A stretch of DNA of 58,426 nucleotides from a virus: positions 1 through 58,426 of IMG/VR virus record IMGVR_UViG_3300046012_001130; one strand, 5' to 3'. Shown here piece by piece: positions 1 to 58,426 of this stretch (position 1 is the first letter of the stretch; each line of letters begins with the position of its first letter). The position numbers and the translations under genes are program-made. The notes beneath the pieces were generated by a model, which worked only from the letters and a program-made list of their open reading frames with translations, was not told the DNA's origin and did no database searches.

Positions 1-106
1 GAGGAGAACGCTTACGGTGGCACGCGGGGATTTTTTTCTGGTTCGATATTTTGGCATGTTCCGCGCCACCATTGATTCTATTCGGAAATAATCAAAACAT
101 GAGCGT
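1..106. other. Left part of the presumed cos/packaging region
   Basis: Non-coding leader upstream of the small terminase. The 10-mer cgcttacggt at 9-18 recurs at 58407-58416; if the two ends of the window are joined the copies lie 28 bp apart in direct orientation. HK97-like phages that place HNH next to TerS usually carry cos between the two genes, so this is a candidate terminase-binding or cleavage region. The overhang itself cannot be identified from sequence alone. Confidence 0.4.
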
Positions 107-610
107 GTGATGCCCCGAGGCGGTGCGCGTCCCGGCGCTGGCCGCAAGCCTGGCTCCGTGAACAAGGAAATGACCATCGCTCGCATGCAGCAGGAGCGTG
201 ACGCCGCGCTTGAGCGCGCGAACGCTGCTGAATCCCTGCTCATCGGCGCCAACGATCGCATCGCCCAGCTCATGCGCCATGCCGAGACGATCGAGCGTGA
301 TCTCGCCGCCGCTCGTGAGCGCACCGTCGTCGCCGAGGCTTCTACCGAGAGCGCGAAGCTGACTCCGATCGACATCATGCTCGGGTCGGCCCGGAAATTT
401 TATGCCGAGGAAAACTACAAGGATGCGAATCTCGCGGCCGCTCGCGTCGCGTCCTACATCCACCAGCGTTTCGCGCCGACGCAAGAGCCCGCGAAGCGCC
501 ACGCCGAACAGGAGTTGCAGGATGATCTGTTCAATCCGCGTCCTGCGCCCGCGCCGCCGCCAACCGCGCCCGAAGACGACGATCCCTGGTCGAAGCTGCT
601 GATCCACTGA
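107..610 (+). CDS. terS: Terminase small subunit
   Basis: The 167-residue protein binds the packaging site and recruits the large terminase. It opens with a basic Gly/Arg-rich stretch (PRGGARPGAGRKPG, residues 3-16), an AT-hook-like start common in small terminases. A long charged helical region, likely coiled coil, spans roughly residues 22-80, and the C-terminus is Pro/Asp-rich. The start is GTG at 107 or ATG at 110. It lies 4 nt before terL and downstream of the HNH gene across the window ends, the usual HNH-TerS-TerL order. The call rests on this N-terminus and position. Confidence 0.82.
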   Translation: MMPRGGARPGAGRKPGSVNKEMTIARMQQERDAALERANAAESLLIGANDRIAQLMRHAETIERDLAAARERTVVAEASTESAKLTPIDIMLGSARKFYAEENYKDANLAAARVASYIHQRFAPTQEPAKRHAEQELQDDLFNPRPAPAPPPTAPEDDDPWSKLLIH

Positions 611-614
611 TCCG

Positions 615-2417
615 TTGGAAGTCTGGGACCTCTCCTGCAAAGATTGGGAACAACGGCTCACCGGTGGCCGTGCCCCTGTCGCGGACCTGCCACTGCTCAA
701 TGTCGTCGAGGCGGACCGCGCGCTCGCCATGTTCGACATGCTTCGGCTGCCCGACGTGCCAGGCACGCCGCTGCTCGCAGACGCCGCCGGCGACTGGTTT
801 CGCCAGTCGATCGTGCGCCCCGCCTTTGGTTCCTGGGATGAAGAGCGCCAGGAGCGCTACATCCGCGAAGTCTTCCTGCTGGTCGGCAAGAAAAATTCGA
901 AGACCTCCTACGGCGCCGGCCTCAGTCTGGTCTGGCTGCTTTACAATCGCCGCCCCAACGCCGAAGGCATCCTCGTCGCGCCGACGCAGGACATTACCGA
1001 CATCGCCTTCAGCCAGGCCGAAGGCATGGTGCGGCTCGATCCGCGCCTCAACCGCAAACGCCTGCGCGTCCAGAACAACCTAAAGCGCATCACCAATCTC
1101 ATTACCGGTGCGACGCTCGAAATTTTGACCTTCGACCCGAAGATTCTCACCGGCCAGAAGCCGGCCTTCTGGCTGCTCGACGAGATCCACGTTCTCTCGC
1201 GCATGTCGAACGCGGCCTCCGCCATCGGCCAGCTTCGCGGCGGCATGATCAGCCAGCCCGAAGCGCTCGGCATCATGATCACCACGCAATCGGACCGACC
1301 GCCCGCCGGCATCTTCAAGACCGAGCTGGTCAAGGCCCGCAACATCCGCGACGGCATCGACCGTTCGACCCGCATGTTGCCGGTGCTCTACGAATTTCCG
1401 CGTGCCATCGCCGCCTCGCGCGAGCTCTGGAGCGATCGCAAGGTCTGGCACATGGTCGTGCCGAACGACGGCCGCTCGATCACCGTCGAGCGGCTGACGC
1501 AGGAATTCCGCACCGCCGAGCAATCCGGCCCCGAGGAATTGAAGCGCTGGGCCTCGCAGCATCTCAATATCGAGATCGGCATCGGCCTCTCGTCGGACCA
1601 TTGGCCGGGCGCCCGCCACTGGGACAATTGCGCGGACGAGACGTTGACGCTTGCAACGCTGATCGAGCGAAGCGAGGTGGTCACAGTCGGCGGCGACGGC
1701 GGCGGCCTCGACGATATGTTGGGCTTCTGCGCCGTCGGCCGCGAGAAGGAAACGCGCCGCTTCCTCGTCGTCGCTCACGCCTGGATCCACCGTTCGGTGC
1801 TCGATCTGCGCAAGGAGATCGCGTCGAAATTCATCGATCTCGAGACCGACGGCGATCTCACCATCGTCGATCGCATGGGCGACGCCTTCGAGGAATTCGC
1901 CGATCTCTGCGAGCTCGTCAAAAATTCCGGCAAGCTCGCCGAGGTGGGGCTTGATACCGCCGCCGTCGGCCTCATTCCGGACGAGCTAGAATCGAGGGGG
2001 ATTACCGTCGAGGAAAAGCTCATCGCCGGCGTGCGGCAGGGCTGGTCGCTGATGGGTGTCATCAAATCGGTCGAGGATCTGCTGGCGGACGGCGTGCTTG
2101 TGCATGGCGGCCAGGCGCTGATGGCCTGGTGCGTCGGCAATGCCCGGATCGAGCAGCGTGGCAATGCGATCCTGATCACCAAGCAGGCTTCTGGTGTCGC
2201 CAAGATTGACGCGCTGATGGCCTTGCTCGACGCCTTCTGGTGTATGTTGAAGAACCCCGAATCGCGCACCGGCCGCAGCGTCTACGAAGAGATCGCCGCC
2301 CGCGCCCAGGCCGCGAAAGCGGCGACGCCTGACAAGCCGCGGGAGCGTGCCATTGCCACACCTCTCGCCTCGAAAGCCGACCCCGACGACGAGCGCTTCT
2401 GGAACGGCGCTGCTTGA
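615..2417 (+). CDS. terL: Terminase large subunit
   Basis: ATP-driven DNA translocase and nuclease that fills the prohead. The 600-residue protein has a Walker A-like motif GKKNSKT (91-97) and a Walker B motif LLDEIH (about 187-192). An RNase H-like nuclease half begins around residue 355 with an acidic GGDGGGLDD stretch. Length is normal for HK97-type TerL. The start appears to be TTG, 4 nt after terS. The 3' end overlaps the portal frame by 71 nt. Confidence 0.96.
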   Translation: MEVWDLSCKDWEQRLTGGRAPVADLPLLNVVEADRALAMFDMLRLPDVPGTPLLADAAGDWFRQSIVRPAFGSWDEERQERYIREVFLLVGKKNSKTSYGAGLSLVWLLYNRRPNAEGILVAPTQDITDIAFSQAEGMVRLDPRLNRKRLRVQNNLKRITNLITGATLEILTFDPKILTGQKPAFWLLDEIHVLSRMSNAASAIGQLRGGMISQPEALGIMITTQSDRPPAGIFKTELVKARNIRDGIDRSTRMLPVLYEFPRAIAASRELWSDRKVWHMVVPNDGRSITVERLTQEFRTAEQSGPEELKRWASQHLNIEIGIGLSSDHWPGARHWDNCADETLTLATLIERSEVVTVGGDGGGLDDMLGFCAVGREKETRRFLVVAHAWIHRSVLDLRKEIASKFIDLETDGDLTIVDRMGDAFEEFADLCELVKNSGKLAEVGLDTAAVGLIPDELESRGITVEEKLIAGVRQGWSLMGVIKSVEDLLADGVLVHGGQALMAWCVGNARIEQRGNAILITKQASGVAKIDALMALLDAFWCMLKNPESRTGRSVYEEIAARAQAAKAATPDKPRERAIATPLASKADPDDERFWNGAA

Positions 2418-3729
2418 CCGGCTGAAGGGCTTCTTCAACCGCCAGACTCAGAGCTATTGGCCAAATCGCGCCACTCGCGTCGTCTATGTGCAGTCGACAC
2501 TCGCCGGCATCCGCGTCACGCCTGATACGGCGATGCAGCAGGCGGCGGTCTGGGCCTGCGTCAACGTGCTGTCGAAAAGCGTCGCACAACTGCCCTGGCG
2601 CGCGATGCGCGAGGAACAACCGGGCCGCAGCTCCATCGTTCCTGGCACGCTCGACAACCTGCTCAATCATCGGGCCAACGCGGAAATGTCGGCCTTCACC
2701 TTTCGCGAGGTGATGATGGGCCACGCTCTCATTTGGGGGAATGCTTTTGCAGAGATCGAACGCGACGGCGGTGGCCGGCCGATCGCGCTCTGGCCGATCG
2801 AGCCCGACCGTGTCTGGACGAAACGACGCTGGGACACGGGACGCCTCTATTACGAAATCACCAACCAGACGACGGGCATTACCGAGCTCGACTTCATGGA
2901 TGTGTTCCATCTGCATGGGCCAAGCTTCGACGGCATTTCGGGCTATCAGGTGGTCGGCTATGCGGCGCAGTCGATCGGCCTCGCCATGGCGGTCGAGCGG
3001 TTCGGCGCGAGTTTCTTCGGCAATAATGCGCAACTCGGCCAGGTCATTACGAGCGACAAGACCAATCTTTCGCCTGAAGCGCGCGACGCCATGCTGGCGA
3101 GCTTCAACGAAAAGAACCGCGGGCCCGACCAGGCGTTCAAAACGCAATATCTCGACGGCGGCATGAAGGTGACGCCGGTGGGCGTCGAGCCGGATAAGGG
3201 CCAGTTCATCGAGACGCAGCAGCAGATGACAGAAACCATCTGTCGCTGGTTCGGTGTGCCGCCGCACAAAGTCGGCCATCTGCTGCGCTCGACGAACAAC
3301 AACATCGAGGCGCAGGGCATCGAATTCGTCATCGATGGCATTCTGCCCTGGACCGTGCGGTTCGAGCAGGAAGCCGATTACAAGCTCATCAATCCGCGCA
3401 ATCCGCAGGGTTATTATACGCGGATCGACGTGCGCTCGCTGCAGCGCGGCGATCTCGCCGCCCGCGGCGCCTTCTACAAGGATATGTTCGACCGCGGCGT
3501 CTTCTCGCCGAACGACATCCGCGAATCGGAAGGACTGAACAAGATTCCAACGGCCGAAGGTGGCGACAAGCGCTTCGTGCCGCTCAACATGCAAATGCTG
3601 GAGACCGCCGGCGAGGAGCCGCCGCCCGTCGCACCAGAGCCTGACGACGGCACCGCTGACCAGGAAGACGATCCGGCGCCCGAGGGCGGCAGCGAGGAAG
3701 CGACCGGCGACGGTCCGAGCGACGGGTGA
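2347..3729 (+). CDS. Portal protein (HK97 type)
   Basis: Forms the dodecameric ring at the capsid vertex through which DNA enters and to which the neck attaches. The 460 residues match the HK97 portal family: an early AVWACVNVLSKSVAQLPW segment, then WPIEPDRVW and GIPPHKVG-like (FGVPPHKVG) segments. The C-terminal 50 residues are acidic and disordered. The GTG at 2347 overlaps terL extensively; a later start is possible but no better codon is evident. Confidence 0.93.
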   Translation: MPLPHLSPRKPTPTTSASGTALLDRLKGFFNRQTQSYWPNRATRVVYVQSTLAGIRVTPDTAMQQAAVWACVNVLSKSVAQLPWRAMREEQPGRSSIVPGTLDNLLNHRANAEMSAFTFREVMMGHALIWGNAFAEIERDGGGRPIALWPIEPDRVWTKRRWDTGRLYYEITNQTTGITELDFMDVFHLHGPSFDGISGYQVVGYAAQSIGLAMAVERFGASFFGNNAQLGQVITSDKTNLSPEARDAMLASFNEKNRGPDQAFKTQYLDGGMKVTPVGVEPDKGQFIETQQQMTETICRWFGVPPHKVGHLLRSTNNNIEAQGIEFVIDGILPWTVRFEQEADYKLINPRNPQGYYTRIDVRSLQRGDLAARGAFYKDMFDRGVFSPNDIRESEGLNKIPTAEGGDKRFVPLNMQMLETAGEEPPPVAPEPDDGTADQEDDPAPEGGSEEATGDGPSDG

Positions 3730-3733
3730 GCCC

Positions 3734-4435
3734 ATGACCTATTATTCGATGAAAGCGGCCGGTTCGCGCGGCGAAATCCTGCTCTATCAGGACATCGGAG
3801 AGAGCTTCTGGAGCGAGGGAACGACCGCCGAAGGCTTTGCGAAGGACCTCAAAGCGCTCGGCAAGGTCACCACGATCGATTGCCGCATCAATTCGCCCGG
3901 CGGTAATGTTTTCGAGGGCATGACGATCTATAATCTGCTGGCCGCGCACCAGGCCCGCATCGTCGTGCATGTCGACGGGCTGGCCGCCTCGATCGCTTCC
4001 GTCATCGCCATGGCGGGCGACGAGATCAACATCGCCGACAATGCGATGATGATGATTCACAATGCCTGGGGCATGGGCATTGGCACGGCGCAAGAGATCC
4101 GCAAAACCGCCGACGTGCTCGATTCGATCAGCGCGACGATCGCCGGCACCTATGCCAAGCGTTCGGGCACGAAACTCGACAAAATCGCCGGCATGATGGA
4201 TGCCGAGACCTGGTTCAATGCGCAGGAGGCCAAGGATTGCGGCCTCGCCGACGCGATCGTCGACAACATGAAAATGGCAGCCTGCGCCTTCGATGCGAAG
4301 CGCTTCCGCAATGCGCCGAAGCGGCTCGCCGAAGCGAACGCCGCGCGGCCGCACCGTGATCGTTTTGCAGCGCGTTTTTCCGCCATCGAAACGGCTCGCA
4401 TCAAGGCGCGCCTCGACGCGCAGCGCGCCGCTTAG
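3734..4435 (+). CDS. ClpP-like prohead protease
   Basis: Serine protease that processes capsid precursors or scaffold inside the prohead. The 233-residue protein shows the Clp fold signature: INSPGGNVFEG (52-62) for the oxyanion glycines, GLAAS (82-86) with Ser86 as likely nucleophile, His109 in MIHNAWG, and an Asp-containing DAETWFNAQEAKDCGLAD segment. The ATG at 3734 lies 4 nt after the portal stop. In the normal HK97-like order the capsid gene follows, but here 407 non-coding bases intervene. Confidence 0.93.
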   Translation: MTYYSMKAAGSRGEILLYQDIGESFWSEGTTAEGFAKDLKALGKVTTIDCRINSPGGNVFEGMTIYNLLAAHQARIVVHVDGLAASIASVIAMAGDEINIADNAMMMIHNAWGMGIGTAQEIRKTADVLDSISATIAGTYAKRSGTKLDKIAGMMDAETWFNAQEAKDCGLADAIVDNMKMAACAFDAKRFRNAPKRLAEANAARPHRDRFAARFSAIETARIKARLDAQRAA

Positions 4436-4842
4436 AAATACCCCAGAGGGCGGTCAGGTACGGCTCGCAAGGCTCCCTGCACCGATTCGGGACCGCGCTG
4501 ATCACGCGGTAGGACCATAGGTCGCCGCCCGCCACGAAATTCCACGGGAGCCCTGCGGGAATAGTCGCTATGCGATACGCCCCCGCCGAAAGTGCCGCCT
4601 CTTGAGATGCGCGGACCACACGCTGCCGGCTAACAGCAGGGGCGCCTTTCGAAAAGCCTGATGGTCGGGCGGTTTCTTGGTCCCGCCGAAACATCGGTCC
4701 TGCCGCCGTCCCACAGGCGTCCGGCTAGGAAGGCGTCAGTTACTTTGAATTCCGGCCTCAAGCCGGTCAGCCCGAACGCCCTTGGGCAAGGTGCATGGCG
4801 AACGTCGGACGACGTGCGCATTCCCTCAGATGGAGCCCAAAC
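4436..4842 (+). other. 407-bp non-coding stretch with many inverted repeats (possible structured RNA)
   Basis: No convincing gene lies between the protease and the capsid gene, where related phages have only tens of bases. Short inverted repeats are frequent: gtcgc/gcgat around 4564-4576, ccggc/gccgg at 4752-4756 and 4762-4766, gccc/gggc at 4770-4787, and acgtc/gacgt at 4802-4806 and 4811-4815. Overlapping open frames on both strands have neither good start signals nor recognisable products. It is probably transcribed as the leader of the capsid message. No match to a known riboswitch, group I intron or tmRNA was recognised. Confidence 0.45.
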
Positions 4843-6339
4843 ATGAAGGCCAGTCCGGTCTCTGTGCAGGCGTTGCTCGTCCTCCTGGCCGGCAGCCCCC
4901 GCATTTATTTCAACGACGGCAATACGCTTCAGTCGCTACGCGACCGGCTCGTCGAGCTCAACGATCGCGCCGTCACCATCCAGGCCGCGGCCGATGCGGC
5001 GAAACGCGACTTCTCGACCGAAGAGGCGACCGAGCTCGACGATATTTTCGCGCAGGTCGAGCAGACCAAGGGTGATATTGCCCGACGCGAACGGATCGAA
5101 GAGAACACCAACGCGCTCGCCGCCGGCGGCGGCCGCCGCACCGAGGCGAACGACCCCGAGGCCGGGCCCGATCCCGCGGCCGCTGCGGCAAGGGAGGCCG
5201 GCGCGGCTGCCAATGCCCGCGCTGCTGCCGCTGTTGGCAACGGGCGGCCCGAACCGCGCCGCACCGTCCCGGCGCAGGCGCGCGGCGGCGATTACCTCCG
5301 CCGCGGCTTCCATAACATGGGCGATTTCGCACGTTGCGTCGTCAATGCCTCGCGCCCTGGCGGCGCCGTCGATCCGCGCCTCATTGTCGATGCGCCGTCG
5401 ACCTTCGGCTCGGAAGGCGTCGGCGCCGACGGCGGCTTCGCCGTGCCGCCCGAATTCCGGACCGCCATCATGGAAAAGGTGCTGGGCGAAACCTCGCTGC
5501 TCGGCCGCACGGATCTGCTCGAAGTCACCGGCAATTCGATCACCATTCCGAAAGACGAGACGACACCCTGGCAATCCTCCGGCGGCATCCTCGCCTCCTG
5601 GGAAGGCGAGGCGCAGCAGCTCACACAGACCAAGCCTCTCCTCGAGGACGTGACGATCCGCCTCAACAAGCTTACGGCGCTCGTCCCCGTCACTTCCGAA
5701 CTCCTGGAAGACGCCGCCGCGCTCGCCTCCTATATCAACCGCAAGGCGCCGGAGAAGATCGATTTCAAGATCAATGCCGCGATCATTGGGGGCACCGGCA
5801 ACGGTCAGCCGCTCGGCATTCTGAAAAGCCCGGCTTTGATCACCGTCGCCGAGGAATCGGCCCAGACCGCGGCGACCGTCAATCACCAGAACATCATCAA
5901 AATGTGGTCGCGGCTTTACGGCCCGGCCCGTTCGAATGCTGTCTGGCTCGTCAATCAGGATGTCGAGCCGCAGCTCAATTCTCTGGGCTTCCCGGCAAGT
6001 GCGACGACGGTGCAATTCCCGGTCTATATTCCGCCCGGCGGCCTTTCCGCCGCGCCCTACGCCAATCTGCTCGGGCGGCCGGTCATCCCGAGTCAGGCTT
6101 GTTCGACGCTCGGGACCGTCGGCGACATCATTCTCACCGATCTCAAGGCCTATCTGGCCGCCCAGAAAGTTGGCGGGATCAGGGCCGAAACGTCGATCCA
6201 TCTTTGGTTCGATTACGATATCACCGCCTTCCGCTTCATCCTGCGCATCGCCGGCCAACCGTGGTGGTCTGCGGCGATCAATCCCTACAACGGCGCCAAT
6301 ACGCTCGGTCACTACGTCGCGCTGGCGACGCGCTCCTGA
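4843..6339 (+). CDS. Major capsid protein (HK97 fold)
   Basis: The 498-residue HK97 gp5-type capsid protein. A helical, charged N-terminal delta/scaffold region (LQSLRDRLVELNDRAVTIQ and on, about residues 28-95) is followed by an Ala-rich linker. The capsid domain starts near residue 185 (GSEGVGADGGFAVPPEFR) and includes TSELLEDAAALASYINRK. The ATG at 4843 has ggag 8 bases upstream; an in-frame ATG at 4795 lacks such a site. The first 27 residues (MKASPVSVQALLVLL...) are unusual for the family. Cleavage after the delta domain by the upstream protease is expected from HK97 but not visible here. Confidence 0.95.
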   Translation: MKASPVSVQALLVLLAGSPRIYFNDGNTLQSLRDRLVELNDRAVTIQAAADAAKRDFSTEEATELDDIFAQVEQTKGDIARRERIEENTNALAAGGGRRTEANDPEAGPDPAAAAAREAGAAANARAAAAVGNGRPEPRRTVPAQARGGDYLRRGFHNMGDFARCVVNASRPGGAVDPRLIVDAPSTFGSEGVGADGGFAVPPEFRTAIMEKVLGETSLLGRTDLLEVTGNSITIPKDETTPWQSSGGILASWEGEAQQLTQTKPLLEDVTIRLNKLTALVPVTSELLEDAAALASYINRKAPEKIDFKINAAIIGGTGNGQPLGILKSPALITVAEESAQTAATVNHQNIIKMWSRLYGPARSNAVWLVNQDVEPQLNSLGFPASATTVQFPVYIPPGGLSAAPYANLLGRPVIPSQACSTLGTVGDIILTDLKAYLAAQKVGGIRAETSIHLWFDYDITAFRFILRIAGQPWWSAAINPYNGANTLGHYVALATRS

Positions 6340-6410
6340 TCCTTGCAACCCGGCGCGCAGCTCGATCGCCGCGCGCATCCCCTTTACCCGCCTTCCTTTG
6401 AGGCAGCATC

Positions 6411-6908
6411 ATGAATCTAAACGCCCAGCTTATCGAGCAGAGCAAGATCGTTCCCGCTCTGTCGAACACCGTGCCGTCGACGACGACGCCGCGCCGCGTG
6501 TCGATGAAAGGCTACGAGCGATGCACGATCATCATCAGCGCGCTCAACGCCTCGACCGTCACCGGCTCCGCCATCACGCTCCAGCAGGCGACCGATATCG
6601 CCAATGCCAACAGCGACGAAAAGGCGGTGCCGTTCACGGCCGCCTATCGCAACGTCGATGTCGCCGCCGCCGAGCCCGAAGCGGCTTTCGCCGTTGCCAG
6701 CAACACCTTCACCATGGCGGCAGTCAATTCGAAGGAAATGCTCTACGTCATCGAAGTAACGTCCGACATGATGGATATCGACAACGGCTTTGATTGTCTC
6801 CGCGTCGGCACCGCCAATGCAACCGCGCAGACCGTCTCGATCGTGATGATCCTCTGGCCGGCCCGCTATGCTAAGAGCGTTCCTGGCATTGCGGCACGCG
6901 CCAATTGA
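6411..6908 (+). CDS. Small head protein, possible capsid decoration protein
   Basis: A 165-residue protein directly after the capsid gene. It is beta-rich in composition, with no cysteine cluster, signal peptide or membrane segment, and contains ALNASTVTGSAITLQQATDIANA and ATAQTVSIVMILWPARY segments. Position suggests a decoration or stabilisation protein, but the family is not recognised. The ATG is preceded by a weak gaggcag ribosome-binding site. Confidence 0.6.
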   Translation: MNLNAQLIEQSKIVPALSNTVPSTTTPRRVSMKGYERCTIIISALNASTVTGSAITLQQATDIANANSDEKAVPFTAAYRNVDVAAAEPEAAFAVASNTFTMAAVNSKEMLYVIEVTSDMMDIDNGFDCLRVGTANATAQTVSIVMILWPARYAKSVPGIAARAN

Positions 6909-6949
6909 GCTGACTGCCCATCGACTGCGCCGGAACGAAAGGCATCGAT

Positions 6950-7213
6950 ATGAAACTGGTTCGCTTCATCGAAACGCATTCGTACCGGCGCGATCATAAA
7001 ACGCTGTTTTGGCGCGAAGGCCACGCCTATCCTTATGACGACGAGATGCTGCCTTATATCCGCATGGGGCACGCCGAAATCGTCGCGCCACCGCCTCCTG
7101 CGCCCCTCGAACCAATCGAGACGGGCGGGAATTCTCCGCGCCTTCCTGCAAGCCCGGCGCCCGATCCGGCCGCCGGAACGATGGCCGACACACATCCAGA
7201 ACGGCGCTCGTGA
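6950..7213 (+). CDS. Hypothetical protein in the head module
   Basis: An 87-residue protein. The N-terminal half (KLVRFIETHSYRRDHKTLFW) is compact and basic with a WREGHAYPYDDEMLPYIRMGHAEIV stretch; the second half is Pro/Ala-rich and likely disordered. Its stop overlaps the start of the connector gene (GTGA). Similar small proteins are often found between capsid and connector genes; no function is assigned. Confidence 0.6.
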   Translation: MKLVRFIETHSYRRDHKTLFWREGHAYPYDDEMLPYIRMGHAEIVAPPPPAPLEPIETGGNSPRLPASPAPDPAAGTMADTHPERRS

Positions 7214-7854
7214 ACCGCATTCTCACCGTCACGTCGCCGGCGGCGTCGAAGCTCCTCACCTCGCTCGTGACGGTGAGGCAGGAACTCGGCATCACCAGTT
7301 CCGCGAACGACGCGCAGCTGACGCGTTATATCCTGGCGGCCTCGCGGGCCGCCGCGCATAAGTGCAACGGCGAACTCGTGCTCGAGGGCGTGACGGAGCA
7401 GTTTCGTCCCTATCCTTTTATCGACAGCGCCTCGCTCACCAATGCGCCGGAATTTATCCATCTGCGGCGGACGCCGGTTGCGGAGATCGTTTCCGTTACC
7501 GAAGACGATCGCACACTCCTGCAAGACACGGACTTCGAAATCGACTCCAGGCTCGGCCGGCTGACGCGGCTCTATAGCGATCTGCCGATGCGCTGGCATT
7601 TCCGCAAGCTCGTTGTCGTCTACACGGGCGGCTACGCGCCGCCGATCGGCGACAGCGAACCCGACCTCGAACAGGCGGCGATCGAGATCGTCAAGGATAT
7701 GTGGTCGGCGAAGGCGCGCGATCCACTCATCCGCTCCGAGGAAGCGACCGGTATTTTCCGCACCGAATATTGGGTCGGCTCGCTCGGCGAGGACGGCGGC
7801 TGGCCGCCGAAAGTGACCGATCTGCTGGCGCCTTATCAGCGGCCGAAGTTCTAA
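7210..7854 (+). CDS. Head-tail connector (HK97 gp6-like adaptor)
   Basis: A 214-residue adaptor expected to bind the portal ring and begin the neck. It has the helical start of the gp6-like family (VRQELGITSSANDAQLTRYILAASRAA), the beta core (FIHLRRTPVAEIVSVTEDD) and the YTGGYAPP motif, followed by a helix (DLEQAAIEIVKDMWSAKARDP). It starts with GTG overlapping the previous stop by 4 nt. The head-closure gene that normally follows is displaced to 14.3 kb by a fibre cassette. Confidence 0.85.
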   Translation: MNRILTVTSPAASKLLTSLVTVRQELGITSSANDAQLTRYILAASRAAAHKCNGELVLEGVTEQFRPYPFIDSASLTNAPEFIHLRRTPVAEIVSVTEDDRTLLQDTDFEIDSRLGRLTRLYSDLPMRWHFRKLVVVYTGGYAPPIGDSEPDLEQAAIEIVKDMWSAKARDPLIRSEEATGIFRTEYWVGSLGEDGGWPPKVTDLLAPYQRPKF

Positions 7855-7868
7855 CGGAAGGCTTCGCC

Positions 7869-8138
7869 ATGCCCAATGCCAACGATCCCTTCGACAGTGT
7901 CAGCGCGCATCTCAACGATCCCGGCGACGACATCTATCCCGTCACACCGGACGACGACACGGATCTGCCGACCGCCGCCCGCGCGCTGCGGGCCAATACC
8001 GACGGCACGATCAAGGTTACGATGCGCAACGGCCAGGCGCGCACCTTGAATTTCGCCGCCGGCGAGATGCGCGTCGGGCGCTTCCGCCGCGTCTGGGAGA
8101 CCGGGACGACCGCGACCGGCATCGAGGCGCATATCTGA
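7869..8138 (+). CDS. Head-spike base protein (GhsA / RCAP_Rcc01079-like)
   Basis: A compact 89-residue beta protein with the layout of the spike-base family typified by Rhodobacter capsulatus GTA Rcc01079 (GhsA): NDPFDSVSAHLNDPGDDIYPVTPDDDTDLP, then ALRANTDGTIKV and VGRFRRVWETGTTATGIEAHI. In RcGTA this protein anchors capsid spikes that bind capsular polysaccharide. Here it is translationally coupled (TGATG) to a large spike/hydrolase gene, as ghsA precedes ghsB in RcGTA. Family assignment is by remembered pattern, not a search. Confidence 0.75.
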   Translation: MPNANDPFDSVSAHLNDPGDDIYPVTPDDDTDLPTAARALRANTDGTIKVTMRNGQARTLNFAAGEMRVGRFRRVWETGTTATGIEAHI

Positions 8139-9910
8139 TGCTGGGCCCGGCGCTCGACCTGTCGCTGCGAAGCCAGCAAGGCGGCGCGGCGCTGCCATCG
8201 GGCCTCGTCGGCCATTGGGATGCCAACGATTATGCCGCGAGCCCGCGGCCTTCGATCCGCAACCGCGTGAGCGGGCGGCCCGTCTCGCAAAGCCTGTTCT
8301 CCGATCAGCGCCGTTTCTTCGCCGATAGCGAAACCGCCTTCTGGTCCGGTGGCGGCTCCAGGACGGTCACCGACAACAATGCGACATCGCCGACCGGTGA
8401 CAATGACGCCTCAACCTTTGTCGGGTCAGGGAACGCATTTATCGCGCGAACCATCGGTCTGGCCGCTGGCACTTATACGCTTGCCGCAAACGTCAAGAAC
8501 CTCGGCGCCGGCTCACAATCCTTCAATATGTCGGGCAACAGCGGGACCAATTCCTCGACCTACAGCGCGACGACCGCCTGGCAGCGCTTCAAATATACAT
8601 TCACGGCGCCGGGAGGCTCGGCCGTCATCATCCCGGTATGGATCATTTCCGGCTCTTGCAATCTGGCCTTCACCGATGTCGAGCTCTTTCCGGGCTCTGC
8701 CGATCTCGGCCCTACGACGCCCTCCGGCCATTGGCTGCTCGGCTCGGACGCTGCGACACATCTGCCGACGGTGCAGGACGGTTATGTCGATCTCACGGCC
8801 GGCTATGGTTATGCGCAGTTCGACCAGGCGGCGGATTATTCGGCGCTCACCGTCGTCGCCCTCGCCGCCAAGGTCAGCGACACACCGATGTATAATTCGC
8901 TCATCGCCGCCAGGGTGAGCGAGCCGACCTCCGGCGGCGCCTTCGGCTTCATGGCGGCGGCGGATATTTCGAAAGCGCCGGGCTTTTACTTCAAGCAGAA
9001 GAACTTCCTCTTTGACCGCGGCACGGCCATCGCTATTTCCGGGCTGTGGGATCTGTATCAGAAGGGCTACCACGGGATTGCGACGCGCTGGGACGGCGCG
9101 GCGGCTCAGATCTTCCTCGACGATTGCAAATGGCCATCGAGCGAAGCTGAAACGCTCAGCGCGCAATCGCTCGTCGATTTCGTCTTCGGCTATGTGGCGG
9201 CGCCGACCCTTCCTTCCGGCATGCGGCTCGCCGCGCTCGCGCTGTTCAACCGCGCGCTTTCCGATAGCGAAATCAGGCAGGCCTATGCTGCGCTGATCCG
9301 CAAGGCGCCGCAGGTTGCGCCCGTCGCTGCCGACCGCGTCTATGCCGCCGCCGGCGACAGCATCACCAACGGCTTCACTTACTGCTACCCGTATTTGTTC
9401 GGCCCGAACGCGAATCCAACGGTCTACGGCGCCAATATCGGCGTGTCCGGCTGGGGCCTCGCCGACATCATCGCCGACGCGCCGGTCACAGTCGACCCGA
9501 TCGTTCCTCCCGGCCATCGCGCCGGCCGCAAGTTCATCCTGTCGCTGCTGATCGGCCGCAATGACCTGCACTTCTACAGCGGCGGCGCGGCGCAGTACGC
9601 GGCCGACCTCGGCACTTACTTCGCGGCGCGCAAAGCGGCGGGCTGGACGCATTGCGTGCTCTGCACGGTCTTGCCGGCGACGGCGTCGGGTTTCAACACG
9701 GTGCGCAACGCCTTCAATGCCATCGTAACGGCCAATGGCTGGGCGGCGGCGAACCACGTCGACGAGATTTGCAATTTCGCCGCCGACGCGACCATGGGCC
9801 CCGATGCGGCCGCGTCGAACACGACCTATTACGCTGACGGCACGCATCCGACGAATGCAGGCCAGGTGATCCTCGAATCGATCATCCGGCCGATCCTCAA
9901 CGGGCTTTGA
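8138..9910 (+). CDS. Spike protein with LamG-like domains and C-terminal SGNH hydrolase
   Basis: A 590-residue virion protein. The N-terminal half resembles carbohydrate-binding jelly-roll and concanavalin/LamG-like domains (LPSGLVGHWDANDY near the start; LALFNRALSDSEIRQAYAAL at about 370-390). The C-terminal domain is an SGNH esterase: GDSITNG (406-412, nucleophile Ser408), GRND (473-476) and DGTHP (567-571). It probably deacetylates or cleaves surface polysaccharide during adsorption. Coupling to the spike-base gene suggests it forms the head spike (GhsB-like position). Confidence 0.82.
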   Translation: MLGPALDLSLRSQQGGAALPSGLVGHWDANDYAASPRPSIRNRVSGRPVSQSLFSDQRRFFADSETAFWSGGGSRTVTDNNATSPTGDNDASTFVGSGNAFIARTIGLAAGTYTLAANVKNLGAGSQSFNMSGNSGTNSSTYSATTAWQRFKYTFTAPGGSAVIIPVWIISGSCNLAFTDVELFPGSADLGPTTPSGHWLLGSDAATHLPTVQDGYVDLTAGYGYAQFDQAADYSALTVVALAAKVSDTPMYNSLIAARVSEPTSGGAFGFMAAADISKAPGFYFKQKNFLFDRGTAIAISGLWDLYQKGYHGIATRWDGAAAQIFLDDCKWPSSEAETLSAQSLVDFVFGYVAAPTLPSGMRLAALALFNRALSDSEIRQAYAALIRKAPQVAPVAADRVYAAAGDSITNGFTYCYPYLFGPNANPTVYGANIGVSGWGLADIIADAPVTVDPIVPPGHRAGRKFILSLLIGRNDLHFYSGGAAQYAADLGTYFAARKAAGWTHCVLCTVLPATASGFNTVRNAFNAIVTANGWAAANHVDEICNFAADATMGPDAAASNTTYYADGTHPTNAGQVILESIIRPILNGL

Positions 9911-9912
9911 TC

Positions 9913-10227
9913 ATGCCGAGGATCGTCACTCGCGAAGCACTCGATCTGAAGTTGCGGGCCTTCGGAGTCGGCGATCGGGTTCGCGAGCGCATTCTTCGCC
10001 TCAATCCTTCCGTTGACGAAGGCACGCGGCTGCGCGGCTGCTTTAACCGATACCGAAAAACCAACCGGCTGATCGCCGGCGAGATGACGCGCGGCGAATT
10101 CATCAAAGCCCATGGCGCCGAAGCATGGGCGCACCTGCCGGCATCCGCATTCGTCAAGGATGGAAAGCGGCGCATCGTCCGCGCGGGTTGGGACACGGCA
10201 TCTGATATCGCGGGACGATTCACATGA
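9913..10227 (+). CDS. Hypothetical basic protein
   Basis: About 104 residues, rich in Arg and Lys (AFGVGDRVRERILRLNPSVDEG, CFNRYRKTNRLIAGEMTRGEF), probably helical. The start is the ATG at 9913, with a TTG one codon pair upstream. Its stop overlaps the next start (ATGA). It lies between the spike gene and the tRNA; no family is recognised. Confidence 0.6.
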   Translation: MPRIVTREALDLKLRAFGVGDRVRERILRLNPSVDEGTRLRGCFNRYRKTNRLIAGEMTRGEFIKAHGAEAWAHLPASAFVKDGKRRIVRAGWDTASDIAGRFT

Positions 10228-10535
10228 AACTTGCGCTCGTTGAGGTTGATCTCGCGTTTCTCGCAGAGATTCTTCCCGTGCTCGGCGATGCCGGCCTCGC
10301 GGTCACCGGCGTCATGTCGCTACGGGACAATTATGTCGCCGTCAGTTTCGAAACGCCTGCAGATATTCTGCCGGTCGATTGTGAGAATGATCGCCGCCTC
10401 GTCGTCATGACGTTCACGCGTGAGCAATACGGTTCCCAACGTATGACGCGCGTTGAATCGATCAGGCTTGCTTCAGCCGACACAATGAAAGGCTTCAAGT
10501 CGCGCTGCTGGCTGCTCGGCGCCGGCTTTCCCTGA
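10224..10535 (+). CDS. Hypothetical protein
   Basis: A 103-residue protein translationally coupled to the preceding gene. It has a ferredoxin-like alternating pattern (LALVEVDLAFLAEILPVLGDAGLAVTGVM) and ends just before the tRNA gene. No motif, signal peptide or membrane segment is visible, and no function is assigned. Confidence 0.58.
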   Translation: MKLALVEVDLAFLAEILPVLGDAGLAVTGVMSLRDNYVAVSFETPADILPVDCENDRRLVVMTFTREQYGSQRMTRVESIRLASADTMKGFKSRCWLLGAGFP

Positions 10536-10542
10536 GTTTCAA

Positions 10543-10619
10543 TGTGGGGTGGAGCAGTCCGGTAGCTCGCCAGGCTCATAACCTGGAGGTCGCCAGTTCA
10601 AATCTGGCCCCCGCAACCA
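10543..10619 (+). tRNA. tRNA-fMet (CAT), initiator type, CCA encoded
   Basis: Full cloverleaf: acceptor tgtgggg/ccccgca, D-stem gagc/gctc, anticodon stem ccagg/cctgg with loop ctcataa, T-arm gccag/ctggc with ttcaaat, discriminator A and encoded CCA. Initiator features: A11:U24 in the D-stem, the CUCAUAA loop, G30:C40 and G31:C39, and close overall similarity to bacterial tRNA-fMet. Unlike the standard C1xA72 mismatch it has a weak U1:A72 pair and a U3:G70 wobble; the third anticodon-stem pair is A29:U41. It is the only tRNA gene in the window. An elongator Met or Ile2 identity is less likely. Confidence 0.93.
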
Positions 10620-10651
10620 TTTCAGCGCTCACAATCTAAAAGGATCGTCTC

Positions 10652-11179
10652 ATGCAGACCGGGATACTTAGTCAAGACAACGGCGCGATCTCGGCTGAGG
10701 ATTGGGCGCAGACCTCCGCTGCCATGCTCCTCATGGCAATAAAAGTCGATCCGGCGTCGCCACGCAGGACGCAGATCGAAATGGCGAAGAATCGCGTTCA
10801 GGCACCGCTTGCGGCCATTTTTTTCAAACATCATGAAGCAGTGCAACGCTTCGAGCGGGAGAAACTCGCTGCCGGCGACCACACTCGGCTGCTGCTCGAC
10901 TTGGACATCGCCGAGCACACCGATGTAGACCAATGCGTGGGCGATGTACTCGCCATCGTCGAGCCGCTGTTGTCCAACCCGCAGTTGTTCAGGGCTGGCG
11001 AAGTAACCTCTGATCACGATCATATCATCGCGCATATCTCCGAAGTCGTTCGCCAGCGGTCGGAGATGGACCTTCGCACCACGCTCTGGATCGAGCGCTC
11101 CTGGCACGCCGATCGGCATCCTGATCACGAACATTCGAAGGCCTTTCGCGCCGCCTCTGCCGCGCCTGACGCCGCCTGA
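10652..11179 (+). CDS. Hypothetical protein downstream of the tRNA
   Basis: A 175-residue soluble, His/Asp-rich protein (LDLDIAEHTDVDQCVGDVLAIVEPLL, SDHDHIIAHISEVVRQRSEM) with an Ala-rich tail. An aaaagga ribosome-binding site lies upstream of the ATG. No family is recognised; its place in the spike/fibre cassette is the only clue. Confidence 0.6.
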   Translation: MQTGILSQDNGAISAEDWAQTSAAMLLMAIKVDPASPRRTQIEMAKNRVQAPLAAIFFKHHEAVQRFEREKLAAGDHTRLLLDLDIAEHTDVDQCVGDVLAIVEPLLSNPQLFRAGEVTSDHDHIIAHISEVVRQRSEMDLRTTLWIERSWHADRHPDHEHSKAFRAASAAPDAA

Positions 11180-11221
11180 GCTTCGCGCCGCCATATCGAC
11201 TGCCTGCCGTAGGAGGCTGAA

Positions 11222-11914
11222 ATTTCCATCACAACCGCCGTAGCCTATAGCGCCAAGGCCGAATGGCCGATGGGGGCGCATTCTTTTCTTGCGACTCAAT
11301 CGAACGTTTCGTGTTCCGGTACGAGCACCCAAAAAACACTGACGGGACTTGCCTCGACCGCCGGCCTTGTCAAAGGCATGGCAGCGAGCGGCACCAATGT
11401 CGCCTCGGGTGCGCAGATCAAAACAATCGATTCCGCCACGCAGGTGACGCTGACCGATGCACATACGGGTTCGGTCACTTCGGTCACTTTCACCGCCGAC
11501 GCCTTCAAATTCGCGCTGATCAAGGACTCGCCGGCCAATTCCTATTCCGGCACGCTGACCAATTACGGTTCCGGCAGCGGCACGCCGACCACCAGCAATC
11601 TGGGCACCGACGAGGCTTCCGGCACCGGCTATTCGGCCGGCGGATTCGCGCTTACCAATATTTCGCCGCAGGTTGGCACGACCAAGGCCTATTGGTCATT
11701 CTCGGTCAATCCAAGCTGGACCTCGGCGACCATTTCGACCGATGGCGGCATCGTCTACAATACCAGCGTTCGACTCGGTGCGGCGGCCACGCCGCTGGGC
11801 GGTCGAGTGATCTCGGTCCACGATTTTGGCGGCGCCCAGACGGTCTCAGCCGGCACGCTCACCGTCTTGCTGCCGACCAACGCGGAAAGCACCGCGCTGC
11901 TGTCGATCAGCTAG
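11222..11914 (+). CDS. Virion/fibre protein with an apparent ATT start and an inserted Ig-like domain
   Basis: A perfect aggagg (11211-11216) sits 5 bases before ATT at 11222; reading from there gives (M)SITTAVAYSAKAEWPMGAHSF, which matches the usual start of a widespread phage structural family (MAITTAV.NS.K.E...G.H.F). The first ATG, at 11270, would drop that conserved start. The family core then continues as DAFKFALI, DEASGTGYSAGGFALTNISP and ATISTDGGIVYN. About 55 residues separate the two conserved parts and resemble the STxGLxxGMxVSGTxIxxGxxI surface repeat. Total 230 residues. Role: structural, probably fibre or decoration. Confidence 0.8.
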   Translation: MSITTAVAYSAKAEWPMGAHSFLATQSNVSCSGTSTQKTLTGLASTAGLVKGMAASGTNVASGAQIKTIDSATQVTLTDAHTGSVTSVTFTADAFKFALIKDSPANSYSGTLTNYGSGSGTPTTSNLGTDEASGTGYSAGGFALTNISPQVGTTKAYWSFSVNPSWTSATISTDGGIVYNTSVRLGAAATPLGGRVISVHDFGGAQTVSAGTLTVLLPTNAESTALLSIS

Positions 11915-11928
11915 CCGCGCCGCAAGTC

Positions 11929-13947
11929 ATGGCGATCGGCGCGCTCACTGGGGTTGTAGACCCCACCGCCAACATCCAAAATTCCGGCGCGAACTCGCCG
12001 GGTACGGCATCAGACGCGCCGGCCGGCTCGCTCATCATCTGCGTGCTGCTGCCGAATGACCCGAATTCTAGCATTACGGCGTTTTCTGACAGCGTCGGCA
12101 ACACTTACACGATCGTCCAGCCTGCGGCGACATCGGGCATCTACAGCGTCGCGGTCGCCTATTGCCAGAACACCGCGCACGATCTGCCGAGCGGCGGCAC
12201 GTTCAGCGCTACGCTTTCGGGCGGCGGCCAATGGCAAATCGGCGCCTACTTTATTTCAGGCTGCAACGGCGGCGTGTCGACGCCAGTTACGGTCAATCAT
12301 TCGGCCGCCACGTCGAGCTCCCAATCGACCGGCACGCTCGCGAGCGCGAACGCGCTTGTGCTCAGCGTTTTCGGTGCTGCCAACTCGTCGACGATCACGT
12401 CGCCGTCCGGTTGGATCAATCAATCCAAAAGCTCATTCACTTCGATCGATTCCAAGATCGTCAGCTCGACCGCGAGCGTAACGGCCGCCTATAGCTGGAC
12501 GGCGTCCGGTAGCTATTCACAGGTGACGATCGCTTTTTATGCGACGTCGGGCGTTTCCATCTCGCCTCCGGCGGTTTCCTGCACCGCCTCGGCTGCAGGG
12601 CTCGCGGGCTCGGTTTCGCCCGCATCTTCGCCAGCTGCCGCGACCGCTTCGGCCGGCAGCCTCGCTCCGTCTATCGCATCAACACCGGCATCAGCCGGCG
12701 CGACGGGCGTGGCGCGGTCGCTGTTGATCGAGGAATCGTTTACCGTGCTGGCGGCCGCCGCGAGCGCCTTGGCCCGGGCACTCAGCGTCGCGCAATCGGC
12801 CTCCGTTTCGGTCTCGCAGGCTGCGGCGACGGCTGCGGCGGCTGGCGTGACGCCCGCTTCACAACCGCTCAGCGCTGCCGCCAGCGCCAGCGCCGCGGCC
12901 GCGGGGCTCGCGGCACGCATCGACTTCACCCTCAGACAGGCGCTTGCTACCGCTGTAGCTGCCGCAGTTCCTGCTAGTTCCGGCCTTCCGATCGCCGGCG
13001 CCGCGGCTTCCGCCGCGAGCCTGGCACTTCACGCGGACCTCCTCGCATTCGGTGCGGCCGCGGCGGCACTCGCCGCCGCTAGTCCCGGCGCCGGCGCGAT
13101 CGGGCTCGCGCCGGCCAGAGCCGAGGCCGTCGTCGGGCAGGGCGCTCTCAGCCTGGCGATCGAGACCTTCGTCGCGCAGGCCGCGGCGGCGGCTGAATCC
13201 GCCAGCATTTCTTTTGCCGGCGAAACCGTCGCGAATCCTTCCCAAGCTGCCTGCGCGGCCGTGGCGCGGTCGCTGGCTGCGTCACTAGACTTCGAGGGGC
13301 TCGCGGCGCAGGCGGGAGCGGAAGCGGCTCCCTTGGCCACCACAATTGATGCGCAGGCCCTTCAAGCCGGCGCTGCCGCAACAGCCCGCGGTCCGGCGCT
13401 CGATCTTTCGATCGTGGGCCTCCGCGCTACCGCTGCCGCCAGCGCCGGGGCGCTGGCCCCGCTTCTATCTTTCACGACGATGCAGGCCGGCGTCGCGGCT
13501 AATGCCAACGGGCCTGCGTCGGCCGTTTCGGAGGCGGCGCCGGCGGCGCGCGCCACGGCTGCCGCCGGCTCGCTCGCCTTCGCGCTGCTGCCGATCGCCC
13601 TGCAAGCCGCCGCCGCCGCCAACGCCAACGCGCCGGCGGCGGCCGAGACTTTCGCATCGCCTTCGGCTTCCGCGTCTGCCCAGGCGGCGCCGATCAATGC
13701 GAGCGGTCTGCCCAGCCTCTCCGCGCAGGCCTCGGCTTCGGCGCGCGGCTTCAGCATAACGATCGCTTTTGGACTTTCCGGCGCCCATGTCCTTGCCCGC
13801 GCCGCCACGCTCGTCATCGAGAGGCGACAGATCGGCCCGGTCGAGACCCGCTACTATCGGACCGTCAACCGTGCCGCTTACGTGAGACCGGCCGCGACGG
13901 CGCGTTATGCCGAGGTCGCCAGTGCCTTTTACGCGGAGGCGAGCTGA
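11929..13947 (+). CDS. Ala/Ser-rich repetitive fibre-like protein
   Basis: A 672-residue protein. The first ~205 residues form an ordinary beta-rich domain (PAGSLIICVLLPNDPNSSITAFSD, FISGCNGGVSTPVTV). Residues ~205-625 are a low-complexity tract dominated by Ala with Ser, Gly and Leu, built of loosely repeated ~20-residue units ending in patterns such as AGSLAxxI. The C-terminus is distinct (RQIGPVETRYYRTVNRAAYVRPA). Likely an extended fibre or shaft. The ATG at 11929 follows the previous stop by 14 nt; the stop overlaps the next start (TGATG). Confidence 0.75.
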   Translation: MAIGALTGVVDPTANIQNSGANSPGTASDAPAGSLIICVLLPNDPNSSITAFSDSVGNTYTIVQPAATSGIYSVAVAYCQNTAHDLPSGGTFSATLSGGGQWQIGAYFISGCNGGVSTPVTVNHSAATSSSQSTGTLASANALVLSVFGAANSSTITSPSGWINQSKSSFTSIDSKIVSSTASVTAAYSWTASGSYSQVTIAFYATSGVSISPPAVSCTASAAGLAGSVSPASSPAAATASAGSLAPSIASTPASAGATGVARSLLIEESFTVLAAAASALARALSVAQSASVSVSQAAATAAAAGVTPASQPLSAAASASAAAAGLAARIDFTLRQALATAVAAAVPASSGLPIAGAAASAASLALHADLLAFGAAAAALAAASPGAGAIGLAPARAEAVVGQGALSLAIETFVAQAAAAAESASISFAGETVANPSQAACAAVARSLAASLDFEGLAAQAGAEAAPLATTIDAQALQAGAAATARGPALDLSIVGLRATAAASAGALAPLLSFTTMQAGVAANANGPASAVSEAAPAARATAAAGSLAFALLPIALQAAAAANANAPAAAETFASPSASASAQAAPINASGLPSLSAQASASARGFSITIAFGLSGAHVLARAATLVIERRQIGPVETRYYRTVNRAAYVRPAATARYAEVASAFYAEAS

Positions 13948-14258
13948 TGCCGGCAGCGAGCAATGATTTCTCGACGCTCGGCACCAGCGAGAGCCCGTTC
14001 CGCTCGATCGATTTCGCCGACGGCCTCGCCGCCGGCGAGACGATCCAATCCGCCGCCTGCACGATCAGCGTTCTCGAAGGCACCGATGCCGATGCCGCCG
14101 ATCGGGTGATTAGCGGGCCGTCCATTTCAGGCAGCATCATCACCGTACAGCTCGGCACCATGCTCGACGCCGTCACTTATCGCGTGCTGATCACAGTCAC
14201 CACCAGCCTCGGCCAGGTGCTGTCGGCTTTTTGCCAGCAGCCTTGCGCAGCGCCGTAA
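13947..14258 (+). CDS. Fibre-tail adaptor-like protein (Ig-like)
   Basis: A 103-residue beta-sandwich protein resembling the phage fibre-tail adaptor family: RSIDFADGLAAGETIQSAACTIS, an acidic loop, then ITVQLGTMLDAVTYRVLITVTTSLGQV. It is expected to link the fibre encoded just upstream to the virion. Start and preceding stop overlap (TGATG). Confidence 0.7.
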   Translation: MPAASNDFSTLGTSESPFRSIDFADGLAAGETIQSAACTISVLEGTDADAADRVISGPSISGSIITVQLGTMLDAVTYRVLITVTTSLGQVLSAFCQQPCAAP

Positions 14259-14270
14259 GGACCGGCCTTC

Positions 14271-14627
14271 ATGGATGCTAATTCGGTCGACGCCATCTAT
14301 CGGCGCGCCTTGGCCTCGCGGTCCGGGCCCGGGGCCATGGTGACCTTGATCCGCGCGTTCGGCGAGGGGGCGGGCCGTTACAGCGTGCATGCCTTTGTGC
14401 GCGGCTATACGCCCGCCGATGTCGTCGGCGCCGTGCAGCAGGGCCGTCGCAAGGCCATCGTGCTGGGTTCGGACGTCGTGAAGTGCGGCTTCCCTTTGCC
14501 GTTCAAGCCGAAGCAGGATCGGCTCGAATGGGGCGAGCATACCGATGTGATCTTCGCTGTCGATGACGCGACGGGACAGATTCAGGGCGTGACGATTGCC
14601 TACGAATTGGAACTGCAAGGCAGCTGA
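14271..14627 (+). CDS. Head closure/neck protein (putative)
   Basis: A 118-residue protein occupying the head-closure slot before the HK97 gp10-like gene. The second half is beta-rich (IVLGSDVVKCGFPLPFKPKQDRLEW). Function is inferred from order (connector, closure, gp10-like, terminator, tube); sequence recognition is weak. It is coupled to the next gene (TGATG). Confidence 0.6.
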   Translation: MDANSVDAIYRRALASRSGPGAMVTLIRAFGEGAGRYSVHAFVRGYTPADVVGAVQQGRRKAIVLGSDVVKCGFPLPFKPKQDRLEWGEHTDVIFAVDDATGQIQGVTIAYELELQGS

Positions 14628-15307
14628 TGGCGCTGCGCACCCGCATGCAGCCGCTGGCGAAGAACTTTCTCGTTGCGCCTGGCGGCGCGCTTTCACGCGA
14701 GGCCGGTGCGCAAGTCGTCGCCGATATCGCCCGCACCGAGATTGAAGCTGCGCTCGCACAGGATGCCGAGTTGCTCGGCCATGCCCCGGCCTACGAGACC
14801 TTCGTTAACGGCTCCGTGTCGGCCCGGCTCGATACGGTGCGGCCGGGCCAGGCGATCGTCGCGCTGTTCGAGATCGACGCGGATGTCGTGCAATTCGTCT
14901 GGGATTTGATCAAGGCGAGCGCGCCGGTCCTTTCGGGGCGGTTCCGCGATTCGCAACGCCTTTATGCCGATGGCGTCGAAGTCGCGGCGCCAAGCGACTG
15001 TGCCGGCGCCAAAGAAGTCGTGATTCTCTCCATCGTGCCCTATGCCCGCAAGATCGAGGGCCATCCCGGCCGACCGCCGCAATCGAAACAGGCGCCGAAC
15101 GGCGTCTACCAGGCCGCCGCCGCGCTGGCCGCCGCCCGCTATGGCAATATTGCCAAAATCTCTTTCAGTTTTCGCAATCCGGTCGGCGGGGCGACGATGC
15201 TCGAAGCCTGGGCGCTGCCCCACGCGGCCCGGGTCAGCGAGCGACGTCGCCTGAAGCAATATCAGCGAGACACGCGGCAGCCCGCCGTGATCATGAACTT
15301 CGGGTGA
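14627..15307 (+). CDS. HK97 gp10-like neck/tail completion protein
   Basis: A 226-residue protein with a gp10-like arrangement: an N-terminal helix, AYETFVNGS, VWDLIKASAPVLSGRFRDSQRLYADGVEV and YARKIEGHP. It is expected to help join head and tail. It sits between the closure and tail-terminator genes with 4-nt spacing to the next gene. Confidence 0.72.
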   Translation: MALRTRMQPLAKNFLVAPGGALSREAGAQVVADIARTEIEAALAQDAELLGHAPAYETFVNGSVSARLDTVRPGQAIVALFEIDADVVQFVWDLIKASAPVLSGRFRDSQRLYADGVEVAAPSDCAGAKEVVILSIVPYARKIEGHPGRPPQSKQAPNGVYQAAAALAAARYGNIAKISFSFRNPVGGATMLEAWALPHAARVSERRRLKQYQRDTRQPAVIMNFG

Positions 15308-15311
15308 CAGC

Positions 15312-15734
15312 ATGGCGTCGAAAGCGGTGATGGACGCGGTCGCCGCCGAGCTCGCAAGTGCATGGGGAGCGATCGCGGCATCGATCCGGATCATCCCGCC
15401 GAACGACGTAGCGGCGGTGCCGGCCGACGGGTCGGCCTTTCTCGCCTACGAATTCCCGCTCGCGAGCGAAGATCAGATCACCATCGGCGCGCCCGGCGAC
15501 AATGTGTTCCGGGAGACCGGCGCGTTTCGCATCGTGCTTTGCGCGCCTATCGGCAGCGGCGTCGATCCCTGGGCCGGTTACGTCGATGCGCTTCGCGCTG
15601 CCTTCCGGGCTCGGCAGTTTTCCGGCGTCAATTGCTGGGCGCCGTCGCCGCCTGCCATCGACAATCAATCGGACCGTGGCGCCTATTTCGAGTTCTCCTT
15701 CGCTATTCCCTATTACTTCGACCTCGCCGGCTGA
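15312..15734 (+). CDS. Tail terminator (DUF4128/DUF3168-like)
   Basis: A 140-residue protein that caps the tail tube and joins it to the neck. The alpha/beta pattern fits: an N-terminal helix (AVMDAVAAELASAW), a strand ending in FLAYEFP, a central FRIVLCAPIGSGVDPWAGYVDALRAAFRAR, and a terminal strand (YFEFSFAIPYYF). It directly precedes the tail tube gene. Confidence 0.8.
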   Translation: MASKAVMDAVAAELASAWGAIAASIRIIPPNDVAAVPADGSAFLAYEFPLASEDQITIGAPGDNVFRETGAFRIVLCAPIGSGVDPWAGYVDALRAAFRARQFSGVNCWAPSPPAIDNQSDRGAYFEFSFAIPYYFDLAG

Positions 15735-15746
15735 CGGAGCCCTGCC

Positions 15747-17219
15747 ATGACGATCGACATCAACAGCACCAATCGCGTCGCGCACGGCAAGGTCCGCGAG
15801 TCGACGTTCGGCGTCATTCCGACGAGCCCCGCGATCAAAGCTATCCGGGTCACTTCGTCCAGCTTGAGCGCCAAGCCGACGACGATCGTCTCCGACGAAA
15901 TTCGCTCCGATCGCCAGGTAACCGATCTCAATCTCGTCGGCACGCAAGCCGATGGGGATGTCGGCGCGGAACTGTCCTTTCTGGCGCAGGACGATGACTT
16001 CGAGGAGGTGCTGCAGAGCGCCTGGGTCAGCAATCCGAACATCGTCAATATCGCCGCCGACACGCAGATCAGCGCGCTGACAGCGACGACGGCCACGGTG
16101 GCGGCGGGCGGCGCCGCCTTTCTCGCCGGCATGATCGCGCTTTTGTCTGGATTTACGACCGCCGGCAACAACAAGGCCGCTGTCGTTGCCTCGAGCACCG
16201 CGACGACCGTCGTTTTTCCATCCTCGACGTTCACCGAGGAAGCCGGCGCGATCCCGGTCGGCGCGTCGCTCCGCGCGGTTGGCGTGCAAGGCGCCGCCAG
16301 CGATATTGTGGCGACCGCCGGCCCGAACGGTCTCAGCTCGACGCTGCTCGATTTCACCACCCTCGGCCTCGTCGCCGGCCAATGGATAAAAGTCGGGGGC
16401 GCCGCGGCCGGCGCAAAGTTCGCGACCGCCGCCAACAACGATTGGTGCCGCATTCTGTCGATCGCCGCGGATGCGATGCTCTTCGACCGCGTGCCGGCAT
16501 CCTGGGGCGCCGACGTTGGTACCGGCAAGACGATCTCGATCTTCTTCGGCGATTATCTGCGCAACGGATCGACGCTCCTTTCGTCGACCTTCGAGCGGCA
16601 ATATCTCGATCAGAGTCCGGTCTCCTACGAATATCTGACCGGCATGTGCCTCGACAAAGTGGCGCTCACCGTCTCGTCGCAAAAAATCATGACGATGGTG
16701 AAATCCTATATCGGCGAGACCGGCACGATTTCAACTTCACGCGCCTCCGGCGCCAGCGATGTTGCAGCGCCGGTCAATCAGATCCTCAACGCATCGGCCA
16801 ATGTCGGCCGCCTCGGCGTCAACGGCGCGACTGTGACGGGGCCGAATTATGTGATGGAGGCGACGATCGACATCGCCAACAATCTGCGACCCCTCAATGC
16901 CGTCGGCAATCTCGGCGCCATCGGCATGGGCAACGGCGAGTTCACGTTGACCGGCTCGCTCAATACCTATTTCGGCGATCTGACCTATTACAATCTTCTG
17001 CTCGCCAACAGCGCCAGTTCCTTCGACTTCCGCGTTGGCCGCGCCGATGGCAACAAAGAGGCCTATTTGTTCGACATGCCGCGCATGAAATTCTCCTCTG
17101 GCGCACCGACCGTGCCAGGCAAGAACCAGAACGTCATGCTGCCGCTCGCTTTCCAGGCCCTGCGCGATCCGACGCTAGGCTACACCATCCACATGCAGAG
17201 GCATTGGTATCTGGAATAA
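15747..17219 (+). CDS. Major tail tube protein
   Basis: A 490-residue protein of the long tail-tube type (phage tail tube protein 2 pattern): an N-terminus INSTNRVAHGKVRESTFGVIPTSPAIKAIRVTSSSL followed by IRSDRQVTDLNLVGTQADGDVGAELSF, then long beta-rich domains. The length suggests a tube domain plus added surface domains. A tail assembly chaperone follows, as expected. Confidence 0.88.
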   Translation: MTIDINSTNRVAHGKVRESTFGVIPTSPAIKAIRVTSSSLSAKPTTIVSDEIRSDRQVTDLNLVGTQADGDVGAELSFLAQDDDFEEVLQSAWVSNPNIVNIAADTQISALTATTATVAAGGAAFLAGMIALLSGFTTAGNNKAAVVASSTATTVVFPSSTFTEEAGAIPVGASLRAVGVQGAASDIVATAGPNGLSSTLLDFTTLGLVAGQWIKVGGAAAGAKFATAANNDWCRILSIAADAMLFDRVPASWGADVGTGKTISIFFGDYLRNGSTLLSSTFERQYLDQSPVSYEYLTGMCLDKVALTVSSQKIMTMVKSYIGETGTISTSRASGASDVAAPVNQILNASANVGRLGVNGATVTGPNYVMEATIDIANNLRPLNAVGNLGAIGMGNGEFTLTGSLNTYFGDLTYYNLLLANSASSFDFRVGRADGNKEAYLFDMPRMKFSSGAPTVPGKNQNVMLPLAFQALRDPTLGYTIHMQRHWYLE

Positions 17220-17280
17220 CAGTTCCCACCCTTTCGGCCATCCACTCGCTTAATACAATTCCTTTGTTGAAGGTGATCCT

Positions 17281-17712
17281 TTGAATCTCTCGAGCATCAA
17301 GATCGATTCCACTCGCATCGACGGCGGCGAATGGGTTGAGGAAATCCCGGGCCTCGGCGATCTGCGGCTGAAGGTGCGCGGTGCGCAATGCGCCGCTGCC
17401 AAAGAGCTACGCGCTAAGATGATGCGGGCGTTGCCGCGCAGCGACGTGCGCCGCGACGGTTCGCTGCCGGTCGCGGTGGCGGAGCGCATTCAAAACGAGG
17501 TCCTGGCCGGCGCCATATTGCTCGACTGGGATAATCTCGCGATCGACGACAGCGCCGAGAAAGCCCCCTTTAGCCCGGACCTGGCGCGAAAACTGCTCGC
17601 CGACCCCGATTACGATCTTTTCCGCGCCGGCGTTGCCTATGCCGCCGAAATCGTTCAGGCCGGCCGCGCTGAGCACGAAGAGGATCTGCTGGGAAACTCC
17701 AAAGCGCCCTAG
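17281..17712 (+). CDS. Tail assembly chaperone G
   Basis: A 143-residue protein that coats the tape measure during tail assembly. The start is TTG at 17281 with gaaggtg upstream; no ATG is available. It ends in an acidic helix (RAEHEEDLLGNSKAP). The GGGAAAC heptamer near its end allows a -1 shift into the downstream frame, giving the longer GT product. Confidence 0.82.
   Translation: MNLSSIKIDSTRIDGGEWVEEIPGLGDLRLKVRGAQCAAAKELRAKMMRALPRSDVRRDGSLPVAVAERIQNEVLAGAILLDWDNLAIDDSAEKAPFSPDLARKLLADPDYDLFRAGVAYAAEIVQAGRAEHEEDLLGNSKAP
17691..17697 (+). promoter_or_regulatory. -1 ribosomal frameshift site GGGAAAC
   Basis: The heptamer fits X XXY YYZ exactly in the G reading frame (G GGA AAC). After slipping, translation continues LQSALGWQLEWAEH and so on with no stop until 18032. 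This is the conserved G/GT chaperone mechanism of long-tailed phages. Confidence 0.88.
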
Positions 17713-18032
17713 GCTGGCAGCTCGAATGGGCGGAGCATGCCGATCATCTCGCCGATGCCTTCGAGGCTGACGGACGGCCGCTGCCGGACCATTTGCTGCG
17801 ACCGCTGCTGCGGCCGGAGGCGGTCGCGCTGTTCGAAGCCTGGTCGGAACTTTCTTCCGATCGGTCGATGGGCCTGACGATCGGGCCCATTCCTTTCGCC
17901 TCGATCGACCGTTACGCGGCGCGCTACGGCTTCGACGCGCCGGACGATTTCGATCTGCTCCGCCGCGCCGTGCGCGCCATGGATGCGGTCTATTTCGAAT
18001 ATCGGGCGCAGCAGACGGCAGCACGGAAATAG
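17697..18032 (+). CDS. Tail assembly chaperone T extension (made as GT fusion by -1 frameshift)
   Basis: The frame opens before the G stop and has no ATG or GTG in its first 30 codons, so it is most likely translated only after frameshifting. The product would be about 250 residues: 139 of G plus 111 here. The T part (GWQLEWAEHADHLADAF..., PEAVALFEAWSELSSDR) is helical and typical. The tape measure follows 12 nt later. Confidence 0.83.
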   Translation, partial: LQSALGWQLEWAEHADHLADAFEADGRPLPDHLLRPLLRPEAVALFEAWSELSSDRSMGLTIGPIPFASIDRYAARYGFDAPDDFDLLRRAVRAMDAVYFEYRAQQTAARK

Positions 18033-18044
18033 ACGGAGGGGACG

Positions 18045-21000
18045 ATGGTTTCGCTCGATCTCATCCGCAAAGTCACCGTGCAATATCAGTCGACCGGCGC
18101 CGAAAAGGCCGCCGCCGATTACGACAAGCTTACCTCAGCACAGGACAAGGCGGCCGCATCAGCGACACGCGTCGAGGCGACGACCGAAAAGCTGTCGCGC
18201 ACGCAATTGAGCGTGTCGGGCGCGACCGAACGTTATGTGCGGGCGATGGACCCTGCCGCCCGCGCGCAGGCGCAGGTTGAGCGCGGCGAGAGGCTGATGG
18301 CGGCGGCCCGCGCCCAGGGCTTGCCGATTACCGCCGCCATGAATAACGCGCTCGAACTCGCGCGCAAGCGGCACGAAGAATATTCGAAAGCAGCCGAGGC
18401 GAACACGCGCGCCATCGGCCTCAATCGCATGCAGATGATGGAATTCGGCCATGTGGCGCGAAGCGTCGCCGATTCCGTCGCGGCGGGCGCCAATCCATTG
18501 CGCGTGCTGAGCCAGGAAGGCGGCCGCGTCGCGCAAATTTTCACCGAAGGCCAGGGCGGCGTTGGCGGCACCTTCAAGGCGCTGACCAGCCAGGTCGGCC
18601 GGCTCGCCTTTTCCTGGGTCGGCCTCGGCCTCGCGGCGGCTGGCGCGAGCGCCATCGGCGCCGGCGCGGCTCTTTCCTGGGCCAGCGCGCAAAGCCGGCT
18701 GGCGGCCTCGCTGAACGGCGTCGGGCGCGCATCAGGGCTTAATCTCGCTGGGCTCAATAGCGCCGCTCGCGCGGCTGCGACGGCCGGCGGCCTTTCGACG
18801 CCTGAAGCCCGCACTCTGATGGCGGGTTTTGCCGGTACGGGGACGATCTCCGGGTCGTTGGGGCAAAGCCTTGCCGGTTCAAGCCGACGCTTCGGCGACA
18901 TAACCGGCCAGTCGACGGCCGATGCCGGTGCCATGCTCGCGAAGCTCTTTGCCGATCCGAGCGCCGGCGCCAAGGGATTGTCTAAAATATTCGGCGATCT
19001 CGACGCGCGGACGCTCGAGCTGATTCAATCGGAGCAGGCTAGGGGCGAAATCGTCGCCGCGCAGAAGACCTTACTCGACTCCTTTTCAGCGAGTCTGAAG
19101 GCGGCGACCGATAACACCTGGAAGTTGCAGGACTGGGCGCAGAACGCCAAAAACGCCGGCGCCAATTTCCTCGATCGGATCGGCGCCGGCATCGCCGAAT
19201 TGGTCGCGAAGCCGCCGCTGGCCGTGCAACAGACCGATATTCAAGCCCAGATCGGCGTTCTGAGCCGGGAGCGAGGGCAGGAGGGCAATGTCGCGCGGCT
19301 GCGCGCGCAATATGAGACGAACCAGCAGATCCTCGATAAGGAGGCGCAGCGGGCGCAGGCGGACGCTCGCCAGCAAGCTGCGACGCGGCTCGGCAATCAG
19401 GCGGCTGATGCGGTACGAGCGGCATTGCCGGATTTCGTCCGTGCCAATAGTCTTGCCGACCGCATCGGCCTGTTGCGCAACGCCGCCGGCAATAGCGATG
19501 CCATGCACGGGCTCGAAGGTTTTGATGTCAACGGCGCGCTGTCGCGCAGCCTCATGCAGCAGCGTAATCTCGATCCCGGCCGTCGTGCCGCGCAGGACGA
19601 TCTGCTTTCCATTCAAAATAGCCAGGCTCGCACGCTGGCGGAGAAAATTGCCGTCGATGCCGAAAAGGCGCGGCTTCAAGTGCTGCGCGATACGGGCGAT
19701 GCGTTGCAGGCGGCCGCCGCGGCGGAATCGGCTCGCAACGAACAGATCGCCGCCGCCAACCGTCAGGCCCAGGATGTGGTGAAACAATCGGGCCGCGATT
19801 TGCAAATGGCCGGAATGTCGCCCTATCAGCGGGGACGGCAAGAGATTGAGAATCGTTTTGCCGATTTGCGCGAGCAGTTGACGGCTTCGCCGACTCAACT
19901 CGCCAATGCGATGAGGCCGCAATTCTCCACCGATATCGACCGGCTCGGCGATGCGGCGACGCGGGCCGCCGATGCGCTCGACCGCATCGCTAATGACAAT
20001 TCGCCCTATGGATCGGTTCGGGCTCCCGGTTCTATCAGCGGCGGCGCGTCGGGGCCTTGGGGCTCCGTTCGCGCGCCGGGCTCGATCAGCGGAAATAATC
20101 CCGGCAACCTCGAAGTTTCAAGCTTCAGCGCGGGCCAGCCTGGCTTCATCGGCGGCGGCCGTTTCGCCAGTTTTGCGACACCGGCCGACGGCTACCGCGC
20201 CGCCAACAATCTGCTGACCTCCTATGTTCACCGTGGCTACCGGACGCCGGCTGCAATTATCAACCGCTGGGCCCCGCGCAGCGACGGCAATGATCCGGCG
20301 GCCTACGGCGCCTCGATCGCCAAGATCGCCGGCCTCGATCCGAATGCGACGCTTGGCTTCGACGCACAGTCGCGCTCTCGCCTGCTCTTTGCCATGACGA
20401 AGGTCGAACACGGCTCGTCGCCTTATGGCGAGAGCGCCATCGCCGGCATGTTGCAAGGCAAGGCGCCGGTCGGCCTCACCACCGCAGGAGCGGTCGCCAC
20501 GGCGCACAGCCAATCGGTCGCTGCCTATAATATCGAATCAATTCAACAGCCTTTCAAGCAATCCAATCAAGCGCTCAAGGATCAGAATCTGCTGCTCGAC
20601 GTGCAACAGAAGGCCTTCGGCAAATCGAAAGCTGAACTCGAAGGCCTGCTCGCGGCGCAAAAGCTTTATAATGACTTCACCGACGCCGGTGTGACGGTGA
20701 CGGCGGCCATGAACGAGCAGATCCAGGCTTACGGTGCCGGCGTCACGACGCTGAATCGGCGCCAGGAGCAAATGCAGAGGCAACAGGACGCCATGGGCGC
20801 GGTGCGCGATGTTGGATCTAGCTTTATCGACTCAGTCGCCCAAGGCCTCGCCACGAGGCACCGCAACGTCCACCAGACGATCTTCGGCAGCGCCATGCAT
20901 AGCGTCGGCACGAGCCTTCTCTCCTCCGGCGAGCGCGCTCTGACGGGCGCCTTGTTTGGCGGTGGTCGCGACGGCGGCAACGGCGTTCTAGGCAGCCTCT

Positions 21001-21425
21001 TCGCATCATTGTTCGGCGGCGTTGGCGGCGGCGGCGCGCCGATGCAGCTCCACTTCGCCGGCGGCGGTGTGATGACGTCGCGCGGTCCGCTCGCCTTGCG
21101 GCGCTATGCTGGCGGCGGGGTCGCCGATAGCCCTCAACTCGCCATGTTCGGCGAGGGTTCCGGGCCGGAAGCCTATGTGCCGCTGCCCGACGGGCGTTCG
21201 ATTCCGGTCAATATGCGTGGCCGTTCGGGGCCGGCTCAGCCCGGTCATACCTTCAATAGTTCGACAACGATCGTCATGAATGGCGGCGACGATCCGAAAC
21301 GCCAAGCCTCGCAGCTGCAGGCCGAGCTCGATCGGCGCGACGCAAAGCTCATGCAGAACGTGCAGCGGAATGTCGGGTCGATGCAATCAACCTGGAATCG
21401 CCGCTATGGCAAGGCCGCCGGCTGA
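18045..21425 (+). CDS. Tail tape measure protein with internal lysozyme-like domain
   Basis: A 1126-residue tail length ruler. The N-terminal third is helical (MQMMEFGHVARSVADSVAAGANPLRVLSQEGG) with hydrophobic Gly/Ala segments. A separate domain starts at NNPGN (about residue 684) with FATPADGYRAANNLLTSYVHRGYRTPAAIINRWAPRSDGNDP, a pattern known from virion-associated murein-degrading domains. The C-terminus (GGGVADSPQLAMFGEGSGPEAYVPLPDGRSIPV) is a classic tape-measure end. The domain may open peptidoglycan during DNA entry. Confidence 0.94.
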   Translation: MVSLDLIRKVTVQYQSTGAEKAAADYDKLTSAQDKAAASATRVEATTEKLSRTQLSVSGATERYVRAMDPAARAQAQVERGERLMAAARAQGLPITAAMNNALELARKRHEEYSKAAEANTRAIGLNRMQMMEFGHVARSVADSVAAGANPLRVLSQEGGRVAQIFTEGQGGVGGTFKALTSQVGRLAFSWVGLGLAAAGASAIGAGAALSWASAQSRLAASLNGVGRASGLNLAGLNSAARAAATAGGLSTPEARTLMAGFAGTGTISGSLGQSLAGSSRRFGDITGQSTADAGAMLAKLFADPSAGAKGLSKIFGDLDARTLELIQSEQARGEIVAAQKTLLDSFSASLKAATDNTWKLQDWAQNAKNAGANFLDRIGAGIAELVAKPPLAVQQTDIQAQIGVLSRERGQEGNVARLRAQYETNQQILDKEAQRAQADARQQAATRLGNQAADAVRAALPDFVRANSLADRIGLLRNAAGNSDAMHGLEGFDVNGALSRSLMQQRNLDPGRRAAQDDLLSIQNSQARTLAEKIAVDAEKARLQVLRDTGDALQAAAAAESARNEQIAAANRQAQDVVKQSGRDLQMAGMSPYQRGRQEIENRFADLREQLTASPTQLANAMRPQFSTDIDRLGDAATRAADALDRIANDNSPYGSVRAPGSISGGASGPWGSVRAPGSISGNNPGNLEVSSFSAGQPGFIGGGRFASFATPADGYRAANNLLTSYVHRGYRTPAAIINRWAPRSDGNDPAAYGASIAKIAGLDPNATLGFDAQSRSRLLFAMTKVEHGSSPYGESAIAGMLQGKAPVGLTTAGAVATAHSQSVAAYNIESIQQPFKQSNQALKDQNLLLDVQQKAFGKSKAELEGLLAAQKLYNDFTDAGVTVTAAMNEQIQAYGAGVTTLNRRQEQMQRQQDAMGAVRDVGSSFIDSVAQGLATRHRNVHQTIFGSAMHSVGTSLLSSGERALTGALFGGGRDGGNGVLGSLFASLFGGVGGGGAPMQLHFAGGGVMTSRGPLALRRYAGGGVADSPQLAMFGEGSGPEAYVPLPDGRSIPVNMRGRSGPAQPGHTFNSSTTIVMNGGDDPKRQASQLQAELDRRDAKLMQNVQRNVGSMQSTWNRRYGKAAG

Positions 21426-21427
21426 AC

Positions 21428-22156
21428 ATGAACATCGGGCCACCCGGCATCGAGTTCAGCCTCGAACTTTGTCCACCCGGTCGCATGACCATGCCGCGCA
21501 TCATCGGCGCCGGCATCGAAGGCGGCCGCTCGCTGTCGGGCATCAGCCAAGCAATTGATGCGACGGGCGGCGGCTTTGTCGCGGTCGATTACAAGATGAT
21601 CCAGCTCGGAAACGTCAATCAGGACCGGCTGCGCTATTTTAATCGCCTCGGATTCCTGAATGGTGGCGTTCGCTCGATCGTTGTGCCGCTGCTGGTCGAC
21701 GCCGTGTCGCCCCTCGCGTTGGGCGCGTCACTTTTCATGGCCTCGAAATTCTCGGATACATCGCACTTTTCCGACGGGTCGTCATTCAGCCAATCCGCGA
21801 TCGCGGCCGTCACGGTCGGCGCCTTCGCGCTTAACGCGTCGACGATCGTGATCAAGATCTTGCAAGGCTCACCCCTGCAGGGCGGCGAATGGTTCGGATT
21901 ATTCCACCCGACCAAGTCGAACCGCGCCTATTTGATCACCGATGTCGATTCGAAGGCGACGAACGAGGATGGTTCCGCAACCTATTCAGTGGCGATCCGA
22001 CCTCCTCTGCGCGGGCCGATCGGCGACGGAAGTGAAGTCGATTTCCTTCGTCCGCGTTGCGTCATGCGGCTGGCTCCGGGAACGACGCTCTCGGTCGATG
22101 TCGAAAAATATTGGTACGGGACGCCCGACATCAGTTTCGTCGAGAGCTTTCCGTAG
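21428..22156 (+). CDS. Distal tail/minor tail protein
   Basis: A 242-residue beta-rich protein immediately after the tape measure, in the Dit-like position. It contains ALNASTIVIKILQGSPLQGGEWFGLFHPTKSNRAYLITDV, a typical tail-tip pattern in alphaproteobacterial phages. It probably forms the tail-tip hub with its neighbours; the family is not firmly identified. Confidence 0.68.
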   Translation: MNIGPPGIEFSLELCPPGRMTMPRIIGAGIEGGRSLSGISQAIDATGGGFVAVDYKMIQLGNVNQDRLRYFNRLGFLNGGVRSIVVPLLVDAVSPLALGASLFMASKFSDTSHFSDGSSFSQSAIAAVTVGAFALNASTIVIKILQGSPLQGGEWFGLFHPTKSNRAYLITDVDSKATNEDGSATYSVAIRPPLRGPIGDGSEVDFLRPRCVMRLAPGTTLSVDVEKYWYGTPDISFVESFP

Positions 22157-22762
22157 ATGGCCTATATCGACGATGCGACGATCGTCGCCTTGCGCGGCAA
22201 CGTCAACCTGGCGATCTTCTTTCGCGTCGGCGCCGATCCCGTCCTGCATCTCTGTCTCGGCGTCAATGACATTCCTGCCGGCATCCCGGTGCTCGATCCA
22301 GACGGCACGGTTTATACGGGCGCGGGCCAGCTTCTCAGCATTCCTGATCTCGAAAGCTTGATCAACGGCATCGCCGACAAGGTATCATTCTCGGTTAGCG
22401 GCGTAGCGCAGGCGTTCAGCGAATTCTTTATCGAAAATGCGCCGCCGGTGCTTGGCGCGCTCTGCACCGTCGGCCTCGCAGTGCTCGATGAGCGCTACCA
22501 GATCGTCGGATCGATCGTGAGCCTGTGGGAGGGGATGGCGGATTACTGGGCAATGGAACAGCAGCCTCAGTCCGACGTCACCAAGCCCCTAATGCGCACG
22601 ATCGCGCTGGTCTGCTCGAGCGGCTATTCGGCGCGCGGTTTCGCGCGGCTCGAAACCTACACGTCGCAGGCGCAGAAGCTGAAATATCCGACCGATGATT
22701 TCTGCAATAATGTTCCGCGCTATTATCAAGGTCAGGTCGTGAGTTGGCCGAGGTATACGTGA
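22157..22762 (+). CDS. Minor tail protein
   Basis: A 201-residue protein starting directly after the previous stop. It contains LWEGMADYWAMEQQPQSDVTKPLMRTIALVCSSGYSARGFARLETYT and PTDDFCNNVPRYYQGQ, patterns found in tail-tip proteins upstream of DUF6950 and tip genes. It likely belongs to the baseplate-like tip. Confidence 0.68.
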   Translation: MAYIDDATIVALRGNVNLAIFFRVGADPVLHLCLGVNDIPAGIPVLDPDGTVYTGAGQLLSIPDLESLINGIADKVSFSVSGVAQAFSEFFIENAPPVLGALCTVGLAVLDERYQIVGSIVSLWEGMADYWAMEQQPQSDVTKPLMRTIALVCSSGYSARGFARLETYTSQAQKLKYPTDDFCNNVPRYYQGQVVSWPRYT

Positions 22763-22911
22763 GAGACCCAGACGCACTTGATAAGGCCGCAGTCGTCGAA
22801 TGGATCAACTTAGGAGATGCGCATGAACCGCGTTCGCCTTGCGTCTTTGGTATTTGCGATCGGGTCTGCGGCGGTCATCATTCTCGTCTGCGCGTCCGTG
22901 TGGGTTGCTGA
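22759..22911 (+). CDS. Possible small overlapping gene
   Basis: A GTG overlapping the previous stop (GTGA) opens 50 codons beginning (M)RDPDALDKAAVVEWINLGDAHE, which looks protein-like, then runs under the next gene in another frame with a Cys/Arg-rich end. No separate ribosome-binding site. It may be a remnant or chance frame. Confidence 0.28.
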   Translation: MRDPDALDKAAVVEWINLGDAHEPRSPCVFGICDRVCGGHHSRLRVRVGC

Positions 22912-23059
22912 ACATCCTCTAGTCGCCCAAGGTAACATAGTCACAACGGGCTGCCGGGGATGCGCAACGGCCCCTCCCGGGACGTTTGTGACCAAGGATG
23001 GGGGAACGATCGACCTCACAAATGCGGTCATCAATAGCAGCGCGCGCGCCGCACCTTGA
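22823..23059 (+). CDS. Small membrane or exported protein
   Basis: A 78-residue protein with one hydrophobic N-terminal segment (LASLVFAIGSAAVIILVCASVWV) followed by a Cys/Gly-containing outer part. The ATG at 22823 has aggag 6 bases upstream, better than the ATG at 22817. Its stop overlaps the next start (TTGA). It sits inside the tail-tip region; function unknown. Confidence 0.6.
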   Translation: MNRVRLASLVFAIGSAAVIILVCASVWVAEHPLVAQGNIVTTGCRGCATAPPGTFVTKDGGTIDLTNAVINSSARAAP

Positions 23060-23253
23060 TCGGCCTTCTCTGCTTCCTTGTCGGCGCGGCAATCGCTGCA
23101 TTCGTCCGCTGGCGGCAGTGGCGCCGAGGCGCCTGTACCGAACGACGCCTCTATTGCAATCCGATAGATTGGGAGGAATTCGAGGCCCATCGCAAAGAAA
23201 CCCGCAATGATCACTCCTGCGTGACGGTCGGACCAGGATTACGCCGACTTTGA
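23056..23253 (+). CDS. Small membrane protein
   Basis: A 65-residue protein started by TTG overlapping the previous stop. It has a short hydrophobic N-terminus (IGLLCFLVGAAIAAFV) followed by a basic, Cys-containing soluble part. It converges with a minus-strand gene, overlapping its 3' end by 15 nt. Probably a partner of the preceding membrane protein. Confidence 0.5.
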   Translation: MIGLLCFLVGAAIAAFVRWRQWRRGACTERRLYCNPIDWEEFEAHRKETRNDHSCVTVGPGLRRL

Positions 23254-23460
23254 GTCTTTGAGGTATCGGCAGAACTCAGCACGCGCCATCGCTTCTACCG
23301 CTTCGTACTGATCCCCTGTCATGTTCCCATCCGGGTAGAGGCGATCGAGTTCTTCGACTTGTTCCTCCGTCAGGATGCCGCCGTAGGTAGCCTGGTAGCC
23401 GTGGACCGTCGTCCCGTCGGGCAACGTATTCGTGATGATTGTCGCGCCATGCCGCGTCAT
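23239..23460 (-). CDS. Small inverted gene (moron candidate) in the tail module
   Basis: The only minus-strand frame with clear coding character between 0 and 33.8 kb. It encodes 73 residues (TRHGATIITNTLPDGTTVHGYQATYGGILTEEQVEELDRL...), acidic and soluble. aaaggga lies 5 bases before the ATG. It fits neatly between the preceding plus-strand gene and the DUF6950 gene. Independent transcription from the lysogen would be typical of a moron. Confidence 0.6.
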   Translation of the reverse strand: MTRHGATIITNTLPDGTTVHGYQATYGGILTEEQVEELDRLYPDGNMTGDQYEAVEAMARAEFCRYLKDSKSA

Positions 23461-23493
23461 GTGGTCCCTTTCACATTCAGGCCGGAAGAAGTG

Positions 23494-23904
23494 ATGCTGT
23501 CGCTGGAAGACTATCTCACCGTAGCCATCCATCGTCCATGGGCCTGGGGTGCCGTGGATTGCTGTTTCTGGGCGGGCGACTGGATCATGGCGGCAACCGG
23601 CCGCGACCCGCTAGCGCCCTACCGCGGCACGTATGACAGCGCGCTCGGCGCTGCCCGGCTGATCAAGGGCCGCGGCGGTCTCGTCGAAATGGTCGGCGCT
23701 GAAATGCAGAATCTTGGTTTCGAGCCCACGGTCGATTGTTCGGACGGCGACATCGCAGCCATCGCCTATCCCGCCGGCGACGAGCGTCATCGCGCCGCCG
23801 ATGTGTCGGTAGTCATTCGACGCGGTCCTTGGTGGCTCGCGCGCGCCTTGAACGGCTGCATCGGACTAGAGGCAACGCCATTGCAGTGCTGGAAGATTTT
23901 ATGA
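23494..23904 (+). CDS. DUF6950-like tail-tip protein (NlpC/P60-type position)
   Basis: A 136-residue protein with the family pattern LSLEDYLTVAIHRPWAWGAVDCCFWAGDWIMAATGRDP and YRGTYDSALGAARLIKGRGG. The DCC motif near residue 22 resembles the catalytic Cys region of NlpC/P60 peptidases, which occupy the same slot before the tip protein in related phages and GTAs. Start: ATG at 23494 (or GTG at 23491) with ggaag upstream. The stop overlaps the next start (ATGA). Confidence 0.78.
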   Translation: MLSLEDYLTVAIHRPWAWGAVDCCFWAGDWIMAATGRDPLAPYRGTYDSALGAARLIKGRGGLVEMVGAEMQNLGFEPTVDCSDGDIAAIAYPAGDERHRAADVSVVIRRGPWWLARALNGCIGLEATPLQCWKIL

Positions 23905-26372
23905 GCCTGCACGAATGGCTGGGCGATCCGATTTTCACACCGCTGTTCACGGCGGCTATCGCGGCGGCAGGCGGAACGGCGTCGGTGGCCATCGGCGGCA
24001 TTACCATCAATATTGCAGCGGTTTTGAGCGCAGTTACCGTGACCGCCATCGGCATCGGCCTGGTGCTCTTGTTCTCGCCACGACCGAAGCCCGAGTCAGG
24101 CGCCATCCCCGTCCAGCAGACCACGCCCTACCGCATTTTCGCTTACGGCGTCGTGCGCATGTCCGGCGCCGTCATGCTGAAGGAGAACGCCAACGGGCCG
24201 CTGAATTACGTGGCGGCGCTTTGCGCCCACCGTATCTCGCGGTTCAACCAGCTCTATATGAACGACGATCTCGTCACCATTGCCTTCGATAGTTTCAACC
24301 GGCAGTTCGCCGGGAACATCGGTGCGGGCTTCGACGGCCGCTACGCCGGCGATGTCGGCATTCAATGCCGCCTGGGGCGGACGCCGGAGGTGCCCTACAG
24401 CCTCACCTCGAACCTGTGGGGAACGAGCTATCGCGGCGACGGCATATCTTCGATCGCCATGGTCTGCACGCAGCCGACACAGGCGAATTTTACCAAAATA
24501 TTCCCCTTTTCTGGGCCCGCTCCGAGCGTGGTCATTCGCAGCGCGCGGCTATTCGATCCGCGGCCGCCCGAACAGCATGTCGACGATCCGGAGTCCTGGG
24601 CATTCAGCCAGAACGTCGCGCTGGCGATCCTGCATCATCAATGTTTCTCGGATTTCGGGGCAGGGCGGAATTACCAGACGGCCGTCCTGCCGGTGCTCGA
24701 TTACTGGATCCAGGCGGCGAACGATTGTGACGACTTCATGCCGGTTCGGGGCGGCGGTTCGGAGCGACGTTACGAACTCGGTTTCTTCGGCACGACCGAG
24801 CAGGACCAGAAGACCACCCTGCAAACGATGTTGAACGCCTGCGACGGGCATTTCGTCGAGCGCGGCGACGGCACCATCATCCTGCGGGTCGGAAAGTATG
24901 TCGAGCCAACCGTCGTCATCAGCGATGCCGATATCATCGGGTTTCAGATTCAATCGGCGATAGCCTCCGAAGACGCGATCAACCAGGCCTCGGCGAAATA
25001 TTCATCGCCGGACGCTGGATTTGTCACCGTCGAAACGGACCCCGTGATCAACTTCGCCGACCAGGCCGCGCGTCCGGGCGCGCCGCATGTCGCGCAATTC
25101 GATCTCGGCGCCGTGCAATCGACAGGGCAAGCTTCACGGCTCCTCAATCGTGAGATGATACGGCAGGCGGAACAGATCCGGGGCAAGCTGTGGCTGCGGC
25201 TCTCAGGGCTGAATTGCGCCTATGAGCGCTTCGTGAAAATCAACTCGAACACGGTTCCCTATCTGGCGGACACGGCGGTCGAAATCCGCAGGGCCGTCAT
25301 CAGCCTGCAAAGCGGCACCGTCGAAATCGATTTCCTCGGCACCGGGCCTTCGATCGACACGTTCGACCCGGGCGTCGACGGCAGCACACCGCCCTATGTG
25401 CCGCGCCGCTCCGTCGAGCTCGGGTTGCCGACGCCGGGCAGGGTCAGGGTTATCCCGAGTCTAGACTCCAACGGTGGTGTGTTTTTCGGCGTGTCGTGGG
25501 ACGATATGCCGTCCGATCTTGGCTACTCGAGCTATACTTGGACGATGCAATGGCGCGTCCCCGATGTCGGCGGCGGCGTTCCGGGCTCATGGGGCTCGGC
25601 CACTTTCATCTCGCCAACTTCCGTCAATCAGCGCTTCATCGAGGCTATTCCGCCCAATGAGGTCGACGCCGGGTTCGATTACGAAGTTCAGGTTTTTTCC
25701 GTCGCCAGCGGGGACTCCCTTTCGACGTCGAACATCTTTCAAAAAGTCGGCACCAAGCCCGAGGCTTGCGCGCCGGCCCGTCCGACAGGGCTTGCCTGCG
25801 CCGTGCTCGCCCCCGGCCTTGTGCAGGCGACAGGCAACCAGTCCACATCGCCAAATGCGGCCTTCGTCCGATTGTTTCGCAGCGCGGCCGGTGATTCCTT
25901 CGATATGGCCGTGCCATGCGGACCGATGTTCCGCGTCGCGGTCGGAAGCTTTTTCACGACGAATGACAACCCGCCGGGCGGCCACTTTTCCTATTGGCTC
26001 GCGAGTTATGCGGAGAACGGCGTTGGATCGGATTCGCTCGCGCCGGTCGATGTCTTTGCGCCCGACCCGTCCTATCCGGCGCCGACCGGCCTGACCGCGG
26101 CGGGATCGACCGACGGTTCGGGGGGCTCGCCGCTCACCGTGGTCGCACCGAACGCGACCGACATTTATGTCGTGCAGTTCTACGTGGTCGCGTCGGGCGG
26201 AGGATTTGCCGCCGCGGTTCCTGTCGGCCCGCAGCTTGGCGCGTTGCCAGGCGAGACGATCGGCTATGCCGACACCCAGGCGCTGGGCGACTGGGATTAT
26301 TACGCGACGGCGTTCAGCCGAACGCTCGCCGAATCGGCACCTGAGGGGCCTGTCTCGGTGACTCTCTCCTAA
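23901..26372 (+). CDS. Tail tip attachment protein (J-like)
   Basis: An 823-residue central tip protein. A hydrophobic region near the start (IAAVLSAVTVTAIGIGLVLLFSPRPKP, about residues 33-60) is typical of this family. The core includes a hub-like part with CFSDFGAGRNY and DYWIQAANDCDDFMPV, then fibronectin-like beta domains toward the C-terminus (from about residue 500). Expected to contact the host receptor. Confidence 0.85.
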   Translation: MSLHEWLGDPIFTPLFTAAIAAAGGTASVAIGGITINIAAVLSAVTVTAIGIGLVLLFSPRPKPESGAIPVQQTTPYRIFAYGVVRMSGAVMLKENANGPLNYVAALCAHRISRFNQLYMNDDLVTIAFDSFNRQFAGNIGAGFDGRYAGDVGIQCRLGRTPEVPYSLTSNLWGTSYRGDGISSIAMVCTQPTQANFTKIFPFSGPAPSVVIRSARLFDPRPPEQHVDDPESWAFSQNVALAILHHQCFSDFGAGRNYQTAVLPVLDYWIQAANDCDDFMPVRGGGSERRYELGFFGTTEQDQKTTLQTMLNACDGHFVERGDGTIILRVGKYVEPTVVISDADIIGFQIQSAIASEDAINQASAKYSSPDAGFVTVETDPVINFADQAARPGAPHVAQFDLGAVQSTGQASRLLNREMIRQAEQIRGKLWLRLSGLNCAYERFVKINSNTVPYLADTAVEIRRAVISLQSGTVEIDFLGTGPSIDTFDPGVDGSTPPYVPRRSVELGLPTPGRVRVIPSLDSNGGVFFGVSWDDMPSDLGYSSYTWTMQWRVPDVGGGVPGSWGSATFISPTSVNQRFIEAIPPNEVDAGFDYEVQVFSVASGDSLSTSNIFQKVGTKPEACAPARPTGLACAVLAPGLVQATGNQSTSPNAAFVRLFRSAAGDSFDMAVPCGPMFRVAVGSFFTTNDNPPGGHFSYWLASYAENGVGSDSLAPVDVFAPDPSYPAPTGLTAAGSTDGSGGSPLTVVAPNATDIYVVQFYVVASGGGFAAAVPVGPQLGALPGETIGYADTQALGDWDYYATAFSRTLAESAPEGPVSVTLS

Positions 26373-26470
26373 CGAATTCGACACGCATCGCGGGCGCGCC
26401 AGGCGCGTCACGCGGCTATGCGTCGAACAGCAGCGTCGGATGACGCCGCATCCCACAGATGGAAATCAAC

Positions 26471-28045
26471 ATGAAATTCATGCGCTCGGCTTTTGCCGCG
26501 GCGGCGCTTCTCTTTGCGTCCGCCACAGGTCACGCACAAAGCTTCCTGCCGACCACGATCACCAGCGACGCGAATACGATCTTTCGCGATTACAACACCG
26601 ACGGTGTTCCCTCGAGCGGCGCCTACAATCCGCAAAAGTCGCAGATCCGTTCTCTTTTCGGAGCGATTGGGTCGATCATCATTTCGAGCGACAAGACGCT
26701 TGCGGTACCGGCCGACTACGCGACGGTGCAGGACGCTCTTGCGGCGGTGCAGAATTCAATCATCGATAGCGGCGTCACGGTGACGATCGCGGTCACCGGC
26801 CGCCAGACCTACACGACGCCGATCCAGGTTCGCCACCCCTATGGCGATCGCATCTGCATCACCGGAACCCCCACCACCACGCAGGCGATCAGCGCTTTTG
26901 CCAGCGCCACAGGATCGGCAGGCGGCTGGAGCGTCAAGATTACCGTGCCGAGCACGAGCGGCATCGCGGTCGGCGATCTCGTCGGAGTGGAAGGCGCATC
27001 AGGCGTCACCTACGCGGATCTGCAAGACGGCATCTGGAACGTCTCGGCGATCAATAGTTCAACCCAACTGACGGAGACAAATACCACCTGGTATTCGACC
27101 GCGCCGCCGGCAGGCGCGGTCGGCACGCTTCGAACCTATCCGACCCAACTAAAATTCACGGCGTCAACGGGCGTCGAGGCCGATCACCTCGGCTGTCTTG
27201 AAGAGATAGCGCTACACGGCAGCCTCACCGGCACGGCTTTCGGCCTCTTCGTCAAAGATCCGGACGATGCAATCCAGCAGGGCACGGTGCTCGCCGGGCC
27301 GCACCTCGGCGTCGCGGGTTTCACGGTCGATGGGGTGCGGGCCAATTATGGAGGCGTGATAAGGGCCAGCTACGTTTCCGTTTCCAACAATGGCAACAAT
27401 GGCTTTCTGACCCGTGATCTGGCCCACATCAATTGCCAAGCAGGTTGCGTTTCGACCGGAAACGGAATCAGCGGCCTCGCACCGGTACAGTCTGGCGGCA
27501 ATGGGTTCGAGGCGGAACTCGACAGCTCGCAACTTCTCGAAGGGGCTTTGTCCGTCGGCAATTTCGAAGACGGCTATCTGGCGCGAACCAACTCGTCGAT
27601 CCTCTGCGATAATTCCGCGCCATGTTCGGCTATCGGAAATCTGACCAACAATTACGAAACACAGGTGCTCGGCTTTCTTCAGAACGTCGGCGGGGTCGCG
27701 TTCGGAGCCGGCAATGATTCGTGGGTGGCGAATGGCGGGGTGATGCTGGCGATCAGCAGCACGGCGAACCATTCCGGCTCCAACTCCTATGCGGCGACGC
27801 TGGGCGGTTATTTGAACGCGCAAACGTCGACCGCGACCAACCAGGTCGACAACGGTTATTCGTCGTCTGGCACCGGAACTTTGATCGATGCAACAGGATC
27901 GACCGTCGTCGCGACGGTCGGAGGCACCCCCTATCTCGCGGGCGATACCGGCTACCTGATCAACACCGGCGCCGCCGGCCTTACGACCGCGAGCCCGACG
28001 GTGAATACGGGAGCAGTCGCGCCGGCTGGCTACATTCGTCACTAG
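26471..28045 (+). CDS. Beta-helical tail fibre/spike with an N-terminal signal peptide
   Basis: A 524-residue protein. It begins with a Sec-type signal (MKFMRSAFAAAALLFASATGHAQ, likely cleavage after HAQ), followed by a repetitive Gly/Asn/Ser/Thr-rich region (ADYATVQDALAAVQNSIIDSG; GGNGFEAELDSSQLLEGALSVGNFEDG) suggestive of a right-handed beta-helix. The ATG at 26471 has ggaaatc upstream. Position after the tip gene suggests receptor binding. A secretion signal on a virion protein is unusual; secretion as a free depolymerase is an alternative. Confidence 0.7.
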   Translation: MKFMRSAFAAAALLFASATGHAQSFLPTTITSDANTIFRDYNTDGVPSSGAYNPQKSQIRSLFGAIGSIIISSDKTLAVPADYATVQDALAAVQNSIIDSGVTVTIAVTGRQTYTTPIQVRHPYGDRICITGTPTTTQAISAFASATGSAGGWSVKITVPSTSGIAVGDLVGVEGASGVTYADLQDGIWNVSAINSSTQLTETNTTWYSTAPPAGAVGTLRTYPTQLKFTASTGVEADHLGCLEEIALHGSLTGTAFGLFVKDPDDAIQQGTVLAGPHLGVAGFTVDGVRANYGGVIRASYVSVSNNGNNGFLTRDLAHINCQAGCVSTGNGISGLAPVQSGGNGFEAELDSSQLLEGALSVGNFEDGYLARTNSSILCDNSAPCSAIGNLTNNYETQVLGFLQNVGGVAFGAGNDSWVANGGVMLAISSTANHSGSNSYAATLGGYLNAQTSTATNQVDNGYSSSGTGTLIDATGSTVVATVGGTPYLAGDTGYLINTGAAGLTTASPTVNTGAVAPAGYIRH

Positions 28046-28095
28046 CCGCCGGCCTGCCACGAACGATCATCATCACCGCGCCTGGAGTTTCTCCG

Positions 28096-28188
28096 ATGCG
28101 ACTTGCGCCGGCTTCTGTCGTCCTGCTTGGCGTCGCGCCGGCGCTTGCGGGCGGTACGCGTGAGAGCGGAAAAGCCGCATCCCATTAG
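28096..28188 (+). CDS. Possible signal-peptide micro-protein
   Basis: A 30-residue frame, MRLAPASVVLLGVAPALAG followed by a short tail, looks like a bare signal peptide at the start of the lysis region. ggag is 13 bases upstream. It could be a truncated exported protein. Confidence 0.28.
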   Translation: MRLAPASVVLLGVAPALAGGTRESGKAASH

Positions 28189-28211
28189 GCGCACAACAAA
28201 AGCGGCTGAAC

Positions 28212-28619
28212 ATGATGAATCCGGCGATGATCCTGCGGCTCGCGGCGGTCGCGGCTTTATTTTGCCTTGTCGCGATCGCGCTGGCCGCCAGCGCGCGGCC
28301 GGCGCCGGCGTGGCCGCTCGAATTGCATCCTCAGCTCGTCACCGCCTCCTGGTACGGCGGCGCCGGTGAACACCTTGCGCGGCATACCGCCAATGGCGAG
28401 CGCTTCCGTCCCGATGGTTTCACCGCGGCGCATCGCACGCTGCCCTTCGGCACGCATTTGCGCGTCATCTGGCGCGGCCGTGCCGTCACCGTGACGATCA
28501 ATGATCGCGGCCCGGCCCGCGCGACCGGCCGCGGGCTCGATCTTTCGCGCGGCGCGGCCCGGGCGCTCGGCATGATCGGCGTTGGCGTCGCGCGCGTCGT
28601 TGTCGTCAGGCTCGATTAG
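28212..28619 (+). CDS. RlpA-like double-psi beta-barrel protein
   Basis: A 135-residue exported protein. The hydrophobic N-terminus (MILRLAAVAALFCLVAIALAASA) is a signal or anchor. The rest is an RlpA-like domain: TASWYGGAGEHLARHTANGERF, AAHRTLPFGTHLRVI and the catalytic-site NDRGPARATGRGLDLS. RlpA proteins cleave denuded glycan strands of peptidoglycan. Encoded next to the endolysin, it probably aids lysis; it is about 100 residues shorter than chromosomal RlpA and lacks a SPOR domain. Confidence 0.85.
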   Translation: MMNPAMILRLAAVAALFCLVAIALAASARPAPAWPLELHPQLVTASWYGGAGEHLARHTANGERFRPDGFTAAHRTLPFGTHLRVIWRGRAVTVTINDRGPARATGRGLDLSRGAARALGMIGVGVARVVVVRLD

Positions 28620-28725
28620 CGCGATTCCGGACCCGCTTCTCATCATCATCGCGCTGGCGATTGCCGGCATCGTCCTGGTCGGCGGCGCGATGTTTCTTCT
28701 GAAAGATACGATCGATGTCGATTGA
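28600..28725 (+). CDS. Small single-span membrane protein (holin candidate)
   Basis: A 41-residue frame, (M)SSGSISAIPDPLLIIIALAIAG..., containing one strong transmembrane helix. The only start is TTG at 28600, inside the RlpA-like gene; the 3' end overlaps the endolysin start by 11 nt. Location and topology suggest a holin or regulator, but the start is weak. Confidence 0.42.
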   Translation: MSSGSISAIPDPLLIIIALAIAGIVLVGGAMFLLKDTIDVD

Positions 28726-29314
28726 CCGCACCTTCTTCTTTCGCACGCTGCGCGAGCCCTTGTTTGGCGGCGTCATCAGCGAGAGCCAGGTTGTTGGCAC
28801 CGAGGACATTCTCGATGCGTGGGAGAAATGGCGGCTGTCGGACGATCTCCGTTTTCTCGCTTACATTTTGGCGACCGCCTATCACGAGACGGCGAACGCC
28901 ATGCAGCCGGTGCGCGAAGAGGGCAGGGGAGCCCGCCAGGAATACGGCAAGGTGGTTGGCCTCTGGCATCAGATCTATTACGGCCGCGGCCTTGCGCAGC
29001 TCACCTGGCAGCGCAACTATCGCCTCGCGACGCAGCGTCTGCGCGCGCACGCCATCATCGGCGCCGATGTCGATCTCGAGCGTGAGGCCGACCTTGCGTT
29101 GCGGCCTGATCTCGCCGTGGCGATCCTGATCTTCGGCATGATCGAAGGATGGTTCACCGGCGTCCGGCTGCGCACCTATTTCTCGGCGACGGAGGCCAAT
29201 TGGATCGACGCGCGGCGCATCGTCAACGGCACCGATTGCGCCAGCAAGATCGCGGGATATGGCAGGCTTTTCTACGCGGCGCTGGCCCCGCCGGCGCTTT
29301 CGGCCGCGGCATGA
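28715..29314 (+). CDS. Endolysin, GH19 chitinase/lysozyme-like
   Basis: A 199-residue muramidase-type lysin. The key motif is AYILATAYHETANAMQPVREEG, with Glu58 in YHETA as likely catalytic acid, followed by YYGRGLAQLTWQRNY, the classic GH19-lysin signature. There is no signal peptide, so release depends on a holin. It overlaps the small membrane protein upstream and the exported protein downstream (ATGA). Confidence 0.92.
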   Translation: MSIDRTFFFRTLREPLFGGVISESQVVGTEDILDAWEKWRLSDDLRFLAYILATAYHETANAMQPVREEGRGARQEYGKVVGLWHQIYYGRGLAQLTWQRNYRLATQRLRAHAIIGADVDLEREADLALRPDLAVAILIFGMIEGWFTGVRLRTYFSATEANWIDARRIVNGTDCASKIAGYGRLFYAALAPPALSAAA

Positions 29315-29511
29315 AAACCGCGCTGGTGCTGCTCACCGTATGGGCCAACAGCGGCGCGATCTCTGAAATGCGCCTGCCGCCTGAGCAATGCGCGGTCATC
29401 GCAGCCGCCGATCTCGCCATGCCGGAACGCGACCGACCTTATTCGATCGTCCGCGCGGAGTGCGCTCCGCTGCATCCCGAGCCCGTCGCCCTTCTGACGG
29501 CCAAAAACTGA
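29311..29511 (+). CDS. Small exported protein in the lysis cassette
   Basis: A 66-residue protein coupled to the endolysin. The N-terminus MKTALVLLTVWANSGA is signal-peptide-like; the rest contains two Cys (EQCAVIAAADLAMPERDRPYSIVRAEC), probably a disulfide in the periplasm. No lipobox. It might be an outer partner in envelope disruption, but no spanin motif is visible. Confidence 0.52.
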   Translation: MKTALVLLTVWANSGAISEMRLPPEQCAVIAAADLAMPERDRPYSIVRAECAPLHPEPVALLTAKN

Positions 29512-29519
29512 GGTCACCC

Positions 29520-30053
29520 ATGAAGTCTAAATCGTTTCCGGCCTATCTGGCCGCGATAGCGCTTGCCGTCTGCATCGTGTTCGCCGCGCCGCTCTCGGCT
29601 ATGGCGCAAACGGTCATCGCGCCGGCCGGCGCCACTGAGGCCATTCCTCAACCGAACGGATCGACGGTCTTTCTCTATCCGCTGATCAACGGTCTCGAAC
29701 CGTACATCGTCATCTTCCTCGGCGGCCTCATCACGGTGATCGGCGGCTTCGCGACCGCATTCCTCAAACAGCACTTCAACATCGTTCTATCGGCCGCGCA
29801 GCAAGACAAGCTCATATCGATGGCGAAAACCGAAGCCGGGATATGGGTCGCGAAAGCCGATGGTGCGGCGATGAATGCCTCGATTGATATCGGCTCACCC
29901 GGCATCGCCGCAGCGGGGAACAGGATCATCGTTGCCGTTCCGGATATCGCAAGAGACCTCGGCGTCTCTCCTACCTCAGTTCAACAAATGATCGTCGGCG
30001 AGATCGGAAAACTTCAGGCCGCGGCGCCGACCGTCGTGCCTGCTGCCAAATAA
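29520..30053 (+). CDS. Membrane protein, holin-like
   Basis: A 177-residue protein with an N-terminal signal-like segment (AAIALAVCIVFAAPLSAMAQ) and a second helix (LEPYIVIFLGGLITVIGGFATAFL), then a soluble C-terminal domain (LSAAQQDKLISMAKTEAGIWVAK) resembling the tails of some long phage holins. It is the best holin candidate in this region, but an added signal peptide is unusual. Confidence 0.58.
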   Translation: MKSKSFPAYLAAIALAVCIVFAAPLSAMAQTVIAPAGATEAIPQPNGSTVFLYPLINGLEPYIVIFLGGLITVIGGFATAFLKQHFNIVLSAAQQDKLISMAKTEAGIWVAKADGAAMNASIDIGSPGIAAAGNRIIVAVPDIARDLGVSPTSVQQMIVGEIGKLQAAAPTVVPAAK

Positions 30054-30088
30054 AACCGGCAGTTCCTCAAACCAGAAAGCAAAACCAT

Positions 30089-30394
30089 ATGTCGAAACTC
30101 TCTGACGCTATCGCTGCCGCTGGCGATCTTCTCGCGCGTGGCGAAGCCCTTGCCGCCGATATCGCCAAATTCGACGTCGAAGCGATCATCAATGATGCCA
30201 AGGCTGCGGGCAAAGCCCTCGAAGCTGATTTGCCGGCACTGAAGGCCGAAGCCGAAAGCGTCATGGCTGGCGTGAACGCGAAACTGAGTGCGGTCGGCCA
30301 GGCCCTTCATGCGGTCGGTCTCTCGTCGGCTGGCCCGAACGTCCAGAACTCGATCGAAGGCAATGGCGAGGGCACCGGCAGCGGCGTCGCTTAA
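30089..30394 (+). CDS. Hypothetical helical protein
   Basis: A 101-residue, Ala-rich amphipathic helical protein with heptad-like spacing (DAIAAAGDLLARGEALAADIAKF, ADLPALKAEAESVMAGVNAKL) and a Gly-rich tail. No signal or membrane segment. It lies between the holin-like and lipoprotein genes; function unknown. Confidence 0.6.
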   Translation: MSKLSDAIAAAGDLLARGEALAADIAKFDVEAIINDAKAAGKALEADLPALKAEAESVMAGVNAKLSAVGQALHAVGLSSAGPNVQNSIEGNGEGTGSGVA

Positions 30395-30455
30395 ACCGCG
30401 CGCCAGCCCGGTAGCGGCGGCCCGTAGCAAGCAACTCTCACATAGAGGTCTATCC

Positions 30456-30791
30456 ATGCGTTTCAAAGCTGCGGCCGTCCTGCTGGCCTTTGCACCCGTT
30501 CTAGTCGGCGGGTGCGCAAAACAGGTTGCTGACCTGAAGGACAAACTCTCGGCCGCTCTCTCCAGTCCTGACGCAAAGACGGCCGAGAACTTCGTCATTA
30601 CCGATGGCGGCGTGCTGGCCTGCTCTTATGCTGTCTCGCATCCGCCGGTTAACCCCGGTCCGATCACGGCGACAACCTATCGCGCGTTTGTCGACGGCTG
30701 TGATACACCGCCGACCGATCTCGCCAGCGCGAACGCGTTCCTGACCAATCTCGCGGTCGCCTATATCGAGGCGCGGCTCCTTTCGAAATAG
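30456..30791 (+). CDS. Lipoprotein, possible spanin-like role
   Basis: A 111-residue protein with a lipoprotein signal MRFKAAAVLLAFAPVLVGGC, the lipobox being LVGGC with Cys20. The mature part starts with a short helix (AKQVADLKDKLSAALSS) and has further Cys. agaggtc lies upstream of the ATG. A lipoprotein in a lysis cassette suggests an outer-membrane spanin partner, though it is longer than typical o-spanins. Confidence 0.6.
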   Translation: MRFKAAAVLLAFAPVLVGGCAKQVADLKDKLSAALSSPDAKTAENFVITDGGVLACSYAVSHPPVNPGPITATTYRAFVDGCDTPPTDLASANAFLTNLAVAYIEARLLSK

Positions 30792-30814
30792 GCGCCGCTG
30801 AAAGGAGGGCGTGA

Positions 30815-31102
30815 ATGCCCGACGGAGAGCATGAATGGGAACTGCCGCTGCGGGATCGAGTTCTTCGACTTGAAATGCAGCAAAAGAGCATTGCCGAGTT
30901 TCAGGAATCGGTCATCGAGCGCTTCGACAAGGCTGACGAGGCGCGCGGAACGCAGGCGGCGTTACAGGCCGCCACCGATAAGAAGGTCGACAAGATCCTG
31001 AACATTATCGATGTCGGCAAATGGGGCGCTGGCGCCGTTTGGGCCGTGATCCTGCTCGCCGTCGGCGCCTTCTTCGCCTGGGTCGCCGCCTTGAAGCACT
31101 GA
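30815..31102 (+). CDS. Coiled-coil protein with C-terminal membrane anchor (XhlA-like)
   Basis: A 95-residue protein. A charged coiled-coil (LRDRVLRLEMQQKSIAEFQESVIERFDK) precedes a C-terminal transmembrane helix (GAGAVWAVILLAVGAFFAWVAAL), the layout of XhlA-type holin accessory proteins and some i-spanins. A strong aaaggagg precedes the ATG. Confidence 0.65.
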   Translation: MPDGEHEWELPLRDRVLRLEMQQKSIAEFQESVIERFDKADEARGTQAALQAATDKKVDKILNIIDVGKWGAGAVWAVILLAVGAFFAWVAALKH

Positions 31103-31129
31103 ATTCTTCTTATTCGTACAGGTGGCGGG

Positions 31130-31246
31130 ATGATCGAATGGTTGATCGCCGCGGCGATCGTCGTGGTGCCGCTTACTGTGTTTTTCGTCGTCGAATGGAA
31201 TACCGGTGCCGGCGAGGCGCGCGGACCATTCCGGCGATCGAAGTGA
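31130..31246 (+). CDS. Very small membrane protein
   Basis: A 38-residue protein (MIEWLIAAAIVVVPLTVFFV... then a basic tail) with a single transmembrane helix and aggtgg 4 bases before the ATG. It is the last gene of the lysis region before two hairpins. Probably part of the holin set. Confidence 0.48.
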   Translation: MIEWLIAAAIVVVPLTVFFVVEWNTGAGEARGPFRRSK

Positions 31247-31254
31247 AGTCTTTT

Positions 31255-31299
31255 GCCCCGCGGCGTATCAGCGGGGCTCCCGGGCGTTTGAGCGCCCGG
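31255..31299 (+). terminator. Two consecutive hairpins after the lysis genes
   Basis: First hairpin gccccg/cggggc (31255-31260 and 31272-31277), second ccgggcg/cgcccgg (31280-31286 and 31293-31299). Neither is followed by a T-run, so they may attenuate or process the late transcript rather than end it fully. Confidence 0.45.
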
Positions 31300-31412
31300 T
31301 TGCTGCGGCCGAGTTAAGCAGGACCGCCCAGTCTGACCAACCGCGAAAAGACTGCCCGCCGCGCGCGCCGAAGCGCGCTCCTGGCTCCTAGTCTTCGAGC
31401 GGAAACCATTTT

Positions 31413-32252
31413 ATGAACGACACTGGCTTTCGGCGTGTAAATCCGACGCGGCCGCCGGCTGCTTATATTGGTGGTAAAAAAATGCTTGCCGCGCGGCTCG
31501 TCGAGCGCATCGCGGCGGTGCCCCATTCCTCCTACGCGGAACCGTTTGTCGGCATGGGCGGCGTCTTCCTGCGCCGCACCAGCGTGCCTTCCGTCGAAAT
31601 CATCAACGACATATCCGGCGACGTAGCGAATCTGTTTCGCGTGCTGCAGCGCCACTATGTTGCCTTTATGGACATGCTGCGGTTTCAATTGACGGGCCGC
31701 CGCGAATTCGAGCGGCTGCTGGCGCAGGATCCGAAAACGCTCACCGATCTCGAGCGGGCGGCCCGTTTCCTCTACGTGCAGCGTCTCGCCTATGGCGGCA
31801 AAGTGGCGGGGCGTAACTTCGGCGTCTCAACCGGGCTCCCGGGGCGCTTCGATGTGACGAAGCTCGGGCCGTTACTGGCTGATCTCAGCGAACGGCTCGC
31901 CGGCGTCATCATTGAGAACTTGCCCTATGGTGAGTTCCTCGCGCGCTATGATGTCAAGGGCGCGCTGTTCTATTGCGATCCGCCTTATTCCGGCAGCGAA
32001 GACGATTACGGAGCCGGTGTGTTCGGGCCACTCGATTTTGACAAGCTCGCCGCGATCCTCGGCGGCCTGAAGGGCGTCTTCTTGCTGTCGATCAACGCGA
32101 CGCCTGAAATGCGGAAGGTTTTCGCGCGATTCGACGTCGAGGAGGTCGACGTCGGCTATTCGATCGCCGGCGGCGAATGGAAGATATCGCGTGAATTGAT
32201 CGTCTCGACTGTCGGCCTCCCACGTGAAACCCGCGCGCCGACTTTTTTATAG
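31413..32252 (+). CDS. DNA adenine methylase (Dam/D12 class)
   Basis: A 279-residue N6-adenine methyltransferase. AYIGGKKMLAARLVERI (17-33) and EPFVGMGGVFLR (43-54) form the SAM site; catalytic DPPY is at 189-192. Length and motif order match D12-class enzymes. It may protect phage DNA from restriction or alter regulation. It is followed by two strong terminators, so it ends the rightward late unit. Confidence 0.95.
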   Translation: MNDTGFRRVNPTRPPAAYIGGKKMLAARLVERIAAVPHSSYAEPFVGMGGVFLRRTSVPSVEIINDISGDVANLFRVLQRHYVAFMDMLRFQLTGRREFERLLAQDPKTLTDLERAARFLYVQRLAYGGKVAGRNFGVSTGLPGRFDVTKLGPLLADLSERLAGVIIENLPYGEFLARYDVKGALFYCDPPYSGSEDDYGAGVFGPLDFDKLAAILGGLKGVFLLSINATPEMRKVFARFDVEEVDVGYSIAGGEWKISRELIVSTVGLPRETRAPTFL

Positions 32253-32319
32253 AGCTTCGCCGGCATCCCACAGATGCCGGCGGAGATGCCCTCCTTGGGC
32301 GTTTCCTCCCTAGACTTGG

Positions 32320-32351
32320 GCCCCTGGCGCTTCGGCGCTGGGGGCTCTTTT
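32320..32351 (+). terminator. Rho-independent terminator with UUCG loop
   Basis: An 11-bp stem (32320-32330 with 32335-32345) closed by a ttcg tetraloop and followed by tctttttgcgtttt. It ends transcription after the methylase. Confidence 0.88.
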
Positions 32352-32413
32352 TGCGTTTTAGGGCCGCCGCTAATATGCTCGCTCCGCCCCTTCGGGGGGA
32401 AGACCCCACAGAG

Positions 32414-32447
32414 CCCGTTGGAGAGCCCCCTTTCCAGCGGGTTTTTT
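32414..32447 (+). terminator. Second rho-independent terminator
   Basis: An 8-bp stem cccgttgg/ccagcggg (32414-32421 and 32434-32441) followed directly by six T. A tandem terminator 60 bp after the first, immediately upstream of the ligase gene. Confidence 0.85.
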
Positions 32448-32501
32448 ATGGTTGGAACTTCGCGCGCTTCCGCCCGGTTGAGTCGGACCGGAGGCGTTGC
32501 C

Positions 32502-33506
32502 GTGCGTGCCAGTAAACGAGTTTTCGAGCCGTCGAGGCGGAGCGCGCGTGTTCCCGAGCCGCCGCGGTGGATCGAGCCGCAGCTTTCCCGGCTTGTCGAG
32601 ACCATTCCCGCTGGCGACGGCTGGGCCCATGAGGTCAAATTCGACGGCTATCGCATGATGGCGCGTCTCTTCGGCGGCGAAGCGTTGCTGCTGACCCGCA
32701 GCGGTCTCGACTGGACCGCGAAATATCCTGGCATCGCCGCCGCGCTGCGCTCGCTGAAGCTGCGGCAGGCCTATCTCGATGGCGAGCTTTGCGCCATCAG
32801 GCCGGACGGCACGACCTCCTTCGCCGACATGCAGGCGGCTGCGGAAGGCAAGGCGCGCCTCGTCTATTTCGCCTTCGACCTGCTGCATCTCGACGGCCTC
32901 GACCTCATGCCGCTGCCGCTGCTCGAGCGGAAAGCCCTGCTCGAGCGATTGCTCGCCGGCGGGCCGGCCGCGATCCGCTACAGCTCGCACCACGTCGGCG
33001 ACGGCCCGAAGCTCTACGCCGCGGGAGCAGCCCAGGGCATTGAGGGGCTGCTGTCGAAGCAGATCGACAAGCCCTATGCGCCGGGCAATCGCGGGCTATG
33101 GGTGAAGACGAAGTTCCTCAACCGGCAGGAGTTCGTCATCGTTGGCTGGTCAGAGCCGGAGGGCTCGCGCGAGGCGCTGGGCTCGCTGCTGCTCGGCTAT
33201 TACGCGGACGACGGCCGGTTGCTCTACGCCGGCCGGGCCGGTACCGGCATGTCGAACGTCGTGCTGCGCGGGCTCATGCGGAAGCTGAAGCCGCTCGAGC
33301 AAAAGAAGATGACGGTCGACGAGCCGCCGCCGAAGACAAGCCATTTCGGCCGGCCGCTCGAGCTCGCGCGCGTCCATTGGGTGAAGCCGAAACTGGTCGC
33401 GGAAGTGACCTATCTGACCTGGACAACGGACGGTCTTCTGCGGCACGTCGTTTTCGAGGGGCTGCGCGACGACAAGCCGGCCCAACAGGTTCGGCGCCAG
33501 GGTTGA
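32502..33506 (+). CDS. ATP-dependent DNA ligase (LigD ligase-domain type)
   Basis: A 334-residue ligase joining nicks or ends using ATP. Motif I KFDGYR (46-51, Lys46 adenylated), YLDGELCAIR (91-100), FAFDLLHLDG (about 125-134), EGLLSKQ and WVKTKF follow in order, then an OB-fold domain. Size equals the isolated ligase domain of LigD; no polymerase or nuclease domain. The GTG at 32502 has ggagg upstream; earlier in-frame ATGs lie inside terminator hairpins and are rejected. No Ku gene is present in the window. Confidence 0.93.
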   Translation: MRASKRVFEPSRRSARVPEPPRWIEPQLSRLVETIPAGDGWAHEVKFDGYRMMARLFGGEALLLTRSGLDWTAKYPGIAAALRSLKLRQAYLDGELCAIRPDGTTSFADMQAAAEGKARLVYFAFDLLHLDGLDLMPLPLLERKALLERLLAGGPAAIRYSSHHVGDGPKLYAAGAAQGIEGLLSKQIDKPYAPGNRGLWVKTKFLNRQEFVIVGWSEPEGSREALGSLLLGYYADDGRLLYAGRAGTGMSNVVLRGLMRKLKPLEQKKMTVDEPPPKTSHFGRPLELARVHWVKPKLVAEVTYLTWTTDGLLRHVVFEGLRDDKPAQQVRRQG

Positions 33507-33607
33507 GCGGAACCTGCTGCACCTGATGGCGAAGACACGCGCAGCCCGATGGGAACCATCAGCCGGCGGAGGCATTTCAGGTGTCCTCCTACTGAACGAT
33601 GCATCTC

Positions 33608-33637
33608 GCCCCGGCCATTGCGCCGGGGCATTTTGTT
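33608..33637 (+). terminator. Terminator after the ligase
   Basis: Stem gccccggc/gccggggc (33608-33615 and 33622-33629) followed by attttgtt. It separates the + strand ligase from the converging - strand operon. The rest of 33507-33819 holds no convincing gene; a 61-codon minus-strand GTG frame (33589-33774) is doubtful. Confidence 0.75.
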
Positions 33638-33819
33638 GGCGGGCCGGCCGAGGATTGAGGGCGACCTCGACCGGCCCTCGCCGCCGTCGGTAAGGGAGCC
33701 GCAGCGGCTAGAGCGATGATCTTGGACGATAACGGCGAGTTGGAGGCGGGCCGGCCGCGGACGAAGAATTGCACGGCCAGCCCTGGCCAGCCGCCGCGTC
33801 GGCCTCACACTGGTTGCTG

Positions 33820-34098
33820 CTATAATTCAGATGGCGGGAGTTCGTTGCGCGGTCCTGTCGGCTCCGATCCGGCCTCAGGCAGCCCGAGCGCCCGCCGCCG
33901 CTGCCACTCGAAGGCCTTGCTAACCTCAACGACGCCTTCGCTCATCACGCTGAGATTGATCACGGCCTGATTCTCGGCACCGATGCCGTGGAAGACGAGC
34001 CAGACGTAGCCATCGGCGTCGGGCCCGCGGACCTCGATGTTTTCGAGGGCGGCGCGGGCGGCGGCGGGATCGGCGAGCGGGGACGAGTTGCTGTTCAT
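33820..34098 (-). CDS. Third gene of the LexA-boxed operon, unknown
   Basis: A 92-residue soluble protein: PAAARAALENIEVRGPDADGYVWLVFHGI then AVINLSVMSEGVVEVSKAFEWQRRRALGL. An alpha/beta pattern without known motif. It lies 15 nt after the preceding gene in the same direction and is probably co-transcribed and SOS-inducible. Confidence 0.62.
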   Translation of the reverse strand: MNSNSSPLADPAAARAALENIEVRGPDADGYVWLVFHGIGAENQAVINLSVMSEGVVEVSKAFEWQRRRALGLPEAGSEPTGPRNELPPSEL

Positions 34099-34113
34099 GG
34101 GGACAGATGTTGC

Positions 34114-34401
34114 TCAGTGCTCAGCGGCCGTATGGATCAGGAAATCGCTGATGAGCGCATTCAGGGACTGGCTATCGTCAATCACGTGCTCATCGAGCAT
34201 CTCGAGGAAAATCTCAACACCAGGCGCCTCAGCGACCTCGCTAATCGCCATCGCGGCCATGAGCTCATCATCGAGGCCGTCTACCTGCGCGAGCAGGCGA
34301 GCGGCCGTTACAGCATTCAGCTGGTAACGCGTTCCCTCCTGCAGGTTGGCATTTTCCGCCATCGCCACCAAGCCGGCGCGCAATTCTTCCCGCGTATTCA
34401 T
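34114..34401 (-). CDS. Second gene of the LexA-boxed operon, unknown
   Basis: A 95-residue acidic, helical protein (NTREELRAGLVAMAENANLQEG; DELMAAMAISEVAEAPGVEIFLEMLDEHVIDD). The start overlaps the preceding stop (ATGA), indicating coupled translation. Small acidic helical proteins can act as antirepressors or DNA mimics, but nothing in the sequence proves this. Confidence 0.63.
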   Translation of the reverse strand: MNTREELRAGLVAMAENANLQEGTRYQLNAVTAARLLAQVDGLDDELMAAMAISEVAEAPGVEIFLEMLDEHVIDDSQSLNALISDFLIHTAAEH

Positions 34402-34775
34402 TTCTCGTCCTCCGGCGGCAGGCGTTCGGCGATCATATGCGTCCCGTTCCGAAAGGTGAGGCGCGATCGCAGACGCACCTTTACCGCGCTTTCGTAAGCG
34501 GCGCGACCGATCGACAAATTCACACTCCGGGCCAGGCATTCGGTGACGCGGTTGCCAGTGTGGTCCCATTCGTCGACGCGGTAGGATTGTTCGCGGCTCG
34601 AGGCGGCATGCTCGCTGTGGTAAAAGCGCAGCGCCTCAAGCAGCAGTGCCGCGCTGCGCTGGCCGACCCGAAACCCCTGCGGATGCGCGGCCATGCGCTG
34701 GAACAGGGTCTCCATCTCCTCGTCGGACCAGGTCACTCGGGTCTTGAAATCGAATGGCTCCCGACGCGTGCCCAT
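34398..34775 (-). CDS. First gene of the LexA-boxed operon, unknown
   Basis: A 125-residue protein; the start ATG has ggagg 5 bases upstream. It begins with a basic stretch, then SDEEMETLFQRMAAHPQGFRVGQRSAALLLEALRFYHSEHAA, helical and possibly DNA- or protein-binding. Its promoter is overlapped by a GTTC-N7-GTTC box, so expression should rise on SOS induction. No family is recognised. Confidence 0.65.
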   Translation of the reverse strand: MGTRREPFDFKTRVTWSDEEMETLFQRMAAHPQGFRVGQRSAALLLEALRFYHSEHAASSREQSYRVDEWDHTGNRVTECLARSVNLSIGRAAYESAVKVRLRSRLTFRNGTHMIAERLPPEDEK

Positions 34776-34796
34776 GCTTCCTCCGCCCGGCTGACT

Positions 34797-34830
34797 GTTC
34801 TCTTTATGTTCACGCCGCGGCGTTCGTCAA
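34797..34830 (-). promoter_or_regulatory. LexA-box promoter (SOS box GTTC-N7-GTTC)
   Basis: On the plus strand GTTC-tctttat-GTTC at 34797-34811 matches the direct-repeat LexA operator of alphaproteobacteria exactly. Read leftward, ttgacg (34830-34825) and cataaa (34808-34803, 16-bp spacer) form a plausible sigma-70 promoter whose -10 lies inside the LexA box, so LexA would block it. A further gaac half-site lies 10 bp upstream. The controlled gene starts at 34775. Confidence 0.78.
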
Positions 34831-34845
34831 GCAGGGCTCACCCCC

Positions 34846-35526
34846 TTACGAATCAGTCTTTTCGGGCTCGATCACGCTCGGATCGTCGTCGAAGGCGCCG
34901 GTCTTGTTGATTCGCGGCGAGACGCGCTGTTCGCGGAAACGCGCCTCCGGGGCAGGGTGCAGCTCCTCGGCCACCATGTCGCCGCGGAGCCAGCGGTCGA
35001 TCTCGGCCTCGGCGAGCACGGCTGGCATGCGGTCGTGATAGGGCTTCATCCACTCGCTGGCGGCGGTGACGATCATCGTCGCCGAGAGAATTTCCTCGCC
35101 GGTCTGCTTGTCGCGCCACGTCTCCCGCAGGCCGGCCAGGAAGAGGATCGGCGAGCCGTCGGCGGCCGTGAAGAGCCATGGCTGGCGGGCCTTCTTGTCG
35201 CCGGTCCACTCGTAGAAGCCCGACGCTGGCACGATGCAGCGGCGGCGCTTATAGGCCTCGCGAAACGTCGGCTTGGTGGCGACCGTTTCGACCATCGCGT
35301 TGAAGGTCGAATAGGAATCCTTCGGACCGTTCTTCGACCAGAAGGGAATGAGGCCCCAGCGCGCCTGGACGAGCTCGCGCTGTCCGGTGGCGTCGAGGCG
35401 GACGATATCGATCATCGTCGTCGGCGCGATATTGTAGCGCGGCCGCAGGTTCTGCGGCGCGCTCATGATGTTCAAAAAATCATGCACCTGCGCCCAGGTG
35501 TAGTTTTGCGTGAAGCGGCCGCACAT
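34846..35526 (-). CDS. SRAP (HMCES/YedK-like) abasic-site protein
   Basis: A 226-residue SOS-response-associated peptidase-family protein that forms a covalent thiazolidine link to abasic sites in single-stranded DNA. Key residues are present: Cys2 (MCGRF), Asn32 in RPRYNIAPT, Glu106 in SGFYEW and His164 in YHDRMP. The WGLIPFW segment is typical. It would protect replicating phage DNA from strand breaks or remove uracil-derived lesions. It lies between attP and the LexA-boxed operon, same strand. Confidence 0.95.
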   Translation of the reverse strand: MCGRFTQNYTWAQVHDFLNIMSAPQNLRPRYNIAPTTMIDIVRLDATGQRELVQARWGLIPFWSKNGPKDSYSTFNAMVETVATKPTFREAYKRRRCIVPASGFYEWTGDKKARQPWLFTAADGSPILFLAGLRETWRDKQTGEEILSATMIVTAASEWMKPYHDRMPAVLAEAEIDRWLRGDMVAEELHPAPEARFREQRVSPRINKTGAFDDDPSVIEPEKTDS

Positions 35527-35536
35527 GCAAAGGCTC

Positions 35537-35638
35537 CTATTCGCCTTGGACGAGTCGCGCCAGTTCGAGCGCGTCGCGGCGGACGCTGGCCGGGGCTATT
35601 GAAATACCTTTCTTTTCGACCGCCGTCGCCAGGGCCAA
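35537..35638 (-). CDS. Possible small gene upstream of SRAP
   Basis: A 33-codon frame from TTG (LALATAVEKKGISIAPASVRRD...) ends just before the SRAP ribosome-binding site (taggag). The frame stays open upstream without ATG or GTG up to the attP region, so it may be a remnant. Outside this and attP, 35527-35979 shows no gene. Confidence 0.3.
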   Translation of the reverse strand: MALATAVEKKGISIAPASVRRDALELARLVQGE

Positions 35639-35783
35639 TGAACCGAAGCGATCGTCGCGACAGGTCGAAAAGGGAGTCTTGACGACGCCGCCCCGATAAT
35701 TTTCCCGGAAAAAATCCCGGACTATTGCGCGAGGCTGGTGTAAGTGATGCCAGGGCGAGGGAATCGCCGACGCGCGGCCCGGG

Positions 35784-35828
35784 CTGGGGGACTAGGGGTC
35801 GTGGGTTCGAATCCCGCCACTCCGACCA
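35784..35828 (+). other. attP core: 3' half of a tRNA gene (tRNA-Pro-like)
   Basis: ctggggg, then actag and gggtcg lead into a T-arm (gtggg ttcgaat cccgc), the acceptor end cactccg, and acca. This is the 3' half of a tRNA from the anticodon loop (ggg) onward, with no 5' half. It lies 150 bp from the end of the integrase gene. Tyrosine integrases commonly recombine in this tRNA segment, restoring the host gene. The host target is inferred as tRNA-Pro(GGG). Confidence 0.85.
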
Positions 35829-35979
35829 TTTAACCGACTGAAGTTTCTACCGTTTTGCCCTGTTTTCGGGGTGCCTCGAAAGGGCGGATTCGGAACGAAA
35901 CTGATCCAAATTCCCTGAATTGGAAGTAAAAGTCCCGGAAAAGTCCCGGACTATGTTCGTCGCCTGTTCGCGTTGCGAC

Positions 35980-37122
35980 TCACCGTTTTTTGCGCGCCTT
36001 CGACGCCGCCTCCATGCCGGCCAGAATCTCTTCGTCGAGCACGTGCGCGTAACGCGTCGTGGTTTCGATCTTCGAATGATGCAGGGCGCGCTGCACGAGC
36101 TTCAGATTGCCGGTCTCGCGCAGCAGCTTGGTTGCAAAGTCATGCCGGAGATCGTGGAAGCGCAGGTCGGCCGGCAGCCGCGCGCCCGTCTTGCGATGGC
36201 GCGAGCGGCGCCACGTCGTCTTCAGTCCGGACTTGGTGATCGGCTGCCTTTCACCCTTCGCGTAAAGTACCTTGCCGCCACGCCGGCACGCGCGGGCCGC
36301 CGCGTAAGTGAAAACATAGAGCGTCGGGTTGGCCATTTCGGCCATCAGGATCATGCGCATCTCGTCGGTGATCGGCTGGCTGATCGGCTTGGCGCCCTTG
36401 CCGATGACATTGATGCGGCCGCCGGCGAGATCGACATCCGTTTTTTTCATCAGGCATTCGGAGAGCCGCAGGCCGGCGGCGCGGGCGAAGGCGACGAGCG
36501 GCCGATAGTCGGCGCGGACAGCGGCGAAACTGTCCTCCTCGGACGCCCTGACCTCGCGCACGCGCTCGCGCGGCTCCTCCAGCATATGCTCAGACCAACG
36601 CGGCGGCTTCGGCAAAACGACGCCCCAGAGTCGTGTGGCGCGGTTGCAGATTTTTTGCAGCACCTCGGTCGTCGAGCGATTGACGGTCGAGGGTGACACA
36701 TGCGGCGCCGGATGCGACTGCTTGGCGTCGAAAGGATCGCGGACGCTCTTGCGGCCCTTGATGGTCTGGGCGCGGCGCCATGCGACGAGCTTGGCGACAT
36801 CGTCGTCGCTGATCTCGTCGAGCCGCTTCGACGGTCCGAAATATTTCTCCAGCCGGTCGAGATTGGCCCAGGTCGTGGTGGCGCCGGCATGGTGCTGGCC
36901 GACCTCGAGCCAATAACGGCCGGCGGCCACGTCGATCGTCATCGGCGCCGAGCCGGTCGCCTGCTCGCGATCGAGATCGACGCGCGCCTTGGCGCGGGCT
37001 TTCTTTTCTATTTCCTTGGCGTCGCTGCGGCTTTTCGAGCGCGTAGATCCGAAAAAGCGACGACCGTCGAGTTCGAAGTCGTAGGTGTAGTACGGCGACT
37101 TTTGCGGCTTGTAGACGGACAT
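35980..37122 (-). CDS. int: Tyrosine integrase
   Basis: A 380-residue site-specific recombinase. The N-terminal part holds an AP2-like arm-binding domain (YYTYDFELDGRRFFGSTRS) and a SAM-like core-binding domain. Catalytic set: Arg219 (AGLRLSE), Lys242 (GKG), His323 and Arg326 (HDLRHD), His349 (LHHSKI) and Tyr358 (TTRYAH). It is the last gene of the leftward operon, next to attP, and its start lies inside the excisionase-like gene. Confidence 0.96.
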   Translation of the reverse strand: MSVYKPQKSPYYTYDFELDGRRFFGSTRSKSRSDAKEIEKKARAKARVDLDREQATGSAPMTIDVAAGRYWLEVGQHHAGATTTWANLDRLEKYFGPSKRLDEISDDDVAKLVAWRRAQTIKGRKSVRDPFDAKQSHPAPHVSPSTVNRSTTEVLQKICNRATRLWGVVLPKPPRWSEHMLEEPRERVREVRASEEDSFAAVRADYRPLVAFARAAGLRLSECLMKKTDVDLAGGRINVIGKGAKPISQPITDEMRMILMAEMANPTLYVFTYAAARACRRGGKVLYAKGERQPITKSGLKTTWRRSRHRKTGARLPADLRFHDLRHDFATKLLRETGNLKLVQRALHHSKIETTTRYAHVLDEEILAGMEAASKARKKR

Positions 37123-37331
37123 GGGTTTGGTTCCGGCACCGTCAGAAACCTCGTGCGGCGGTCGATGAAACGATCGATGTCATCGGGGTTAAAACGCAGG
37201 CGGCGGTGCTTTTCGCCCCGGCCGATGGCCACGGCCGGCAGATTGCCGTCATCCACATGCTGGCGCAAGCAGCGGACCGATATGCCGAGGCGCTCGGCGG
37301 CCTCCGTCGGCTTGAGCAGGAAGGCGGTCAT
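37008..37331 (-). CDS. Excisionase-like HTH protein
   Basis: A 107-residue protein with a winged/MerR-type helix-turn-helix at the start: LLKPTEAAERLGISVRCLRQHVDDGNLPAVAIGRGEKHRRLRF. This is the Xis/HTH_17 pattern. It overlaps the integrase start by 115 nt in another frame, a typical xis-int arrangement. The C-terminal 40 residues may be shaped by that overlap. Confidence 0.82.
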   Translation of the reverse strand: MTAFLLKPTEAAERLGISVRCLRQHVDDGNLPAVAIGRGEKHRRLRFNPDDIDRFIDRRTRFLTVPEPNPCPSTSRKSRRTTPTTSNSTVVAFSDLRARKAAATPRK

Positions 37332-37627
37332 GCCGTGGCAGCCCAGGCTTTACGGAAATAGGCCTTGTAGGTCCGCAGGAGCGCGGCGTGGGCCGGCTCG
37401 CCGGCTTGCGCGACGCGGTCGTAGGTGTCGGCCAAATCGTCGGGAAGCGGCCCGCCGCGCACCTCCTGCTCCGCCAGTTCCATTCCGCGGAGGCGCGAGA
37501 TCAATTGGAGGATCGCGAAGGTTTTCGTCTCCGACAGCGCCAGGCGTTCATATTCGGTCGCACGGGCGAGCGAGGCGTCAAGGTTTTCGAATGTTACGTC
37601 GATGCGACGGCGGACGGCTTGCATCAT
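37328..37627 (-). CDS. Hypothetical protein of the left operon
   Basis: A 99-residue helical protein: RRRIDVTFENLDASLARATEYERLALSETKTFAILQLISRLRG, then ADTYDRVAQAGEPAHAALLRTYKAYFRKAW. It overlaps both neighbours by 4 nt (ATGA). No known motif. Confidence 0.65.
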   Translation of the reverse strand: MMQAVRRRIDVTFENLDASLARATEYERLALSETKTFAILQLISRLRGMELAEQEVRGGPLPDDLADTYDRVAQAGEPAHAALLRTYKAYFRKAWAATA

Positions 37628-37968
37628 GACGCGTCCTCAACGGCTTCGCAGATTGGCTTGTTGGCGATTTCGAGCAGCACGTCGGCGTGGCAAACCGAGC
37701 CAAGCGCGCAAAAGCAGGCGAGGTTTTTGCCGCGCAGGCTTATGACCTCATCGGCTCCAAACTCCAGAAGGTGCGCTTGTCGGAAGATCGCATGGCGGAA
37801 AGCGGCAACGCACACCTCCCTCGATCCGTGGGCGCCGACCTTGAAGGGATTACCCCATTTGCTCGGCCGCGCGACATTGACCGCCGGCAGGCCGTTCGTC
37901 GCCAGCGAGAGGGCTTGCAGGCTGAAGCCCTTGCGGCGCGAGAGCTGGAGGCGGACGGGCGCTGTCAT
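37624..37968 (-). CDS. DUF4326 protein
   Basis: A 114-residue protein matching the DUF4326 pattern: VNVARPSKWGNPFKVG, a middle EVCVAAFRHAIF, and LRGKNLACFCALGSVCHADVLLEIAN. The Cys pair in LACFCALGSVCHAD may bind a metal. The family is common in phages and of unknown function. Coupled to both neighbours. Confidence 0.88.
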   Translation of the reverse strand: MTAPVRLQLSRRKGFSLQALSLATNGLPAVNVARPSKWGNPFKVGAHGSREVCVAAFRHAIFRQAHLLEFGADEVISLRGKNLACFCALGSVCHADVLLEIANKPICEAVEDAS

Positions 37969-39191
37969 GATCGCGCCTGCGGATAGGCATCATGCAGCCC
38001 GCCGTCGAGGAGCCGGCCGGCGGCGCGTTTGCCGACGCGGATCGATGTCGTGCCGTCGCTATGGTGCTCGTATCGATGCGCGCCGATGCCCGCTACGCCG
38101 GCGGCATCGCTGAAATTCAGGGGCGCGCCGGCCTTGCGGCCGTCGACAAGCACTTCGCCAAGGAGCTGCGCCAGCCAGGCGTCCGCGTCGATCCATTCGC
38201 CCCATTGCTTGAACAGGAACGGCACGCCGGCGGCGGCGCATTGATCGCGAATCGACCGGGCCCAATCCGGATGCATTGGCCGCGTCTTGCGGCCTGATTC
38301 GCCGCCGGCGACGATCCAGTCGATCGTGATCCGTTTTGCGCCGACCCATTCCGGGCAGCCGTGCGCATCTCGGGGGCCCTCGTCGCATTGATAAAATGCC
38401 TTCCCTTTTGGGCAGTCGCAGCGAGGTCCTTCGGCATCGCATTCCTGACATCCCCAAAACCTACCGTTTACCTCCGGGTGGTCATGATGGATGTCTGTTT
38501 CCGGCCACGGCAGCCAGGGCTCGAAATCGACGCCGCTCAATAGCGGCTCGGCGCTGACCCAGCGGATCGCCGCGGGCGTCGCCAGCATGTCCGGGACGCG
38601 CAGGTCGGCGGTCTTCTGATCTTCGGCAGAGATACCGAGCCAGACGTTCGGCAGCGGCCATGTCCGGATTTTGATGTCGTCCGGCAGATCGACGTCACCG
38701 ATCGATTCGACGGGCCATTTGTTGTCCGGTGCGACCTTCCGTTCGATCAGCAGATCTACGCACGAGCGGGCGATCCGGCGATCGCGCTCGCCGGTCATGT
38801 AAGCCCGCATCCTCGCGCTGCGCTTCGTCAGCACCTGGAAAATATGCTGCGGGCAGAGCGCCGTGATCGCGAAGATCTTGTCGAGCCATTCGTCCGGAAC
38901 CCATTCGCCGAAGAGATCGGTCATCGAGCAGGGAAAGATCATGCGCGGCTTTTTCCACCGCAGCGGCTGCAATAGCGCTTCCTCGTCGAGATAGATTTCG
39001 ACCTTGGCGCGATCCTGATGCGCGTAGCGGATCGGGTTGCCGAAGCGCGGTTGCAAGCGCTCGGCGTAGCAGTTGCGGCAGCCGTCACTCGCGTGCTCGC
39101 AAAAATGGCCGACCTTACCGGTCTCGCGGTTGCGGGCGCGGATCGGATTCCAGGTCGAATCCGTCCATTCGATTTTTGACCGGTCAGCCAT
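37965..39191 (-). CDS. DUF5131 (phage Gp37/Gp68 family) protein
   Basis: A 408-residue protein: ADRSKIEWTDSTWNPIRA, then CEHASDGCRNCYAERL (Cys cluster), KPRMIFPCSMTDLFGEWV, LTKRSARMRAYM, LPNVWLGISAEDQ, IRWVSAEPLLSGVD and WIVAGGESGRKTRPMHPDWARSIRDQC. The Cys spacing resembles an iron-sulfur site of the radical-SAM type, but activity is unproven. The middle contains an extra Cys-rich insert (WGCQECDAEGPRCDCPKG). The start chosen is MADRSKIEW at 39191. Confidence 0.9.
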   Translation of the reverse strand: MADRSKIEWTDSTWNPIRARNRETGKVGHFCEHASDGCRNCYAERLQPRFGNPIRYAHQDRAKVEIYLDEEALLQPLRWKKPRMIFPCSMTDLFGEWVPDEWLDKIFAITALCPQHIFQVLTKRSARMRAYMTGERDRRIARSCVDLLIERKVAPDNKWPVESIGDVDLPDDIKIRTWPLPNVWLGISAEDQKTADLRVPDMLATPAAIRWVSAEPLLSGVDFEPWLPWPETDIHHDHPEVNGRFWGCQECDAEGPRCDCPKGKAFYQCDEGPRDAHGCPEWVGAKRITIDWIVAGGESGRKTRPMHPDWARSIRDQCAAAGVPFLFKQWGEWIDADAWLAQLLGEVLVDGRKAGAPLNFSDAAGVAGIGAHRYEHHSDGTTSIRVGKRAAGRLLDGGLHDAYPQARS

Positions 39192-39435
39192 TCGGCGTCT
39201 CCGGCTTGCTAATTGGTACACGCGGCCTTTCATCAAGTGCGACGCCATGGCGGAACTGATCGGCGCGCAGGCCGGCGCGAATCGTATTCATGACGGACCC
39301 GCAAATCACGCGTGCTTCGAGCCGCGTCACTTCGCCTACGGGTTGGAAATCAAGAGTTCGACCGTCCGGCATGGTTATGACGATCTTGACCGGTGCGCCC
39401 TCGTCGTCGACGAGCGTAAAGATGCATTCCATCAT
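39184..39435 (-). CDS. Small protein, paralog of the gene at 39677-39904
   Basis: 83 residues: TLVDDEGAPVKIVITMPDGRTLDFQPVGEVTRLEARVICG and so on to DQFRHGVALDE. Strongly similar across its length to the protein encoded at 39677-39904, with the same ITMPDGR and ARVICG cores. The start overlaps the preceding stop as TAATG. Role unknown. Confidence 0.7.
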   Translation of the reverse strand: MMECIFTLVDDEGAPVKIVITMPDGRTLDFQPVGEVTRLEARVICGSVMNTIRAGLRADQFRHGVALDERPRVPISKPETPNG

Positions 39436-39680
39436 TATGCCGCCATCCCGAGCTTTTCGAGTTCGGCCTTGGCGCGCGAGGCGCGCATGCCGGTGCTGGC
39501 CGCGAGTTCGTGCAGCCGTTCGATATGTTTGGCGTCGGTGCAGGCCTTGACCAGCGAACAATCGCTCACGGGGACGATGCTGAAGGGCCAGCCGCAGGCG
39601 GCAAGATCGTCACCGTCGACGAAGGCCACCACCCAGGTCTCGCCGGTCGGGCGGTGCAAGACGTGATCGCCGGCTCTCAT
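39435..39680 (-). CDS. Hypothetical protein between two paralogs
   Basis: An 81-residue protein: a beta N-terminus (RAGDHVLHRPTGETWVVAFVDGDDLAACG) reminiscent of a small barrel, then a helical tail (DAKHIERLHELAASTGMRAS). It overlaps both neighbours by 1-4 nt. No function assigned. Confidence 0.65.
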   Translation of the reverse strand: MRAGDHVLHRPTGETWVVAFVDGDDLAACGWPFSIVPVSDCSLVKACTDAKHIERLHELAASTGMRASRAKAELEKLGMAA

Positions 39681-39904
39681 TGCGCTTCCCTTTCATCGAG
39701 CACTTCGCCGTGGCGGAATTGATAGGCGCGCAGGCCGTCGCGCATGCAGTTCATGATGCCGCCGCAGATCACGCGGGCTTCGTCGCGCGAGACCTCGCCG
39801 GTCGGCTGCAGGTCGAGGCTGCGGCCGTCCGGCATGGTGATGACGATCCTCACCGCTTCCGATTGGCGGTCGACAAGGGTCAAAATGCAGGGACCAAGGG
39901 CCAT
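39677..39904 (-). CDS. Small protein, paralog of the gene at 39184-39435
   Basis: 75 residues: CILTLVDRQSEAVRIVITMPDGRSLDLQPTGEV then ARVICGGIMNCMRDGLRAYQFRHGEVLDE. A duplicate of the nearby gene with an unrelated gene between. Its stop overlaps the next start. Confidence 0.68.
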   Translation of the reverse strand: MALGPCILTLVDRQSEAVRIVITMPDGRSLDLQPTGEVSRDEARVICGGIMNCMRDGLRAYQFRHGEVLDEREAQ

Positions 39905-39915
39905 CGGCTTCGCCT

Positions 39916-40374
39916 CTAAAACGGAATGTCGTCGTCGATTGGCGGCCCGCGGTCAGCGACCGCGGCTACAGGCTCACGCGTCTGCGTGGTGCCGTAGGAA
40001 TCTTCGGAGGGCGCCGGGGCGCGGTCGGCGCGATCGAGCAACGTGAGCTCGCCACGGAAGGCTGCCAGCACGCATTCAGTGACTTGTTTCTCGACGCCGT
40101 CGCGTCCCTTGTATTTGCGGGTTTTCGATTGGCCGACGACCCAGGCCTTGGAGCCTTTTTTCAGATATTGTTCGGCGACGCCGGCGAGCGTTTCGTCGAA
40201 GATGACGACGCGATGCCATTCGGTGCGCTCCTTGCGCTCGCCCGTCGCCTTGTCGCGCCAGCTTTCCGATGTCGCCAGCGAGAACGAGACGATCTTCTTG
40301 CCGTCGGCGGTTTTATGAACATCAGGATTCTGGCCGAGATGGCCGATCAGCATGAGTTTGTTGAGACCGCTCAT
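39916..40374 (-). CDS. ssb: Single-stranded DNA-binding protein
   Basis: A 152-residue SSB. OB-fold core (NKLMLIGHLGQNPDVHKTADGKKIVSFSLATSESW, WHRVVIFDETLAGVAEQYLKKGSKAWVVG), a short linker, and the acidic tip DDDIPF that recruits replication proteins. The linker codons contain one of two near-identical palindromic repeats (39947-39972). Confidence 0.96.
   Translation of the reverse strand: MSGLNKLMLIGHLGQNPDVHKTADGKKIVSFSLATSESWRDKATGERKERTEWHRVVIFDETLAGVAEQYLKKGSKAWVVGQSKTRKYKGRDGVEKQVTECVLAAFRGELTLLDRADRAPAPSEDSYGTTQTREPVAAVADRGPPIDDDIPF
39947..39972 (+). repeat. REP-like palindrome, copy 1 (inside ssb)
   Basis: ccgcggtc-agc-gaccgcgg followed by ctacagg: an 8-bp perfect stem plus a short tail. 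The same 26 bp recurs at 49053-49078 with one mismatch, inside an unrelated gene. Confidence 0.75.
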
Positions 40375-40571
40375 GCCGGCGCTTTCGGATCGAGCATGGC
40401 GCCGAGGCCGCCGATCAGTTTCGTCGCCGACAACAGGATCGATTCAAGTTCCGTGTTTCTCGCCTCGGCGGTGCGGGCGCGCTCGAGCAGCGCGTTGTTG
40501 CTGGCGAGAAGGTCGTCGATTCGTCGGCGGAGCCGCGCCATTTCGTATATCTGGGCATCGTCGCGGGTCAT
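40371..40571 (-). CDS. Small coiled-coil protein
   Basis: 66 residues, almost entirely a heptad-like helix: AQIYEMARLRRRIDDLLASNNALLERARTAEARNTELE. It overlaps ssb and the upstream gene by 4 nt each. Function unknown. Confidence 0.62.
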   Translation of the reverse strand: MTRDDAQIYEMARLRRRIDDLLASNNALLERARTAEARNTELESILLSATKLIGGLGAMLDPKAPA

Positions 40572-41119
40572 GCGTGCCCCATCGGGGGCCTGTGGATTGG
40601 ATCGGTCTCGAGTTTGCGGAAATGCGCTGTCATTGCGAGAATGCGCTGCCAGACGGTTTCGAGATCGGCCTGATCGTCGGCGCGGCTTAGGACTTCGGCC
40701 ATTATCTGGACCAGCGCCTCGACGGCGGCCTCGGATTCCTCCTGGCCAACAGGGCCGCCGCGGTCGATTGCGGCATCGCCATAAAGTGCGCGAGCGACAC
40801 GGCAGGTGATGCATGTGCAAGGAACCGCGGGTGCCTCGCCGCCGGCCTTGGCATCCTTGCCGCGCCGGCGCTCGAAGATTGTCGAGACCGTTTGATGGGC
40901 GAATGCCTCGGCGGCGGAATCCTCGGGAGTCTTTCCGCTAACGGCCCCGAAGGCGCCGGCGGCCTTGAAGATGCACGTGAGCGCGGCGGTAAAAACGACG
41001 GCGAGATAATCCTCGGTGCTGCGCCCGAGCTGCGAGACAGAGTCCACTGCCTTCGAAACGCGCTCCTCGACGAGACGCGATAGGTCGATCATCACGTGGT
41101 CGGCGAGTTTTTCGCTCAT
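40568..41119 (-). CDS. Hypothetical protein of the left operon
   Basis: A 183-residue helical protein with a Cys pair (CTCITCRVARALYGDAAIDRGG). N-terminus: LADHVMIDLSRLVEERVSKAVDSVSQLG. Coupled to both neighbours (4-nt overlaps). No recognised family. Confidence 0.65.
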   Translation of the reverse strand: MSEKLADHVMIDLSRLVEERVSKAVDSVSQLGRSTEDYLAVVFTAALTCIFKAAGAFGAVSGKTPEDSAAEAFAHQTVSTIFERRRGKDAKAGGEAPAVPCTCITCRVARALYGDAAIDRGGPVGQEESEAAVEALVQIMAEVLSRADDQADLETVWQRILAMTAHFRKLETDPIHRPPMGHA

Positions 41120-43011
41120 TCCGCGGCCTCGCTGGCGGCGAGAATTGCTTCGTCGGCCTCGATTGCATCGAGCATGGCCTCGGCGAGCGTTGGGCCGGGG
41201 GCCGCTGCGACAGGGGCCTCGGGGCCGGCCGGCAGATCAGCCCAGCGAGCGAAGGGCTGTGGCAGCCATTGGCGATCGCGGGCGAGCGTCGCGGCCGCCT
41301 CGGCCGCTGCTTCGCGCTTCAGCTTCTTTGCGGCGATGCCGGCGGCCTGGCCGTCCATCGCCTCGATGGCGGCCACGGAGGCCGCCTTGGCGGCAAGGCC
41401 AAAATAAAGGCTTGGGTCGAAGTGCTGGAGCAGATCGGCGCCGAGCGCACCGGCGCGGGCCTGGATCCCGGCAGCGAGCGGATCGATCTCGCTCATCGAT
41501 GTCGCGCCGGCCGGATAGATCGAGGCGGCGATCAATTCTCCGAAGGCCGCAACGAGATCGACGAGCGGCACCGCGCCTGTGATCGCCAGGGCGGTCTTGA
41601 ACCGGTAAGGGCGCATCGAAAAAAGGCGCGCGAGCAATTCGTTGCTTGTGCCGGAAAGATCGGTCTGCGTGGAATCGAGGAGCACGAAGCCGCGGGAATC
41701 ATAGTCCCTCTTGACGAGCGCGGCGATCGCGATCGCCAGTGCGATGTCAGGACGCGCCATGATGGCGCTGCGGAAGGCCTTGGTGGCGACCTCGTCGAGC
41801 ATCTGGCGGAGGTTTTTGCCGGGCTCTTCGGGGGCCTCCGGCTCCGCCTTCGGCGTTTTGCCAGAGCTGGTTGGGGCGCTGACGCGGTCCCCGATATCGC
41901 CCGCAGGCTCGCGCGAAACGAAGGCCGCCTTGCGTTGCAGGCCGCGCTCGATCGAGAGGCGGCCGTCCTGGATGGTGGCGCAGATGCCGAGGATGGCGCG
42001 CGCCGTCTGCGGTATGGCCCGCAAGATTGCTTTGGCCTCGATTACATCCAGCCGCGCGTCGATCGCGGCGGCGCGTGCGTCATCATCGTTGTCTTCCGCT
42101 TCGGCGCGGAGGGTGGCGCGCTCGCTGTCCTCGTCTTCGAGATAATCCGGTTCGAATTGCGATTGTTGATAATCGCGCCGCTCGGCCTGCGGCACGACAA
42201 AGCCCCAGCCTTCCTCGAAAGCCGCATCGCCAGCTTCACGCGCTAGCTTTTCGAGTGCGAGCTTTTTGGCAAGCGTGCCGTCGAGCCAGACGATCTCTTC
42301 GGCAAAGAGCGAATCCTCGATACGACCACCGGCGGCGAGATAATCGGCATCGCCGACGTAGAGCGCCTCGTCGTCATTCGCCGCGATCCAATCGGCGATC
42401 AGCGCCTTGCGTACTGAATAGTCTGCGTTTTGGAGGTTCCTGGCCTTCAGCGAGTCAAACACGGCGATCTGCGCTTCGTGCGTCTCGCCGGTCGCATAGG
42501 CTTCGGCCGCTTCGGCGTCGATGACGCCGGCGCGCCAGGCTGCGCGCAGCGCCGGCGCCAGGCGCGCGAGTTTGAGGGCGCGACGGACGCGTCTCGGTGT
42601 GGTGCCGAAGGCGGTGGCGATCGCCGCAATATCGCGGCCCGATGCCTCGAGATCCGCGAAGGCCTCATATTCGGCGACGGGATGCAAATCGGCCCGCATG
42701 ACATTCAGCGCCAGCGCCGTCTCGCGCATGACGTCCTCGGCGCCGTCGGCGCAGATCTCGATCGGCACGCGGCGGCTGCCATCGGGAGAGAGCTGCCGCA
42801 GCGCCAGGTAACGGCGGCGACCGTCGAGCACGCGATAACCCTCGCCGGTCATCTCCTCGCAGAGCAGCGGCTGCAGCAGGCCGGAAGCCCCGATCGAGGC
42901 GGCGAGCGCGTCGATGCCGTCATCGGCCGGCTCGCCGAAGCGCGGATTATAAGGCGAGATGCCCTCGATGGCGGAGAGCGCGACGGTGGCGCGGACCGGA
43001 TTCAGCATCAT
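41116..43011 (-). CDS. Large ParB/RepB/Spo0J-like protein
   Basis: A 631-residue protein. The ParB N-terminal fold spans about residues 12-115 (ISPYNPRFGEP, GLLQPLLCEE, GYRVLDGRRRYLALRQL), followed by RADLHPVAEYEAFADLEASGRDIAAIATAFGTTPRRVRRAL, the KorB-like HTH. The long C-terminal half is acidic then Ala-rich and unlike ParB. No ParA is encoded nearby, so DNA binding or nuclease/regulator activity is more likely than partition. Confidence 0.88.
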   Translation of the reverse strand: MMLNPVRATVALSAIEGISPYNPRFGEPADDGIDALAASIGASGLLQPLLCEEMTGEGYRVLDGRRRYLALRQLSPDGSRRVPIEICADGAEDVMRETALALNVMRADLHPVAEYEAFADLEASGRDIAAIATAFGTTPRRVRRALKLARLAPALRAAWRAGVIDAEAAEAYATGETHEAQIAVFDSLKARNLQNADYSVRKALIADWIAANDDEALYVGDADYLAAGGRIEDSLFAEEIVWLDGTLAKKLALEKLAREAGDAAFEEGWGFVVPQAERRDYQQSQFEPDYLEDEDSERATLRAEAEDNDDDARAAAIDARLDVIEAKAILRAIPQTARAILGICATIQDGRLSIERGLQRKAAFVSREPAGDIGDRVSAPTSSGKTPKAEPEAPEEPGKNLRQMLDEVATKAFRSAIMARPDIALAIAIAALVKRDYDSRGFVLLDSTQTDLSGTSNELLARLFSMRPYRFKTALAITGAVPLVDLVAAFGELIAASIYPAGATSMSEIDPLAAGIQARAGALGADLLQHFDPSLYFGLAAKAASVAAIEAMDGQAAGIAAKKLKREAAAEAAATLARDRQWLPQPFARWADLPAGPEAPVAAAPGPTLAEAMLDAIEADEAILAASEAAE

Positions 43012-43250
43012 AAAAGCCAGCCTTTCGCGGCGGAGGGAAGTTCACCTGGTTGCTCTCGCCTAAGCGGGGCATAGCTTTCGTCGTCGGCCGCCCGCTCGAA
43101 TTCGGCGAGATCCACGGTGCGGTTCGGCCGGCCTCGCGCCACGGCGCCCACAGCCAGGCCGAGCGCGAAGCCGAACAGGCCGGCGAGAAGCATCGAGCCG
43201 AAGACGCCGGCGGAGGTGGCGACGAGCGGCGCGCTGTCGGGGTGAATCAT
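43008..43250 (-). CDS. Small glycine-zipper membrane protein
   Basis: 80 residues. A transmembrane helix (GVFGSMLLAGLFGFALGLAVGAVA) with GxxxG-like spacing is followed by a charged cytoplasmic tail (RTVDLAEFERAADDESY). Overlaps both neighbours by 4 nt. Early-expressed membrane proteins may serve superinfection exclusion, but this is unproven. Confidence 0.65.
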   Translation of the reverse strand: MIHPDSAPLVATSAGVFGSMLLAGLFGFALGLAVGAVARGRPNRTVDLAEFERAADDESYAPLRREQPGELPSAAKGWLL

Positions 43251-43471
43251 GCCGCCGCCTCGAGGTTGAGGCCGTAGGAGCGGCCGATCATGACGATCGC
43301 GGCGTGCAGCGAGGCTTCCTCCTGCCAGAGGGCGATCTCGGCGGCGCTGAAGCCGGCCGCCGACAGCAGGCGCTCAGTGTTCTCGTAAGGCGGCGCGGCG
43401 AGGATCGCCCGCGTCATCGAGGCGGCGACCGGCTCGGCCAAATCGTTGCTGTGAGACGTGCGGCCTGTCAT
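43247..43471 (-). CDS. Hypothetical protein of the left operon
   Basis: About 74 residues (TGRTSHSNDLAEPVAASMTRAILAAPPYENTERLLSAAGFSAAEI). The start is uncertain: ATG at 43471, or ATG at 43507 overlapping the upstream gene. Soluble and helical, no motif. Confidence 0.55.
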   Translation of the reverse strand: MTGRTSHSNDLAEPVAASMTRAILAAPPYENTERLLSAAGFSAAEIALWQEEASLHAAIVMIGRSYGLNLEAAA

Positions 43472-43481
43472 CGGGACGCGG

Positions 43482-43820
43482 TCACGCGGCGAATGCCTGG
43501 AAGACATCGGCCGCGGCGCCGATGCGGGCCAGGGCGCGGCGCGGTTCGAGGGCTTGCGCGGCCGCGGCGCGCTCGGCGCGATAGGAGGCCATTAGCGCCT
43601 CGATCTTCGCGGCCTCGGCGGCGGCGCCAGCGCCGAAGGCGAGGACTTCGTGGGGAAGAAAGCCTGAATCGGCGAGCGTCTGCGCCGCCGACCGGGCGCC
43701 GCGATGCAGCAGCACGCCGACCATGTCGGCGGCGATGCGGGTCGCGCCGGCGTTTTCAGGCGCGGTGCGGGGGATGATGATGGCGCGGGCGGAAGCGTTG
43801 GCGCGAGACGGTGTGTCCAT
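43482..43820 (-). CDS. First gene of the leftward early operon
   Basis: 112 residues, helical: ARAIIIPRTAPENAGATRIAADMVGVLLHRGARSAAQTLADSGFLP then an Ala-rich C-terminus. ggggagg precedes the ATG. It is the first gene behind the left operator region, a place where lambdoid phages encode regulators. No HTH is visible. Confidence 0.65.
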   Translation of the reverse strand: MDTPSRANASARAIIIPRTAPENAGATRIAADMVGVLLHRGARSAAQTLADSGFLPHEVLAFGAGAAAEAAKIEALMASYRAERAAAAQALEPRRALARIGAAADVFQAFAA

Positions 43821-43850
43821 AAGTGAAACGCCTCCCCTGACGCGGCGGCT

Positions 43851-43866
43851 TGTTGCATAATGCACC
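43851..43866. promoter_or_regulatory. Left operator-like palindrome
   Basis: tgttgcataatgcacc; reversed it reads ggtgcattatgcaaca. The core tgcat-t-atgca is a perfect 11-bp palindrome with a central base. 13 of 14 bases (tgcRttatgcaaca) recur at 45295-45308 in front of the Cro-like gene. It lies 30 bp upstream of the leftward operon, the position of a left operator. Confidence 0.6.
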
Positions 43867-43883
43867 AAATCCGTCGCTTTATT

Positions 43884-43907
43884 CGCTTAGATGCAATAAA
43901 CTAAGCG
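43884..43907. repeat. Inverted repeat in the left control region
   Basis: cgcttag/ctaagcg arms of 7 bp around atgcaataaa. Related half-sites (gcgcaataaa) follow at about 43912. This A+T-rich interval between divergent genes probably holds the left promoters; no clear -35/-10 pair was fixed. Confidence 0.5.
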
Positions 43908-44026
43908 CAGCAGCGCAATAAAGTCAATGCGCAACGCAACGATACCGGGGCGCTCTGCGCCAGTCAGGATTGACCGTTTGGCGTGTGGGGAGTGCGATGG
44001 AGGGGGCTCAGTTGGCGGGGGAGGCG

Positions 44027-44533
44027 ATGAAACGCTCGAGGGCGATTTACTCGATTGCAGCGGCATGCGCGCTTTCGGGATGCGCTGCGGCGCCTTACAC
44101 GCTGACGGAAGCCTTTTCCGCAGCCGACTTTGCGCCCTATGCCGGGGCGGGACCGGCCACACTCTCGGGGCAGGCGTTCTTAACGACGCAGACTGACGAA
44201 GTGAAGACCTGTGCCGGCAACAAGGTGTTGCTGGTCCCCAGCACTGCCTATGACGAGGAAGCCATCTCGCACTCCGACGGATTGGCGTTGGATAGCCTGA
44301 GTCCGGGGGCGAAGGCGTTCATCCGGACGGGTATCTGCGACGCCGGAGGCAATTTCTCGTTCGCATTCATCCCGACCGGAAGGTGGTACGTCCTCACCCA
44401 GGTCGCCTGGGTGGCTCCGGTGAATCAGTACGTGGGGTTAAATCAGGGCGGCCGGATGGTGGAGGAGGTGACGGTCGGTTCGGGACAGAACCGCGTCATT
44501 CTTGCCGGAGATGCCCTCAACCGAAAGGTGTAG
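44027..44533 (+). CDS. Lipoprotein (moron candidate) in the immunity region
   Basis: A 168-residue lipoprotein: signal MKRSRAIYSIAAACALSGC (lipobox ALSGC, Cys19), then a transthyretin/carboxypeptidase-regulatory-like beta domain (GNFSFAFIPTGRWYVLTQVAWVAP; GGRMVEEVTVGSGQNRVIL). The start at 44027 gives a normal signal length; ATG 43997 is possible. It converges on the repressor, stops 9 bp apart. Likely expressed in lysogens and displayed on the outer membrane; it occupies the position of rexAB in lambda. Confidence 0.68.
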   Translation: MKRSRAIYSIAAACALSGCAAAPYTLTEAFSAADFAPYAGAGPATLSGQAFLTTQTDEVKTCAGNKVLLVPSTAYDEEAISHSDGLALDSLSPGAKAFIRTGICDAGGNFSFAFIPTGRWYVLTQVAWVAPVNQYVGLNQGGRMVEEVTVGSGQNRVILAGDALNRKV

Positions 44534-44542
44534 GCGCCCTTG

Positions 44543-45175
44543 TCAGTCCCTACGGCGTCGCAAGCTCATCGTGACGATGCCCATGATCGTCACCGAATCG
44601 TCGAGTAGAATGGGCGCCCCTAATGCCGGGTCGAGCGTTCGCGCTATGAGGAACGGCGGCGCGTACTTGCGAATCAGCGTCTCCTCGCCCCCTCGATTGT
44701 CTGGACGGTTGAATACCACGATGTCGTCTTTGCGAGGCGCTCGCAGCCTCATGTCGCAACGAACAATATCCCCAGGAATATAGCCGTCGAGTTCGAGCGC
44801 CCGCGTCGTCAAAACGCGGTCGAAGACGTTCAGGTCGTCTTCTTTCGCTGGCCACTGCGCTGCGTTTTGTAGCGGCGCGACTTCCGGCTCCCGCAGTGCA
44901 CCAGGGCCGGAAGCCGTCGCTGACGGAACAGACCATCCCTGTTCCGAAGCGATCGGATTCTCAACCCCGAATGCCTGAGCAATCTTCTGTAAAGATCCGA
45001 GATCGGGCGCCGCCGTGCCATCCGCCCTTAGCCACCGATACACGGTGGACGGATTGATTTTGGCGCGGCGAGCAATCCCCGTGACTTTGAGGCCATTCGC
45101 GCGCATCAGTCCATTAACGAAGGTTTGCACACGTTCGCGGGTGCTATCGCGTTGAGAGGACACTGATTTTGCCAC
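44543..45175 (-). CDS. CI-type repressor, LexA/S24-like without the usual Ser
   Basis: About 210 residues from GTG 45175 (TTG at 45232 also possible). HTH near the start: NGLKVTGIARRAKINPSTVYRWLRADG. The C-terminal domain follows the LexA/S24 layout (ELDGYIPGDIVRCDM, DDIVVFNRPD, EETLIRKYAPPF), but the position of the nucleophile in the usual SM.P motif reads DGYIP, without Ser. It likely dimerises but cannot self-cleave. It is flanked by matching operator-like palindromes, leftward transcribed. Confidence 0.85.
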   Translation of the reverse strand: MAKSVSSQRDSTRERVQTFVNGLMRANGLKVTGIARRAKINPSTVYRWLRADGTAAPDLGSLQKIAQAFGVENPIASEQGWSVPSATASGPGALREPEVAPLQNAAQWPAKEDDLNVFDRVLTTRALELDGYIPGDIVRCDMRLRAPRKDDIVVFNRPDNRGGEETLIRKYAPPFLIARTLDPALGAPILLDDSVTIMGIVTMSLRRRRD

Positions 45176-45264
45176 GTGCGCCGTCACTCGGAGGGCGGTC
45201 CGCGACCGCTGATCGGCGCTAATCTGCAACAAGACGCAGCACTCTCACGGCCGCAACTGGGCCA

Positions 45265-45308
45265 TTGACACCGGAAAGAATGCACCTAATCCTTTGCGTT
45301 ATGCAACA
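45265..45308. promoter_or_regulatory. Right control region: TTGACA and operator-like palindrome
   Basis: ttgaca at 45265-45270 is a consensus -35; the -10 is weak. tttgcgttatgcaaca (45293-45308) matches the left palindrome at 13 of 14 core bases and overlaps the Cro-like start codon, leaving no ribosome-binding site. A transcript starting about 30 bp after ttgaca would be leaderless. Confidence 0.5.
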
Positions 45309-45534
45309 TCTGATTCGCATCAACGCCATTGAGGCCAGGGCGCACGAGCTCAAAACGACCTTGTCGGGCCTCTGCCGGCGGGCAGGCGTCGTGCCATCGA
45401 CAGTGCTGCGCTGGCGAAGCGGCGCGGTCGACCCCGGCATTCTGCTTTTTGAAGAGGTGGCCGGAAGGCTCGAGGCCGAACTCGACAAGGTCCGCAAGGA
45501 ACTGGCCGAAGCCATCAAGGAGAGCGCGGCGTGA
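45301..45534 (+). CDS. Small HTH protein, Cro-like
   Basis: 77 residues. HTH: LKTTLSGLCRRAGVVPSTVLRWRSGAVDPG, then a dimerisation-type helix (RLEAELDKVRKELAEAIK). Divergent from the repressor and first gene of the rightward operon, the place of cro. The ATG at 45301 has no ribosome-binding site; a TTG at 45265 would be inside the -35 box. Confidence 0.72.
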   Translation: MQHLIRINAIEARAHELKTTLSGLCRRAGVVPSTVLRWRSGAVDPGILLFEEVAGRLEAELDKVRKELAEAIKESAA

Positions 45535-45608
45535 GCGAGGAAGCGCTCGATATATTGATGGCCGCAGGCGGCCGACTCTATTCGCGGGGCGGCGACGCGG
45601 CAGATGGG

Positions 45609-46100
45609 TCACCGTTCGTCGTCGGGCAAATGAAATGGCGATTGGGGCGTGTCGAAATCGAGCTCCGATTTGCACGCCAGGCATATCGCGCTCGCCATCC
45701 CGAAGGGCCGGTCGCGGACCTGCAATATCGATTTACGATCCTGCTCAAAGCACTGTGCGCAGAGGGCATGAAACGGGTCGGCGCCCTGCGCCGCTGGCTT
45801 AATCGCCCAGACGTAGATGCCGGCCGCAAAGCGATACAATTCGTAGCGCTGCTTCTCGACCGCCCATCGGCCGCGCTGTTCGAGTTCCTCGCGCATCACG
45901 CGGTTCGACTCTGCCATCGCGAGATACTCCTGGTGAATCGTCGCTACGCCGCTCGAAACCCTGAATTGAACCTCCCGGAGATTATCGACCTCGGCCCTGA
46001 TGGCTTTGGTGTCGCGAAGCCCGGCGATGGTCTTCAGGATGTCGCCGCCGGTTTTCAGCGACGTCAGGATTTCGGCGATCGTGGCTGCAATCTCGAACAT
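45609..46100 (-). CDS. Coiled-coil/zinc-finger protein of unknown function
   Basis: 163 residues. A helical N-terminal half (FEIAATIAEILTSLKTGGDILKTIAGLRDTKAIRAEVDNL; EYLAMAESNRVMREELEQRG) and a C-terminal four-Cys module (CAQCFEQDRKSI... ICLACKSEL) likely binding zinc. ATG at 46100 with gggga upstream. An aligned antisense frame on the + strand (45531-46169) is considered its shadow. It is the only minus-strand gene in the right arm. Confidence 0.72.
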   Translation of the reverse strand: MFEIAATIAEILTSLKTGGDILKTIAGLRDTKAIRAEVDNLREVQFRVSSGVATIHQEYLAMAESNRVMREELEQRGRWAVEKQRYELYRFAAGIYVWAIKPAAQGADPFHALCAQCFEQDRKSILQVRDRPFGMASAICLACKSELDFDTPQSPFHLPDDER

Positions 46101-46278
46101 CGAAGCGCTCCCCATCAGGGAAGTGATCCTAAGGGCGGCGAGGGCGGCGCGCCAATCCGGCGACGCTGAAGGTTCCCGCCGGCGTTTCCTCCCGCCGGCG
46201 GCGTGTGCGTCCGCGTTGCGTTCAAGCGTTCGTTTCAGTTTTCGACACTCTGCGTTTTCAGCACATTGGGGATGGGGC
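46101..46278. promoter_or_regulatory. Divergent intergenic region
   Basis: Separates the minus-strand zinc protein from the rightward operon. It contains an 8-bp hairpin ccgccggc/gccggcgg near 46178-46203 and the repeated gttc pair gcgttcaagcgttcg near 46222. Both neighbouring promoters should lie here; no convincing -35/-10 pair was found. Confidence 0.35.
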
Positions 46279-46590
46279 ATGGCGGAGCTTTGCGAGGACG
46301 ATCGGCTGATACTTGCCTTGCGCGAGATCGGCACGACCGAACGGCAGATCGCGGCGCGGCTTGAAATGCCGTTCGATCGGCTTCGCAGCCGGCTGGCATT
46401 CCTGCGGTCAAAGGGCCAGTTCGATGCGTCGCCGCTCGAAGGGCGCGAGGCAACGCTGCACAGGTTGAACGCGGCGCGACGCCTCATCGCCGACGTGCTT
46501 GGCCAGCGCAATGGCGGCATCGTCGTGCGCTTCGTCAATGACGCGCCGGTGTCGCTGCCGCGGCTGAAATGTCTCGAAGGTGCGGCATGA
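46279..46590 (+). CDS. HTH-type regulator (putative)
   Basis: 103 residues. AELCEDDRLILALREIGTTERQIAARLEMPFDRLRSRLAFLRSKGQF resembles a sigma region 4/GcrA-like helix-turn-helix, followed by a beta C-terminus. ATG at 46279 with gggga upstream. First gene after the divergent region; may regulate the replication operon. Confidence 0.65.
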   Translation: MAELCEDDRLILALREIGTTERQIAARLEMPFDRLRSRLAFLRSKGQFDASPLEGREATLHRLNAARRLIADVLGQRNGGIVVRFVNDAPVSLPRLKCLEGAA

Positions 46591-46620
46591 CCGGCACGCG
46601 GACCATATGGAGCGAGGACG

Positions 46621-46851
46621 ATGGAGGATCTGTGCTTTGCGTCGGTCGCCGGATCGATGGCCGGGGCGGTTATCGGCGCGCTCCTGGTGGCTCTTTGGTG
46701 GGGATGCCATCTGATCCTCGCCAGCGCCGCGCCGACAATCGATCAGCTCGAGGGGATCGTTCTCGTCTTTGCGGTGTTCGGGGCGATCGGCTTGCCGGCC
46801 TCGTTGGTGGTCGGCGACATCGTCGAAGGCCGGAAGAACCGATCATCCTGA
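46621..46851 (+). CDS. Small two-span membrane protein
   Basis: 76 residues with two hydrophobic helices (GSMAGAVIGALLVALWWGCHLILA and GIVLVFAVFGAIGLPASLVV). gcgagg precedes the ATG. An overlapping frame from 46587 is Arg-rich and rejected. Function unknown. Confidence 0.65.
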   Translation: MEDLCFASVAGSMAGAVIGALLVALWWGCHLILASAAPTIDQLEGIVLVFAVFGAIGLPASLVVGDIVEGRKNRSS

Positions 46852-46888
46852 AGGGTCTTTGCTCGTCTCGGAAGACGAGGGTTGCGGC

Positions 46889-47950
46889 ATGAAGTTTCTG
46901 CCGCCACAGCCGGGCGACGAAGGCGGCACGCTGGCACTTTATTCAGCGGCGCGCAGCGCGCTCGCCGCCGCTTATCGCGTCGACGAGGTCAAAGACATCC
47001 GCGACAAAGCCGTTGCGATGCAGGCCTACGCGCGGCAGGCGCAGGATGCGGCGCTGATCGAGATGGCGACGGAGATCCGGCTGCGGGCGGAGCGGCGGGC
47101 CGGGCAATTATTGCGCGAGATTGAGAAGGCATCAGGCGCGAAAGGAAATCCGGGAGGTCGTGGCGCAAAGATTGTGCGGTCAGCGGATGCAACCGCACAA
47201 AAACCTACACTCGCAGAACTTGGCATCAACAAGAATCAATCGGCCCGATGGCAGAAGCTCGCTGAGCTGGACGAAGCCGCGTTCGAACTAAAGGCGACAG
47301 CGGCGAAAAAGAACATGGTCGCGAGCGTCGACAAAGACACGCGCGAGGAAGTGGCGCGCGAAAAGCGCGAGCGGCGCGCTTCACGTGAAACCGAGCTCGG
47401 CAGCCGCATCGTCGCGCTGCCGCAGAGGCGATACGGCGTCATCCTCGCCGATCCCGAATGGCAATTCGATGTCTGGTCGCGCGAGACCGGCATGGATCGC
47501 GCCGCCGACAATCATTATCCGACGTCGTCGCTCGAAGCGATCCTGTCGCGCGACATAACCTCGATCGCGGCCGACGATTGCGTTTTGTTTCTGTGGTCGA
47601 CGGCGCCGATGCAGCCGCAGGCTTTTGCTGTGATGTCGGCGTGGGGCTTTATCTATCGCTCGCAAGTGATCTGGGTCAAAGACCGGCTCGGGACCGGCTA
47701 TTGGTTCCGCAACAAGCATGAGCTGCTGCTCGTCGGCACGCGCGGCAAGGTGCCGGCGCCAGCTATGGGCACGCAATGGCCGAGCGTCGTCGAGGCGCCG
47801 GTCGGCGCGCACAGCGCCAAGCCGGAGAAATTCCTGGAACTGATCGAAAGCTATTTTCCGACGCTGCCGAAAATCGAATTGAACCGCCGCGGACCGGCGC
47901 GGCCTGGCTGGGATGCGTGGGGTAATGAAGCGGAAGGGAGAGCGGCATGA
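46889..47950 (+). CDS. MT-A70 family adenine methyltransferase
   Basis: 353 residues. The N-terminal half is a helical DNA-interacting region (YSAARSALAAAYRVDEVKDIRDKAVAMQAYARQA) common to phage MT-A70 proteins. The catalytic motif is DPEW (188-191), a variant of DPPW, followed by RAADNHYPTSSLEAILSRD and FLWSTAPM, then GTRGKVPAP and HSAKPEKFLELIESYFP. Expected N6-adenine methylation of DNA. Confidence 0.92.
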   Translation: MKFLPPQPGDEGGTLALYSAARSALAAAYRVDEVKDIRDKAVAMQAYARQAQDAALIEMATEIRLRAERRAGQLLREIEKASGAKGNPGGRGAKIVRSADATAQKPTLAELGINKNQSARWQKLAELDEAAFELKATAAKKNMVASVDKDTREEVAREKRERRASRETELGSRIVALPQRRYGVILADPEWQFDVWSRETGMDRAADNHYPTSSLEAILSRDITSIAADDCVLFLWSTAPMQPQAFAVMSAWGFIYRSQVIWVKDRLGTGYWFRNKHELLLVGTRGKVPAPAMGTQWPSVVEAPVGAHSAKPEKFLELIESYFPTLPKIELNRRGPARPGWDAWGNEAEGRAA

Positions 47951-47993
47951 GCGACGTCGACCAGGTGCTCGCGGCGAGCGCGGAGCGAGGGTG

Positions 47994-48347
47994 ATGGATC
48001 AACTCACGCATGCGGAAGCCGATGTCATTGAGGAGCGCCGGCAGCAGCTGACGCGCGAGGGATATGACGATCGGCACGACGACTCGGATAATGACCGTGG
48101 CGATTTGGCGCGCGCGGCGGCTTGCTATGCAATTGCTGTCGGGTTGTCAGATAAGGCGCGAGCACACGTGAGTCTTTCGCCGAACGACGATCTCGCTGAG
48201 ATCAATCTCCTCGCGCGAATTTGGCCTCGGGGCTGGCTGCGCGACCTCAATCTTAAGACACGTCGCCGCGACCTGGTTCGTGCTGGGGCGCTGATTATCG
48301 CGGAAATCGAGCGGTTCGATCGCGCGGCAGCGGATCAAGCCCGATGA
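47994..48347 (+). CDS. Conserved phage protein of unknown function
   Basis: 117 residues: LTHAEADVIEERRQQLTREGYDDRHDDSDNDRGDLARAAACYA, a pattern seen in many phage proteins (ER..Q..EG...EHDD....G.LA.AA..YA), then IWPRGWLRDLNLKTRRRDLVRAGALIIAEIERFDR. ATG at 47994 with gcgagg upstream. The family recurs in early regions; function unknown. Confidence 0.72.
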   Translation: MDQLTHAEADVIEERRQQLTREGYDDRHDDSDNDRGDLARAAACYAIAVGLSDKARAHVSLSPNDDLAEINLLARIWPRGWLRDLNLKTRRRDLVRAGALIIAEIERFDRAAADQAR

Positions 48348-48375
48348 CGCTTCGTGCGGGAGTTATGCAGATTCT

Positions 48376-49029
48376 ATGCGGGCCTTTGCGATGAGCTATC
48401 GCGACCTGCCGGCGCCGCTTCGCAATGCCAATCGCATTCATGACATCCTGCTGCATGCGCGGGAGGTGGCGTTCGATTATGTCGATCCGGTGCATCTTTA
48501 TCTGCATTCGCGCGGTATCGATCTGACGAAGGCGCGTTTGAATCGGGGCGTGCTGCTGTCGCATCCGCGGCTCGGCAATTGGGCGGCGCGCGGCATCACG
48601 TCGCCGGCGATGATCCTCGTCGCGCAGGGCGCCGAGACGCGGACACTCGATGTCACCTTTCTGACCGAGGCCGGCGGCCTGGCGCCCATCTTTCCGCGGC
48701 TGAGGCTCGGGGCTTTCGACGGCCATGTCGCGCATCTGGCTGGCGCTGCCGGCGAACCCGATCTTGCCCTCCTGGCGCAATCGGGCGAGGGCGCCTTGCG
48801 GGCGATCGCCGCCGGCTTTCCAGGCCATGTGCTCTGCGCGGTGGCGCTCGGCAATATGGCGCGCATACGGCTGCCGGAAGGCGTCAGCCGGCTGCATCTT
48901 TATTTCGAGCGCGATGCGCTGAGTTCGGGCCGCGAAGCTGTCGTCGCCAGTTTCACGGCGCGCGGCTACCAGGTGCTTGAATGGACCGATCCGGTCCGTG
49001 TCGCGCCGGCCGGCGAGGTGGCGCCGTGA
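48376..49029 (+). CDS. Toprim-like protein, apparently degenerate
   Basis: 217 residues resembling the Toprim half of phage primases: PVHLYLHSRGIDLTKARLNRGVLLSHPRL, SPAMILVAQGAETRTLDVTFL, then QSGEGALRAIAAGFPG in place of the usual EGIETAL, and LYFERDA where D.D is expected. Catalytic acidic residues are partly lost. It may be a non-catalytic partner of the full primase at 51363. Confidence 0.62.
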   Translation: MRAFAMSYRDLPAPLRNANRIHDILLHAREVAFDYVDPVHLYLHSRGIDLTKARLNRGVLLSHPRLGNWAARGITSPAMILVAQGAETRTLDVTFLTEAGGLAPIFPRLRLGAFDGHVAHLAGAAGEPDLALLAQSGEGALRAIAAGFPGHVLCAVALGNMARIRLPEGVSRLHLYFERDALSSGREAVVASFTARGYQVLEWTDPVRVAPAGEVAP

Positions 49030-49244
49030 GCGATCTCTTTGGCGGTAAGGAGCCGCGGTCAGCGACCGTGGCTACAGGGCGCCGGGCCACCGCGTGGGTG
49101 TCGAAGCTCGATGTCTGCTGTATCTGCGGCGGCATTGGGCCGTTCGGGTTCGACGTCAATCTGCGCCAGGGCCGCGAGGGATTCTGGGCCTGCGCCGCGC
49201 ATCGCGACCAGGTGGCGCGGGAACGCGGGATGGTGCTGCGATGA
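49026..49244 (+). CDS. Small Cys/His protein carrying a REP-like repeat
   Basis: 72 residues from GTG overlapping the previous stop. CCICGGIGPFGFD and WACAAHRDQ form a probable zinc site. Codons 10-18 are the REP-like palindrome (49053-49078). Coupled to the next gene (ATGA). Confidence 0.62.
   Translation: MSDLFGGKEPRSATVATGRRATAWVSKLDVCCICGGIGPFGFDVNLRQGREGFWACAAHRDQVARERGMVLR
49053..49078 (+). repeat. REP-like palindrome, copy 2
   Basis: ccgcggtc-agc-gaccgtgg-ctacagg, 25 of 26 bases identical to the copy inside ssb at 39947-39972; a C-to-T change gives one G:T in the stem. Same orientation on the plus strand, different reading frame and gene. Confidence 0.75.
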
Positions 49245-49786
49245 GCGAGACGCGGCGCGGCGATTGGATTCAGACTTACACCGGTGGCGCCTTCTGGCCG
49301 CTCGACCCGCGCGAGGATGAGATACGTCTGGCGGATATTTCCCATGCACTCGCCTTTCAATGTCGCTTTGGCGGTCATTGCCGGCGCTTTTACAGCGTCG
49401 CCGAACATTGCGTGTTGCTCTCCTATCTCGTCGAGCCGCAGGCTGCGTTGCTGGCGCTGATGCATGATGCGGCGGAAGCCTATCTCGTCGATCTGCCGAG
49501 ACCGGTGAAGCGCAGCCTCGTCGGCTATGAGATGATCGAGCGGCAGCTCGAGTTGATGATCTTCAAGAAGTTCGGCGTCGGCCTCACATATTGGGAACAC
49601 GTGCGCGACTGCGATCGTCGCATTCTGACGGACGAAGCTCGGCAGAACATGGCGCCGCCGCCGCGGCCCTGGTCGACGCTGGCGGCCCCGCTTGGTGCGA
49701 CGCTGATGTTCTGGAAGCCGGAAGACGCGGAACATTATTTCGCGCGGCGGTATGATGCCCTTGCGACGACAGTCGAGGCGACATGA
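49241..49786 (+). CDS. HD-domain phosphohydrolase
   Basis: 181 residues. HD superfamily metal motifs: ISHALAFQCRFGGH...YSVAEHCVL, then ALMHDAAEAYLVDLPRPVK with the HD pair. This resembles YfbR-like 5'-nucleotidases, so it may shape nucleotide pools during replication. Overlaps both neighbours by 4 nt. Confidence 0.88.
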   Translation: MSETRRGDWIQTYTGGAFWPLDPREDEIRLADISHALAFQCRFGGHCRRFYSVAEHCVLLSYLVEPQAALLALMHDAAEAYLVDLPRPVKRSLVGYEMIERQLELMIFKKFGVGLTYWEHVRDCDRRILTDEARQNMAPPPRPWSTLAAPLGATLMFWKPEDAEHYFARRYDALATTVEAT

Positions 49787-50664
49787 GCGCGCCCGCCATG
49801 CGGCTTTCCGTTTCCGCTCTGTCGCTCTCCGGCTTCGTTCGGCCGCGTACGAATGCCGCGCCCGGCCGGCCGCCGGAGCTGCGCTGGATTGACATCGACT
49901 GCCTTTATGTCGATCGCGATTATCAGCGCGAGATCCTGCGCGCCGGACGCGACAACATTCTAAAGATCGCCGGCGCCTTCAACTGGGCCTTTTTCGCGCC
50001 GGTCGTGGTGGCGCCGCTCGAAGGCAGCGACGATTTCTTTGTCATCATCGACGGCCAGCATCGCTGCATGGCGGCGAAGCTCATGCAGCACACGCAGGTG
50101 CCGTGTTCGATCATCACGGCCGACCGAGCACAGCAGGCCCGCGCTTTCGCCGCGATCAACGGTAATGTGACGGCAATAAGCTCGCTGTCGCGATTCAAGG
50201 CGCTGCTGGCCTCCGGCGACGCGAACGCGCTGCGCACCGATCGCGTTGCCGCCGAGGCAGGCGTGAAAATTCTGCGCGTAAATGCCTCGAGCAAGGCGAT
50301 GAAAGCGCATGAGACAACGGCGCTCAACGCCATCGATAAGTCGATCGCGGCCTATGGCGAGCGCGTCGTCAAAAAATCGCTCGAAGGCATTCTCGCTTCA
50401 GCGAAGGGGCGACCGCATTATCTGCAGCATCCAATCATCTGCTCGGTGACGCGAGTCCTCGCCGGCGATGCCGGCTGGCTCGCATCGCCCTATCTGATGG
50501 AGGCGTTCGAGGCGATCGACCTGCGCGCGGCGCTGGTTGAGGCTCGCAGCGAGCATGCGGCGAGTCCTGGCCGCAACATCGCCGATTTTATCGACGCGCC
50601 GCTGATCGTGCATCTCGGGGAATTTCTTGAGGAACGCGCCGAGTCTCAGTCGAGGGGAGGGTAG
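49783..50664 (+). CDS. ParB/sulfiredoxin-fold nuclease-like protein
   Basis: 293 residues. IDIDCLYVDRDYQREI, then FFAPVVVAPLEGSDDFFVIIDGQHRCMAAKLM, with the DGQHR motif typical of ParB-fold/DndB-like proteins, followed by a helical C-terminal domain. It may bind DNA and ATP/CTP; catalytic role unproven. Coupled to the HD gene. Confidence 0.82.
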   Translation: MSAPAMRLSVSALSLSGFVRPRTNAAPGRPPELRWIDIDCLYVDRDYQREILRAGRDNILKIAGAFNWAFFAPVVVAPLEGSDDFFVIIDGQHRCMAAKLMQHTQVPCSIITADRAQQARAFAAINGNVTAISSLSRFKALLASGDANALRTDRVAAEAGVKILRVNASSKAMKAHETTALNAIDKSIAAYGERVVKKSLEGILASAKGRPHYLQHPIICSVTRVLAGDAGWLASPYLMEAFEAIDLRAALVEARSEHAASPGRNIADFIDAPLIVHLGEFLEERAESQSRGG

Positions 50665-50665
50665 C

Positions 50666-51019
50666 GTGGTCGGGCTGACGGAATATACGCAGCCGCGCGT
50701 GCGGCGCGAGCGACGCGTGATCGATTATGTGCATGCGGGCCTCGCCTGGAGCGTTAGTTGGGAAGCGTCCGCCGTCGATGGATCGCCGCGCGACATCGAT
50801 CTCGTCTGCCTGACGGCCGGCGCGGCGGGGGTCACGCGAACGGCGGCGGCGATTCTCGAAGTCTTGAACCGCGCGCTCCACGACGGCGCGACGCTGGCCG
50901 GTGCCGAGGCGCTGCTGCGGCGGCACGAGGATATGATCGTCGTCGCCGCGCTCGCGCGGGTGCGGGCGGTCAGCGGGCCCGGCCGCGGGCGGCGGGCGAT
51001 CGAGGGCGGCGCGAAATGA
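50666..51019 (+). CDS. Hypothetical protein
   Basis: 117 residues from GTG with gggagg upstream. YTQPRVRRERRVIDYVHAGLAWSVSWEASAVDGSPRDIDLVCL, then helical AAAILEVLNRALHDGATLAGAEALL. Stop overlaps the next start (ATGA). No family recognised. Confidence 0.66.
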   Translation: MVGLTEYTQPRVRRERRVIDYVHAGLAWSVSWEASAVDGSPRDIDLVCLTAGAAGVTRTAAAILEVLNRALHDGATLAGAEALLRRHEDMIVVAALARVRAVSGPGRGRRAIEGGAK

Positions 51020-51366
51020 TCTCGAGCCATACGCCGCCGGGAACGAAGGTGCTCTATCGGCCGGACGGGGACCCGAGCGCCGATGATTTCGCCATCGCCG
51101 CCGAGTTACCCGCTCTATCGGAGGGCGGCCATTATACGCTGCATCGGATCGTCGAATGCGATGACATGTCCTTCGGCGTCGCCCTGCTCGAAACCGCCGC
51201 CGCCCAGGGAAAGCCGGTGCCGGTGACGCTGAACGGCAAGAAGTGGTCAGCATTCCTGTTTTATCGTTTGGAGGATTTCGTGCCGGCGGCGCTGCCGCAA
51301 TGCCTGACCGAGCTGCTCGATGTGGCGCCCGTCGATGCCGAGCGCGGCGTGTCGGAGCCCGCATGA
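51016..51366 (+). CDS. Hypothetical protein
   Basis: 116 residues: SHTPPGTKVLYRPDGDPSADDFAIAAELPALSEGGHYTLHRIVECDDMSFGVALLE, beta-rich, then a LNGKKWSAFLFYRLEDF segment. 4-nt overlaps on both sides. Found within the replication operon, function unknown. Confidence 0.65.
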   Translation: MISSHTPPGTKVLYRPDGDPSADDFAIAAELPALSEGGHYTLHRIVECDDMSFGVALLETAAAQGKPVPVTLNGKKWSAFLFYRLEDFVPAALPQCLTELLDVAPVDAERGVSEPA

Positions 51367-52598
51367 ACCGGCGTGCCGAACAAAAACATTCCGACGCCTT
51401 CGAGGCCTGGATCGAGGAGGCGCGGAAGGTCACGGTCACGGCCTATCTGCAAAAGCGCGGGCATTGGGACAAGAAGATGATCGGCGACGCCGGCGTCCCT
51501 TGCCCGGGCTGCGGCGGCACCGATCGCTTCGCGGTGAACACGCGCAAGAATGTCTTTTTCTGTCGGGCGTCAGGCGCGGCGGGCGATGCCATCGCGGCGG
51601 CCGAGCATATATTCGGCCTGCCGTTTCTCGACGCGGTCGAAGATGTCGCCGGCCTGCCGCCGCCTGAGCGCGAAGCCCGAGAGAGCGCGGCCGATCGCGA
51701 CAGCAGGGTCGCACGGCTCGCGCGGCAGCAGGCGGAAGCGGCGGAAAAGCAGAAGATCGACGCGGCCGAGGCCAACCATTATCGCGACCGTGAGCGACGC
51801 GAGGGCTTCCGGCTTTGGCAACAGGCGCTGCCGATATCGGGCACACCGGTCGAGGAATATCTGGCGCTGCGCCGGCTCGCCGCGCCTGGCTCGGCGCATC
51901 TGCGCTACATGCCGTCGGCGCGCTATTGGCACAAGCCGCCGCCGGATGGCGCCTGCCTGCATGTCGGCCCGGCGATGGCGGCGGCGATCGTCGGGCCGCA
52001 CGGGCGATTCATCGGGCTGCATCGCACCTGGATCGATCTCGCGCAGCCGAAGGGCAAGCTCGTGCCTGTCGATCCGGAGACCGGCGAAATATTGAAGGCA
52101 AAGAAGACGCGCGGCTCCTGGAAGGGTGGCTCGATCCTTGTGGCGCGGGCGGAGGGCCCGCCGGAGTTTTTCGTCGCCGGCGAAGGCATCGAGACCGTGC
52201 TCGGCTTTCGCGCCATGATGCTTCTCGACGATCCCGGCTTCGTAGCGCGGGCCGAATTCCGCGCGGCGGTGTCGCTCGATAATCTCGGCGGCAAGGCGGC
52301 CGGCCGCGTCGCCCATCCGACCGAGACCAAGGTCGATCGCCGCGGCCGCGTCCGGCATGTGCTGATCGGCTCCGACGAGCCCGAGCCGTTCGACGATCTG
52401 CCGCTGATCCGCGTGCCCGGGTGCGTCGAAGAGATCGTGCTGCTGCGCGACGGCGACAGCGAGCCGGCGCGCACGTCCAACGCCATGACGCGGGCGGCGA
52501 AGCGCTTCCATGCGGCCTATCCTCATTGCGGCGTCAAGATCGTCGCGGCGGCCGAAGGCGAGGATTTTGGCGACAGCTGGATCAGGAGGGCGGCGTGA
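51363..52598 (+). CDS. Toprim DNA primase with zinc-binding domain
   Basis: 411 residues. The zinc-binding N-terminus PCPGCGGTDRF (46-56) to FFCRASGAAGD is the phage primase form; the Toprim domain has AGEGIETVLGF and LLRDGDSEP, with conserved Glu and Asp pair. Synthesises primers or partners the helicase encoded downstream. Coupled by ATGA to the upstream gene. Confidence 0.9.
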   Translation: MNRRAEQKHSDAFEAWIEEARKVTVTAYLQKRGHWDKKMIGDAGVPCPGCGGTDRFAVNTRKNVFFCRASGAAGDAIAAAEHIFGLPFLDAVEDVAGLPPPEREARESAADRDSRVARLARQQAEAAEKQKIDAAEANHYRDRERREGFRLWQQALPISGTPVEEYLALRRLAAPGSAHLRYMPSARYWHKPPPDGACLHVGPAMAAAIVGPHGRFIGLHRTWIDLAQPKGKLVPVDPETGEILKAKKTRGSWKGGSILVARAEGPPEFFVAGEGIETVLGFRAMMLLDDPGFVARAEFRAAVSLDNLGGKAAGRVAHPTETKVDRRGRVRHVLIGSDEPEPFDDLPLIRVPGCVEEIVLLRDGDSEPARTSNAMTRAAKRFHAAYPHCGVKIVAAAEGEDFGDSWIRRAA

Positions 52599-53329
52599 TG
52601 AATGTGCAGACGGCGATGAGCGCGGCATTCGAGCGGGTGGGTATGGACGGGTCGGGCGAGCGGCTGTTCGCGGCGGCGGCGAAGGCGCTGCGTGGTGAAG
52701 TGCAGCCGCACCGCGCCCTGGCGCCGTTTCTGGCGGCGCTGGAGCGCGATCGCGGAGCGCTGCGGGCGCTGGCGCTCGGCTATCTCGAAGAACGGGCCGC
52801 GGATATGCGCGGCGACGAATTGCGCGGGGGCGGCCAGAATACGAGTGCTCGAAAGGGCCAGAGCATCAGTGCCGCGCCCGCGCAAGACGATGAAAATCAG
52901 AGTTCGCGCGACGGGGGACCTGAAGGGTTTGCCCCAGAGGGCCATGTGACAAGTGCCCCCGTCGCGTGTCCGAACGAGGAAGTCGGCGGCCAGGGGATTT
53001 GTGCCACCTACGCGGCCGGGAAAACCATGCCGCCGCCTTCCTCACCGCGCCGCACCGGCACGCCGCGGCCGCTCGCCGTCATGTCAAGCGTGCAGGCCGT
53101 CATCGGCCGCTCGCTGTTCGACACCCACAGGCTTCGCGACGGCCGCGCCATCGGCGATATCCTCTGGCGCGACCTGCTGGCGCTGGCTGGTCGCGACGAA
53201 AAAGAAGCGGCGCTGCTGCGCGCCATCGCCGGCCACGTCGCCAATGCGCCGGCCGCCGCGCTGGTGCGCGAAGTCGTGTCGGAGAAGGTGGTCGCGGCGG
53301 CGATCGCCGCGGCCGAGGCGGTATCATGA
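52598..53329 (+). CDS. Hypothetical replication-operon protein
   Basis: 243 residues. Two ordered parts (an N-terminal helical segment; C-terminal LFDTHRLRDGRAIGDILWRDLLALAGRDEKEAALLRAI) are linked by a disordered Ser/Gly/Pro-rich middle. aggaggg is 8 bases before the ATG. The C-terminal pattern recurs in alphaproteobacterial phages; function unknown. Confidence 0.7.
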   Translation: MNVQTAMSAAFERVGMDGSGERLFAAAAKALRGEVQPHRALAPFLAALERDRGALRALALGYLEERAADMRGDELRGGGQNTSARKGQSISAAPAQDDENQSSRDGGPEGFAPEGHVTSAPVACPNEEVGGQGICATYAAGKTMPPPSSPRRTGTPRPLAVMSSVQAVIGRSLFDTHRLRDGRAIGDILWRDLLALAGRDEKEAALLRAIAGHVANAPAAALVREVVSEKVVAAAIAAAEAVS

Positions 53330-54189
53330 ATCGCGACGCGCTCGCCGCGGTCTGCCTGCAGCTGATGGAGCTGCAAAGCGCCCGCAAACATTATATCGGC
53401 CTCGCCAACAAGCTCACCAATGCGCAGCAGGCGCGCATCCGCCGGGCGCTGGGCTGGCGGCCCGACGGCGGCGAAGCATCCAGGAAGGCGATCAATCAGC
53501 GCGCGTCGCACGTCATGCAGGCGGTGCGGATGCGCGATTCGAAACAGGCCAAGCCGCCGAAAGAAGAGGACGCGCCGATCATTGCGGCGCTGCGCGAAGA
53601 AATCGTCGTCACCCTGCAAAGCCTGGAGCCGAGCGCGAAGGCGCGTGCGGCGGTCGAGAAGGAAATGGCGCGGCTGGCGCGGACGCTGCCGGCCTATGCG
53701 TGGGTAAAGGGCGTGCGCGGCTTCGGCGATCTCGGCTTCGCCGTCACTATCGGAGAATGTGGCGATCTGCTGCTTTATTCGACGCCCGACAAAGTGTGGA
53801 AGCGCTGCGGCCTGGCGCCGTATGACGGCAAGGCCTATTCGAGCTGGCGGCGCGAGGGTGGCCTGACGAAGGAGCAATGGACCGATGCCGGCTACAAGCC
53901 GGGGCGGCGGGCGGAGATTCACGCCTGCGTCACCGAGAGCCTGCTGAAGCTGCAAAAGCCCGGCATGGCCTATCGCGACATCTATGATCTCAGGCGAGCG
54001 AACCGCGCCGTCAACCGGCCGGAATGGTCGAAGGGGCATTCGCATTTCGATGCGATGCGGGTGATGACGAAGATGCTGCTTTCCGACCTCTGGTCGGAAT
54101 GGCGGAGGGCCGCGATTATTGTGCCCGAAGGGGCCATGCATGCCGTGCCCTCCGCCGAGATTCACGCGGCGGCGGAGGCCCGCGCATGA
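53326..54189 (+). CDS. IS110-transposase C-terminal-domain-like protein
   Basis: 287 residues. Residues ~125-215 match the Transposase_20 (IS110/IS116/IS902) C-terminal domain: WVKGVRGFGDLGFAVTIGECGDLLLYSTPDKVWKRCGLAPYDG, then AYSSWRREGGLTKEQW with a Ser near the family's catalytic Ser. The N-terminal DEDD/RuvC-like half of IS110 is not visible; the first ~120 residues are helical. No insertion-sequence ends are seen and it is coupled to both neighbours, so it looks domesticated. Confidence 0.8.
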   Translation: MNRDALAAVCLQLMELQSARKHYIGLANKLTNAQQARIRRALGWRPDGGEASRKAINQRASHVMQAVRMRDSKQAKPPKEEDAPIIAALREEIVVTLQSLEPSAKARAAVEKEMARLARTLPAYAWVKGVRGFGDLGFAVTIGECGDLLLYSTPDKVWKRCGLAPYDGKAYSSWRREGGLTKEQWTDAGYKPGRRAEIHACVTESLLKLQKPGMAYRDIYDLRRANRAVNRPEWSKGHSHFDAMRVMTKMLLSDLWSEWRRAAIIVPEGAMHAVPSAEIHAAAEARA

Positions 54190-54491
54190 CCGCTCCCGCG
54201 CCGACCCTTCTGATCCGCATCCGGCTGCTAAGGGATCGCCGCAGCGACCTGCTGCTGGCCGGCAGCGGCGATCTGCCGGGCCTGCATGTGCATGCTTATT
54301 CTCCGGCTGAAATCGACATAAAGCTGCCGGCGGCGATCCGGGAGCTCCTGGAATTGCGCGGCGCGACGATCGACCGGATCGACACGGCCGATGCCGATGC
54401 GAAGGGCTTCGTCATGTGGCCCTCGACCTATCGCGTGAGTTGTATCGAAATGCCGGTTTCGGGGACTTTCGGACGGGAAACGGACGCGTGA
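54186..54491 (+). CDS. Hypothetical protein
   Basis: 101 residues: APTLLIRIRLLRDRRSDLLLAGSGDLPGLHVHAYSPAEIDIKLP then RELLELRGATIDRIDT. Alpha/beta, no motif. ATGA overlap with the transposase-like gene, GTGA with the next. Confidence 0.65.
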   Translation: MTAPAPTLLIRIRLLRDRRSDLLLAGSGDLPGLHVHAYSPAEIDIKLPAAIRELLELRGATIDRIDTADADAKGFVMWPSTYRVSCIEMPVSGTFGRETDA

Positions 54492-54745
54492 TCCTCGAAC
54501 CGCGAATCAATGTGGTGCCGCGGCCTCTTCGCGCGCCATCCCAGAAGCTGCATCGCAATCCGCTGCTGCAGAAACGGCGTTATCGCATGCCGCGCTGGTG
54601 GCCTTGGCGGGATCGACAAAGTGCGACGGCTCTCAGGGCCGAGATCGGCAAGGCGGTGCCCGGCCGCTTTCGACATCGCTCGGAGCCTGCTTTTCTGACG
54701 GCGTCAGCAAAGATGCCGGTGCCCGACCTCATGGCGACCGCATGA
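54488..54745 (+). CDS. Small basic protein
   Basis: 85 residues from GTG overlapping the previous stop; very basic (PLLQKRRYRMPRWWPWRDRQ). Stop overlaps the next start (ATGA). The overlaps support it as a gene, but composition is close to a shadow frame. Confidence 0.48.
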   Translation: MILEPRINVVPRPLRAPSQKLHRNPLLQKRRYRMPRWWPWRDRQSATALRAEIGKAVPGRFRHRSEPAFLTASAKMPVPDLMATA

Positions 54746-56550
54746 CAGTGCCGCTCGACGAGCCCGAATCCCCTCGTATCGGCGCGACGATTGTCGCTTT
54801 TCCGCGTGGAACCCGCCCGTTGCCCGCGCCGGCCGAGCCGCGAAGCGGCGAAGATGAGCCATCTTCCCAGACGGGAGGATCGCGGCCTTCGGGAGACGAC
54901 AAGCCGCCGGGCGCGCACGACGGCGGCCGGGGACGCGGGCGGCGCGGCGGCGGCGACTCCGACGATGGCGACGATGCGGCGGATCTCAACCGGAGACTGG
55001 CGCTGCTGCCGCTCACCGATCTCGGCAACGCCGAACGTTTCGCGGCGCGCAACGAAGGCCGCTTTCTCTATTGCCCGGCGCTCGGCTGGCTCTGGTGGGA
55101 CGGTCGGCGCTGGTCGCGCGTCGGCGCCGAAGAGGCGGTGAAGCGGGCCGAACACGAGACGATCCGCGCCATTCAGGATGAGGCCAAGGCGCTGCGCGAT
55201 TCCGAACAGGATGTCGAGCTGAAGGAAGAGGTGAAGCGGCTGAAGGACGGCGCGGTGATGACGCCGGCTATCTGGCTCTCCGACCTCGTCGCGCGACACG
55301 GCCGCGCCTCGGAATCGGCGCAGCGCCTCGGCTCGGTGTCGAAACGCGCCGCCGCCATGCTGGCGATCGACGTTGCCGATCTCGACGCCGATCCGTGGCG
55401 CATCAACGTGCTGAACGGAACGCTGGTCGTTAAAAAAACGATTATCGAGTTGGCCGACGGGCACCCTGTCGAGCGCCCTGTGGATGCCGATTACATCACG
55501 CTGGTGCCGCACGCGCCGGAGCATCGCATCACCAAGCTCGCGCCGGTGATCTTCGATCCGGCCGCCGATTATCCGTTGTTCAAAGCCTTCCTCGATCGCG
55601 TGCAGCCACCGGATTCAAAAGGCGAGCGGCGGATGCAGAAATTTCTGGCGCAATGGGCGGGCTATGCGCTGACCGGTTCGATCGCCGAACAGAAGATGAC
55701 GTTTCATTACGGGAAAGGCCGCAACGGCAAGGGCGTCTGGGTCAATGCGCTGTCGCATGTCGCCGGCGACTATGCCGATGCGATCCCGATCGAGAGCTTC
55801 ATGGATTCGGGCCGGGCGCGGGCCGGCGGCCAGGCGACGCCCGATATCGCCGGCGTCGTCGGCGTGCGGTTTCTGACGACCTCCGAGCCAAAGAAGAATG
55901 CCGTCCTCGACGATGCCTTCATCAAGCTCTTCACCGGTGGCGACAAGATCAAGGCGCGCTTTCTGAACCGCGATTATTTCGGCTTCGTGCCAGTCGCCAA
56001 GCTGACCATGCAGGGCAATTACCGGCCGAAGGCGCCGACCGACGAGGGGTTGTGGAGCCGGCTGCTGCTGGTGCCCTGGGGCGTCTTCATCCCGCCGGAG
56101 GAGCGCGACCAGCAGCTCGGCGACAAGCTGCGCGCCGAGGCTTCCGGCATCCTGAATTGGATGCTCGACGGGCTGCGCTCCTGGCTCGACGAAGGGCTGA
56201 AGCTGCCGGACGAAGTCTCCAAGGCGACGGAGGACTATCGCAGCGACAGTGATCCGCTCGGCCGCTTCCTCGGCGTCTGCACGATGCAGGACATCGGCCA
56301 TCGCGTGCAGGCGAGCGACATGCACGCACTGTTCATCGCCTGGGCGAAAGCCAATGGCGAAAGCGAGTGGAGCATGAAGGGGCTCGCGGCCGCGCTGAAA
56401 GAGCGAGGCATCGCCTCGATCAAGAGCTCGTCGACCTTCTGGCTGGACCTGAAGCTGACGAAGCACGTGCATGATTTCGTCGATTACGAGGGCAAGCCGA
56501 TCCGCATGCGGGACGAATCGGACGGCGCGAGTTTTGAGGAGCTTCCGTGA
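54742..56550 (+). CDS. P4-type primase/helicase (D5 family)
   Basis: 602 residues. The first ~90 are disordered and Gly/Asp-rich. The D5-type N-terminal domain includes GRFLYCPALGWLWWDGRRW and DADPWRINVLNGTL. The SF3-like helicase has Walker A GKGRNGKGVW (from 324), ...ARFLTTSEPKKNAVLDDAFIKLFTGGDKIKARFLNRDYF and MQGNYRPKAPTDEGLWSRLLLVPW. Drives replication initiation; the iteron region follows directly. Confidence 0.94.
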   Translation: MTVPLDEPESPRIGATIVAFPRGTRPLPAPAEPRSGEDEPSSQTGGSRPSGDDKPPGAHDGGRGRGRRGGGDSDDGDDAADLNRRLALLPLTDLGNAERFAARNEGRFLYCPALGWLWWDGRRWSRVGAEEAVKRAEHETIRAIQDEAKALRDSEQDVELKEEVKRLKDGAVMTPAIWLSDLVARHGRASESAQRLGSVSKRAAAMLAIDVADLDADPWRINVLNGTLVVKKTIIELADGHPVERPVDADYITLVPHAPEHRITKLAPVIFDPAADYPLFKAFLDRVQPPDSKGERRMQKFLAQWAGYALTGSIAEQKMTFHYGKGRNGKGVWVNALSHVAGDYADAIPIESFMDSGRARAGGQATPDIAGVVGVRFLTTSEPKKNAVLDDAFIKLFTGGDKIKARFLNRDYFGFVPVAKLTMQGNYRPKAPTDEGLWSRLLLVPWGVFIPPEERDQQLGDKLRAEASGILNWMLDGLRSWLDEGLKLPDEVSKATEDYRSDSDPLGRFLGVCTMQDIGHRVQASDMHALFIAWAKANGESEWSMKGLAAALKERGIASIKSSSTFWLDLKLTKHVHDFVDYEGKPIRMRDESDGASFEELP

Positions 56551-56600
56551 ACAAAGCGCGATCTGCGAACAAAGGAAGGACGCGCGATGCGCCGATGTTC

Positions 56601-56860
56601 TGAGTCTATCCTCCCAACCTCCCAAAATTGGGAGGATCGTCGCGCCCGCAACCCGTTGATAAGACGGGCGATGGGAGGGTGTGGGCGGATAGGGAGGATT
56701 TCTGCACGCTCCATGTAACGCGCGCACATGCGCGTGTGCGCGCACATATGAGACATATGAAATAATCCTCCCTAACCTCCCAAACCCTCCCAAACACAAT
56801 CAAATCAATCACTTGACTTGGGAGGGTTTGGGAGGATGCGGGTTACTTAGGGAGGATCGT
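56601..56860. other. Iteron-rich probable origin of replication
   Basis: A 318-bp gap between the P4-type helicase and the next gene holds eleven copies of CCTCCC/GGGAGG: CCTCCC at 56610, 56618, 56767, 56776 and 56786; GGGAGG at 56630, 56673, 56692, 56820, 56830 and 56850. Most are extended as cctcccaa/ttgggagg. Between them lie a near-palindrome of gcgcgcacatgcgcgtgtgcgcg type (about 56720-56742), two catatg hexamers, and A+T-rich DNA (56757-56766, 56794-56817). P4-type replicases bind such iterons. Confidence 0.7.
56776..56835. repeat. 18-bp perfect inverted repeat in the iteron region
   Basis: cctcccaaaccctcccaa (56776-56793) is exactly complementary to 56818-56835, with a 24-bp A+T-rich spacer. 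It could extrude as a cruciform or present paired binding sites. No T-run follows, so a terminator is unlikely. Confidence 0.82.
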
Positions 56861-56868
56861 CGAAATGG

Positions 56869-57867
56869 ATGGTTTTAGGGGCGCTGGAGGGGCGATTGGG
56901 CAAGCGGACACCGAAGCGAGACGAGATGATCAAGGTGCGGGTCGAGGCGTATGAGGCTGCGAAACGTGGCGGCTCGCTTGCCTATGGCGCCAAGGGCGAG
57001 GTTGGTAAGGCGGTCGACGTGGCGGCCACGGCGTGCGGGCTCAAGAATCGCGCTGGAATCGTGGCGGCGCTGCGCGCGGTCGAGCACATCGACATTGTTC
57101 CCGTCGATGTCGCCCGAAGGACGGTTCGCCGCGACAGCCAACTTGCGAAGCGAATTGCGAAGACGCGTCGAGACTGGAGGATTGCCGCCAACCGCAGTAT
57201 CGGCGCGAGCCTGGAGCGTCGCGCCAAGGCGGTCGCGCCGAAACCGGAGAAGGCCTCAAAGCAAAAGCGCGCAGCGACGGCGAAGTCGAAGCGCAGTCGC
57301 AAGGCGAAGCCGGTGGTGCCGGTGCTGGCGACGAATGGCGCCATCATCGCATCGCGCTATGTCGATGATCCGTTTGGTGGCGCGCCGATCAGGGTGCAAG
57401 TTAACCAGGCCGAACATCCGGCCGAGCTGCTGCGCGCCCGCGGCTCGATCGACGATGTGCAATACCAGGTCGCGGGCAAGTTTCGAGCCGCCTATGAGGC
57501 GGCGAATGTGGGCGCGGTGCGCGGCATCGATCCGACACGCGAACACGTCGATGGCGGCATGATTGCTATGCCTGTCGTCAGCGCCGGCGGCGTCGATCTG
57601 TTGCGCTACTATCGAAGCCTCACGACGCAGCTCGGCTATGTCGTACTGGCCGGCGTCATTGGCGAAGGGCGCGGACTGGCGCATGTCGCCGGCAAGTATG
57701 CCGAGATGCGGAAGGGTGGAGAGCGCGGCGCGCATGGGCATGTGCTCGGCGTGCTGATCGAGGCGCTCGACGATCTGGCGGTCGCACTCGGCATGCGGCC
57801 GAAGGCCGAGCACGCCGCGAATCAGTTTGCGCGAAAACTGGCATTAGCGACAGCGCACCGCGTTTAG
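56869..57867 (+). CDS. DUF6456-like DNA-binding protein
   Basis: 332 residues. Basic N-terminal two-thirds (LEGRLGKRTPKRDEMIKVRVEAYEAAKRGG; many Lys/Arg to residue 150), then a C-terminal DUF6456-like domain: VAGKFRAAYEAANVGAVRGIDPTREHVDGG, LLRYYRSLTTQLGYVVLAGVIGEGRGLAHVA and LIEALDDLAVALG. Likely DNA-binding regulator or ori-binding protein, given its place beside the iterons. ATG at 56869; an earlier ATG at 56865 is out of frame. Confidence 0.78.
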   Translation: MVLGALEGRLGKRTPKRDEMIKVRVEAYEAAKRGGSLAYGAKGEVGKAVDVAATACGLKNRAGIVAALRAVEHIDIVPVDVARRTVRRDSQLAKRIAKTRRDWRIAANRSIGASLERRAKAVAPKPEKASKQKRAATAKSKRSRKAKPVVPVLATNGAIIASRYVDDPFGGAPIRVQVNQAEHPAELLRARGSIDDVQYQVAGKFRAAYEAANVGAVRGIDPTREHVDGGMIAMPVVSAGGVDLLRYYRSLTTQLGYVVLAGVIGEGRGLAHVAGKYAEMRKGGERGAHGHVLGVLIEALDDLAVALGMRPKAEHAANQFARKLALATAHRV

Positions 57868-58009
57868 TGTGCGCTTTGAAATCATCGTTAGCGGATTGAT
57901 TGAATGATTAAATCAAGAACGAAAAAATCAATGGTTGACTCGTGACATGAGTTCGGCAACAAAAGTGCATGGTCATAAGTTGCGTTCGAGAGATGCAACG
58001 GGACCGAGA

Positions 58010-58031
58010 GGGCGCCGCGAGCGCCCTTTTT
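58010..58031 (+). terminator. Terminator of the rightward early operon
   Basis: Stem gggcgc/gcgccc (58010-58015 and 58021-58026) with a 5-base loop and ttttt. It separates the early operon from the HNH gene. The preceding 57868-58009 is A+T-rich (gattgattgaatgattaaatc) with ttgact near 57932 and the imperfect palindrome actcgtgacatgagt; late promoters may lie here. Confidence 0.88.
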
Positions 58032-58044
58032 GTTGGGGCGAACC

Positions 58045-58362
58045 ATGGCGCGGCTGACGATCGACCGCCCGCGCATAAAGGCCGATAGCCTTCGTCTCGC
58101 GCCACCTCCGAAGACGGCGCTGCCCTACTACCTGACCCCTGAACATCGGGCGTGGAGCAAGGCCGTCATCGCGCGTGCGCACGGCATCTGCGAGATGCCA
58201 GGCTGTGGCCGCCGCGAGCGGCGGATGTTTGCGGACCACATCGTTGAAGTGGGGGACGACCCGTCGCGAAGGCTCGATCCGGCGAATGGCCAGTGCCTTT
58301 GCGGCTCGTGCCACACGCGCAAGACGGCCGCTGAAAGGGATCGCCGGCATGCGCGTCGCTGA
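58045..58362 (+). CDS. HNH endonuclease (packaging-associated)
   Basis: 105 residues: AHGICEMPGCGRRERRMFADHIVEVGDDPSRRLDPANGQCLCGSCHTRKTAAER. It has the two Cys pairs and the D-H-I motif of small HNH proteins. In HK97-like cos phages this protein works with the terminase in cos cleavage. ATG at 58045, just after a terminator. It would be directly upstream of terS across the window ends. Confidence 0.93.
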   Translation: MARLTIDRPRIKADSLRLAPPPKTALPYYLTPEHRAWSKAVIARAHGICEMPGCGRRERRMFADHIVEVGDDPSRRLDPANGQCLCGSCHTRKTAAERDRRHARR

Positions 58363-58426
58363 GGGGCAGGGGGGGTTAAATTCCTCGCCCGCCAGGGGCC
58401 TGTAACCGCTTACGGTCTCTTCCTTT
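58363..58426. other. Right part of the presumed cos region
   Basis: Contains a run of seven G (cagggggggttaaattcc) and cgcttacggt at 58407-58416, a direct repeat of 9-18. Lies between HNH and TerS when the ends are joined. The exact cut site is not visible. Confidence 0.42.

Follow-up and report, generated by a model that had tools for sequence, protein, structure and literature searches.

The window, by which we mean the whole 58,426-nucleotide stretch of viral DNA that was analysed, carries three small co-directional genes, A, B and C, all with coding-like GC profiles by codon position. The preliminary description of this DNA had proposed a three-gene operon encoding proteins of 125, 95 and 92 residues; all three genes were recovered at these sizes, although the interval first given for the operon ends before C. 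Table 1 lists these genes together with the features discussed below. Moving outward from the operon, an SRAP (SOS response associated peptidase) gene is followed by attP and then by the integrase. The proximity of attP to the operon, also claimed earlier, holds up, with a core identical over 45 nt to the 3' part of tRNA-Pro(ggg), and because the core matches this gene, the phage very likely integrates into it.

Table 1. Coordinates and properties of the operon and related features in the window
Feature	Position	Strand	Remarks
ATP-dependent DNA ligase	32274..33506	+	PF01068 and PF04679; runs towards the operon
Gene C	33820..34098	-	92 aa; acidic, pI 4.6; orphan; begins 15 bp after B
Gene B	34114..34401	-	95 aa; acidic, pI 4.1; orphan; overlaps A by ATGA (4 bp)
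Gene A	34398..34775	-	125 aa; helical N-terminal segment and LexA-associated 'EWD' domain (about aa 62-121)
LexA-type operator	34797..34811	.	GTTCTCTTTATGTTC; exact GTTC-N7-GTTC; top-scoring on two matrices
Leftward promoter	34803..34830	-	TTGACG-N16-CATAAA; read from the sequence
SRAP gene	34846..35526	-	PF02586, E 5e-61 over aa 1-208
attP core	35784..35828	+	45 nt, an exact copy of the 3' part of tRNA-Pro(ggg) in related genomes
CI-like repressor	44543..45175	-	HTH matches; RALELDGYIPGD where LexA has GDSM

Inspection of the region upstream of gene A confirmed the earlier claim that an exact GTTC-N7-GTTC box covers the -10 element of a leftward promoter. On the minus strand, TTGACG occupies positions 34830-34825 and CATAAA positions 34808-34803, with a spacing of 16 bp, and the box overlays the latter. 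As had been described, the box lies upstream of a gene with a GGAGG preceding its ATG, but the distance from box to ATG is 21 bp and not 22 bp. A generic promoter scan did not list this promoter, because its -10 matches at only 4 of 6 positions. The assignment of the motif to alphaproteobacterial LexA is likewise borne out. The exact motif is present at the lexA locus in all 16 related genomes searched, which may not include that of the host, and it is therefore taken as the LexA operator of the group; it also equals the published Caulobacter consensus (PMC12700426). With this exact operator in its promoter, the operon has the hallmark of the alphaproteobacterial LexA regulon.

Taken alone, the bare GTTC-N7-GTTC motif is weak evidence, as the window contains four copies versus 1.55 expected. 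The boxes at 21146, 24410 and 35955, which have GC-rich spacers and low matrix scores, were judged to be chance occurrences. Two weight matrices were used to score the window, one built from host lexA boxes and the other from boxes of gene A homologues at other loci. The box of the operon ranks first in the window on both. With the second matrix it scores 25.1 of a maximum 27.0 bits, compared with 14.9 for the runner-up site, and none of 40 simulated Markov windows contains a site as good.

Searches of A, B and C against PHROG, Pfam and NCBIfam returned no match below E 0.05, defence-system models matched none of the three, and scans for close relatives of A and B in a viral collection and of A in a genome collection found nothing. 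B and C were each compared with phages, plasmids and 249 genomes, which gave only chance matches to unrelated frames or enzymes, never near a box; they are orphans without relatives. The comparison of the operon proteins with phages that had been suggested earlier gave no match beyond chance for B and C and a sole phage match for A, a hypothetical protein (gp07) of the isolate Ochrobactrum phage POI1126 that carries the A domain with 37.5% identity over 56 aa. This gene lies on the strand opposite to the late genes and is preceded by TTGACA and a one-mismatch box, GTTTCCTATTCGTTC. Unlike gene A, it encodes a stand-alone domain and sits between structural genes, and no other relation between POI1126 and the window phage was found.

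Bacterial genomes proved a richer source. With gene A alone as query, 25 of 397 Hyphomicrobiales genomes yielded matches at E <= 0.01. Some of these are due to chance, and nearly all fall in the C-terminal part of A. The aligned region, about 60 aa long, follows the pattern F.VE.WD..G....ETLA......VARAAFEAAV..RP.....LR.G.RVI, and for convenience we coined the name 'EWD' domain for it in this analysis. Pfam, NCBIfam, PHROGs and PADLOC hold no fitting model, and a search of the accessible literature found no description of it. By these comparisons, this C-terminal half of A is an undescribed domain, found on what appear to be Hyphomicrobiales chromosomes, prophages and plasmid-like elements. A class-wide search, in which 16 candidates were scored per genome, gave only three matches, so the domain looks concentrated in Hyphomicrobiales.

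Two of the 20 A-homologue loci fetched in the first round (L069 and L074) were set aside as chance matches. Each of the remaining 18 carries an exact GTTCN7GTTC, either at the gene itself or no more than about 300 bp upstream of it. A profile search added 36 further loci, nearly all from two families of genomes. In 22 of these loci an exact box lies no further than 600 bp upstream, mostly within 290 bp; the other 14 lack one. Against a background of ~3.4% per 600 bp, measured in these loci themselves, the 22 of 36 correspond to a binomial p of about 1e-23. Combined, 40 of 54 gene A homologues have a box, where kinship among many of the loci means that these counts cannot be treated as independent. 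As controls, 14 loci of chance matches obtained with B and C were examined; none has a box, and none occurs in their 43.6 kb. The boxes constitute independent evidence, since the homologues were found by protein sequence only. The A domain is linked to LexA boxes far above chance. The homologue's start codon often lies 0-23 nt past the box, and at locus L104 the homologue is preceded by 15 bases identical to the window box.

These observations bear on the simplest alternative, namely that the box is fortuitous and the operon lies outside LexA control. The number of bare motifs in the window would allow for such an accident. The matrix score, the position over the -10 and the recurrence of boxes at gene A homologues each argue against it, and we consider it highly improbable. 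LexA control of A-B-C, strongly supported by the matrix score together with this recurrence, is very likely. Genome G814 presents a separate case, with at least five A-domain loci (L107, L116, L119, L121 and L122) and no exact LexA box in any of them; these copies may belong to a lineage with other control.

The domain occurs in several architectures. In some homologues it stands alone as a protein of 60-70 aa. In A, L099, L101, L104, L106, L113, L115 and others it follows a helical segment of ~55 aa (RVTP.TA.LV..AL..YA..L), while elsewhere a zinc-ribbon-like segment adjoins it on one side or the other or, in L061, another small segment precedes it. Gene A combines the domain match, the architecture of helical segment plus domain and a LexA box at the gene, which together characterize the LexA-associated 'EWD' family; as A is itself a row of the EWD profile, its own profile score is no test of membership. 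An AlphaFold model of A reached a pLDDT of 51, too poor for a fold search.

Each locus was further considered with regard to neighbouring genes. In the window, the SRAP gene lies between the operon and attP, upstream of A and co-directional with it, and is not behind the operon's box. Its product matches PF02586 over the full length and has Cys2 and the conserved Asn, Glu and His, with MCGRF, FNA, FYEW and HDRMP read in the sequence; these residues presumably play the roles known from YedK. As for the ligase on the other side of the operon, its domain match leaves out about the first 100 residues of the open frame. An SRAP gene is found within 1.5 kb in 13 of 47 A-homologue loci versus 0 of 36 control loci (Fisher p 0.0004), and the window SRAP is up to 60% identical to the one beside the A-homologue L103. 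ATP-dependent ligase genes accompany A-homologues in three loci, L136, L137 and L063. In L136, the box is followed by the A-homologue, a DUF2188 protein and the ligase; in L137, the A-homologue comes directly after the box, and a small gene, SRAP, another small gene and the ligase come next. The window, with its ligase, A-B-C and SRAP, holds the same kit as these homologue loci. Judged from neighbouring open reading frames alone, L136, L138 and L139 look prophage-like, L134 (with a TrwC relaxase) and L142 (with ParB) look plasmid-like, and L133, L137 and L141 look chromosomal. A viral contig (L143/L125) also carries the domain.

Because the family often travels with SRAP and sometimes with an ATP-dependent ligase, the most likely role of A is in the tolerance or repair of damage. 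We infer this role from the neighbourhood, and nearness to repair genes is no proof of it. YedK, a relative of SRAP, is reported to form and reverse crosslinks to abasic sites (PMC9436759). SOS neighbourhoods of SRAP (YedK/HMCES) are known to include ATP-dependent ligase, Ku and two zinc-ribbon families (PMC3765255). The window resembles these neighbourhoods in having SRAP and an ATP-dependent ligase near small uncharacterised genes, and some A-homologues are joined to zinc-ribbon-like segments. It differs from them in that no Ku, ImuB, DinB or LexA gene was seen beside the operon and in that its SRAP gene is upstream of the box and not behind it. The A domain is not mentioned in the passages of PMC3765255 consulted.

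Comparable arrangements are present in other phages. Those of L006, L009 and L015 each have a LexA-boxed set of small genes adjoining SRAP. In the L009 phage, TTGACT and a box over CATTTT precede four small genes and then SRAP; in the L015 phage, TTGACT and a box over CATATT precede similar kinds of small genes and then SRAP. Both promoter layouts are like that of the window. The L009 phage shares with the window a Dam methyltransferase (59% identical) and SRAP (47%). In L006, the ligase, a boxed zinc-ribbon-like gene and SRAP follow the same order as in the window, and the boxed gene is unrelated to A. Small genes with a predicted LexA box beside SRAP are a recurrent feature of phages of this group, and the small genes themselves vary.

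Several further features of these phages were observed. A common LexA-boxed small-gene cassette ending in SRAP spans L009 4032-5666 and, in the phage of L015, L168 680-1425. The family of the first gene of this cassette (GD.RAAI.ALL...GYTRGW) is also found beside or joined to A-homologues. The L009 phage has a second, AT-rich LexA box before a zinc-ribbon-like gene (L152 1501-2524), and the end of that gene overlaps a CI-like repressor gene on the opposite strand.

A persistent slot with changing occupants, as in the window, L006, L009 and L015, is what would be expected if A-B-C were accessory 'moron' genes that served the host or the phage in an SOS-timed role other than repair, for example in superinfection or anti-defence during damage, and if their nearness to SRAP and ligase reflected a shared insertion site for cargo. 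The presence of the A domain on plasmid-like elements points the same way. However, the SRAP association extends to the chromosomal-looking loci L133, L137 and L141 and is absent from the controls, and the defence-system models gave no match, such that we regard this explanation as quite unlikely.

The preliminary description had interpreted the operon as a candidate antirepressor system, on the premise that the CI of this phage lacks its catalytic Ser. When CI is set by eye against 15 host LexA sequences, its RALELDGYIPGD falls opposite GDSMIEAGIxDGD of LexA, with SM replaced by AL, and the catalytic Ser has thus apparently been replaced by Ala. The motif therefore fits the premise, but CI has no S24 domain match in Pfam and its AlphaFold model, at a pLDDT of 35, is too poor for a fold search; comparison of CI with solved structures yielded nothing useful. 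With regard to the operon itself, a boxed small gene outside the immunity region, as in LexA-controlled phage antirepressor systems, is indeed present, ~10 kb from CI. Similarity to known antirepressor families was not found in PHROG, Pfam or NCBIfam at E 0.05.

For A, the antirepressor interpretation is not supported. Members of its family are also found in chromosomal and plasmid-like surroundings and repeatedly beside SRAP and ATP-dependent ligase, which argues for a general SOS effector and not a dedicated antirepressor. In Gifsy prophages, a dinI homologue comes first and the antirepressor gene second (PMC3121763), and by this precedent the antirepressor could be B or C, with A as an SOS passenger. 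Since B and C have no relatives, the idea that one of them could be an antirepressor is neither supported nor refuted. The operon resembles those of Gifsy, phage 186 (Tum) and N15 (AntC) (PMC3121763) in that the phage is temperate and has, away from its immunity region, small genes with a LexA box over their promoter, in that the repressor may be non-cleavable and in that a host-type SOS gene may hold the first place. It differs from them in that the A family is not confined to prophages and that B and C have no detected similarity to known antirepressors. An operon with A as a host-type SOS passenger in first place, and with B or C binding and inactivating a non-cleavable CI so that damage induces the prophage, would accommodate the LexA box, the small proteins, the location, the apparent loss of the catalytic Ser and the Gifsy gene order. 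Against it stand the occurrence of the A family outside prophages and beside repair genes, the lack of phage-family similarity or homologues for B and C, and the fact that the non-cleavability of CI comes from the by-eye motif, with neither an S24 match nor a usable model. On balance, we consider such an operon unlikely.

The most fitting interpretation of A is that of an SOS-induced damage-response factor and not of a dedicated antirepressor, and the DNA-damage response of the host, a soil-type alphaproteobacterium, probably turns the operon on. In the reading that we favour and hold to be reasonably probable, the window contains a LexA-repressed SOS operon of a temperate Hyphomicrobiales phage, situated near the prophage edge, with A acting in damage tolerance or repair. 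In a lysogen, host LexA bound to the box over the -10 would block transcription of A-B-C. Upon DNA damage, RecA-driven cleavage of LexA would open the promoter, and A, B and C would be produced together. A would then contribute to the tolerance or repair of damage, perhaps working at stalled forks or DNA breaks together with SRAP or RecA, and the outcome would be survival of the host or replication of the phage on damaged DNA. Weighing against this reading are the homologues that lack a box, the kinship among the homologue loci and the placement of SRAP, which is not downstream of the operon's box. Repression by LexA and release by damage are the steps that we infer strongly from the sequence, while any biochemical step ascribed to A is a guess. 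A more specific proposal, which we put forward tentatively and regard as rather doubtful, is that an undescribed, modular, LexA-controlled damage-response family is exchanged among Hyphomicrobiales phages, plasmids and chromosomes, with A as one of its phage-borne members, that the direct target of A is a damage intermediate, for instance SRAP-DNA crosslinks or RecA filaments, and that B or C couples the signal to prophage induction.

LexA-controlled phage operons and SRAP/ligase neighbourhoods are already known kinds of system. The LexA-linked domain family is the most valuable result of this analysis, as the A domain stands out as a clear candidate for an SOS effector family that has been overlooked in a large bacterial order. 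This case also shows that an antirepressor should not be assumed whenever a LexA box occurs in a phage whose repressor seems non-cleavable.

Elsewhere in the window, positions 10543-10619, among the structural genes, encode a tRNA-Met (anticodon cat). Two DNA methyltransferases are encoded, one Dam-like beside the ligase (31413-32252) and the other an MT-A70 protein in the replication region (46769-47950). A DUF5131 protein (E 1e-81) is encoded near the integrase at 37965-39248, and a relative of it is found upstream of the integrase in phage L012.
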